In this document: positions 1 through 33,773 of the stretch, piece by piece | Numbering within the stretch: position 1 is the stretch's first letter | Layout of the letters: every line of letters begins with the position of its first letter | Virus record (IMG/VR): IMGVR_UViG_3300021389_000083 | Span: 1 to 33,773 of that record | Strand: one strand, 5' to 3' | DNA from: a virus | DNA: 33,773 bases | The notes under the pieces: generated by a model | What the model was told of the DNA's origin: nothing | The model's database searches: none | The model's input: only the letters and a program-made list of their open reading frames with translations | Made by a program: the position numbers and the translations under genes

Positions 1-1522
1 CATACGTCAAGGCTATTGCCTGTATAGTATGACTTGCATTTGTATTGTTTGTAACATAATTTACTGAAACAGAGTTACCTGATCCTGATATGTTGGTAAG
101 AGTTTTAGGTGATGGGTTACCATCGTAGATACCACCTGCTCCATATATAGCTGTACCATAGACTGAAGCCGCACCCTCTGTACTAAACTCATAGTTTGTT
201 GGACTTACTGTATTTGTATCATCATAGTCGTAAGATACACCAACAAATACTTCTGTGTTACCTTCGGACTTAAGATATGTATTTACTTTATGTACTACCT
301 TACGTACCTCTGGATCTTCCATATAAAAGTAAGGTGTTTGAAATAAACTGAATATATCTCCACCTTCAAAACTATTGCCTCTTTCTTGACGATGTACCTT
401 ACCAGAACCATCACCATGTATTACATGTTCAAACTGTCCTATGTACCCACTATCAACACAGTTAGCTTCTATACCAATTAACTGGCTATACTCAAAGATA
501 CTCTGTTTATTCTGACTCTTACGTATACCACCTATCAAAGATAGAGATGAGTCATTCTTAAAGAAGAATCTAAACTGTGACTTCTTCCTAAGTACCACAA
601 TAGCAATATCAATAATCTGTTCTGATAAGTAGTAGTTATCGAAGATAGACTGTATTTCTTTAGACACAGTAGCTAGTTCAACATCACCAATTTTATCAGT
701 ACCAGAAATAGGACGTATACCGTCTGGTCCTAAGAAGAGTAAATCACCACCAAATTCTACCACAGAATCAGGAGCAAGGCAACCCATATTTGATGTAACA
801 TTTTCTAATACAAAGTTAGCCGCATTGTTACCTGTCAATCTTTTAATATTATTAGCACCAAAGATATATAACTGGTTACGGAACTTTTTAACTGCTGTTA
901 TAGTATAACCTACATTAATAACACCAGCACCGTTAGCAGGACTAAAATCAGAATAGTTTAGTGGAGAACTAAAGTAGAGATTATAAGGTTCAGAAGAATC
1001 ACCACACAAGAATATATGAGATGCAAACTCCTCAGAGTACTTAGGGTCATTTGGAGCTTGTGCATGAGTTATCTGTGCATAAGCAGTACCATTATATGTA
1101 GATGCAGGATTTACACCATCAGTTAAAAGTAATACTTCGCCTGACCAGTTAAAGCTAGTAAACCTTACCCTACTAACATTAGTCATATCAGGATTACCAG
1201 CTTCTGGTATAGCTACCCAAGATGAGTTAGAGTCTTGCCACTTGTATAAATAATCATGTCCAGATGTAGGTTTTCTACATGCAAATATACCATCGTCTAA
1301 GTTACCATTTACTGATACACCTAGTACAGCACCTGTACCGGGAACTGTACCGTAGTCATTAGCATACCCACTAATACGACGATACCCACCAGCTAGGGCA
1401 GGTTCATAGTTTATCATACGTATAGCACTACCAGACAAACCTGAGGCTTGAGTTAGGGGATCAACGTTAGTGATCAACCCTCCTGTACAAACAGATAAAT
1501 ATGTACTGAGTTTATCTGCCAT
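1..1522 (-). CDS. Tail nozzle / head-tail connector-like protein, 3' end beyond window
   Basis: An open frame runs from an ATG at 1522-1520 to the window edge without a stop, giving at least 507 residues. It begins MADKLSTYLSVCTGGLITNV, followed by an NYEPALAGGYRRISGY stretch. The chain is Gly/Asn/Thr-rich, looks beta-rich, and has no obvious signal peptide or membrane helix. Its start overlaps the upstream gene's stop by one base (TAATG), which suggests translational coupling. Position after capsid and adaptor, plus overall character, fits the T7 gp12 nozzle or P22 gp10 hub class. That assignment rests on gene order and general resemblance, not on a diagnostic motif. It could instead be another tail-tube or fibre-like protein. 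The C-terminal end cannot be seen. Confidence 0.6.
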   Translation of the reverse strand, partial: MADKLSTYLSVCTGGLITNVDPLTQASGLSGSAIRMINYEPALAGGYRRISGYANDYGTVPGTGAVLGVSVNGNLDDGIFACRKPTSGHDYLYKWQDSNSSWVAIPEAGNPDMTNVSRVRFTSFNWSGEVLLLTDGVNPASTYNGTAYAQITHAQAPNDPKYSEEFASHIFLCGDSSEPYNLYFSSPLNYSDFSPANGAGVINVGYTITAVKKFRNQLYIFGANNIKRLTGNNAANFVLENVTSNMGCLAPDSVVEFGGDLLFLGPDGIRPISGTDKIGDVELATVSKEIQSIFDNYYLSEQIIDIAIVVLRKKSQFRFFFKNDSSLSLIGGIRKSQNKQSIFEYSQLIGIEANCVDSGYIGQFEHVIHGDGSGKVHRQERGNSFEGGDIFSLFQTPYFYMEDPEVRKVVHKVNTYLKSEGNTEVFVGVSYDYDDTNTVSPTNYEFSTEGAASVYGTAIYGAGGIYDGNPSPKTLTNISGSGNSVSVNYVTNNTNASHTIQAIALTY

Positions 1523-2232
1523 TAAACACTATTCTTATAAAAAGAGTTTCCCATTCGGTTTATTACTGTAGAACTTAAGTAATCTTTACTGTCTACTAGC
1601 AATCTTCTCATCGTCTTTATACCCTTCTTAAACTTATCTGCGTGTAACTGAGCCGATTGTTCATTAGATCTAAAGTGCATAAGGTACATCATAGCACCAT
1701 CAAGTACTACATGTCTAAATCTATCTGGTATAATACAAACATCACTACTTAAAGTTAAGTCTGTAGGGAACTTCCAGTAGCTATACTCTATAACATACGA
1801 AGCATCGGGAGGAGGTGTAACTCCAAACTTAGTGCTTTGTGTTTTATATATAGTAGTAGGTTTACCGTAGCCACCTGTACCAGCTACATCATCTAAACTT
1901 CTTACATCTGCTACATAACTTTCATAAGAGATACTAGGTAGTTGTGTAGGATAGGCAGACACAGCATTTGTTAAATAAAAGGTTTCCCAGTCTGCTTTTG
2001 AGAAGTCAGAAGGAAAGTCATACGTACTAGTACCAGAAGATAAAGTCTGCTGATACGTTACTAAAGTAAAAGGCCACTCTTGTGCGTCTTGTAGTATTTC
2101 ACGTATAGAGGAATTAATAGCATCTTTAGCTAGTGACTGTACGTTTTTAGTTGAAGTAAAATCAACCTCACTAATCTCGACTTCATTAAGACGACGAAGT
2201 AATTCATTCACTAGGTTTATATAAGTCGTCAT
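1522..2232 (-). CDS. Head-tail adaptor (T7 gp11 / P22 gp4-like)
   Basis: A 236-aa protein directly downstream of the major capsid gene. The N-terminal 50 residues look helical (INLVNELLRRLNEVEI, then AKDAINSSIREILQDA). A beta-rich middle follows, and a helical C-terminal part starts near PDRFRHVVLDGAMMYLMHF. This helix-beta-helix layout, the size of just over 200 residues and the position between capsid and nozzle-like genes are typical of podoviral adaptors that join the portal ring to the tail. The stop overlaps the next start (TAATG). Function is inferred from family resemblance and synteny; no catalytic motif is expected. Confidence 0.6.
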   Translation of the reverse strand: MTTYINLVNELLRRLNEVEISEVDFTSTKNVQSLAKDAINSSIREILQDAQEWPFTLVTYQQTLSSGTSTYDFPSDFSKADWETFYLTNAVSAYPTQLPSISYESYVADVRSLDDVAGTGGYGKPTTIYKTQSTKFGVTPPPDASYVIEYSYWKFPTDLTLSSDVCIIPDRFRHVVLDGAMMYLMHFRSNEQSAQLHADKFKKGIKTMRRLLVDSKDYLSSTVINRMGNSFYKNSV

Positions 2233-2265
2233 GTTAATTCCTACGAGATTTTAAATGTACGTAAA

Positions 2266-2288
2266 GGGGCTAACATAAAGCCAGCCCC
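2266..2288 (-). terminator. Stem-loop after the capsid gene (partial terminator or attenuator)
   Basis: Read on the minus strand, arms GGGGCTGGC and GTTAGCCCC form a 9-bp stem (two G-T pairs) with loop TTTAT, in the 70-bp gap between the capsid stop and the adaptor start. Only a short T-run (TTTACG) follows, so it is more likely a leaky terminator or an mRNA 3'-end stabiliser. That would lower adaptor and tail expression relative to the abundant capsid protein. Confidence 0.5.
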
Positions 2289-2302
2289 CTCAAAGTGTTT
2301 TA

Positions 2303-3376
2303 TTATGCTAAGTTATATTTAGCTGTGATCAACGCTTCTGGACGTAAGATCTTGCGCCCGTAAAGATGCATACCACGGCAGATGTCAGCGAATGAATCTG
2401 GATCACGATATGTTTCTGTTTTGTTGATTTGCTCTGCAGTTGCTACTGCTGAGTCATGACCAGCTACGATAACACCGTAGTTAGCATTCTGGTTAGCTGT
2501 ACCTGTTGTACCTGCACCAGTACCTACTGATGGTAAGTTACTTGAAGTATATACACGGAAGCCGTGGAAGTTGTTCAAGACTAGACCGTTACGTAATCCA
2601 CCTGACTCACCGAAGTCTGCGTTAAACAGACGTGAATCTTCATCACGAAGGACTTCCATCATGATAGGATCAAGTACAAGCCACCTACCTGCAGTGTCTA
2701 CTTGGTTCTGATCTAACAAACGACCCATACGTGAAATCAACATTGCTGGTGATACGTATGCTGTTGGTAAAGCAGTTGCTCCGGGTAAACGTGCGGCAAC
2801 TGGGATAGAGTGTTCCCCTGCTGAAGTTGTAGTAATGTTTCCGAAGTCACCTTTTTTCAGCTTGTTAGCTGCAAGTAATTCGTCTGTACCTGCCGCTGTA
2901 TTAGCTTTAGTACCATTTACTACGTTGTTTACTGCACCTGCGTTAGCATGTAGAGCAGACTGTTTGTAACCACTTAAGTAACCCAATACTTCTTGGTCAT
3001 GCTGATCAGCCAAGCGGAAAGCCGCACGGTTTGTAGCCATGTCCATGAAATTAACATGGGAGTGTGCTTCTTCGATGTCGTCGATTTTAAATGCAAAGTA
3101 GTTTGCTTTATCTACAACTAGAGAGAAGTCTGCGTCTGCAAGATCTTGTGCAGCTATTGTTGTACCACGAGCATAAGCTGATACGCTTACCTCAGGCTCT
3201 TTTATAATTTTCACTGTATCGCCTTGTGCAGCGATCTCACCGAAATAATCAGAGTTAGTTATGTCTCCACAAACTGTGGACTTGCGGAATGCAAGTTGTA
3301 CTTTTTTTGAATAAATTACGGAACTAAAGTTACCATTCGGTAAGTTTGTATATCCGCTTGCTACTGCAAATGCCAT
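2303..3376 (-). CDS. Major capsid protein
   Basis: A 357-aa protein with a strong ribosome binding site (GGAGG about 7 bases before ATG), its own upstream promoter and a following stem-loop: the usual set-up for the most abundant virion protein. The N-terminus (MAFAVASGYTNLPNGNFSSV) and the segments around AAQGDTVKI, KANYFAFKIDDIEEAHS and LVLDPIMMEVLRDEDSRLFN resemble HK97-fold coat proteins of marine podoviruses. It lies directly after a scaffold-like gene and before the adaptor gene. No N-terminal protease-cleaved delta domain is evident, which agrees with the separate scaffold. High confidence from motif character plus gene order. Confidence 0.9.
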   Translation of the reverse strand: MAFAVASGYTNLPNGNFSSVIYSKKVQLAFRKSTVCGDITNSDYFGEIAAQGDTVKIIKEPEVSVSAYARGTTIAAQDLADADFSLVVDKANYFAFKIDDIEEAHSHVNFMDMATNRAAFRLADQHDQEVLGYLSGYKQSALHANAGAVNNVVNGTKANTAAGTDELLAANKLKKGDFGNITTTSAGEHSIPVAARLPGATALPTAYVSPAMLISRMGRLLDQNQVDTAGRWLVLDPIMMEVLRDEDSRLFNADFGESGGLRNGLVLNNFHGFRVYTSSNLPSVGTGAGTTGTANQNANYGVIVAGHDSAVATAEQINKTETYRDPDSFADICRGMHLYGRKILRPEALITAKYNLA

Positions 3377-3567
3377 TATAATCCTCCATTGGGTGTTTGG
3401 CTTAGTTTTAAGTAAGCTAAACGAACCTATAAGAGGCTGTACTTTCTAGGGTGCATGTAGGCTTTACTTCGTAAGGATCAGTCACGATGTTAAAGATACA
3501 CGGGCCTATACTTGTTCAGGTAGGTCTTATTATTGGTATGTTTAGACTTAGTGAGATAGTGTCTTAG

Positions 3568-3600
3568 ATAGTAAGGTAGTCACACAGTGAGGCTTACTAT
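3568..3600 (-). other. Stem-loop at the 5' end of the capsid mRNA leader
   Basis: Outer arms ATAGTAAG (3568-3575) and CTTACTAT (3593-3600) are exact complements. Inside them TCAC (3580-3583) and GTGA (3587-3590) form a second stem with loop ACA. With a start site predicted near 3613, the hairpin would sit about a dozen bases from the transcript's 5' end. This is a classic place for a structure that blocks 5' decay. It lacks a U-tract, so it is not a terminator. Confidence 0.5.
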
Positions 3601-3619
3601 TTCTTTAAAGACACCTATA

Positions 3620-3647
3620 GTTATACTAGATACACCATAGATGTCAA
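3620..3647 (-). promoter_or_regulatory. Leftward sigma70-type promoter for the capsid gene
   Basis: On the minus strand, TTGACA (3647-3642), a 16-bp spacer and TATAAC (3625-3620) followed by T. It lies just after the scaffold stop (3662) in a 285-bp non-coding gap before the capsid start. It would give a leader of about 235 bases. The same TATAACT -10 appears in three other promoters with a good -35 in this window. Confidence 0.65.
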
Positions 3648-3661
3648 TACTTTATTTGCAA

Positions 3662-4564
3662 TTATCGTGCGCCACCTGTCATATCGTAGGTGAACTTACC
3701 TGCACGTATTGCTTCCATGATAGCATCAGCATTCTTTTCGTACTGATCTGCTGTCATCTTGTGTACCTGAGACTCGCTAAAGTGTCCGGCTATATCATTA
3801 GAGTCAGGCTTAGTAGAACGTTTAGTTACTACTGCAGAAGCCGCCGCTTTAGTGGCTTTCTTTTTAGACTTAGTATCTAAACCTTTAGCCATCTTGTATA
3901 AATCTATTACACGAGCAACTGATGCAGGATCTTCAGAGTTGTCGTATAGAGCATCTTTGACCCATTTAGGTTCTTTCTTAGCCCAGTCATGGAAAGCATC
4001 ACTATCACGTAGTTCATCAAAGTCAGGGTGTATGGCTCTGATTTCTTGTTCTAGCTTACTACGAGTAGCTTCTTCGCTAATCCGATCAATCTCTTGTAGC
4101 CTTGCCTCAGCACCAGAGAATCGTTCCTCTGCTTTCTTAGATGCAATAGTTTCTACTATAGCCGCAATGTCAGGAAACTCATTAGCCCACGCCTCAATAT
4201 CTTCGTCTGACTTAGGTGGCCTAAGAGTACCGCTTGTTTCAGCATTCTCTAGTTTAGCCTGTAGCTGTTTGATCTCCGCAGACTGTTTGTTTAGATGATC
4301 ACGTAAATCACTATAACGTTTCTTGTATGTACGTTCTTCACTACTTAACGTTTCATCTTTCTTATCAGATTCATCACTAAGTTCTTGAGTCTCACCATCA
4401 GGTTCTTGATCTTCTGAAGTATCTTCCTCATTCTGTTCCCCTTTCATGAGCTTGTCTAGCTCTGCTTCTTCTTGCTCGATACGTCTCCTATTAGCTTTAT
4501 TGGTGTAGTTAGGATCAACAAACCCTGCTACTTTAGGAGTTTCTACTGTTTCTAATTCAGGCAT
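3662..4564 (-). CDS. Capsid assembly scaffold protein
   Basis: A 300-aa, strongly acidic and helical protein immediately upstream of the capsid gene. The first half is dominated by Glu/Asp (for example EQNEEDTSEDQEPDGE near residues 43-58) and a coiled-coil-like stretch (HLNKQSAEIKQLQAKLENAE). The middle contains repeated charged helices, and the C-terminus is basic then short (AIRAGKFTYDMTGGAR). Low complexity, coiled coil, charge and position next to the coat gene are the standard signature of podoviral scaffolds, which direct procapsid assembly and then leave. No catalytic motif is visible. Confidence 0.75.
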   Translation of the reverse strand: MPELETVETPKVAGFVDPNYTNKANRRRIEQEEAELDKLMKGEQNEEDTSEDQEPDGETQELSDESDKKDETLSSEERTYKKRYSDLRDHLNKQSAEIKQLQAKLENAETSGTLRPPKSDEDIEAWANEFPDIAAIVETIASKKAEERFSGAEARLQEIDRISEEATRSKLEQEIRAIHPDFDELRDSDAFHDWAKKEPKWVKDALYDNSEDPASVARVIDLYKMAKGLDTKSKKKATKAAASAVVTKRSTKPDSNDIAGHFSESQVHKMTADQYEKNADAIMEAIRAGKFTYDMTGGAR

Positions 4565-4586
4565 ATTATATTCCTTTATGTTGGGG

Positions 4587-4600
4587 CCGGCCTAAGCCGG
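4587..4600 (-). other. GC-rich intergenic hairpin before the scaffold gene
   Basis: CCGGC and GCCGG form a 5-bp stem with loop TTAG (minus-strand reading) in the 72-bp gap between the 895-aa gene and the scaffold gene. No T-run follows. It may be an mRNA processing or stability element. It stands out in an AT-rich gap but support is limited to the pairing. Confidence 0.35.
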
Positions 4601-4636
4601 GTAGCCTTATAGTTTTATAGGATAGTCTTTTAGTTA

Positions 4637-7324
4637 TTACTTTTTCTTCTTCATCAAGCCGCCCTTATTATATTTTCCGGGCTTGCTCCAATCTGTTTTG
4701 CTATTACCGGTTCGTCCTTTACCTGCGCTATATTTAGAACCGGAATTATTAGAACTAGTGTTTCTATTATTAGAATTATTATTTGAGCTTGTTTTACGAA
4801 CAGGGCTAGAACTACTCTCTCTAGCTAGTCTAGCTCTTTTAGCTAAGGCACTCTCGTAACCTACATCGCCAGCCCTTTTACCACTAGAATCTGTACGACT
4901 TCTTGACGAATCTACTGTAGCCTTACCGCTTTTGTTCTTCATAGCGGCAACAGTTTTAGTTATTCTGTCTGATTCTGCTTTGCTGACTTTTCTATCTCTA
5001 TCAGCACTTAAGTTTCTTTGTGCTTCTCTTGAAGCTATAGGATCAAAAGAAGTACCAACACTAGTTCTTGAAGATGTAGTATTAGCAAATAGATCATCTC
5101 CTAGAGTATCTTTAATTACGTCTGTTAAACCCCATCCGTTAGTTACTAAGCCCATAGCAAAACCATCTAATCCATTTGCTTCTTTATATTGTGCGGCTAG
5201 TTCCTTAAGTTCTGCAATCTCTTCAGGAGATGTCTGACCTTGCTTTTCTAACATACGTATGTGTGCGTTAGTCTGCCCTAGTATCATCATTTCATTTCTA
5301 TTAGTAATAAAGCCTGACTTATCAAACTTACCAATAAACTTTATAATACCAGCTTGTTCTTCTAACTCAGCTTCCATAGCCGCTTTGGTAGTCTGATAAA
5401 GACCTTCAGGGCTACTATAGTCATATCTTTCCATCCAATCAGTATCTTTCATGGATTCTTCTAGTAGCTTCTGAGAGGCACTACGAGTATCCTCATCTCT
5501 GTTTTCTCTAGGTGCTACTGTATCTACAGGATCAACCGGAGCAACTGCTGTTGTCTTTATTACATAACCTGCAGGTACAACTTGTGTAGGTTGGTTAGTA
5601 GCTTTATCATGAGCTATCATCATAGTATCACCTGTAGTAGGGTTATGATACTCTACCATTATAGTCTCAATCTCTTGTACGGGAGAAGTCCCTGCTCCTG
5701 CACCTCCACCAAAGACAGAGAAACCTAAGCCGTAGTTACTAGGAGTAAAACCTAATGCACCACCTGTATTAAAAGCTCTTTCAGTTTGCCTGTTAGCTGA
5801 CTGCATCTGTTGAGGGTTTAGATTAGCACCAGTCGTATTTAGTGTAACACCTCTACTAGCAAGCTCTTGCATTAACGCTGGGCTATTCTGTGCCGCTACC
5901 ATAAACTTATCTATAAGTGCATCTATTCTTGTAGGGTTAGTGTTAAGAGGAGCTTGAACTGCACCCCCTTCTTTATAACCTACAGACATACCTTTAGCAT
6001 TCATACGAGCATTGATTAGCTTGTCACTCTTAGCGGCAGTAGCTAACTTATCCATCAAGCCACCATCAGCTACACCCGTAGCCATAGCTTGCTCTAGTGC
6101 GGCTAAGTCTTCTTCTGTTATGTCTTGCATACCTTCCATACCACCTTCTGTGGGCATTGCTGGCATAGGCTCTCCGCCTATACGTCCATCTGCATCCATT
6201 TGAGATAGACCCATCTTAGCCTCATTACGCATGTCTTCGAAGACCTTCACACCAAAGTAACGAACGACATCTGCAGGTACAACATATTCACCTTCACTAA
6301 GTCTAGCGTCTATATCATCACGCACTTCTTCAGGTAAAGATCCCGGAGGAACTTCGTTTCCGCTTACTGGGTCTACTTCATTAGATCCACCAGTTAATGC
6401 CATTTCCATTTGTCTGCTCATTGAGTTGCTCCTTGGGGTTTCTTCTGTTGCTAGGCCGCCGATAGCGAAACCCAATTTTGTTTTTAGTTTATTCCATAAG
6501 TTAGGCTGTTCGAAGTCTTGACCATATCTTTTCATTCTACCAGCTTCTTCTTCTGCTAGTTCTGACATGACTTGTTCGGGCTTATAGCCTCTCTCTTCTA
6601 ATAGAGTATTTGATAGTTCAAATATAGGAGTAATAGATTGGTATATAGACGTAACGTCTGTATCATTTAAATTGCTAACATGCCTATATCTATGTTTGTG
6701 TTGATCTTTATGTCTATGACCTCTACTTTCAAGCATAGCCTCTAGTAAAACATGTTCTACATCAGGCTGATCATAGTGTAATACAAAAGCGGCTTCTTCC
6801 CCTATTATTTTAGATGCATCCTCTTCAGGGTAGGCTAAACGTAATTCTTCTAAGCCTCTATGCATAAGTTCATGTACAGGAGCTAGAGAGTCTTCAGGCC
6901 CTTTTACGCCAGAAAAAGCAATATCATTTATCTCTAAAGTATCTTGCTCTGGGTAATTATCTGACATGTGCTTTCCTGCACCTTCACCCTCAAAATAACC
7001 TCCCTCTTTATCGTCTCTACTAGGGTAGTAAAGACCTGTATAATTCATCGGGTCTTCATCAATAAGTTTAAATGTATTACCTTTAATAAGACCTAACATA
7101 GATACAGGATTAGCCGTCCTAGCAATATCTAACTTTACAGTCTCTCCATTTAATTTATATTGACTCTCCATAAAGTCAGGTACGGTACGAGGTTCATCAC
7201 TCATAAGATCTTTAGGTCTAGGTTTAGGTCTACCTCTTGTATTAATAAACTCAAGAGTGCTACCGTCTTTCTGTCTTTCTTTAGGTATACCTAATCCTTC
7301 AGGTCTTAGTTTAGGAGTTGCCAT
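4637..7324 (-). CDS. Large virion-module protein with N-terminal HExxH metalloprotease-like motif
   Basis: An 895-aa protein between portal and scaffold genes. Residues 151-155 read HELMH, a perfect HExxH zincin motif, with Glu pairs at 159-160 and 176-177 as possible third ligands. A segment at about 336-384 (LSEGEYVVPADVVRYFGVKV) resembles a conserved stretch seen in other marine-phage virion proteins. Three [YF][NK]xGG[LA] motifs occur, at 450, 518 and the C-terminus (885-890). The last 60 residues are Ser/Asn-rich and basic, ending in lysines. No signal peptide is seen. Plausible roles are an internal or ejected virion protein, or a maturation protease. Protease function is inferred from one motif only. 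Confidence 0.6.
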   Translation of the reverse strand: MATPKLRPEGLGIPKERQKDGSTLEFINTRGRPKPRPKDLMSDEPRTVPDFMESQYKLNGETVKLDIARTANPVSMLGLIKGNTFKLIDEDPMNYTGLYYPSRDDKEGGYFEGEGAGKHMSDNYPEQDTLEINDIAFSGVKGPEDSLAPVHELMHRGLEELRLAYPEEDASKIIGEEAAFVLHYDQPDVEHVLLEAMLESRGHRHKDQHKHRYRHVSNLNDTDVTSIYQSITPIFELSNTLLEERGYKPEQVMSELAEEEAGRMKRYGQDFEQPNLWNKLKTKLGFAIGGLATEETPRSNSMSRQMEMALTGGSNEVDPVSGNEVPPGSLPEEVRDDIDARLSEGEYVVPADVVRYFGVKVFEDMRNEAKMGLSQMDADGRIGGEPMPAMPTEGGMEGMQDITEEDLAALEQAMATGVADGGLMDKLATAAKSDKLINARMNAKGMSVGYKEGGAVQAPLNTNPTRIDALIDKFMVAAQNSPALMQELASRGVTLNTTGANLNPQQMQSANRQTERAFNTGGALGFTPSNYGLGFSVFGGGAGAGTSPVQEIETIMVEYHNPTTGDTMMIAHDKATNQPTQVVPAGYVIKTTAVAPVDPVDTVAPRENRDEDTRSASQKLLEESMKDTDWMERYDYSSPEGLYQTTKAAMEAELEEQAGIIKFIGKFDKSGFITNRNEMMILGQTNAHIRMLEKQGQTSPEEIAELKELAAQYKEANGLDGFAMGLVTNGWGLTDVIKDTLGDDLFANTTSSRTSVGTSFDPIASREAQRNLSADRDRKVSKAESDRITKTVAAMKNKSGKATVDSSRSRTDSSGKRAGDVGYESALAKRARLARESSSSPVRKTSSNNNSNNRNTSSNNSGSKYSAGKGRTGNSKTDWSKPGKYNKGGLMKKKK

Positions 7325-7505
7325 TTACTTCATCCCTTAAGTATTTAAGTTTTCGTAGTCCTGCTATCTCGCCTTGACAACGAAACATTTCATCTGTAGT
7401 TGTAACTTGTTCCATCTTCTTGTGTGTCTGAGCTATCTTAGCATCAAGAGTTTCACAGAAAGAATCCCATAAGGGTTTGTCGTTTACTAGTTTCTTTATT
7501 TGCAT
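7311..7505 (-). CDS. Small conserved phage protein of unknown function (64 aa)
   Basis: A 64-residue, mostly helical protein (KPLWDSFCETLDAKIAQTHK, then GEIAGLRKLKYLRDEV). It overlaps the 895-aa gene by 14 bases and touches the preceding gene, so it is translated as part of the same late unit. I recall similar short ORFs near portal genes in marine podoviruses, but no function is known to me. The pattern of two amphipathic helices suggests a structural or chaperone-like partner for its neighbours. That is only a guess. Confidence 0.65.
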   Translation of the reverse strand: MQIKKLVNDKPLWDSFCETLDAKIAQTHKKMEQVTTTDEMFRCQGEIAGLRKLKYLRDEVNGNS

Positions 7506-8746
7506 TATGAGGGTCTTTGCATTAAGCCGGGCTTCTTAACTAAGCCACCTTCGTTGAAGCGAGGTACAAGATTATCTAGGTCTAACTCTGTTATATCTAT
7601 TTCAAAACCTACTTCAGTGCGTTTATCTTTTGATGGCAAGTATGCGGAATAGTAAGGAAGTTCTCTTTCTCCTGTCTTAATTGTACCACTAGGATACTCA
7701 TTCTGAAAGGATTTTAAGGCTTTCTTAAAAGCTATATTGTAGGTTTCATTAAATACCTTTGCTCCCTCATCTTTAGAAGAAGCACGTAAATCATCTACTC
7801 TAGGATCTCTAAGTCTTTTTACGGGAGGCATTACTATTTTATTTATGCCGTTCTTTTTAGCTAAGATAAATGTAGCCTGTAATAAATTTCGTATATAATC
7901 TTTATTTTTCTTTAATGGCAGATCTTTAACGTTACTGTTCTTTTGTAACATATCACTTTGAAGCTCTTCTATTAAATAATATTGATCATCTTGAGTAGCA
8001 TAATGACCTATCCTAGCATGAGCTATAGTATTATTAGAGTGGTGTGTTTTTAAGTCTATCTTTTTAGATTTGTTTGTATTGCGCTCTAGATCTAATGTTA
8101 TTTCAAAATAACCATACTCAGGATTAAACAAAGTATTTATATCTTGCCTCTGCATATTTTGATATTGAACTGATCCTACATTTGCTTCTATAGTAAAACC
8201 TTTATCGTAAGCCGCATCTTGAGCTTGCTCTCTAGTATACTTTTTATTAGGCTCTAAAAAATCTCCTGTATAATCTAACTCACCTTTACTCATCTTAGGA
8301 GCACGTTTACGCACAAAAGCATTTATGTTTTTACCTAGAGTCCCTTTTTCGGATATAGGTGCTTCGTCAAGAGCAGACATTAAAGGGCTATAAAAAGTTG
8401 TTAAATTTGTCTTGTTAGAATAGGTTGTCTTTGTTCCATCTAAATCTCCATACACCAAGTCTACATAATCAGGATCATCAGTGTCAAATATATCTTGCAT
8501 ATCATATAATGCATTAGGATTATCATCTCCATAGACATCATAAAACTCTTCAGCAGTAGGCATATCATTATCATCAGGTATATACTGACCTAAATCATCA
8601 CCAAAGTCTTGTTCATCTTCTAGTGTTTGTAAAGCCCTCATGTTAGTTTTAGACTTATCTTTAAACGCAGGGTTATACTTAGGGTTATCAGCTATACCTA
8701 AAGCAGAGCTTAACTCTTTAGCTATGAGTTTACTGAGTGCTCCCAT
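7505..8746 (-). CDS. Virion-module protein with a polyvalent-protein-like domain
   Basis: A 413-aa protein between portal and the 64-aa gene. The first 110 residues are acidic and probably disordered. Residues 115-395 hold an alpha/beta domain with IGHYATQDDQYYLIEELQSD (247-266; EELQSD at 260-265) and, about 25 residues later, a helix then LAKKNGINKIVMPP (295-308). That 'xIEExQSD ... xxLKxxxxxAxxxGxxKI' layout resembles a domain I associate with large polyvalent proteins of phages and conjugative elements, often thought to enter the host with DNA. The C-terminus carries FNEGGLVKKPG (397-407), a motif shared with two other late proteins. The family link is from memory and function is unknown. 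Confidence 0.55.
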   Translation of the reverse strand: MGALSKLIAKELSSALGIADNPKYNPAFKDKSKTNMRALQTLEDEQDFGDDLGQYIPDDNDMPTAEEFYDVYGDDNPNALYDMQDIFDTDDPDYVDLVYGDLDGTKTTYSNKTNLTTFYSPLMSALDEAPISEKGTLGKNINAFVRKRAPKMSKGELDYTGDFLEPNKKYTREQAQDAAYDKGFTIEANVGSVQYQNMQRQDINTLFNPEYGYFEITLDLERNTNKSKKIDLKTHHSNNTIAHARIGHYATQDDQYYLIEELQSDMLQKNSNVKDLPLKKNKDYIRNLLQATFILAKKNGINKIVMPPVKRLRDPRVDDLRASSKDEGAKVFNETYNIAFKKALKSFQNEYPSGTIKTGERELPYYSAYLPSKDKRTEVGFEIDITELDLDNLVPRFNEGGLVKKPGLMQRPS

Positions 8747-10866
8747 TACTGTACGTTCCCACTAAATCCCGGCTCTCCGGGCGTAGCCGCCGCACCTACA
8801 CCTATGTTACCACCGCCGCCACCAGTCATATCTTGTGGGCCTGTAGGAGCTTGTCCTTGAGGTGCTGTAGGTGGTGCATTTGGATCAGTAGGCTCAGGAG
8901 GAGCTTGGAAGCCTTTAAGTATCTCAGCCTGTATTGCCGCATCATCCATAGAGTTTGTCACCTTGTCAGGATCTAAGTCCATGCTTATAGCAATCTCACG
9001 AATGATATAGTCCATCTTAGCAAACGGAGCTAGAGTAGGATTCTGTGCAACTTGTAAGAATTGCATTAGTCGTTGTGATCTGACTTCGTTAGCCATGAGA
9101 GAAGCAGTACCTTGAGCCTTTACGTCTAAGTCACCCTTGATGCTAGGATCATAGTCGAACTGCATATTAAAACTAAAGAAAGCTTTGCCTAAAGGATTCA
9201 ATAGGTAATCATCTACGTTCTTAATAACTGTACGAATAGAACCGTTAGCCGCTGACATAAGCATAGAGATACCTGAAGCTGTACGACCTACACCAGACAC
9301 ACCTGTTTGACCGTGAGCAAAGCTAGGGAATCCTGTTGATTCGTCTGACAATACTCTTGCCTTATCGAACAACTGCATGTTCTCACCTGAGACGTTAGGG
9401 AACTTAGTGCCAAAGATAGCTTGACCCGGAGCACCACCCTGTCTCCTAAAGACTTTGCCCGGATATACCGATAGGTCTTGTCCCGGAACTAAGTTAGTCT
9501 CGTCTACTTCAATCAGTAAGTTACCTGATAGTACAGCATTATCAACAGCCATACGCATGAAGCCATTCATTAATGTCTGGGTGTCATCCATGTTCTCTGC
9601 AATACCTACGCCAAAGAAGCTGTAAGGATTGATCTCGTAAGGCACGGCATAGTAAGGTATAAGAGCAGGTTTAAAAGGATTCATAACCATACGAATAACT
9701 TGACCGTTACACGACCATAGGTTTACGTTTATTTGTTCTGAATCTTTTAACTCACTAGGAATCTTAAGGTCATGATCTTCTAGTACTTCACGATCAACAA
9801 AACCCCAGAACTCTTTTACTTCATAGCGTTCTGCTTTAGAGCCTTGCTCATCGTCCTCCATGACTTGCTCCCACCACTTCTTCTCGTAGGACTCACCTAA
9901 CTTAATAGCTGTGTCTATAGAGTTGTCACGGAAGAAAGGACGACCTTTGAGTGCTCTTAGTTGTGAGCGTGACATCTTGTGTCTTTCGATTATGTACTCA
10001 GCTTCATCCATGTTAGCCGCATCAGGGTCAGGATAGAAGTCCCATATAGAAACGTTACTCGTAGATGGTACAGTCTTGATTACAGGATCGTAGTTACCTT
10101 CGTCATCCCAACGAGGGTACTCTTTGTTTGTAGCGAATGGGCCTTTCATTATACCTGTACCGAATAAGGCACATTCAAATGCGGCTAAGCGAAGCTGTTT
10201 GTTAGCTCCGCTTTCTTCTAACTGATCATGTATCTTTTTCTGCATCTTCTTAGCGGCAACTTGTGCAGGACGCACTGTTACAGTAGAAGGAGTAGTTCCC
10301 GGCCCTTCAACTAGTTTATCCATTACAGGCTCTAGTTTGTTAGCCATACCACCTAGACGTTCCGACAACTGTTGCATTGTCTCGCCCGGTTGTAGTCTAG
10401 ACTCTTCTGTAGAGAAAGGAGCAAAGGTTTGTTTTAGTTCGTCTGTAGCTTCATCAGCCGCAGGATCTAAGTTAAAGTGTACAGAGTCAGCTACACCTTC
10501 AGGTAAAGTAGTAGGATCTACATTAATAGGAAACTTATTGTTACCGAATAGTACATCTACTATCTGCCCGTAAGCGGCTAGAGTTTTAGTCTTAGTTACT
10601 TTTACGAATACACGAGATCTTTCAGCTTCAGTGAACTGTACATCAGGACTATATAAGCCTCTGTAATTCCTGTAGGACTTCATCCATCTGTCTTCGTCTA
10701 CACGTCTTGCATCTTCAGCTTTAGTGAAACGTTCGTTTATAAAACCTATAATATTACCTACAGAAGGATCAGATTCTAACTCTTTCTCCTTTACATCTTC
10801 AATGTATGAAGAATCCGCAGATTCAATATTCTCTTCGTAGTCGTCTTCAAAATCACTAGGGTTCAT
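8746..10866 (-). CDS. Portal protein
   Basis: A 706-aa protein between large terminase and the head genes, the expected place and size for a P22-type portal, the dodecameric ring through which DNA is packaged and ejected. Recognisable stretches include FTEAERSRVFVKVTKTKTLA and QIVDVLFGNNKFPI near the N-terminus. Others are YEINPYSFFGVGIAENMDDTQ in the centre (stem/wing region) and SGVGRTASGISMLMSAANGS further on. The N-terminal 35 residues are acidic; the C-terminal 60 are Pro/Gly-rich with a poly-Gly run. Start ATG at 10866 lies two bases after the terminase stop, so the two are probably co-translated. Confidence 0.88.
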   Translation of the reverse strand: MNPSDFEDDYEENIESADSSYIEDVKEKELESDPSVGNIIGFINERFTKAEDARRVDEDRWMKSYRNYRGLYSPDVQFTEAERSRVFVKVTKTKTLAAYGQIVDVLFGNNKFPINVDPTTLPEGVADSVHFNLDPAADEATDELKQTFAPFSTEESRLQPGETMQQLSERLGGMANKLEPVMDKLVEGPGTTPSTVTVRPAQVAAKKMQKKIHDQLEESGANKQLRLAAFECALFGTGIMKGPFATNKEYPRWDDEGNYDPVIKTVPSTSNVSIWDFYPDPDAANMDEAEYIIERHKMSRSQLRALKGRPFFRDNSIDTAIKLGESYEKKWWEQVMEDDEQGSKAERYEVKEFWGFVDREVLEDHDLKIPSELKDSEQINVNLWSCNGQVIRMVMNPFKPALIPYYAVPYEINPYSFFGVGIAENMDDTQTLMNGFMRMAVDNAVLSGNLLIEVDETNLVPGQDLSVYPGKVFRRQGGAPGQAIFGTKFPNVSGENMQLFDKARVLSDESTGFPSFAHGQTGVSGVGRTASGISMLMSAANGSIRTVIKNVDDYLLNPLGKAFFSFNMQFDYDPSIKGDLDVKAQGTASLMANEVRSQRLMQFLQVAQNPTLAPFAKMDYIIREIAISMDLDPDKVTNSMDDAAIQAEILKGFQAPPEPTDPNAPPTAPQGQAPTGPQDMTGGGGGNIGVGAAATPGEPGFSGNVQ

Positions 10867-10868
10867 AC

Positions 10869-12458
10869 TTAATATCCAAATGTAGGATCAGACGATTGGA
10901 AGCCTGATCTTGATGTTGCAGGGTCATAGTCAAATAAAGAACTACGAGGTCTGGTCATTATACCATATCTTAAAGCGTCATACAGGTGATCTTCAGCGTG
11001 TGTATCAACGTCTTCGGGGTTTCGTTTATCTAGTGGTATGCTAGGTAGCTGAGCTACAAGGTTAGTACAATTATTAAATATCACTAGTCTAGGTTGTTCA
11101 GTAAACTCATCTATCTGTAAGCGTCTATGTATTTCGTTCTTACCGGCTATACGTGAGCCTTTAGATCTGTCTGAAGGCCGCCACCTACAACCTTTCATTA
11201 TCATTTGCTCTGCAAGGCTAGGCCCTGTATCGCCTCGTTTGTGCCACAAGGATGAGTCTAATACGCCATACCTTATAGTACCATCATCTGACTCAGCATC
11301 TAATATCATATCTGCTAAGTCTGTAGCTGTAACCTTAGAGCAATACATCTCTCTATAAACAACTAACTGTTCGTCTGGTGCTACAGCAAACCATACAACA
11401 CCCGTATAACTACCGTAACCATAATCGCAAGCCCTAAACTTAGCCCAACTATTAGGTATATCGTAAGGGGCTACTACGTGTACCTTTCGGTTAAACTCAG
11501 GGAAAGCCGCACCCTCATTGATATCCCAGTCACCCTCTAGTAACTGCTTACGCTGATGCTCTGGTAAAGATAGAAGCATGGCTTCGTAGTCTCCACTATC
11601 AGCTAAGTAAGGATTGTCAAACAAACTAGCAGGAATAAACTTACGTTTGAATAACGGTTCACCTTCTTTACTGTGGCCTTTAGGATAAGAAAGAGTTTCA
11701 CCTGTTTCTATATCTGTAGCCCAAAAAGGTTTGTTAGGTGTAGAAGGATCAATAAACATCTTCTTGACCCAAGCATGTCCCGGCCCTCCGGGGTTTGTGG
11801 TAGCCCTCATGTACAAACCTAATTCAGGTGATGCACTACGTAAACGTGAACGCATATAATTCCACGCATAGGGACTGTTCCATTGAGTCAACTCATCGAA
11901 AGCTACATAATTAAACGCCTGTCCTTGGTAACGCATAACGTCTGTGTCTTTATCCAAGTAAGACATCCATAATCTACCGCCTTGAGGTGTAGTCCATTGA
12001 GACTTTCTCTCTGACCACTTAATACCCGGAATAGCTTTAGGGTACAACTCTTGGCTTTTCTGTATAAGCTCACGTAACTCTTCTGTAGTGTGGCGTACAA
12101 GTAGGCCACTAAAGTCTTTATGGTTTAGGTTACGAAGAGGATCTGCTAGTGTGGCATAGCTCTTCCCTCCTCCGGCTGCCCCTCCATATAGTACCTCTCT
12201 TTCACTAGCCGCTAGATATTGTGTCTGTGGGCCGGGATTGGGTTGAAATACTACGTCTTGGGCATACTCTACATCGAATGGGGCTGGTGCTACTTGCGCT
12301 GGTACAGTGTGTACAGGCTCTTGCTCAACTATCTTCGTCGTAGGTGTAGTAACCGAGTCTTTCTTTTTCGAGGGCTTCGTACTGCGCTTTCGTTTCTTCG
12401 AGCCAGAGGGCAAGCTTGCGTTTAATTTTAGCAAGTGACTTACGTTTTCTTTCGACAT
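10869..12458 (-). CDS. terL: Terminase large subunit
   Basis: A 529-aa packaging ATPase/nuclease. Walker A is GGAAGGGKS (92-100) and Walker B is YVAFDE (184-189), then a motif III-like ATTNPGGPGHAW. The C-terminal RNase H-like nuclease shows D345 (ACDYGYG), D401 (GVLDSS) and the final DHLYDALRYG. It pumps DNA into the procapsid through the portal. The first 60 residues are Ser/Lys/Pro-rich, unlike other terminases, and 134 bp encoding them overlap the preceding gene in another frame. The ribosome binding site at this ATG is weak, and no internal Met or GTG start precedes the ATPase domain. Confidence 0.95.
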   Translation of the reverse strand: MSKENVSHLLKLNASLPSGSKKRKRSTKPSKKKDSVTTPTTKIVEQEPVHTVPAQVAPAPFDVEYAQDVVFQPNPGPQTQYLAASEREVLYGGAAGGGKSYATLADPLRNLNHKDFSGLLVRHTTEELRELIQKSQELYPKAIPGIKWSERKSQWTTPQGGRLWMSYLDKDTDVMRYQGQAFNYVAFDELTQWNSPYAWNYMRSRLRSASPELGLYMRATTNPGGPGHAWVKKMFIDPSTPNKPFWATDIETGETLSYPKGHSKEGEPLFKRKFIPASLFDNPYLADSGDYEAMLLSLPEHQRKQLLEGDWDINEGAAFPEFNRKVHVVAPYDIPNSWAKFRACDYGYGSYTGVVWFAVAPDEQLVVYREMYCSKVTATDLADMILDAESDDGTIRYGVLDSSLWHKRGDTGPSLAEQMIMKGCRWRPSDRSKGSRIAGKNEIHRRLQIDEFTEQPRLVIFNNCTNLVAQLPSIPLDKRNPEDVDTHAEDHLYDALRYGIMTRPRSSLFDYDPATSRSGFQSSDPTFGY

Positions 12459-12750
12459 CTATACGCTTCTTAAGTCCATCATGAGTTATTTTTCTACCCG
12501 ACTGTGTGGTTAACCAAGCAGATACTTCTCGGTAACTGTATTGCTTTAAGTGTTTCTTTGCAAGTTCTAATAACTCTAACTCTGTAGCAATAGGTTCTAA
12601 CCATCTATCATCCTCTGAGTCTATACGGTAGCCAAAGGGTACAGTTCGTTTAGATAATCGTGGGATTCGTTCCCATCTTTTAATATGAGAGGGCTTTGGT
12701 AGCATCCAATAGCCCAATTCAGTTTTCTGAAAGTCAGTCTTATGTTTCAT
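12325..12750 (-). CDS. Small HTH-like protein between terminase subunits (recombinase-domain-like)
   Basis: A 141-aa basic protein overlapping the small terminase by 11 bp and the large terminase by 134 bp. The middle reads VPFGYRIDSEDDRWLEP, then LKQYSYREVSAWLTTQ and GRKITHDGLKKRI. This resembles the winged-helix 'recombinase' domain that follows the catalytic part of large serine recombinases, but no catalytic domain is present. The C-terminal 50 residues form a charged coiled-coil-like helix. Between the two terminase genes it could help recognise packaging-site DNA or act as a regulator. Function is inferred; the DNA-binding resemblance is moderate. Confidence 0.6.
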   Translation of the reverse strand: MKHKTDFQKTELGYWMLPKPSHIKRWERIPRLSKRTVPFGYRIDSEDDRWLEPIATELELLELAKKHLKQYSYREVSAWLTTQSGRKITHDGLKKRIDVERKRKSLAKIKRKLALWLEETKAQYEALEKERLGYYTYDEDS

Positions 12751-13117
12751 CGCCTTGTGAGGAATCCTTTGGTGGTAATATAAATAGACCTCCGCTAGAC
12801 TCTACTGCAACTTTCTCGGTCTTCACTAAGCCAGAACGATCAAGAACTTGACCTGCAGCTATCATCCTTTCCTTAACGCCTAACTGTGTAGGGTCATCTA
12901 AAGCTGAGCCATAAGCTATAGCCGCCTTAGGCCCTAACCTAGACATATACTCTTTAGTAGCATCAAAGATTTCATCCTTTAGTGCTGACGTAATAGATCT
13001 AGTAGGCGTTGTATCACTATAACCTGCTAATCGCTTAGCCATAGCCGCATCTCCGGAAGCCTCTTCAAATAAGACTTCCAGAAACTTTTGTTGGTTCTCT
13101 GTAAGATTACGAGCCAT
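12740..13117 (-). CDS. terS: Terminase small subunit
   Basis: A 125-aa protein beginning MARNLTENQQKFLEVLFEEA, with an AAMAKRLAGYSD helix-turn-helix-like segment near residues 24-35. A helical oligomerisation region and GLFILPPKD at the C-terminus follow. This pattern (helical N-terminus, 'K/RLAGYS', 'PKAAIAYGSALDDP...LGVKERMIAAGQVLDRSGL') matches small terminases of marine podoviruses as I know them. It would recognise the phage DNA and load the large subunit. It sits first among the packaging genes, after a DUF1127 gene whose end overlaps its start by 11 bp. Confidence 0.75.
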   Translation of the reverse strand: MARNLTENQQKFLEVLFEEASGDAAMAKRLAGYSDTTPTRSITSALKDEIFDATKEYMSRLGPKAAIAYGSALDDPTQLGVKERMIAAGQVLDRSGLVKTEKVAVESSGGLFILPPKDSSQGDET

Positions 13118-13271
13118 TCATTCTCCGTCTGATATCATATCTTGCGATACCTATATCTTTTAATTCTCTATCTGTTAGATGTGTAAGTAACCACAAATCA
13201 GCCCTAGCTTGTTGTGATCTTTGTATTGAGTCGTGTAAGGCTTTAAGCCATTTAGAAAATGTTTTAAACAT
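13107..13271 (-). CDS. DUF1127 small arginine-rich protein (54 aa)
   Basis: Found by reading the gap upstream of the small terminase. An ATG at 13271-13269, preceded by GGAG eight bases upstream, opens a 54-residue frame ending at TAA 13109-13107. The second half reads LTHLTDRELKDIGIARYDIR followed by RR, which is the DUF1127 signature (LxxLxDxxLxDIGxxRxxIR). DUF1127 proteins are abundant in Alphaproteobacteria; some have been tied to RNA turnover and metabolic control. This one is first in the packaging operon, 66 bp downstream of a TATAAC promoter. An auxiliary role in host RNA or gene control is a guess, but the family call is strong. Confidence 0.85.
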   Translation of the reverse strand: MFKTFSKWLKALHDSIQRSQQARADLWLLTHLTDRELKDIGIARYDIRRRMNGS

Positions 13272-13336
13272 ATTAGTTCTCCAGTGTGATACTACAAGAC
13301 ATTTGTAGCTTACCGGAAACTAGTTATACATATATA

Positions 13337-13365
13337 GTTATATCATACTACACACAATAATGCAA
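13337..13365 (-). promoter_or_regulatory. Leftward promoter for the packaging/head operon
   Basis: On the minus strand, TTGCAT (13365-13360), a 17-bp spacer and TATAAC (13342-13337) followed by TAT. It lies in the 106-bp gap between the stop of the 120-aa gene and the DUF1127 start. The -10 and following bases (TATAACTAT) are identical to the capsid promoter. No terminator is apparent upstream, so read-through from the preceding lysis unit is likely as well. Confidence 0.6.
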
Positions 13366-13377
13366 CCCCGTTATGCC

Positions 13378-13740
13378 CTATCGGTTAGGACTATAAAATT
13401 CTCTACAAGACACTAAGACTTCCATAGTATTAGCTGTTTCACCATAGGCAACAATTTTATCTCCTGCATGAAGATGTAATACACCAGCACCAAATACATT
13501 TTCTGCTGAGTTACCTGCTATAGTATGATTCTTTAATACATAATGATAAGTGGTATCGTCTTGATGATAAAACTGTAAGTATATTTTTTTAGATGAGTTA
13601 TTGTTATTAGCTACATGAAGTAAGTCCACTGTTGCATCATGTAATGCAGGGCATGTATACACAAGAGTAGCGTTAGCACCTGTAGTAGTAGATGCTATCG
13701 TTACTGCTTCTGTAGCTGTGGAGTAAGCTGTTTCAACCAT
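13378..13740 (-). CDS. Small beta-rich putative virion protein (120 aa)
   Basis: A 120-aa Thr/Ala/Asn-rich protein, apparently all-beta (VDLLHVANNNNSSKKIYLQF, then VFGAGVLHLHAGDKIVAYGE). No signal peptide, Cys pair or membrane segment is visible. Such compact sandwiches in late regions are often capsid decoration, tail or fibre-tip proteins; nothing in the sequence decides which. Its ATG follows the previous gene's stop directly, so it is the last gene of the promoter-proximal late unit. The next promoter begins within its 3' flank. Confidence 0.6.
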   Translation of the reverse strand: MVETAYSTATEAVTIASTTTGANATLVYTCPALHDATVDLLHVANNNNSSKKIYLQFYHQDDTTYHYVLKNHTIAGNSAENVFGAGVLHLHAGDKIVAYGETANTMEVLVSCREFYSPNR

Positions 13741-14010
13741 TTATTTTTTATTTCCTATAGTCTTAGTTGTCCAAGCTTCATTCTCAGGGGTTGTAGGGTC
13801 ATCCTTTACGAAATGCCCCGACTTAGTTCGAGCACGTACTTTTTTAGTTACGACAGAAGATAGTATCTCTTGTACCTTAGAATCAGTACACCAGTAAGAA
13901 CCATAAGGATCTGAAGCAGCGAGTACATCACCCATTTTAGTAGTGACGTTTTCAGAAGTTACTATATAACCACACTCCTCTAAAGGATCTTTATAGTCCT
14001 CAAAGTTCAT
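13741..14010 (-). CDS. Hypothetical late protein (89 aa)
   Basis: Not recognised. An 89-residue soluble protein with an acidic first third (MNFEDYKDPLEECGYIVTSE), a Trp/Tyr-rich middle (DPYGSYWCTD) and a basic, likely extended C-terminus (VRARTKSGHFVKDD, then TTKTIGNKK). It lies between the basic 148-aa protein and the beta-rich protein in the late unit, each spaced by 0-7 bp, so it is probably expressed with virion or lysis proteins. Confidence 0.6.
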   Translation of the reverse strand: MNFEDYKDPLEECGYIVTSENVTTKMGDVLAASDPYGSYWCTDSKVQEILSSVVTKKVRARTKSGHFVKDDPTTPENEAWTTKTIGNKK

Positions 14011-14017
14011 TGTTTAT

Positions 14018-14464
14018 TTATCCTTTATAAGATGCACCGCATTTAGCCATGCCACCTTTGTTATAACCCATTTTCTTAGCCACTTTAGGTGCGGCTTTCT
14101 TTAAGGCCTTCATACCTTTAGTCATACCGCCGTGCTTATAGCCTGACTTCTTCTTCATGTCTGAATCCTTCATCATCGTACCATCAGGCATTTTATGATA
14201 ACCTTTTTTCATTGTGAGTCCACCCTTTGATGCTCTATACTTTGCAGTCTTCTCTGCAATTTTCTTTGGTTGTTTTACGAATTGTTTTCCTGCCGCTGTG
14301 CCTTTACGCTTAGCCGCAGTAGTAGCCGCATACTCTGATGCAGTTAAAGCTTCTCTTGCTTTCTTCGGAAGATAACGTTCTCCTGTCTTACCACTGGGTT
14401 TTCCACTCTTAGTTCCCCAATCTTCTTTCGTCCACTTCTTGAGTGATTTCTGTGGGGCTTTCAT
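14018..14464 (-). CDS. Basic conserved phage protein with repeated GG motifs (148 aa)
   Basis: A very Lys-rich, 148-aa protein. The first 75 residues (KSLKKWTKEDWGTKSGKPSG, GERYLPKKAREALTASEYA, KQPKKIAEKTAKYR) match a small domain I know from marine phages and large DNA viruses, a DUF5872-type family if I recall correctly. The C-terminal half is a different, Gly/Lys/Met-rich region with YKHGGM (109-114) and YNKGGM (134-139). High positive charge suggests nucleic-acid contact in the virion. It overlaps the preceding gene by 4 bp. Function unknown. Confidence 0.65.
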   Translation of the reverse strand: MKAPQKSLKKWTKEDWGTKSGKPSGKTGERYLPKKAREALTASEYAATTAAKRKGTAAGKQFVKQPKKIAEKTAKYRASKGGLTMKKGYHKMPDGTMMKDSDMKKKSGYKHGGMTKGMKALKKAAPKVAKKMGYNKGGMAKCGASYKG

Positions 14465-14646
14465 GACTTCTTGTAACCTCCACCTGCCGCTTTATATTGT
14501 TTAGCTAACATCTGAGCCTTACGTGCAGACCATTGACCTGCATTACCACCGCTAGTTCCTGCTTTAATTTTATTGAACAAGTTCTTACGCATCGTAGGCT
14601 TAGTGTAGTTACCTGCTTGGTTTACTTTTGATTTAGGTTTAGTCAT
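14461..14646 (-). CDS. Small basic conserved phage protein (61 aa)
   Basis: A short Lys-rich protein (KVNQAGNYTKPTMRKNLFNK, GQWSARKAQMLAKQYKAAGG). I place the start at the ATG 14646-14644, which overlaps the upstream stop as TAATG, like other couplings here. An in-frame ATG two codons earlier (14652) is possible. It appears with the two neighbouring basic proteins as a set; I have seen the trio together in marine-phage genomes. Charge suggests DNA or RNA binding, but no fold is recognisable. Confidence 0.6.
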   Translation of the reverse strand: MTKPKSKVNQAGNYTKPTMRKNLFNKIKAGTSGGNAGQWSARKAQMLAKQYKAAGGGYKKS

Positions 14647-14921
14647 TACCACTTAGCCTTATCTGCCCAGTAAGCCGCTGACATTTTGCCTTTCTTTATA
14701 TTCTTGGCATGTCTAGCTTTAAAAGATGCTCTCTTCTTTTTCATCTTATCTGACTCACCTGCTTTAGGTTTACCTGCAGTTTTAGCTCCTTGCTCACCAA
14801 ACCTAATTAGTTTTATCTTAGTGCCTTCTTTAGCTAATACTGCGTGAGACTTCTTAGGGTGTCCCGGAGTACGTTTAGGTTTATTGTAACCTGAAAACTT
14901 TTCGCCTCTGTAATCTACCAT
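14646..14921 (-). CDS. Basic conserved phage protein (91 aa)
   Basis: A 91-aa, strongly basic protein (GEKFSGYNKPKRTPGHPKKS, VLAKEGTKIKLIRFGEQG, SFKARHAKNIKKGKMSAAYW). The 'YNKPKRTPxHPKKSHxVLAKEG ... IRFGEQG' pattern is conserved in marine phage proteins as I remember them. Its start overlaps the endolysin stop by one base. A virion-associated nucleic-acid-binding role is plausible from composition; the actual function is unknown. Confidence 0.65.
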   Translation of the reverse strand: MVDYRGEKFSGYNKPKRTPGHPKKSHAVLAKEGTKIKLIRFGEQGAKTAGKPKAGESDKMKKKRASFKARHAKNIKKGKMSAAYWADKAKW

Positions 14922-15430
14922 TATATCATCTTCAATGCTTGCTCTAGTGTTTCTTTGTTTCGCCTAGTCCAGCCACGACCAAATGTCTTGAACGTATCTA
15001 AGCCTTCATAGAAGCCTTGCCTTACGTGATATACGTAATCAATAATATACTTAGGGTCTTTCTCTAATATAAGACCTAATGTCTGTGGCCCTATAGCTCC
15101 ATCCGCTGTAGCTCCTACTGCTCGTTGAATAGCTTTAGCTGGTCTACCTGAACCTGAGTTAACTGCCCAATCAAACGCACACCAATCTACACCGGAAGGT
15201 AAATGGTCACCCTTTACTCTATCCCAATAGTTCTTCTTGTAGATCGGGCCTACATCGTCTGGCGTTAAGTCACGCATCTCTTCTTCGGTAGACTCTCGGC
15301 CTATCCATTCGTCGTATACTCTCTTAGTTACACCAAGATTAGTCATGCCACCGGGGTCTTTGGGGTGATTTACGAATCCTCCCTCGTGTTCCAGTAACAT
15401 GTGTAGGCATTCATCAAAGTTCTGTTTCAT
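14921..15430 (-). CDS. Endolysin, glycoside hydrolase family 108 (muramidase)
   Basis: A 169-aa cell-wall hydrolase that cuts peptidoglycan at the end of infection. The GH108 signature EHEGGFVNHPKDPGGMTNLG occurs at residues 14-33 with the likely catalytic Glu16. A C-terminal peptidoglycan-binding part with AIQRAVGATADGAIGPQT follows. There is no signal peptide, so it depends on the neighbouring holin for release. It overlaps the holin gene by one base. Length is normal for the family. Confidence 0.93.
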   Translation of the reverse strand: MKQNFDECLHMLLEHEGGFVNHPKDPGGMTNLGVTKRVYDEWIGRESTEEEMRDLTPDDVGPIYKKNYWDRVKGDHLPSGVDWCAFDWAVNSGSGRPAKAIQRAVGATADGAIGPQTLGLILEKDPKYIIDYVYHVRQGFYEGLDTFKTFGRGWTRRNKETLEQALKMI

Positions 15431-15786
15431 TATTTCTTCCCGAAGTATTTACTTACACCACGCATACCAATACTGGCACTAACGATCCCACCCAAAGAGT
15501 ATTGATACCAATCTGGCATAATCTCTAGGGCAGTAAACCCTGCTTGTACGATCTGATTGCCCCAATCACCACAGAATGCTAGGATTAACGGGATACTAAA
15601 CAATAAAGTTATCCATTCGTCCTTCCAACTGTTCTCTGTAGCTTTCATAGCCGCTATATCCCAGTCAATCTCACCGGTGGCTATCTTCATCTTAGTTTCA
15701 GCTTCAGCTTTCTTAACTGCAGTCTTGCCTTCTATCATTGTACCAGCAAGATTAGCTACTTGACCGATTAAGTTTAAGCCCATCAT
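15430..15786 (-). CDS. Holin, three-helix (gene-transfer-agent) type
   Basis: A 118-aa membrane protein. An N-terminal helix (GTMIEGKTAVKKAEAETKMK) leads into SWKDEWITLLFSIPLILAFC, a hydrophobic segment typical of the '3TM holin' family found in alphaproteobacterial gene-transfer agents and phages. A second hydrophobic stretch (YSLGGIVSASIGMRGVSKYF) ends in a basic tail. It would open the inner membrane to let the endolysin out. It overlaps the EF-hand gene by 4 bp and the endolysin by 1 bp. Confidence 0.85.
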   Translation of the reverse strand: MMGLNLIGQVANLAGTMIEGKTAVKKAEAETKMKIATGEIDWDIAAMKATENSWKDEWITLLFSIPLILAFCGDWGNQIVQAGFTALEIMPDWYQYSLGGIVSASIGMRGVSKYFGKK

Positions 15787-16112
15787 CCGTTGTTCCCCTT
15801 AACTTCCTTCTTGCTCATGTTAGTTACCCCAAAGAATACACCAACTATACCAGCTACAGATAAAAAGTAGATAGATGCCATAGATCCTATAATGTCTGCG
15901 GCTTGTTCTGCTCCTACAATGCTACAAAGTAACACTAAGAAAGGATAAGCTAACATTCCAACTAAGCAGAACCACGCCATACGCCGTTGTGCGTCTCTTT
16001 GGCTGTCTTCATCGTCTAATCGCCTACGTCTGTCTTCTAGTTCTAAAGCTTCCCACTCAGATTTGTCTATAGTGCCGCTTTTGTCTACGTCAACTTCATC
16101 AAAACTAGTCAT
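15783..16112 (-). CDS. EF-hand membrane protein (putative holin partner)
   Basis: A 109-aa protein with a canonical EF-hand loop at residues 8-19 (DVDKSGTIDKSE: Asp8, Asp10, Ser12, Thr14, Asp16, Glu19). A highly charged helix follows, then two membrane segments (about 46-68 and 79-98) and a short basic tail. It directly precedes the holin gene, with a 4-bp overlap, so a role as a second holin, antiholin or spanin-like regulator is likely. Calcium binding is inferred from the loop; a single EF-hand might work as a dimer. Function in lysis is inferred from position. Confidence 0.75.
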   Translation of the reverse strand: MTSFDEVDVDKSGTIDKSEWEALELEDRRRRLDDEDSQRDAQRRMAWFCLVGMLAYPFLVLLCSIVGAEQAADIIGSMASIYFLSVAGIVGVFFGVTNMSKKEVKGNNG

Positions 16113-16366
16113 TCTTCCCAGTCTCTCTTCCTGTTTGGATCTAGTACGTCTCTTTTGTTTAACATACCCTCTAGATACATAGCTCGTTCTACTCTGTCTA
16201 AAGTATACCTTACTCCGGTGTCACTCTCGATGGCAGTACGGACATAAAATACGTCACTCTTGGGGATATGAACACGATATAATGCACGAGAGTCCTTGTT
16301 AGCTAACGCATCGTAGAACTCTTCAAGTACATTTTCACTTGCATATAGTTTTATTCGTTTTGTCAT
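16109..16366 (-). CDS. Hypothetical protein, first gene of the late unit (85 aa)
   Basis: Not recognised. A soluble alpha/beta-like protein (KRIKLYASENVLEEFYDALA, then ALYRVHIPKSDVFYVRTAIE and TGVRYTLDRVERAMYLEGM). I favour the ATG at 16366 (MTKRIKLY); an in-frame ATG at 16375 adds three residues. Neither has a clear Shine-Dalgarno sequence, which is unusual here. It overlaps the EF-hand gene by 4 bp and lies about 180 bp after the predicted transcript start. Confidence 0.6.
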   Translation of the reverse strand: MTKRIKLYASENVLEEFYDALANKDSRALYRVHIPKSDVFYVRTAIESDTGVRYTLDRVERAMYLEGMLNKRDVLDPNRKRDWEE

Positions 16367-16446
16367 TATTGTCAATACATATTTAAAGTAAAATTGTACC
16401 GCAAACTAAATGAAAGTTTATACTACTATCAAGAGGGAGGAGACAA

Positions 16447-16509
16447 ATGAGGAGACTTAACAATAATACAAGTCTATCAAGTAGTCTACGGTACTTTAGT
16501 TACACTTAG
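16447..16509 (+). CDS. Possible 20-aa micro-ORF antisense to the late leader
   Basis: An ATG at 16447 follows a near-perfect Shine-Dalgarno (GGGAGGAG, 16435-16442) and opens a 20-codon frame, MRRLNNNTSLSSSLRYFSYT, ending at TAG 16507. No upstream rightward promoter is clear. On the opposite strand the same bases put CTCCTC and CTCCTCCC anti-Shine-Dalgarno-like runs in the late leader, which may be the real reason for the sequence. Confidence 0.2.
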   Translation: MRRLNNNTSLSSSLRYFSYT

Positions 16510-16563
16510 AGTTATAACTTCTTTAACAGTTAAGTCGTTTAATGTCTTAACCTTGTACAAATT

Positions 16564-16592
16564 ATTATATACTACTCTAAATATGGTGTCAA
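16564..16592 (-). promoter_or_regulatory. Consensus sigma70 promoter for the late (leftward) arm
   Basis: On the minus strand, TTGACA (16592-16587), exactly 17 bp, then TATAAT (16569-16564): a full consensus match. It points at the lysis/packaging genes with an untranslated leader of about 180 bases. One of the 11-bp palindromes (16598-16608) lies just upstream of its -35, a position suited to an activator or repressor. Confidence 0.8.
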
Positions 16593-16597
16593 CACCT

Positions 16598-16718
16598 AAG
16601 TTTAACTATACGTGACACTTTTCCTAAGTCCAAGAACTAATATGCAACAATGTTAGTTAAACTTTATAGTAAGATATTTTTTTATTGTAACTTTATATTG
16701 TAACTTATAGTTTAACTA
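16598..16718. repeat. Three evenly spaced 11-bp palindromes (operator-like)
   Basis: Sites at 16598-16608 (AAGTTTAACTA), 16654-16664 (TAGTTAAACTT) and 16708-16718 (TAGTTTAACTA) share the palindrome TAGTTWAACTA with at most one mismatch. Their shared 10-bp core (AGTTTAACTA or its reverse) starts at 16599, 16654 and 16709, exactly 55 bp apart each time. They lie between and beside the two leftward promoters. This is the arrangement expected for cooperative binding of a dimeric regulator with DNA looping; the regulator is not identified. Confidence 0.5.
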
Positions 16719-16734
16719 CGCTTCCCTGCGGTCA

Positions 16735-16762
16735 GTTATAACCATTTTTGTGCCTATGTCAA
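16735..16762 (-). promoter_or_regulatory. Second leftward promoter, upstream of the late arm
   Basis: On the minus strand, TTGACA (16762-16757), a 16-bp spacer and TATAAC (16740-16735) followed by T. It matches the capsid promoter in both hexamers and spacer length. The predicted start, near 16728, is just ahead of the palindrome at 16708-16718, which would then be transcribed early and could act as a repressor site. Confidence 0.6.
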
Positions 16763-17111
16763 CCCCCTCTTCACGAAATATTACAGTTTGTAACACTTTG
16801 TGTACAGCTTTTGCCATTCTAAAATCCACTTCTGTGTAGGAGTACATATACGTATACGGGTGGATGGGGGGTGGCCCTCGCCGGGGTAGGCATGATAAGG
16901 CATGATATGTGCTATAAGGCGTGCTTGCTAGGCTTAAGCCCTTGAAAACGTTACACTTTTATACGGATTATCTATCCGGATATGCCTATAATGCCCAGAT
17001 TATGCATGACATTAGGCAGGAGGACACAAAAAGCAAAGCTTCATGCACTAAACCCCTACCCCTCTTTTAGAGGGACAAAATAGCCTACCCCATAGTCCCA
17101 AAAATCAGGCC

Positions 17112-17132
17112 GTTGTCGGACGATCCGACCAC
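17112..17132. repeat. 21-bp inverted repeat, copy 1 (variant)
   Basis: Left arm GTTGTCGGA, centre CGA, right arm TCCGACCAC. It differs from the other four copies in having the centre in the opposite sense and one arm substitution, leaving a 6-bp perfect inner stem. It lies about 115 bp before the first early gene and 40 bp before a TTGACA. Confidence 0.8.
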
Positions 17133-17171
17133 TCTCCGCTTTTCCTTGCGCATAATGCACACCAAAAGTTG

Positions 17172-17200
17172 TTGACAATTTGTTTGGCATCTGTCCTATT
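17172..17200 (+). promoter_or_regulatory. Possible rightward early promoter
   Basis: TTGACA at 17172-17177 is a perfect -35, but the best -10 candidates 18-19 bp later (CTATTG/TATTGG) are poor. It is placed correctly to transcribe the first early gene (start 17247). An alternative is TTGAAA (16942) with GATTAT (16966) 18 bp downstream. An activator may be needed. Confidence 0.35.
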
Positions 17201-17246
17201 GGTCTCATCAAATCGGCAATCAAGCCAACTACAATCGGAGATTGAT

Positions 17247-17840
17247 ATGACTAATGTAACGAAGTTAAAAGCACAAATCGAAGTTTCAGGTACAGTGAAA
17301 CTGGGTAAAAGTACCTTCAGTATAACTGAAGCTCTTGATCATGGCGCAAAGATCTATGACAAGTTATACTTGTTGCAAGAGCAACAACTGGACTACTACA
17401 GAGAATTGGGTAACATACTGTTACAAGTTCGTAGTTTGCATAAAGATAATATATCTTTCGGTAAGGCTATAGCCTCTTCAGCTTTAGCTGGAATATCAAA
17501 GCAAGACAGATCAGATACGATCTTCATCGCCGCTAACTGGATCAAGATCCAGAAGTTAAACAAGAACGGTCTCTTCGATACTCTAGGAGTATCAGCCATC
17601 AGAAAGAGGGTCAAAGCTTCAGACCAACCCAAGACTAAGGTTGGTTCAGCAGGTAATGTTTCCAAAGGAAAGAAAGCCTCAACAGCTAAAGCTGAACCGA
17701 AGCAAGACAATAGCAAAGCTATACCGAAACCTAAGACTGAACTTGACCTAGCAAAGCTAGTACATCAGATCATGACCGAGGCAGGGTTTAGCAAAGCTAC
17801 CTTCACTAAAGAGCTTACAAAGCTCTACAAGAAATCATAA
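17247..17840 (+). CDS. First early protein, unknown, with basic linker (197 aa)
   Basis: Not recognised. I start it at ATG 17247 (GGAG seven bases upstream) rather than at 17169, which lies inside the presumed promoter. Residues 1-115 form a mostly helical domain (ITEALDHGAKIYDKLYLLQE, then QDRSDTIFIAANWIKI). A Lys/Ala/Ser/Pro-rich linker with KAxPKxxxSKAIPKPK follows, then a small helical C-terminal domain (LDLAKLVHQIMTEAGFSKAT). First-gene position, own terminator and basic linker suggest an abundant early DNA-binding or host-takeover protein. That is inference. Confidence 0.7.
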   Translation: MTNVTKLKAQIEVSGTVKLGKSTFSITEALDHGAKIYDKLYLLQEQQLDYYRELGNILLQVRSLHKDNISFGKAIASSALAGISKQDRSDTIFIAANWIKIQKLNKNGLFDTLGVSAIRKRVKASDQPKTKVGSAGNVSKGKKASTAKAEPKQDNSKAIPKPKTELDLAKLVHQIMTEAGFSKATFTKELTKLYKKS

Positions 17841-17875
17841 CTTAAGCCCTTCGAAGCTTACTTCACATCTTATTG

Positions 17876-17902
17876 CAAGCCCTACGGGGCTTGTTTTTGT
17901 TT
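17876..17902 (+). terminator. Intrinsic terminator after the first early gene
   Basis: CAAGCCC (17876-17882) and GGGCTTG (17887-17893) form a perfect 7-bp stem with loop TACG, followed by TTTTTGTTTG. It closes the first early unit, so the next genes need read-through or their own promoter near the second 21-bp repeat. Confidence 0.85.
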
Positions 17903-17921
17903 GTAATACAAACAGTAAAAC

Positions 17922-17942
17922 GTTGTCGGATCGTCCGACGAC
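17922..17942. repeat. 21-bp inverted repeat, copy 2
   Basis: Arms GTTGTCGGA and TCCGACGAC around TCG. The mismatch at the third position is a T-G pair, so an RNA copy would still form a 9-bp stem. It lies 20 bp after the terminator tail and 29 bp before the start codon of the next gene. Confidence 0.85.
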
Positions 17943-17971
17943 GACTTAACGTAGTTAAATAGGAGATTAAA

Positions 17972-18274
17972 ATGCGAATAGGAGATGAACAATTTGTTCA
18001 AGACATGGGGTCTATCTTTGATCACATCAAAGCAGGATTTTATAGGATTACTGGAGAGCCAGATGAAAGCTTTGAAAAGTACAAGTATCACTATAATTAT
18101 AAATGCTTTGATGCTTTCTTCTTAGGTGTGAAGTATGGCCTACGTGATGTGATGACATTTGACATAGAGGCAGGTGCTTACAAGCATTGGAAAGACAATG
18201 AAGAGTATTACAAAGAGCATGGCGTTTACAAAGAAGCCTTCCCTCGCTTCATTAAATATAAGGATCTATCATGA
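17972..18274 (+). CDS. Hypothetical early protein (100 aa)
   Basis: Not recognised. A 100-residue, Tyr/Phe/Lys-rich soluble protein (DEQFVQDMGSIFDHIKAGFY, then YKCFDAFFLGVKYGL and HWKDNEEYYKEHGVYKEAF). AGGAG lies 7-8 bases before its ATG. The stop overlaps the next start as ATGA. It is the first gene after the second 21-bp repeat, so it heads its own early cluster. Confidence 0.65.
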   Translation: MRIGDEQFVQDMGSIFDHIKAGFYRITGEPDESFEKYKYHYNYKCFDAFFLGVKYGLRDVMTFDIEAGAYKHWKDNEEYYKEHGVYKEAFPRFIKYKDLS

Positions 18275-18474
18275 CGTATGGGGTGTCAAAACGTGACCGA
18301 CTAGCCAGACGTGGCGACAAGCGATGGCGTAGCACATGGCATAGGCAGATGTTGTCGATGAACAGAACCAGAGCCATTGACAAACGAGATGGGATCGGCC
18401 TTGATAGTAAGACAAATATTAAATCGTTGTCGGATCGTCCGACGACACTAACAACGGAGACTAATAATGAATAA
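18271..18474 (+). CDS. Hypothetical basic early protein (67 aa), 3' end spans a 21-bp repeat
   Basis: Not recognised. Arg/Lys-rich (SKRDRLARRGDKRWRSTWHR), so possibly nucleic-acid-binding. It starts by ATGA coupling to the upstream gene, with AGGATC as a weak ribosome site. Its last 17 residues run through the third 21-bp repeat (18426-18446), encoding SDRPTT, and overlap the next start by 8 bp. The other repeats are intergenic, so the repeat may have been inserted into the gene's end. Confidence 0.5.
   Translation: MTYGVSKRDRLARRGDKRWRSTWHRQMLSMNRTRAIDKRDGIGLDSKTNIKSLSDRPTTLTTETNNE
18426..18446. repeat. 21-bp inverted repeat, copy 3
   Basis: Same 21 bases as copies 2, 4 and 5. It is followed by ACACTAACAACGGAGACTA and an ATG 20 bp after its end. 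The flank closely matches the one after copy 5, so repeat, spacer and ribosome site look like one duplicated unit. Confidence 0.85.
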
Positions 18475-18649
18475 CCCTATTGAACCAACTGGATTGGTAC
18501 ACACACCAGATAGCATGGAAGATTTTATAGCTATCATAGATAGGCTGAATACGGAAGAAAGAATTGTCGCTTACACATATTCTATGATGGCTTGGAACTT
18601 GGCTTGTAGAATAACTATGGAACACTTAAAGGAGATGCAGAATGGCTAA
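18467..18649 (+). CDS. Hypothetical early protein (60 aa)
   Basis: Not recognised. A 60-residue, acidic and helical protein (SMEDFIAIIDRLNTEERIVA, then MMAWNLACRITMEHLKEM). The ribosome site CGGAGA lies about 8 bases before ATG, directly after the third repeat. Its end overlaps the following gene by 8 bp, so the two are coupled. Confidence 0.6.
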   Translation: MNNPIEPTGLVHTPDSMEDFIAIIDRLNTEERIVAYTYSMMAWNLACRITMEHLKEMQNG

Positions 18650-18956
18650 GAATTTACTAGGAAAATCACGCACTAAAGAGAACCCTTATGCTATATGGCA
18701 GGGCTTCGGTGCATTCGGTGACACTGAGGTACGATTGCTTAAGACGTACCAAACACCGGCTAATGAAGAGAAGAACCAATTCGCTAGATGGTTTGTGGCT
18801 GTTAAGTCTGACCATACGTATGGATCTTTTGACATGGGTGATAGCTATATACGTGAGGTGTTAAGAAATATGACACTCAAGCAAGCTGACCCTTTGTTCG
18901 AAGAACAGTACGGCATTACTGTACCTGATGGGGTAGAACTAACTGAATGGGTTTAG
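18642..18956 (+). CDS. Hypothetical early protein (104 aa)
   Basis: Not recognised. Alpha/beta-looking soluble protein (NPYAIWQGFGAFGDTEVRLL, then QFARWFVAVKSDHTYGSFDM and DSYIREVLRNMTLKQADPLF). GGAGATG lies before its ATG. It ends immediately before a TATAAC box and the fourth 21-bp repeat, closing this small cluster. Confidence 0.65.
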   Translation: MAKNLLGKSRTKENPYAIWQGFGAFGDTEVRLLKTYQTPANEEKNQFARWFVAVKSDHTYGSFDMGDSYIREVLRNMTLKQADPLFEEQYGITVPDGVELTEWV

Positions 18957-18962
18957 TATAAC
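18957..18962 (+). promoter_or_regulatory. TATAAC box set 5 bp before the fourth repeat
   Basis: TATAACTAAT just before the repeat matches the -10 of the window's better promoters. A 17-bp spacer leads back to a poor -35 (TAGAAC, three matches). If used, transcription would start at about the first base of the 21-bp repeat, making the repeat either a +1 operator or the transcript's 5' hairpin. Confidence 0.35.
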
Positions 18963-18967
18963 TAATC

Positions 18968-18988
18968 GTTGTCGGATCGTCCGACGAC
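18968..18988. repeat. 21-bp inverted repeat, copy 4
   Basis: Identical 21 bases. It begins 5 bp after a TATAAC box and ends 28 bp before the next start codon (19017). The reading frame that opens inside it (ATC/ATG region at 18969) is not the real gene start. Confidence 0.85.
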
Positions 18989-19016
18989 GGTGACACAAAC
19001 AATAGGAGAATACAAA

Positions 19017-19343
19017 ATGACTAATTATAAATTAACTGTAGAAGATGGGTCAATATATAAATGGAGTGATGATACTGAAGGTTATGACGAACATTATTAT
19101 AACACTCACGGTTTCACATTAGGACACTTTGAAACTATTGACCTTGCCAAAGCAGAACTAGAAGAATTCTTAGGTAGTACCCCTGATTATGAAGCATATG
19201 AAGATTATAACTATGTAGATTGTGACAGGCTAGAAGATAAAAACGGCAATAAAGATAAAGATGGTGATTACCTTGGGATGTATACTGTAGTTCTAGAAAA
19301 GATTACCTCTGTTTCATTTAGTAGTAAATGTAAAGGAGAATAA
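19017..19343 (+). CDS. Hypothetical acidic early protein (108 aa)
   Basis: Not recognised. Start chosen at ATG 19017 (AGGAG nine bases upstream), not at the in-frame ATG within the repeat. The protein is rich in Asp/Glu/Tyr (KWSDDTEGYDEHYYNTHGF, then TPDYEAYEDYNYVDCDR). A DKNGNKDKDGDY run near residues 80-91 is reminiscent of a calcium-binding loop but is not a clean EF-hand. Strong acidity would suit a DNA-mimic or inhibitor, though that is speculation. Confidence 0.65.
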   Translation: MTNYKLTVEDGSIYKWSDDTEGYDEHYYNTHGFTLGHFETIDLAKAELEEFLGSTPDYEAYEDYNYVDCDRLEDKNGNKDKDGDYLGMYTVVLEKITSVSFSSKCKGE

Positions 19344-19346
19344 CAA

Positions 19347-19610
19347 ATGAAAGACACACACTTTACAGTAGAAGATCCCGGACGTGATGAGGTGCAAGCA
19401 GTGTTCCTCAAAGCGGCACTCAAGATGATACGTATTGGCCTCAAGCCGGCACGTCATCTGACTAAGACTAAACTAATGGCTAAAGCTTCACAGATTAGTG
19501 GCGTGAAGTACAAGCGTACCGAGATAGACAAAGCTATTGAGGACATGGAGACTATCATCAAGGATCACTTAGATCCAACTTTACCTGCAGGATATAGAGG
19601 AGATAACTAA
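19347..19610 (+). CDS. Hypothetical early protein (87 aa)
   Basis: Not recognised. A small helical protein (EVQAVFLKAALKMIRIGLKP, then YKRTEIDKAIEDMETIIKD) with charged ends. AAGGAG lies before the ATG at 19347, three bases after the previous stop. It overlaps the next gene by one base (TAATG). Confidence 0.6.
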   Translation: MKDTHFTVEDPGRDEVQAVFLKAALKMIRIGLKPARHLTKTKLMAKASQISGVKYKRTEIDKAIEDMETIIKDHLDPTLPAGYRGDN

Positions 19611-19954
19611 TGGGAAATAGAGCAACACTTGAAGTAATAAGCGACAACTACACAGGCAAGGAATCAGAGTGCTACATATACCTACACTGGAATGGTAGCC
19701 CCAACACTGTGACACAACTCGTAAGAGGTGCATCATCTAAAATGCGTAAGTCTGATGTTAGCTATGCTACAGCTAGACTGATAGCTCACATCTGTAGCAA
19801 GGTGGAAGGTGGTCTGTCTGTAGGTGTACGTCCTGCTATGGAGAAGTACAAAGAAGAGTGGGACAACGGACACTACATCATAGACATAAGCAATGGTCAC
19901 ATCAAGAATGATGGTAGGGTTGTAGCTAGAAACATAGAGTTCGGTAACTTCTAG
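19610..19954 (+). CDS. Conserved phage protein of unknown function (114 aa)
   Basis: A 114-aa protein beginning MGNRATLEVISDNYTGKESE, then CYIYLHWNGSPNTVTQLVRG and DVSYATARLIAHIC, ending in NGHIKNDGRVVARNIEFGNF. I recall very similar small proteins in many phages infecting diverse hosts, but no biochemical role. It looks like a compact alpha/beta fold. Start overlaps the preceding stop; the next gene begins one base after its stop. Confidence 0.7.
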   Translation: MGNRATLEVISDNYTGKESECYIYLHWNGSPNTVTQLVRGASSKMRKSDVSYATARLIAHICSKVEGGLSVGVRPAMEKYKEEWDNGHYIIDISNGHIKNDGRVVARNIEFGNF

Positions 19955-19955
19955 C

Positions 19956-20156
19956 ATGGAACACGTAGTAGAAGTATGCCCTACCTGTATCAAGAAGATG
20001 AAGGTGTATGAGACACGAGAACACTTAACTAGGAATGGCATTCTAACGAGGCGACGAAGCCGCAGATGTTTGGAGTGCGACTACAGGAGTACAACGGTAG
20101 AGATACCGGAGTACTTCTTGTACCATTACTTAAAAGAAATAGGAGAAGAGAAATGA
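19956..20156 (+). CDS. NrdR-like zinc-ribbon protein (66 aa)
   Basis: A 66-residue protein with CPTC (Cys8, Cys11) and CLEC (Cys38, Cys41). The spacing and context (KVYETRE, GILTRRRSRRCLECDYRSTT, VEIPE) closely follow the N-terminal zinc ribbon of the ribonucleotide-reductase repressor NrdR. NrdR's ATP-cone domain is absent. As the phage also carries a class II ribonucleotide reductase, a DNA-binding regulator is plausible. It could equally be an Ogr-like zinc-finger activator. Start lacks a strong ribosome site and lies one base after the previous stop. Function inferred. Confidence 0.65.
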   Translation: MEHVVEVCPTCIKKMKVYETREHLTRNGILTRRRSRRCLECDYRSTTVEIPEYFLYHYLKEIGEEK

Positions 20157-20356
20157 TTAAACCATTAGACGTAGAGATATTAATAGGCGGTCATGCATAC
20201 ACATGGAATGGTAAGGCTACCTTCAATGTATTCGAGAATGACCATAGGTTTAGGGAGAAGTACAACTGTGACTGCTTCACTATGCATGACGTAACAGGTT
20301 GGGATAAAGCTATGGAAGCTATACTTGACTATCACTGGACACACCATTGGCAGTAG
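20153..20356 (+). CDS. Hypothetical early protein (67 aa)
   Basis: Not recognised. Start taken at ATG 20153 (AGGAGAAG upstream, ATGA overlap with the zinc-ribbon gene). A 67-residue, Trp/His-rich, probably small alpha/beta protein (PLDVEILIGGHAYTWNGKAT, then CDCFTMHDVTGWDKAMEAIL). The two clustered Cys and many His could bind metal, but no known motif fits. Confidence 0.6.
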   Translation: MIKPLDVEILIGGHAYTWNGKATFNVFENDHRFREKYNCDCFTMHDVTGWDKAMEAILDYHWTHHWQ

Positions 20357-20369
20357 GAGGGATTGACAA

Positions 20370-20546
20370 ATGGGTACTATAGGTATTAAAAAGAAGAAAG
20401 AAGATCTTATTGAGCAAGCCATCATAGACTGGGTAGACAAGCAAGATCATTCTGTACTCAGACGCTTAGTAGCTGATGACATGTGGGAATATTATCGCAA
20501 CGCTGATGATGCTACCCTCAAAGAATTTATATTTACATATAAGTAA
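20370..20546 (+). CDS. Hypothetical early protein (58 aa)
   Basis: Not recognised. ATG at 20370 follows AGGAGG with about 10 bases between. The frame encodes MGTIGIKKKKEDLIEQAII, then DWVDKQDHSVLRRLVADDMW and DATLKEFIFTYK, ending at TAA 20544. It is short, charged and helical, and closes the cluster before the fifth repeat. Confidence 0.6.
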   Translation: MGTIGIKKKKEDLIEQAIIDWVDKQDHSVLRRLVADDMWEYYRNADDATLKEFIFTYK

Positions 20547-20548
20547 TC

Positions 20549-20569
20549 GTTGTCGGATCGTCCGACGAC
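20549..20569. repeat. 21-bp inverted repeat, copy 5
   Basis: Identical 21 bases. It starts two bases after a stop codon and five bases after a TATAAG box (20538-20543), the same spacing as copy 4. Its end is 21 bp before the ATG of the HhH gene. No further copy was seen to the right. Confidence 0.85.
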
Positions 20570-20590
20570 ACAACAATGGAGACTATCACA

Positions 20591-21205
20591 ATGTATCAAC
20601 GTGACTGCACAATCATAACCGATCATAGCATATCATCACCAGATGGTTTGTATGACACAATAGAGTTTACTCTATGCACTATCAACATGCCCCTATCCAG
20701 AGTGCATACTCAACGTGCATCTATAAAGCAGGAAGGCATCCACTCTAAGTGGGTATCGAGTGCCAAAGCTAAGGGTATACTGTATGCCCAACAACATAAG
20801 CAGGAGCTACATGCCCTGATGGTAAACATCCGTGAGACTATGGGTGTGGACAGTGTGGATGCAGGTCAGGCTGTAGTAGATCTATTCATGCGGATACCAT
20901 CCATAGGCATGGTCAAGGCAGGGTTCATAGCTCAGATGTGTGGCTTCAACGTGGCGTGTCTCGACAGGCACAACGTGCGTATGCTTGGCATGTCTGAGAC
21001 TGCACTAAAAGTTAGCAAGACAATCAAGCCTGAGCTTAGGCTCAAGAAGATCCGTAAGTACATAGAGTTGTGTCAGGTGTCAGGTGCTAAGCACTGGTGG
21101 GATACGTGGTGTAACTTTGTAGCAGAGAAGGGTGGCATGAATGCTTCCCTACCTACAGGTGATGCGGTGTCAGCCTATCACGTAACAGCAATCATGGAGA
21201 TATAA
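20591..21205 (+). CDS. HhH (endonuclease III-like) DNA-glycosylase-like protein
   Basis: A 204-aa protein, start chosen at ATG 20591 (GGAG nine bases upstream) over 20576. Residues 102-130 read RIPSIGMVKAGFIAQM, then VACLDRHNVR. This resembles a helix-hairpin-helix plus the Gly/Pro...Asp stretch of HhH-GPD base-excision enzymes (typically LPGxGxxxA ... VDxxVxR). Asp125 would be the catalytic acid; the Lys of bifunctional enzymes is not apparent. No iron-sulfur Cys cluster is seen. It may remove or sense modified bases, which would fit with the Mom-like modifier nearby. Family placement is by motif only. Confidence 0.55.
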   Translation: MYQRDCTIITDHSISSPDGLYDTIEFTLCTINMPLSRVHTQRASIKQEGIHSKWVSSAKAKGILYAQQHKQELHALMVNIRETMGVDSVDAGQAVVDLFMRIPSIGMVKAGFIAQMCGFNVACLDRHNVRMLGMSETALKVSKTIKPELRLKKIRKYIELCQVSGAKHWWDTWCNFVAEKGGMNASLPTGDAVSAYHVTAIMEI

Positions 21206-21206
21206 T

Positions 21207-21452
21207 ATGAAGATCGTAGATAAAGATGACGGTACACAAGAGATACAAACGTATGACATGTACATAGCAACCCAAGGTTTGAGAGAGGGCTATGAAGTAT
21301 ATGTAACGCATCCTCTCAGGCCATCATCAGATGACAGGGAGTGTGCTGATGACAGGCTATGGACTAAGGCAGATATAGTAGAGGCACAAAGCAATCTGTA
21401 CATACTCAAGGAAGCAAAGGAGATTACTGATGACACACATAGCAACAACTAA
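21207..21452 (+). CDS. Hypothetical acidic early protein (81 aa)
   Basis: Not recognised. An 81-residue, Asp/Glu-rich protein (MKIVDKDDGTQEIQTYDMYI, then RPSSDDRECADDRLWTKADI). ATG lies one base after the previous stop, with GGAG about 10 bases upstream inside that gene. It overlaps the following gene by 23 bp. Confidence 0.6.
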   Translation: MKIVDKDDGTQEIQTYDMYIATQGLREGYEVYVTHPLRPSSDDRECADDRLWTKADIVEAQSNLYILKEAKEITDDTHSNN

Positions 21453-21660
21453 ATACGCTAGTCATATAGACACACGAGTATATCTATACTTAGGTGATGA
21501 CGAGTGGGAGATAGACGTAGAAGAGATAGAGCTAGACCTCAAGACAGGCGAGATGCAAGGCATAGCCTTTGACTATGACAATACACAGAAGACTGCGTGG
21601 ATAGGCGACATCGTATGCCGTAAAGCGTTAGCTAAATTTGAAGAGGAGAATGAACAATGA
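21430..21660 (+). CDS. Hypothetical acidic early protein (76 aa)
   Basis: Not recognised. Starts inside the previous gene, with AAAGGAG eight bases before its ATG, which supports the overlap as real. Beta-rich centre (TRVYLYLGDDEWEIDVEEIE, then MQGIAFDYDNTQKTAWIGDI) and an acidic C-terminus. Coupled to the next gene by ATGA. Confidence 0.6.
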   Translation: MTHIATTKYASHIDTRVYLYLGDDEWEIDVEEIELDLKTGEMQGIAFDYDNTQKTAWIGDIVCRKALAKFEEENEQ

Positions 21661-21800
21661 GTGATACAAGAAAAGCATATAGTGTTTGGGTAGATGGCAA
21701 GCAAGTAAATGACGATTGGTTAACATACCAAGAAGCATCAGACTTATCTGACAAATATGTTGAACATGGCTACTCGCCAATAATCGGTAATAGAGACTAG
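21657..21800 (+). CDS. Hypothetical small early protein (47 aa)
   Basis: Not recognised. ATGA overlap with the previous stop, GAGGAG upstream. Encodes MSDTRKAYSVWVDGKQVND, then WLTYQEASDLSDKYVEHGY, ending at TAG 21798. Its spacing in the tight gene string and good ribosome site support it despite its length. Confidence 0.6.
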   Translation: MSDTRKAYSVWVDGKQVNDDWLTYQEASDLSDKYVEHGYSPIIGNRD

Positions 21801-21811
21801 GAGAATGAATG

Positions 21812-21991
21812 ATGTTGTTAAGAGAACTTACTAAAGCATTGGCTAAAGGTAAGAATGTGCGTTGGACTAATGATGGGTACAAGGTACATTGGGATAGTGA
21901 TGTAATAGTCATTACCTATGAGAGCAATGGTTTTACAGGTGCTTTAGATACAAACGAGTTAAAGCATTGTTATATAAAGGAGAATGACTAA
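21812..21991 (+). CDS. Hypothetical small early protein (59 aa)
   Basis: Not recognised. Two adjacent ATGs (21809, 21812); the second is spaced best from TAGGAG. A small basic N-terminus (LLRELTKALAKGKNVRWTND) followed by a beta hairpin-like part (YKVHWDSDVIVITYESN). Its stop overlaps the next start by one base (TAATG). Confidence 0.55.
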   Translation: MLLRELTKALAKGKNVRWTNDGYKVHWDSDVIVITYESNGFTGALDTNELKHCYIKEND

Positions 21992-22239
21992 TGGAAATGA
22001 TAACACCAACAAATGAAGTGATGGTAAACTATCTCAACGAAGCGTTAGACGAGAAGATCTTCTACTTAGAGGACACGTACAACAGGGACTTTGGTAAAGC
22101 TATCATAGTTATGTATCATAAGATCTTAACACTTACTGATAAGCTATTGTATACGTTGTATAATTTACGGCAGTTAGATCTGTCACCTGAGTTATACAAG
22201 GATGTTATCTACGTAGTAGTAAGTGGAATGGAGGACTAA
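21991..22239 (+). CDS. Hypothetical helical early protein (82 aa)
   Basis: Not recognised. 82 residues, all-helical in appearance (TNEVMVNYLNEALDEKIFYL, then GKAIIVMYHKILTLTDKLLY). No membrane segment long enough to be certain. AAGGAG upstream and TAATG coupling. Confidence 0.6.
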   Translation: MEMITPTNEVMVNYLNEALDEKIFYLEDTYNRDFGKAIIVMYHKILTLTDKLLYTLYNLRQLDLSPELYKDVIYVVVSGMED

Positions 22240-22242
22240 CAG

Positions 22243-22383
22243 ATGAAACGATCAGAGTTTTACGAGTGGCTTTACAATGGCGAGGCTTCCTTCATGGACA
22301 TTGAGGATCACGGAGATGGTAACATAGTAGTATGCTTTTCTAACATAGAAGAGTCAGAGGAGGACGACGAAGATGACAGTTAA
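22243..22383 (+). CDS. Hypothetical very acidic early protein (46 aa)
   Basis: Not recognised. ATG at 22243 after GGAGG (8-base spacing) encodes MKRSEFYEWLYNGEASFMDI, then DGNIVVCFSNIEESEEDDED, ending at TAA 22381. The acidic tail doubles as the ribosome binding region of the next gene, which overlaps it by 11 bp. Confidence 0.6.
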   Translation: MKRSEFYEWLYNGEASFMDIEDHGDGNIVVCFSNIEESEEDDEDDS

Positions 22384-22549
22384 TGAATTAATAATACACA
22401 TGCTTAGGCATTATCAGCTAGACAACAGGGTGCTAGTACATACAGAAACTAATGGAGCACTACTATTCTGTGAGGCTGTAGCTATTCACCGGATTGACAA
22501 AGATACTATAGCCATAGTAGGTAAGAAGGGAGAGGATGATGAAGCTTAA
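22373..22549 (+). CDS. Hypothetical early protein (58 aa)
   Basis: Not recognised. ATG at 22373 follows GGAGG within the previous gene's end. The frame encodes MTVNELIIHMLRHYQLDNRV, then LVHTETNGALLFCEAVAI and DTIAIVGKKGEDDEA. It has a helix then a beta-rich half. It overlaps the following gene by 14 bp. Confidence 0.6.
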   Translation: MTVNELIIHMLRHYQLDNRVLVHTETNGALLFCEAVAIHRIDKDTIAIVGKKGEDDEA

Positions 22550-22754
22550 CTTAGACGTACAAGATAGACTAAGACTAGCTCATGCATCTGTATGCAAGGA
22601 GGAGAACAAAAGGATGCGTGAAGTATTCAACATGAGAACCTATAAAGAGGGTGATCAGTGGACACAACAAAAGAACAGACAAATAACCGGAGCTAAGGGT
22701 GGTAAACAGAATATCCTTAAGAGGTTATGGGTTAAAGAGAGGACAACAAGATGA
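22536..22754 (+). CDS. Hypothetical basic early protein (72 aa)
   Basis: Not recognised. Starts at the paired ATGATG (22536/22539) with GGGAGAGG upstream. Highly basic C-terminal half (TQQKNRQITGAKGGKQNILK, then RLWVKERTTR), so nucleic-acid contact is possible. Coupled by ATGA to the next gene. Confidence 0.55.
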   Translation: MMKLNLDVQDRLRLAHASVCKEENKRMREVFNMRTYKEGDQWTQQKNRQITGAKGGKQNILKRLWVKERTTR

Positions 22755-22966
22755 TTAAATTACACTTAACGAATAAGCATGGAGGTTCACCTCTAGATAT
22801 GTATCTCGCAGGAAACTTTACTGTGTATCAAAGGATGAGCGAACACAGATCCAGAGCAAACGAGAATACTACTGTAATCATGGATGGACTACACAACAAT
22901 GGAGGTTGGCACGTAGAAGAATCTATCGAGGAGGTTAATCGTATGATTAATGAGCAACTTGATTAA
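22751..22966 (+). CDS. Hypothetical early protein (71 aa)
   Basis: Not recognised. A compact protein (MIKLHLTNKHGGSPLDMYLA, VYQRMSEHRSRANENTTVIM, HVEESIEEVNRMINEQ) that looks alpha/beta. Such short 'IxLTxxxGxP' proteins occur in many phages, from memory, without known role. It overlaps the Mom-like gene by 17 bp. Confidence 0.6.
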   Translation: MIKLHLTNKHGGSPLDMYLAGNFTVYQRMSEHRSRANENTTVIMDGLHNNGGWHVEESIEEVNRMINEQLD

Positions 22967-23582
22967 GTTACATGGAGTTGGCCCAGATAACATGCACTAC
23001 AGCCACAACTATTTCGTGATACCTATAGCCTACGAAGACACAAAGGATCTCATACTCAACGTACACTACGCTAGACGTATGCCTTCCGTATCGTATGCCT
23101 TCGGTTTGTATAGAGGTATGGAAGGACTACAAGGTATATGTACCTTCGGCTCACCTGCTTCACCTTGGTTGTGCAAGGGTGTGTGTGGTGAGGAACACAA
23201 GTCTAAAGTATTAGAGCTTAACAGGGTAGTGCTAGTAAACAACAGGCCTAACGAGGCAAGCTTACTTGTAGCTAGATCTATTGCATTACTACCCAAGCCT
23301 AAGGTATTAGTAAGCTATGCTGATACAGCACACGATCATGTAGGCTACGTATACCAAGCAACCAATTGGTTATACACTGGTGCAACCAAGCCTCGCACTG
23401 ACATAGCTACAGTGAATGGCAAACATCCTAGACACCATGCAGGTGACAGGAGTAAGCGTGTCTACAGATCAGCTAAGCATCGCTATGTGTACATGCATGG
23501 CAACAAGAAAGACAAAAGATTATTAACCAAGTGCCTACGTTATGGCACTGAAGCATACCCAAAGAAGGAGATTATACAATGA
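22950..23582 (+). CDS. mom: Mom-like DNA adenine-modification enzyme
   Basis: A 210-aa protein with the motif series of the phage Mu Mom family (GNAT-related fold). It has FGSPASPWLCKGVCG (66-80), LELNRVVLVNNRPNEAS (88-104), a SYAD turn (122-125), and HVGYVYQATNWLYTG (130-144). Mom converts DNA adenines to N6-(methylcarbamoyl)adenine and shields phage DNA from restriction. The C-terminal 60 residues are basic (RYVYMHGNKKDKR). Early placement fits protection of newly made DNA. Start at ATG 22950, whose GGAGG lies rather far (about 14 bases). No com-like translational activator gene was recognised, unlike Mu. Confidence 0.8.
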   Translation: MSNLIKLHGVGPDNMHYSHNYFVIPIAYEDTKDLILNVHYARRMPSVSYAFGLYRGMEGLQGICTFGSPASPWLCKGVCGEEHKSKVLELNRVVLVNNRPNEASLLVARSIALLPKPKVLVSYADTAHDHVGYVYQATNWLYTGATKPRTDIATVNGKHPRHHAGDRSKRVYRSAKHRYVYMHGNKKDKRLLTKCLRYGTEAYPKKEIIQ

Positions 23583-23821
23583 GTGGTGACAGAGTACCTG
23601 ACTTAGATGAGAACGGTAAGTTCGTATGGTATGAGCCTAGCATACCGGAAGGCTTTACAGACATACGATTGTGGGACGTTGTGTTCACAGTACACGATGA
23701 CGAGGGCAACCCAGTTGAGAGGCCTGATGGAGGCATAATGTTTTATACTGCACCCAAGCTAGACTTCGGTAGCTGTGAGAATGACGTAGAATTAGATGAC
23801 CTAGTACAAGAGGAGTATTGA
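23579..23821 (+). CDS. Hypothetical acidic early protein (80 aa)
   Basis: Not recognised. ATGA-coupled to the Mom-like gene. Asp/Glu/Pro-rich (VPDLDENGKFVWYEPSIPE, then DIRLWDVVFTVHDDEGNPV) with an acidic tail (CENDVELDDLVQEEY). Tight linkage to mom hints at a shared task, such as a cofactor or inhibitor, but there is no motif to support one. Confidence 0.6.
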   Translation: MSGDRVPDLDENGKFVWYEPSIPEGFTDIRLWDVVFTVHDDEGNPVERPDGGIMFYTAPKLDFGSCENDVELDDLVQEEY

Positions 23822-23822
23822 T

Positions 23823-23993
23823 ATGAAGAACAAACCTTATTACAAAAGTAAACCAGTAACAGTACAAGCACGTAAAGACAGACGTGACGACATCATAGCT
23901 AAGATAGCTACAATTATATTTGTAGGCTTTGCTTTCATCGGCATGGGATATATCTTTTCCCTTGCTATATTTTCACTATCCAAATTGTTTTAA
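23823..23993 (+). CDS. Small membrane protein (56 aa)
   Basis: ATG at 23823, one base after the previous stop. The frame encodes a basic N-terminus (MKNKPYYKSKPVTVQARKD) and a hydrophobic stretch, IAKIATIIFVGFAFIGMGYI, continuing FSLAIFSLSKLF. That gives one long or two short membrane segments, with the N-terminus probably inside by the positive-inside rule. Ends at TAA 23991. Possible roles are superinfection exclusion or membrane targeting of host factors; unproven. Confidence 0.65.
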   Translation: MKNKPYYKSKPVTVQARKDRRDDIIAKIATIIFVGFAFIGMGYIFSLAIFSLSKLF

Positions 23994-24007
23994 GAGGAGA
24001 CAAGCAC

Positions 24008-24274
24008 ATGACTAAATACAATCTATGCGTAACATACAACGACAAGCTATGTAGGATCACTACATGTAAGACACCTCAGGGTGCTAACCTAATGCTACAA
24101 ATACTACAACGAGTGTACCCTAAGTATGACTTTGAGATATCAGAGAAGTCAGTACGTACAGATCTATCCAACATGGATTCAGAACTACAACAAGATTTAC
24201 GACACGTACTACTCAACCCTTACGAAACCAGAGGCACTGAGTCTCGCTTCGTTGTAATAGATGGAGGTGTATGA
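24008..24274 (+). CDS. Hypothetical early protein (88 aa)
   Basis: Not recognised. GAGGAG precedes ATG 24008. 88 residues with a beta-alpha start (YNLCVTYNDKLCRITTCKTP, then GANLMLQILQRVYPKY), four Cys in the first 20 residues but not in a zinc pattern, and a C-terminal beta strand (SRFVVIDGG). Coupled by ATGA to the next small gene. Confidence 0.6.
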   Translation: MTKYNLCVTYNDKLCRITTCKTPQGANLMLQILQRVYPKYDFEISEKSVRTDLSNMDSELQQDLRHVLLNPYETRGTESRFVVIDGGV

Positions 24275-24414
24275 TGCCTATCAGTACAACACTAGAACTT
24301 AGATTACTTAAGATGGTAAAGCAAAGCTTTGCTCGTTCAGACATGAGTGACGATACAGAAATGAAACAACTACTTAAAGACATAGAAGTTAACCTAAAGG
24401 AGAATAACAAATGA
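24271..24414 (+). CDS. Hypothetical small early protein (47 aa)
   Basis: Not recognised. ATG 24271 overlaps the previous stop (ATGA), with GGAGG four to five bases upstream; a second in-frame ATG at 24274 is equally likely. Helical and amphipathic (LELRLLKMVKQSFARSDMSD, then MKQLLKDIEVNLKENN). Ends in ATGA coupling to the next gene. Confidence 0.6.
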   Translation: MMPISTTLELRLLKMVKQSFARSDMSDDTEMKQLLKDIEVNLKENNK

Positions 24415-24710
24415 AGAATCATACACGACCAGAAAAGAAGTTTAGCCAGAAGAGATACATAACCTTAACAAAGGATGATACAGTAAAGGTTTTAGATTTG
24501 TATAACGCAATCAACAACATGTTGAATGACGTAGGCGAGACACTAGATGTAGATCTCAGTGCACTAAGAGACATTAGACACAAGAGCAATGAGATAGACC
24601 ACCTCTTTAACTTCAGAGCTAAGGTTCAAGATAACGGGGACGTATGGAGTTGGGCTGATAGTGTACTACCAGATGATGACAAGGCGTATTACTACCATGA
24701 GACAGACTAA
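24411..24710 (+). CDS. Hypothetical early protein (99 aa)
   Basis: Not recognised. 99 residues: a basic start (KNHTRPEKKFSQKRYITLTK), a helical centre (VKVLDLYNAINNMLNDVGET) and an acidic C-terminus (VLPDDDKAYYYHETD). AAGGAG before the ATG. Last of the tightly packed early genes before the recombinase. Confidence 0.6.
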   Translation: MKNHTRPEKKFSQKRYITLTKDDTVKVLDLYNAINNMLNDVGETLDVDLSALRDIRHKSNEIDHLFNFRAKVQDNGDVWSWADSVLPDDDKAYYYHETD

Positions 24711-24712
24711 TA

Positions 24713-24802
24713 GTGCTTATATGGTTTGAGACATTAGTAAAATGGGTAGTAATACTAATAGTACTATATGTACTCTTCGGAGTAGGTAGTGGTATACTTT
24801 AG
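24713..24802 (+). CDS. Possible 29-aa membrane micropeptide (GTG start)
   Basis: In the 104-bp gap before the recombinase, a GTG at 24713 opens a 29-codon frame: LIWFETLVKWVVILIVLYVL after the initiator, then FGVGSGIL, ending at TAG 24800. The whole chain is one membrane helix. It lacks a clear Shine-Dalgarno sequence, so it may be chance. It keeps an open, uniformly hydrophobic reading where little else is encoded. Confidence 0.35.
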   Translation: MLIWFETLVKWVVILIVLYVLFGVGSGIL

Positions 24803-24814
24803 AAAGGAGAACGA

Positions 24815-25723
24815 ATGGAACTTAAACCCAGTAATACTATTGAGTATGCGTGTGAATACTACATGCGAACACCTAAGTATTCTGCTTTAAGTCAGCGTAG
24901 CAAGTATGACTATGATTTAAATCTGCGTCATGCTTGCGCTACCAAGGTGCAGAACAATAAAGCTATAGGTAACATCAAACTAAAAGACCTGAAGTTTAAA
25001 CATATAACATTAGGTTATGATACTTGGTTAGAGAGTAAGGGTGTACGTCAGGCTAACTACATAGCTACATGTCTAGGTATCGTATTCAATACAGCGATAC
25101 GACACGAGGCATTGCTTAGTAATCCTGTATCCTTACTTCAACGTACCAAGGAGAAGAAACGTAAAGTTAAATGGACTCAAGAAGAAGTGACATCTTTCTT
25201 AGATACAGCTTACAGTAACTGGGAATGGCGTAGCATTGGGTTGATTGTACACATGGCATACGAGTGGGCGCAACGTGTAGGTGACATGCGCCTACTTACA
25301 TGGAACAACCTTGACTTAAAAGCACAACGCTTAGACTTAGAGCAAAGTAAACGTAGGGCTGATGTGCATCTACCTATCAGTGACACACTATGTAGTATGT
25401 TAGTGCAACAAGAGACTGACTTCGGCTTCCAACCTTACGTAGCACCTCGCCCTGAGCCTTACAATGGTGTCTACACAGCGTATCATTCAACTGACATACA
25501 CAGGTTAGTGAATGAAGTTAAAGAGGAAGCTAAGCTATCTAAAGATCTGACTGCATTAGACTTGCGTAGGACAGGTATAACTGAGATGGTTGAGGCAGGT
25601 GTAGATACACTAGGTATCATGCAGGTTAGTGGACACAGTAATCCACAGAGTGTTAAGCCTTACTTAGTTAATACATTGAAGGGTGCAAGCAATGCACTGA
25701 ACAAGAGGAGCAACAACAAATGA
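24815..25723 (+). CDS. int: Tyrosine recombinase / integrase
   Basis: A 302-aa tyrosine recombinase. N-terminal core-binding region (about 1-105), then a catalytic domain with Arg154 (WAQRVGDMRLLTW), Lys179, Arg251 (LDLRRTG), His274 (VSGHSNPQS) and nucleophile Tyr283 (KPYLV). The box II His is replaced by Leu248 (LDLR instead of HxLR), seen in some active members. It would insert the phage genome into the host chromosome or resolve concatemers. AGGAG lies before ATG 24815, and the stop is ATGA-coupled to the primase. No excisionase, repressor or attP could be found here. Confidence 0.88.
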   Translation: MELKPSNTIEYACEYYMRTPKYSALSQRSKYDYDLNLRHACATKVQNNKAIGNIKLKDLKFKHITLGYDTWLESKGVRQANYIATCLGIVFNTAIRHEALLSNPVSLLQRTKEKKRKVKWTQEEVTSFLDTAYSNWEWRSIGLIVHMAYEWAQRVGDMRLLTWNNLDLKAQRLDLEQSKRRADVHLPISDTLCSMLVQQETDFGFQPYVAPRPEPYNGVYTAYHSTDIHRLVNEVKEEAKLSKDLTALDLRRTGITEMVEAGVDTLGIMQVSGHSNPQSVKPYLVNTLKGASNALNKRSNNK

Positions 25724-26526
25724 ATATAAAAGAATTTGTAGATGGGCTATGTCTAGGTGAGGGTGAGACTACACGCATGTCTTGTCCTAACTGTCATGGT
25801 AACAACACATTCACGGCATCTAAGGATGGTGGTATCGTAGTGTACAACTGTTATAAGTTAGGGTGTGGTGTACGTGGTGCAGTTACTACAGGCATGACTG
25901 CCTTAGAGGTACGTAACCATATGCAAAATAGAGACATACCTATACGCAAAGAGTTAGAACCTATGGCCTACCCTGAGTATGTCGTTAACCCTACCTTAGA
26001 GCACACACTACTACACAAGTTCTGTAAGCGATGGGATCTAACCAACGAGGATGTATTGTATGACGTTAAAGATAGACGTGCAGTCTTTCCTATACATGAT
26101 AAAGGTGTGGTAGTAGATGCAGTAGGCCGTGCCTTGGATGGAGCTATACCTAAGTGGTACAGGTACACAGGTAATGCCTCTGTATATAAACGTGTACTAG
26201 GTACACCCAATGGTGTATGCGTAGTAGTAGAGGATGTGATCAGTGCCGTAGCTGTAGCTCAGATATCTCCTAACACTACAGGCTTAGCTATCTTAGGTAC
26301 GTCATTAGGTCTGGCACAGATGGAACACATTGGAGATTTCTATAAGGTTATCATAGGGTTAGACCCCGATGCTATGACGAAGACGTTAGCTTATAAGAGA
26401 GAAGTAGAAGCATGGACAGGTAAAACAGTTAAGGCATTGAGGCTTGACGACGACATAAAATATAAGTTAGACACAGATCAAGATAGATTAAAGGAGATGA
26501 TAAATGATGGAACTCGCACTCATTAG
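25720..26526 (+). CDS. DNA primase (T7 gp4 N-half-like)
   Basis: A 268-aa primase. A zinc-binding domain with Cys22, Cys25, Cys44 and Cys49 (CPNC ... CYKLGC) contacts the template. It is followed by a TOPRIM-type catalytic core with Glu171 (VVVEDVIS) and Asp215/Asp217 (GLDPDAM) that makes RNA primers. It corresponds to the primase half of T7 gp4, but here helicase is a separate gene that begins inside its 3' end (23-bp overlap). ATGA coupling to the integrase stop suggests co-translation across recombination and replication. Confidence 0.87.
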   Translation: MNIKEFVDGLCLGEGETTRMSCPNCHGNNTFTASKDGGIVVYNCYKLGCGVRGAVTTGMTALEVRNHMQNRDIPIRKELEPMAYPEYVVNPTLEHTLLHKFCKRWDLTNEDVLYDVKDRRAVFPIHDKGVVVDAVGRALDGAIPKWYRYTGNASVYKRVLGTPNGVCVVVEDVISAVAVAQISPNTTGLAILGTSLGLAQMEHIGDFYKVIIGLDPDAMTKTLAYKREVEAWTGKTVKALRLDDDIKYKLDTDQDRLKEMINDGTRTH

Positions 26527-27736
26527 GACTTTGATGAACAAAGAGTTCTACGATAACAACAAGGGTATACGATGCCCTGATGAGTTGTTCAGTAAAGATG
26601 TTCGCAAGATGAAGCAGACACTAGACTACGCTATGGCTACGTATGACCGTAGCCTGACTGCATCAGAGCTAGAGGCTTTGTTCTTTGCTAACAATAGCAC
26701 CATGACTACTGCTACTAAGCAGGTGTACAATGACTTGTTTAAACGTGTAGCTCGTGAGCAACCTATGAACCAAGACATAGCTGATGAAGTATTGTCTAAG
26801 CTATTTCAACAGGTGTTAGGTAATCAGGTAGCTAACATAGGATTTGATTACGTCAATGGATCGCTTGATAGCCTTGAGCCTTTACGTAACTTAGTAAAGA
26901 AATATCAGGATGACTTCACACCTAACCTTAACATAGAGTTTGGTGATATAACTATAGACCATCTACTCAAGGCTAATGCTATACAGTCTCAATGGAAGTT
27001 TAATATACCTAGCCTATCACGACAGGTAGAAGGTATCAGTGGAGGTCACTTAGTTATAGTAGGTGCTAGACCTAACACAGGTAAGACAAGCTTCCATGCA
27101 TCTCTGTTGGGTGCGCCTAATGGCTTTGCATCTCAGGGTGCTAAGTGTTTAATACTTTGTAATGAGGAATCATATGAACGTGTAGGTGCTAGGTATCTTA
27201 GTGCCGCATCAAGTTTATCTATGGAAGAGGTCAAGGGTAACTATGCCCTAGCCGCCACACGTTACGAGCCAGTACGAGAGCAGATCAATCTGTATGACAG
27301 TACCGGTAAGGATATGGCGTGGGTAGAGGCTATCATCAAAGCCTATCGCCCTGACATTGTTGTATTAGATATGGGAGATAAGTTTGCCGTTAAGAGTAGC
27401 GACAAGTCAGATGTGTACCTTAAGAATGCGGCTATTCATGCACGTAACATAGCTAAGCAATACAGTTGTGCTATCATATGGATGTCTCAGTTGTCTGCCG
27501 CCGCAGAAGGTATGGTCAACCCTGATCAGTCTATGCTTGAAGGATCTAAGACAGGCAAGGCGGCTGAGGCTGACTTGATGGTGTTGATATCTAAGAACCC
27601 TGTACTAGCTGACACGGCAGATGACGCAGATGATTCGCAAAGGTATTTAGTTATAGCTAAGAATAAGCTACAAGGAGGATGGCATGGTAAGATTACATGC
27701 ACATTAGATGGAGCTAGGTCACAGTACTTAGCATAG
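26504..27736 (+). CDS. Replicative DNA helicase (DnaB/T7 gp4-like)
   Basis: A 410-aa RecA-fold helicase. Residues 1-140 are a helical DnaB-N-like region. The motor domain has Walker A GARPNTGKTS (187-196), a Walker B-like DIVVLDMGD, an IIWMSQLSAAAEG stretch (motif H3-like) and a final SQYLA end. It unwinds the fork, probably as a hexamer with the separate primase. Start is ATGATG at 26504/26507 with AAAGGAG at good spacing. It overlaps the primase by 23 bp, so the pair resembles a split gp4. Confidence 0.9.
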   Translation: MMELALIRTLMNKEFYDNNKGIRCPDELFSKDVRKMKQTLDYAMATYDRSLTASELEALFFANNSTMTTATKQVYNDLFKRVAREQPMNQDIADEVLSKLFQQVLGNQVANIGFDYVNGSLDSLEPLRNLVKKYQDDFTPNLNIEFGDITIDHLLKANAIQSQWKFNIPSLSRQVEGISGGHLVIVGARPNTGKTSFHASLLGAPNGFASQGAKCLILCNEESYERVGARYLSAASSLSMEEVKGNYALAATRYEPVREQINLYDSTGKDMAWVEAIIKAYRPDIVVLDMGDKFAVKSSDKSDVYLKNAAIHARNIAKQYSCAIIWMSQLSAAAEGMVNPDQSMLEGSKTGKAAEADLMVLISKNPVLADTADDADDSQRYLVIAKNKLQGGWHGKITCTLDGARSQYLA

Positions 27737-27749
27737 AAAGGAGTAGACT

Positions 27750-29828
27750 ATGGAATTAGTTCTTGATGTAGAGAACACAGTCACACACAGGGGTGGCAAG
27801 ATGCACCTCGATCCTTTCGAGGCAAGCAACAAGTTAGTACAAGTAGGCGTACAGGAAGTTGTATCAGGTAAGCAAGCCATATATAACTTTGATCACGTTG
27901 AAGCTAATGACTATGATGGTAGTCAAGCTAAAGCACTACAAGATTATCTAGATAGAACAACACTACTAATCCTACACAATGGGCAACACGATATGCCTTG
28001 GCTATGGGAGAGTGGGTTCAAGTATGACGGTCTTATATATGATACCATGTTAGCTGAGTATGTACTGATGAGAGGCAATCACATTGAGATGACGTACACT
28101 GGGGCTTTCAAGAAGAAGTCACTGGCGTTAGGTGAGTGTGCGATAAGACGTAAGCTAGACTTCCAGAAGGATGACACTCTAAAGAAATACTTTAAGGATG
28201 GTTACAATACAAATGAGATACCTCTCAAGGAACTTACATATTACTTACAGTGTGATCTATCTACTACTCGTGCTTTGTATTTAGACATTGAGTCAGACTA
28301 TGCTCAACCTGAGAGTGAATCATTACGTAACATAAGAGACATAACATTCAAGGTATGCTTGGCACTATCTCGTATGTATTCGTCAGGTATCAAGGTAGAC
28401 TTGAAAGCCTTAGAAGAAGTACGTAAGCAGTTCGAAGAAGAGAAGGCAGAGATTGAAGGTAGGCTAAGCATCAAGGTACGTAACCTCATGGGTGACACAC
28501 CTATCAATCTTAATAGCCCTGCTCAGATGTCAGAGGTTGTATACAGTAGGAGGCCTATCAATAAGAAAAGGTGGGTAGAACTGTTTGATCATGTCATGTC
28601 AGAAAGAGATTATAAGTTTAAAGTTAACGGTAACAGTACAATGATACGGAAGACTACAGCGTTCACCTGTCCTGAGTGTAAGGGTAAGGGTAGTGTGTAC
28701 CGTATCAAGAAAGATGGTACTAAGTTTGCTAGGCCTAACAAGTGTAAGCCTTGCGAGGCTAGAGGCTATCAACTTAAGGAGACTAATCAGATGGCAGGGC
28801 TAGGCTTCATGCCTCCCTCAAAGAAGTGGGTAAGTGCTAACGGCTTTAGTACAGGCAAGGATAACTTGGATACTTTGATGGGTACTGCTAGAGCTAATGG
28901 TATGGACAGTGCGCTTGACTTCTTAGGAGATCTTAAACGTCTATCCGCTATTAGTAGCTACCTGTCTAGTTTTGTTGAGGGTATATCTGTATTCACAAAA
29001 GAGGATGGCTTCCTACACGTAGGTCTAACCCAACACATCACCAGTACAGGTAGGTTCTCAGGGCGTAACCCTAACATGCAGAACATGCCGAGAGGTGGTA
29101 CGTTCCCTGTTAAGAAGGTGTTCGTGTCTCGATGGGAGGGTGGCTACGTTATGGAGGCTGACTTTGCTCAGCTAGAATTTCGTGTAGCCGCATTCTTATC
29201 TCAAGATTATACAGCCATGAAAGAGATAGCTACAGGTTTTGACGTACACAGTTACACTGCTAGGATTATCACAGAAGCAGGTCAACCTACCTCTAGGCAA
29301 GATGCTAAGGCACATACCTTTGCCCCTCTCTTCGGGGCTACAGGGTACGGTAGAAGCCCTTCTGAGGCGGCGTACTACAAACACTTCATTAAGAAGTACA
29401 CAGGTATAGCGGCATGGCACAAGAGGTTAGGCGATGAGGCCATACGCTTTCAGAAGATTACTAACGTTGGTGGTAGGCAGTATGCTTTCCCTAACACAGA
29501 GAGAAGATCCAATGGTATGCCCACTAACTTCACCATGATAAAGAACTATCCGGTGCAAGGGTTTGCCACTGGTGATTGTGTACCTGTAGTACTACTAGAG
29601 TTAGAGGATAGGCTTATGTCTATGCGATCTAAGGTAGTCAACAGTGTGCATGATTCAATGGTGATAGACATACATCCATACGAGAAGGATCAGGTGATAG
29701 AGATCATCAATACCCTGAACATGGATCTGAATGAGATCATCTATAAGTATTATAAGGTTAAGATGAATGTACCCTTATTATTAGAAGCTAAGATAGGCCC
29801 GAATTGGCTTGACACAAAGGACGTTTGA
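27750..29828 (+). CDS. polA: DNA polymerase A with DnaJ-like zinc insert
   Basis: A 692-aa family-A replicative polymerase. The N-terminus is a 3'-5' exonuclease (LDVEN at residues 5-9, then LILHNGQHDMPWL). Next comes a zinc module, CPECKGKG (307-314) and CKPCEARG (332-339), like the central domain of DnaJ. The polymerase part has motif A around Asp471 (DFAQLEFR), motif B RQDAKAHTFAPLFGATGYG and motif C HD (634-635). In motif B the residue matching E. coli Phe762 is Phe. From memory, the DnaJ insert is the diagnostic trait of HMO-2011-type phages. There is no 5'-3' nuclease domain. Confidence 0.95.
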   Translation: MELVLDVENTVTHRGGKMHLDPFEASNKLVQVGVQEVVSGKQAIYNFDHVEANDYDGSQAKALQDYLDRTTLLILHNGQHDMPWLWESGFKYDGLIYDTMLAEYVLMRGNHIEMTYTGAFKKKSLALGECAIRRKLDFQKDDTLKKYFKDGYNTNEIPLKELTYYLQCDLSTTRALYLDIESDYAQPESESLRNIRDITFKVCLALSRMYSSGIKVDLKALEEVRKQFEEEKAEIEGRLSIKVRNLMGDTPINLNSPAQMSEVVYSRRPINKKRWVELFDHVMSERDYKFKVNGNSTMIRKTTAFTCPECKGKGSVYRIKKDGTKFARPNKCKPCEARGYQLKETNQMAGLGFMPPSKKWVSANGFSTGKDNLDTLMGTARANGMDSALDFLGDLKRLSAISSYLSSFVEGISVFTKEDGFLHVGLTQHITSTGRFSGRNPNMQNMPRGGTFPVKKVFVSRWEGGYVMEADFAQLEFRVAAFLSQDYTAMKEIATGFDVHSYTARIITEAGQPTSRQDAKAHTFAPLFGATGYGRSPSEAAYYKHFIKKYTGIAAWHKRLGDEAIRFQKITNVGGRQYAFPNTERRSNGMPTNFTMIKNYPVQGFATGDCVPVVLLELEDRLMSMRSKVVNSVHDSMVIDIHPYEKDQVIEIINTLNMDLNEIIYKYYKVKMNVPLLLEAKIGPNWLDTKDV

Positions 29829-29837
29829 CGCTATAAC
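29809..29837 (+). promoter_or_regulatory. Rightward promoter at the end of the polymerase gene
   Basis: TTGACA (29809-29814), exactly 17 bp, TATAAC (29832-29837) followed by T. It overlaps the last codons of the polymerase gene and would start transcription about 30 bp before the next ATG. It is the only strong promoter on the right arm and may boost the SSB-like and nuclease genes. Confidence 0.65.
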
Positions 29838-29875
29838 TTAGCATCCCAGAAACCCTCATACATAAAGGAAAAGTT

Positions 29876-30739
29876 ATGAGCACACAGTTACAAACATTAA
29901 ACATAGAAGGAATGTCCTTATCGGAAGCTATGGGCATATCAACATCAACAGGCGGATCTCAATCCACACTGGCACGTATTAAACAAATACACTCAGCTAT
30001 TACCGTAGAAGATTCAGAGGGAGACGAGAAGATCGTTGTGCCTATTGGGTCTTACCAAGTTACAATGCCTGACGGTGAAGTTGTATATAGTAAGACACTT
30101 ACAATGAGATTATTCTCTCAGCGTATGCAATGGCAACGATGGGATGCAGGTGCAAACACTATGCACAAGACATTACTTTCGGGAAATCTGAATGTAGACT
30201 TGAAGGATACATCAGGCAGACATAATTGTGGTAGGCCATCAGGTTACATCAAAGACTTTAAAGCTTTACCAGAAGAAACAAAGTCAGTGATACGTGACGT
30301 AAAGCGTACAAAAGTTATGCTCGGTATGGTAAAGTTAGACAAACCTATTGATGAGCAAGGCAATGCAGTGAAGGGTCACGATGAAGAGATCCCATTCGTA
30401 ATGGACTCAAGGAATACTGAGTCAAACAAAGCTATTGATTCCGCCTTAGCTCAGATCATGGCTAAGAAACTTACACCTGTAGAGCACACACTTAATCTAG
30501 GTAGTGCCAAGCGTGACATGAATAGTGGTGGCAAGTATGCTGTTATTGTTCCTTCGTTAGGTATAAAAGTTCCTTACCAACCAGAGGATAGTCATACACT
30601 AAAGTCTTTCCTTGATTGGATTACTAATACTAACACATGGGTAGAGAGTAAGCATGATGAAATAGTTAACTCATCTATGTCTTCTGAAGATGCAGAGTTA
30701 GTAGGATCTATCGTAGAAGTTAAAGAGTTCGAGGGATGA
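29876..30739 (+). CDS. Conserved phage protein in the SSB position, function unknown (287 aa)
   Basis: A 287-aa protein between polymerase and nuclease, where many phages have their single-strand-binding protein. Beta-rich core with aromatic/charged stretches (MRLFSQRMQWQRWDAGAN, then GRHNCGRPSGYIKDFKALP), and a negatively charged C-terminus (EDAELVGSIVEVKEFE) like that of T7 gp2.5. I cannot identify an OB fold by motif, so SSB is an inference from position and tail. AAGGAAAAG before its ATG and a dedicated promoter imply strong expression. Confidence 0.6.
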   Translation: MSTQLQTLNIEGMSLSEAMGISTSTGGSQSTLARIKQIHSAITVEDSEGDEKIVVPIGSYQVTMPDGEVVYSKTLTMRLFSQRMQWQRWDAGANTMHKTLLSGNLNVDLKDTSGRHNCGRPSGYIKDFKALPEETKSVIRDVKRTKVMLGMVKLDKPIDEQGNAVKGHDEEIPFVMDSRNTESNKAIDSALAQIMAKKLTPVEHTLNLGSAKRDMNSGGKYAVIVPSLGIKVPYQPEDSHTLKSFLDWITNTNTWVESKHDEIVNSSMSSEDAELVGSIVEVKEFEG

Positions 30740-31593
30740 TCCACCCTGCTGAGTTATCAGTACACTCTTTCTTACGTTCTGCTATAGAAGGTAAGGCATC
30801 TATGAGTGATGAAATAATAGAGCAGGTAGCCGCTGATGTGGTTACCTCTTTACACAAACAGTTCAATGGTGGCCCTCGTGACGCATTTAGATTACGTATG
30901 TCTAATATAGGTAAGCCTAGATGTCAGCTATGGTTTGCTAAGAATGATCCAGAGACTGAAGAAAACAAACCAACATCCTTCATGCTTAACATGTTGATGG
31001 GTGATTGGTCAGAGGCTATCTTCAAGGGGATACTACGTGCCTCTAAGGTAGACTTTAAAGACAACGACAACGTAACCTTAGATCTAGGTGATGTCTCTAT
31101 CAAGGGTGAGTATGACATGATCCTAGACGACAAAGTAGATGACGTTAAATCTACTACGCCTTGGGGTTATGATAATAAGTTTACTGACTATAACACATTA
31201 AAGAATGCTGATGACTTCGGCTACGTAGCTCAACTTGTAGGTTATGCAAAAGCCTCAGGCAAAGAGGTAGGTGGTTGGTGGGTTATCAACAAAGTTAATG
31301 GTCAGTTCAAGTACGTACCTGCAGAAGAAGCAGATAGTGAAACAGTATTAGAAACTATAAAGGGTACGGTAGACTATATAAATAATGATGAGCCGTTTGC
31401 TAGATGCTTTGAACCAGAGGAAGAAACATACCGTAGAAAACCTAGTGGTAATATGAAGCTAAACAAAACTTGTAACTGGTGTGATCATAAAAAGAAATGT
31501 TGGCCTAATCTACAAGAAAGAGAATCTCTTGTAAGTCAAGCCGCCATAAAACCTGTCGTTAATTACACATACATAAAGGAAGAAACACAATGA
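30736..31593 (+). CDS. PD-(D/E)XK nuclease with iron-sulfur Cys set (Cas4/RecB-like)
   Basis: A 285-aa nuclease. The PD-(D/E)XK core is visible as GEYDMILDD (124-132) and DVKS (136-139, Asp136-x-Lys138). Four Cys are arranged as one early (Cys63, GKPRC) and three late (Cys246, Cys249, Cys255; CNWCDHKKKC). That is the Cas4/AddB-type layout for a 4Fe-4S cluster. It probably acts as an exonuclease in recombination or host-DNA breakdown, taking the place of T7 gp6. ATGA overlaps join it to both neighbours. The cluster itself is inferred from Cys spacing. Confidence 0.82.
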   Translation: MIHPAELSVHSFLRSAIEGKASMSDEIIEQVAADVVTSLHKQFNGGPRDAFRLRMSNIGKPRCQLWFAKNDPETEENKPTSFMLNMLMGDWSEAIFKGILRASKVDFKDNDNVTLDLGDVSIKGEYDMILDDKVDDVKSTTPWGYDNKFTDYNTLKNADDFGYVAQLVGYAKASGKEVGGWWVINKVNGQFKYVPAEEADSETVLETIKGTVDYINNDEPFARCFEPEEETYRRKPSGNMKLNKTCNWCDHKKKCWPNLQERESLVSQAAIKPVVNYTYIKEETQ

Positions 31594-31796
31594 CAACTGT
31601 TACTTTAGATGAAGTAGAATATACTATTGAAGACTTTACAGATGAGGCAAAGAATGTCCTTAATCTTGTACAACATTTACAAAGGGTCACAGAAGGCCAT
31701 CAGTTAAATGCACAGTGTACAGATGCTATGCTTAAAGTTAAGATAGCTGAACTCAAACAGTTATTGACAGGTGAGGAAGCACCGTCTGATGACTAG
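31590..31796 (+). CDS. Small conserved phage protein (68 aa)
   Basis: A 68-residue protein: short beta hairpin (TTVTLDEVEYTIEDFTDEAK) then a long helix (NVLNLVQHLQRVTEGHQLNA, MLKVKIAELKQLL). It looks like a small family common in marine phages (DUF6447-type, if memory is right). Helix composition suggests oligomerisation or partner binding. Coupled by ATGA to the nuclease. No function known. Confidence 0.65.
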   Translation: MTTVTLDEVEYTIEDFTDEAKNVLNLVQHLQRVTEGHQLNAQCTDAMLKVKIAELKQLLTGEEAPSDD

Positions 31797-32244
31797 GTTT
31801 GCAAAGGGCTACAGACGTAGGCACAATGCTAGTAAATATAAGTCCGGCCTTGAGGAAGAGGCCGTTCTTTTTCTCAAGACTAGACAAAAGAAAGTACGTT
31901 ACGAGAAACTAAAGATAGAATGGGAAGACCTACGCTATCGTACATACACACCAGACTTTGAGCTAGACAATGGTATCATAATAGAAACCAAAGGAAAGTT
32001 TGATCCTGATGACAGACGCAAGCATCTTGAAATAAAAAGACAACACCCAGAGCTAGACATACGCTTTGTATTTAGTAACGCTAAAGCTAAGATAAACAAA
32101 GGTGCTAAGCAAAGAAATTTTGAGTGGTGTGAGAAGAACGGATTCAAGTGGGCGCATAGAATTATTCCAGAAGAATGGTTGCAAGAGAAAGGACAATGTA
32201 CTAAGTTAGATCGTATAGTCCTCAAGACAGAAAGAAGAAAGTAA
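31789..32244 (+). CDS. Endonuclease I / Holliday-junction resolvase (T7 gp3-like)
   Basis: A 151-aa protein, close to T7 endonuclease I in length. Start chosen at ATG 31789, not the earlier in-frame GTG at 31771. Candidate catalytic residues fall at nearly the T7 positions: Glu22 or 23 (SGLEEEA), Asp56 (YTPDFEL), Glu66 and Lys68 (IIIETKGK). T7 has E20, D55, E65 and K67. It resolves branched replication intermediates and helps degrade host DNA. It overlaps the 68-aa gene by 8 bp. Confidence 0.9.
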   Translation: MTRFAKGYRRRHNASKYKSGLEEEAVLFLKTRQKKVRYEKLKIEWEDLRYRTYTPDFELDNGIIIETKGKFDPDDRRKHLEIKRQHPELDIRFVFSNAKAKINKGAKQRNFEWCEKNGFKWAHRIIPEEWLQEKGQCTKLDRIVLKTERRK

Positions 32245-32245
32245 T

Positions 32246-32581
32246 ATGCCCTACACATTAGACGATGATGAGATTGCCGTAATAATAAGACCTGCTTCCT
32301 CTAAGGATATAGAAGATTGGAATGGTAACGTGACTACAGGTATAGTAGTAGGTGATGATTTTTCACTACCGCAACATGTTCTAAGAGATCTCGTCCATGT
32401 AGCCAGTATGTTTACTTCAGCAATAGATGTTATGAACTACGACGATTATGTTTATGATACAGTAATGGATCACAGGCAACAGGTTCTCATGAATGAGATT
32501 GAAAACCAAGAAATAAAAGATGAGAATACAGGTGAAGTAATAAACTTTAATGAGTTTACTAAGACAAAGGGTAATGCATAA
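32246..32581 (+). CDS. Conserved hypothetical protein (111 aa)
   Basis: Not recognised in function. An acidic 111-aa protein (MPYTLDDDEIAVIIRPASSK, DDFSLPQHVLRDLVHVASMF, YDTVMDHRQQVLMNEIENQE). The centre looks helical. It sits one base after the endonuclease stop and overlaps the DUF3310 gene by one base. Similar proteins are placed with nucleotide-metabolism genes in related phages, as far as I recall. Confidence 0.6.
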   Translation: MPYTLDDDEIAVIIRPASSKDIEDWNGNVTTGIVVGDDFSLPQHVLRDLVHVASMFTSAIDVMNYDDYVYDTVMDHRQQVLMNEIENQEIKDENTGEVINFNEFTKTKGNA

Positions 32582-32850
32582 TGGCTAAATGGAAAGACTT
32601 TTCTGTAATAAAAGAACAAGAAGTATTTGATCCAGTAGAAAGACCTGCTCACTACAATCAAGGTGGCATAGAGTGCATTGATTATATTAGACAAGTGCTA
32701 GGCTTAGAAGGATTCATTGCTTACTGCAAAGGTAACGTCACTAAGTACAACCACAGAGCTTCTTACAAAGGCAACCCTGTTGAAGATACACACAAGGCTC
32801 AGTGGTATATGAACCGTATGGTTGAGGCCATGAAGGAGAAGCATAAATGA
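32581..32850 (+). CDS. DUF3310 protein (89 aa)
   Basis: An 89-aa protein with the DUF3310 pattern: ERPAHYNQGGIECIDYIRQV, then GFIAYCKGNVTKYNHRASYK and DTHKAQWYMNRMVE. The family is widespread in phages, often beside nucleotide-metabolism genes such as MazG or thymidylate synthase, as here. The charged conserved residues suggest nucleotide binding, but no reaction is established to my knowledge. Coupled by ATGA to the next gene. Confidence 0.88.
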   Translation: MAKWKDFSVIKEQEVFDPVERPAHYNQGGIECIDYIRQVLGLEGFIAYCKGNVTKYNHRASYKGNPVEDTHKAQWYMNRMVEAMKEKHK

Positions 32851-33005
32851 GATGCTATCACTGTGAATCTGAGTTGATATGGGGTGGGGATGAAGATATA
32901 GTAGACGAAGAAGAGTGGTCTATGGTTACAAACCTTACCTGTCCTAGATGTCACTCAGATGTCTTAGTGTATTTACCTTGCGAGGATAGAGAAGATGACT
33001 CATAG
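32847..33005 (+). CDS. Small zinc-ribbon protein (52 aa)
   Basis: ATG at 32847 (GGAG upstream, ATGA overlap) opens a 52-residue frame with CYHC (Cys3, Cys6) and CPRC (Cys32, Cys35), a treble-clef or zinc-ribbon layout, plus Cys45. The loop between is very acidic (GGDEDIVDEEEW). Stop at 33003. Probably a metal-binding adaptor for protein or nucleic acid; the partner is unknown. Confidence 0.7.
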   Translation: MRCYHCESELIWGGDEDIVDEEEWSMVTNLTCPRCHSDVLVYLPCEDREDDS

Positions 33006-33168
33006 AACATTTAGCATTTCGTTTTCTTTAAAGATAGATGAAGATAATAATATATTAGGATCACACGATGATTCACATATAGAAGACGTTTATGATTTGA
33101 TTGTAGATACTTTCTATGATATAGACGATGTAATGATTAATAATTTAATAGTGAAGGAAAAGTTATGA
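32995..33168 (+). CDS. Hypothetical acidic protein (57 aa)
   Basis: Not recognised. ATG at 32995 lies inside the end of the zinc-ribbon gene (11-bp overlap). It encodes MTHRTFSISFSLKIDEDNNI, then EDVYDLIVDTFYDIDDVMIN, ending in ATGA coupling to MazG. Strand-helix layout, strongly acidic. The consistent coupling on both sides supports it as a gene. Confidence 0.6.
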   Translation: MTHRTFSISFSLKIDEDNNILGSHDDSHIEDVYDLIVDTFYDIDDVMINNLIVKEKL

Positions 33169-33482
33169 CTATAGGATTTAGGGAGTACCAAAAGAAAGCG
33201 GCAAGTTTTGCAATCTATCCTGCAACACACAAGGTATTATACCCTGCTCTAGGTCTTTGTGGTGAGGCAGGAGAGGTAGCCGACAAAGTTAAGAAGCAAG
33301 TACGTGATAATGTTTTTAATAGGCATGAAGTAGCTAAAGAACTAGGTGATGTAATGTGGTACGTAGCTGTTCTTGCTAACGATATAGGTTATAACTTAGA
33401 TGAAATAGCAGATATAAATATAGAAAAACTTACAAGCCGCCAAGACAGAAACAAAATTAAAGGGTCAGGAGACAACAGATGA
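33165..33482 (+). CDS. mazG: MazG-like nucleotide pyrophosphohydrolase
   Basis: A 105-aa all-alpha NTP pyrophosphohydrolase of the compact MazG type. Metal-binding motifs are GEAGEVADK (Glu34, Glu37) and KELGDVMWYV (Glu59, Asp62). It hydrolyses (d)NTPs to monophosphates, either cleaning the nucleotide pool or, as proposed for cyanophages, altering host alarmone or dNTP levels. It adjoins ribonucleotide reductase, supporting a role in dNTP supply. ATGA overlaps at both ends. Confidence 0.92.
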   Translation: MTIGFREYQKKAASFAIYPATHKVLYPALGLCGEAGEVADKVKKQVRDNVFNRHEVAKELGDVMWYVAVLANDIGYNLDEIADINIEKLTSRQDRNKIKGSGDNR

Positions 33483-33773
33483 ACAACACACTACCAACAG
33501 ATTATCAATCATTCATACACAAGTCACGTTATGCACGTTGGCTTGATGATGAAGGGCGTAGAGAGACGTGGAGTGAGACAGTAGATCGCTACATGAAGAA
33601 CTTAGTACGTCCAGCTTTAGGTGATAAGCCTAAGCAGATAGCTGAAATTGAACAAGCTATACTAGGACTAGAAGTAATGCCTTCTATGAGGGCATTGATG
33701 ACAGCTGGTCCAGCTTTAGCTCGTGACAATACAGCAGGTTATAACTGTTCTTATCTAGCAGTAGATGATATCA
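33479..33773 (+). CDS. nrdJ: Class II (B12-dependent) ribonucleotide reductase, 5' part
   Basis: The first 98 codons of a gene that continues beyond the window. It starts by ATGA coupling to mazG. PSMRALMTAGPALARDNTAG then YNCSYLAVDDI matches the N-terminal active-site region of monomeric adenosylcobalamin-dependent reductases, with the first redox Cys in YNCSY. These make dNTPs without oxygen dependence and, from memory, occur in phages of marine roseobacters and cyanobacteria. Only about one eighth is visible, so domain integrity cannot be checked. Confidence 0.85.
   Translation, partial: MNNTLPTDYQSFIHKSRYARWLDDEGRRETWSETVDRYMKNLVRPALGDKPKQIAEIEQAILGLEVMPSMRALMTAGPALARDNTAGYNCSYLAVDDI

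Follow-up and report, generated by a model that had tools for sequence, protein, structure and literature searches.

The window, that is the whole stretch of viral DNA analysed here (33,773 nucleotides), contains ORFs for a PolA-type polymerase, a helicase, a primase, an integrase, a Mom-like protein and divergent structural genes. The best named matches of the helicase were CRP-603, CRP-2, CRP-207, CRP-1 and HMO-2011, and from gene content and these matches together the window was placed in the HMO-2011-type group. HMO-2011-type phages have been reported as a dominant, broadly distributed marine viral group (PMC9038755).

The window was scanned for the inverted repeat GTTGTCGGATCGTCCGACGAC. 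Exact + strand matches were found at 17922, 18426, 18968 and 20549, and a - strand match with 2 mismatches at 17112-17132. No further match with ≤3 mismatches was present in the 33.8 kb window, and the chance expectation for the set was 0 (100 shuffles of the window). The preliminary description, which had reported four identical repeats and one variant confined to 17112-20569, was therefore accurate in number and placement. Copy 1 (17112-17132, core 17115-17129, - strand) is the inverted variant and lies 42 bp from a TTGACA element, upstream of the putative promoter of a candidate regulator gene. Copies 2 (17922-17942, core 17925-17939), 3 (18426-18446, core 18429-18443), 4 (18968-18988, core 18971-18985) and 5 (20549-20569, core 20552-20566), all on the + strand, end 29, 20, 28 and 21 nt before the ATGs at 17972, 18467, 19017 and 20591, respectively, in agreement with the 20-30 bp described earlier. 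The set is not purely intergenic, since copy 3 falls inside an Arg-rich ORF that is conserved among relatives (18271-18474), at its 3' end. An orthologous site of copy 5 is retained in a sister lineage (L196/L202). No copy appeared in the window's intrinsic terminator list and no T-run follows any of them, as had also been noted.

The candidate regulator gene (17247-17840, + strand, 197 aa) encodes the proposed operator-binding protein, a role assigned from its homologues and from a residue-to-base rule described below. Upstream of it, TTGACA at 17172-17177 (+ strand) is the probable -35 element of its promoter and is conserved in 12 loci from three lineages. In 12/12 measured loci from these three lineages a site lies 38-44 bp upstream of TTGACA, and the intervening DNA differs. 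After the gene, an intrinsic terminator at 17875-17894 (+ strand) is the only strong + strand terminator nearby and immediately precedes copy 2; in several lineages, GC hairpins of a similar kind, with T-runs, occupy this place.

The regulator had no family match in Pfam, PHROGs, NCBIfam or PADLOC, and no homologues were found in bacterial genomes by the search used. No useful PDB match was obtained by sequence or fold, and no solved fold backs DNA binding. Viral fold matches in BFVD were either uncharacterised or showed weak similarity to two DUF3102 proteins. Membership of a DUF3102-type helix-turn-helix family was rejected, as neither the regulator nor its domain matched Pfam. In the AlphaFold model, helices were predicted at residues 68-76 and 85-96 (domain mean pLDDT 90), the second being the predicted recognition helix (codons 17499-17534, + strand; first residue K85). 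HMO-2011 gp74 was recovered as a distant homologue (hhalign E 2.8e-7), and gp74 aligned together with gp01 of CRP-1 and CRP-345 matched the regulator with an hhalign E of 1.4e-6. CRP-1 gp01 alone gave a weak match (hhalign E 0.008, 5% probability).

The preliminary description had proposed a search for the arm pattern in HMO-2011-type genomes, and relatives were found to carry the sites with core and layout retained; close relatives therefore do have inverted repeats at equivalent places. The same sites were present on seven IMG/VR contigs, with five each on sister contigs of 48 kb and 45 kb. In two diverged sisters both 9-bp arms are unchanged and the spacers are 4 nt (CTGA or CAGA), at equivalent places; the spacer changes across all copies of one genome while the arms stay. 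The 4-nt spacer (L016/L017) coincides with a diverged N-terminal half of the regulator, which is suggestive and seen in one lineage. More distant sister lineages were reached by a helicase profile search combined with a pattern scan, and here flanks of TACT/AGTA or ATAT/AGAT surround an identical core, a 15-bp odd palindrome GTCGGA-N3-TCCGAC, usually at 3-6 sites per locus. The resulting site listing held 75 sites with ≤1 core mismatch (58 distinct 31-mers with a 3-nt spacer), most of them 13-40 nt ahead of a start codon. Other sites form a mid-ORF class, found within homologues of ORF 24008, within an acidic ORF and within the linker of the regulator's own coding sequence, the last in lineage B and in CRP-1/CRP-345. 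One locus (L277) has a degraded upstream site only, which counts against the operator reading given below. When viral contigs were searched with a loose pattern (GTTGTCGGA-N2-6-TCCGAC), the non-kin among the matches listed and examined were scattered and chance-like.

Different palindromes were found in cultured members of the group. HMO-2011 carries five copies of AGTCCGACAGCGGACT in a similar layout and none in the remainder of its genome, and CRP-1 and CRP-345 carry five copies of YGTCCAASNTTGGACR, also in a similar layout, around the distant regulator homologue. Neither a regulator homologue nor a comparable palindrome set was found in CRP-603 (whole) or in partial stretches of CRP-2, CRP-207, CRP-3 and HTVC033P. 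Sites and regulator gene thus co-occur: both are present in HMO-2011, CRP-1 and CRP-345 and, over the stretches read, both are missing from the other five isolates.

To relate regulator to site, 39 loci were collected by a regulator profile search and 108 distinct sites were compared. The second helix begins with K85 in the window's protein; at this first helix position most lineages have K or R, whereas L267/L269 have F and L279-L290 have M. With K or R the outermost core base was G in 144/144 half-sites, and with F or M it was A, C or T in 71/72 half-sites and G in 1/72; because the sites of a genome are not independent of one another, these counts do not translate into a probability, and the real evidence is a sister pair together with a second lineage. 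That pair is the closest of the sisters and shows the switch: L265 has K with GTCGGA, and its sisters L267/L269 have F with A/C-TCGGA. The domains of L265 and L267 are near-identical, with few other differences near the first helix residue. The tree requires two changes of the K/R versus F/M label, and the F change has modest branch support. In protein-DNA complexes, G is frequently read by Arg or Lys. One regulator residue therefore tracks one letter of its site, as shown by comparison of homologous loci.

Taken together, the repeats are very probably double-stranded DNA operators of the product of the adjacent phage gene 17247-17840, which would regulate its own gene and the early operon. 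Comparison of relatives shows that the sites form a family linked to this gene and that the residue-to-base rule applies, and it strongly supports the regulator as the binding partner of the sites. The operator would consist of the 15-bp pseudo-palindromic core GTCGGA-N3-TCCGAC with lineage-specific flanks. It would be contacted by a helix-turn-helix-like unit of the regulator, formed by helices 68-76 and 85-96, and the outermost G of each half-site would be specified by K85; the regulator probably binds as a dimer. The regulator would be transcribed from its own TTGACA promoter and its transcript ended by the terminator. Binding would occur approximately 85 bp upstream of its own transcription start and at four positions in the early operon, which would place both its own gene and the early genes under its control. 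It most likely represses or road-blocks transcription, in the manner of dispersed phage operators and stoperators. Of the early-repressor operator, the second reading in the preliminary description, the DNA operators with a phage-encoded cognate protein are favoured by the sequence comparison, whereas repression would be the presumed sign of the effect.

As to mode of action, sigma-70 promoters before the downstream copies had a mean score equal to that of shuffles. Scores of at least 9 of 12 occurred in 10% vs 2.5% in shuffles, mostly in near-identical kin sequences. With no above-chance mean promoter score, repression of initiation at the downstream copies is not evident. Sites that stand before ribosome sites or inside genes, with a mean promoter score no higher than chance, fit a block of elongation or read-through better than classical promoter operators, and such a block would be the presumed mode. 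We tentatively extend this to an undescribed HMO-2011-type regulator family which road-blocks elongation from usually 3-6 sites and whose specificity evolves by single helix residues, a possibility short of an even chance. It would cover the sites inside genes and in the regulator's own coding sequence, metered early transcription, and the genome-wide change of sites in step; if true, abundant marine phages would fall into separate immunity-like types.

The main rival for the mode keeps the same operators and protein and makes the protein an activator or antiterminator, which would help its own promoter from the upstream site and let polymerase pass the terminator, so that early genes are switched on. 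Activators are known to work from distances such as the approximately 85 bp that separate the upstream copy from the expected start. The terminator stands between the regulator and the early genes, for which the search gave no strong + strand promoter. The downstream sites, however, lie too near ribosome sites and start codons for a promoter to follow them, the mid-ORF sites are ill placed for activation, and no activator domain was recognised. We consider this mode rather unlikely.

The repeats could instead act at the RNA level, as early mRNA leader hairpins bound for antitermination or controlling translation or mRNA stability, the binder being a phage protein, for instance the product of the Arg-rich ORF 18271-18474. 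The 21-mer folds as RNA at -11.7 kcal/mol, although any near-palindrome can form a hairpin. The downstream copies, mostly 13-40 nt before a start codon, and the conserved short Arg-rich ORF with a copy inside it would also suit such elements. So would the centre triplet, which on the early strand is T..G in 32 cases vs C..A in 8. That excess could reflect an RNA or strand effect, or composition skew; GC and AT skew are both positive on the early strand and might account for it. The preliminary description had drawn its RNA-level role from a conserved T-G mismatch that would form a G-U pair. The mismatch is indeed present in the four identical copies but not at 17112 (T·C on the + strand, G·A on the - strand). 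Across copies and sister lineages the flank mismatches were T·G, T·C, C·C and G·G. In the core, pairing between half-sites does not exceed what composition predicts, and at position 7 it falls below this; flank positions 5 and 6 show an excess, which arises from pooling lineages with different flanks. The stem keeps its sequence and it is the loop that changes (TCG, CGA, TGG, CCA, CGG, CCG, CTGA or CAGA), a point against RNA elements. One copy precedes a promoter element, at a spacing that hardly varies, and others lie in mid-ORF. A hairpin with a conserved G-U pair was accordingly rejected as the main reading, on the T·C of the fifth copy, the C·C and G·G flanks, and the promoter-upstream and mid-ORF copies. 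The Arg-rich ORF was likewise discarded as the sites' partner, since its profile found none in HMO-2011 or CRP-1. Short basic ORFs do exist in both of these phages. Rfam gave no match in the window, and among six other loci a tRNA in L230 only. As the residue-to-base rule would also require a separate explanation, RNA elements are improbable here.

With DNA operators of the neighbouring protein preferred, two accounts that dispense with this protein were weighed. The neighbouring gene could be a bystander, and the sites could belong to a host regulator or to a further DNA function of the phage, for instance partition or replication. The link between regulator and sites comes from comparison, and some phages use dispersed palindromes for partition. 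Against a bystander, changes at one residue of the neighbouring protein go together with changes in the sites, isolates without the gene are also without sites in the stretches read, the palindromes differ among relatives of one phage group, and no ParA-like partner was recognised by eye among the window ORFs; this account is very improbable. Mobile or selfish short repeats, or chance, would fit the near-identical copies within one genome and are of negligible probability given an expectation of 0 by chance, places relative to genes and promoter that are kept in relatives, and a core and flank that depend on lineage.

The words repressor, promoter, palindrome and inverted repeat are absent from those papers on HMO-2011-type isolates that were searched. 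The regulator appears to be undescribed, and by comparison of loci the sites are most likely its docking sites. The outcome is a named candidate regulator, its predicted operators and a one-residue recognition rule that is open to testing, and natural variants are available in which the joint change of a regulator and all its sites can be studied.

The arrangement was compared with known systems. The nut/boxB elements of lambda are small hairpins in early operons, and boxB is recognised through its loop. The sites described here are likewise hairpin-capable early-operon sequences, also near an Arg-rich ORF, but have a constant stem and variable loop where nut/boxB has a conserved loop and variable stem. 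Lambda-type operators are odd-length pseudo-palindromes with non-identical half-sites, arranged in tandem and overlapping a divergent promoter pair; the present sites share the odd length, pseudo-palindromic form and non-identical half-sites, but are scattered along the early operon instead of in tandem or over divergent promoters. The conserved inverted repeats of Streptomyces phage phiC31 are dispersed palindromic operators for one repressor, some of them away from promoters, as is proposed for the present sites; the two are not known to be related in sequence. In cluster A mycobacteriophages, a stoperator is an asymmetric 13-mer to which the repressor binds as a monomer, and each genome has >20 of them (L5 repressor type; PMC6550527, PMC9283540). 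Membership of the stoperator family was ruled out by site symmetry and number: the core here is a near-palindrome of 15 bp in place of an asymmetric 13-bp site, and there are five sites in the window, clustered in the early region, five in each of the 48-kb and 45-kb sisters and five in HMO-2011. With regard to site orientation, which in stoperators follows transcription, flank asymmetry here occurs in both orientations, and the centre triplet on the early strand is T..G in 32 cases vs C..A in 8. The regulator, unlike the L5-type repressor, is of no known family. The two systems are nevertheless alike in that a phage-encoded protein would act at dispersed sites in short operon gaps and at its own gene, in that regulator and sites diverge together between lineages, and in the site that lies upstream of the regulator's own gene, present here in 12/12 loci.

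The interval between operator copy 1 (the near-palindromic repeat at 17112-17132, - strand) and the TTGACA of the probable regulator promoter (17172-17177, + strand) was found to contain the block CTTTTCC-N-GCATAATGC-N-AAAAG (window 17138-17170). The block was kept in two lineages, and may be a second regulator site. On the - strand, a sigma-70 promoter of perfect consensus, TTGACA-17-TATAAT (window 16592-16564), was directed towards the structural genes.

For the diverged sister loci L016/L017, the regulator, the candidate operator-binding protein, was compared with that of the window; the N-terminal half (residues 1-83) had diverged and the C-terminal half was near-identical. These sisters were also the sole lineage, among those seen, with 4-nt operator spacers, and a GTGATCAC palindrome was located ~75-90 nt upstream of their operator. 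In the isolates CRP-1 and CRP-345 (L249 and L248), the GTGATCAC palindrome adjoined the operator upstream of the regulator, lying immediately before it. Clustered ACTTAAGTA-like repeats were present ~800-1100 nt upstream of the regulator in L265 (K-type regulator lineage), L266 and L273.

Operator copies were also observed in or beside other genes. A short Arg-rich ORF (window 18271-18474) was kept across lineages and contained an operator within its 3' end, with the reading frame through the operator varying. At the relative's locus L230, a tRNA gene (11579-11652) was followed ~20 nt on by an operator copy at 11672.

Hairpins with a constant loop, GATACTTTAGTGA, were located immediately ahead of operator copies in the isolates HMO-2011 (L242, 1-43 and 1200-1240) and CRP-1 (L241, 990-1030). 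Comparison with Rfam returned no match for these hairpins. Their stems differed, each being self-complementary, and the loop was unchanged; the hairpin is possibly a structured RNA.
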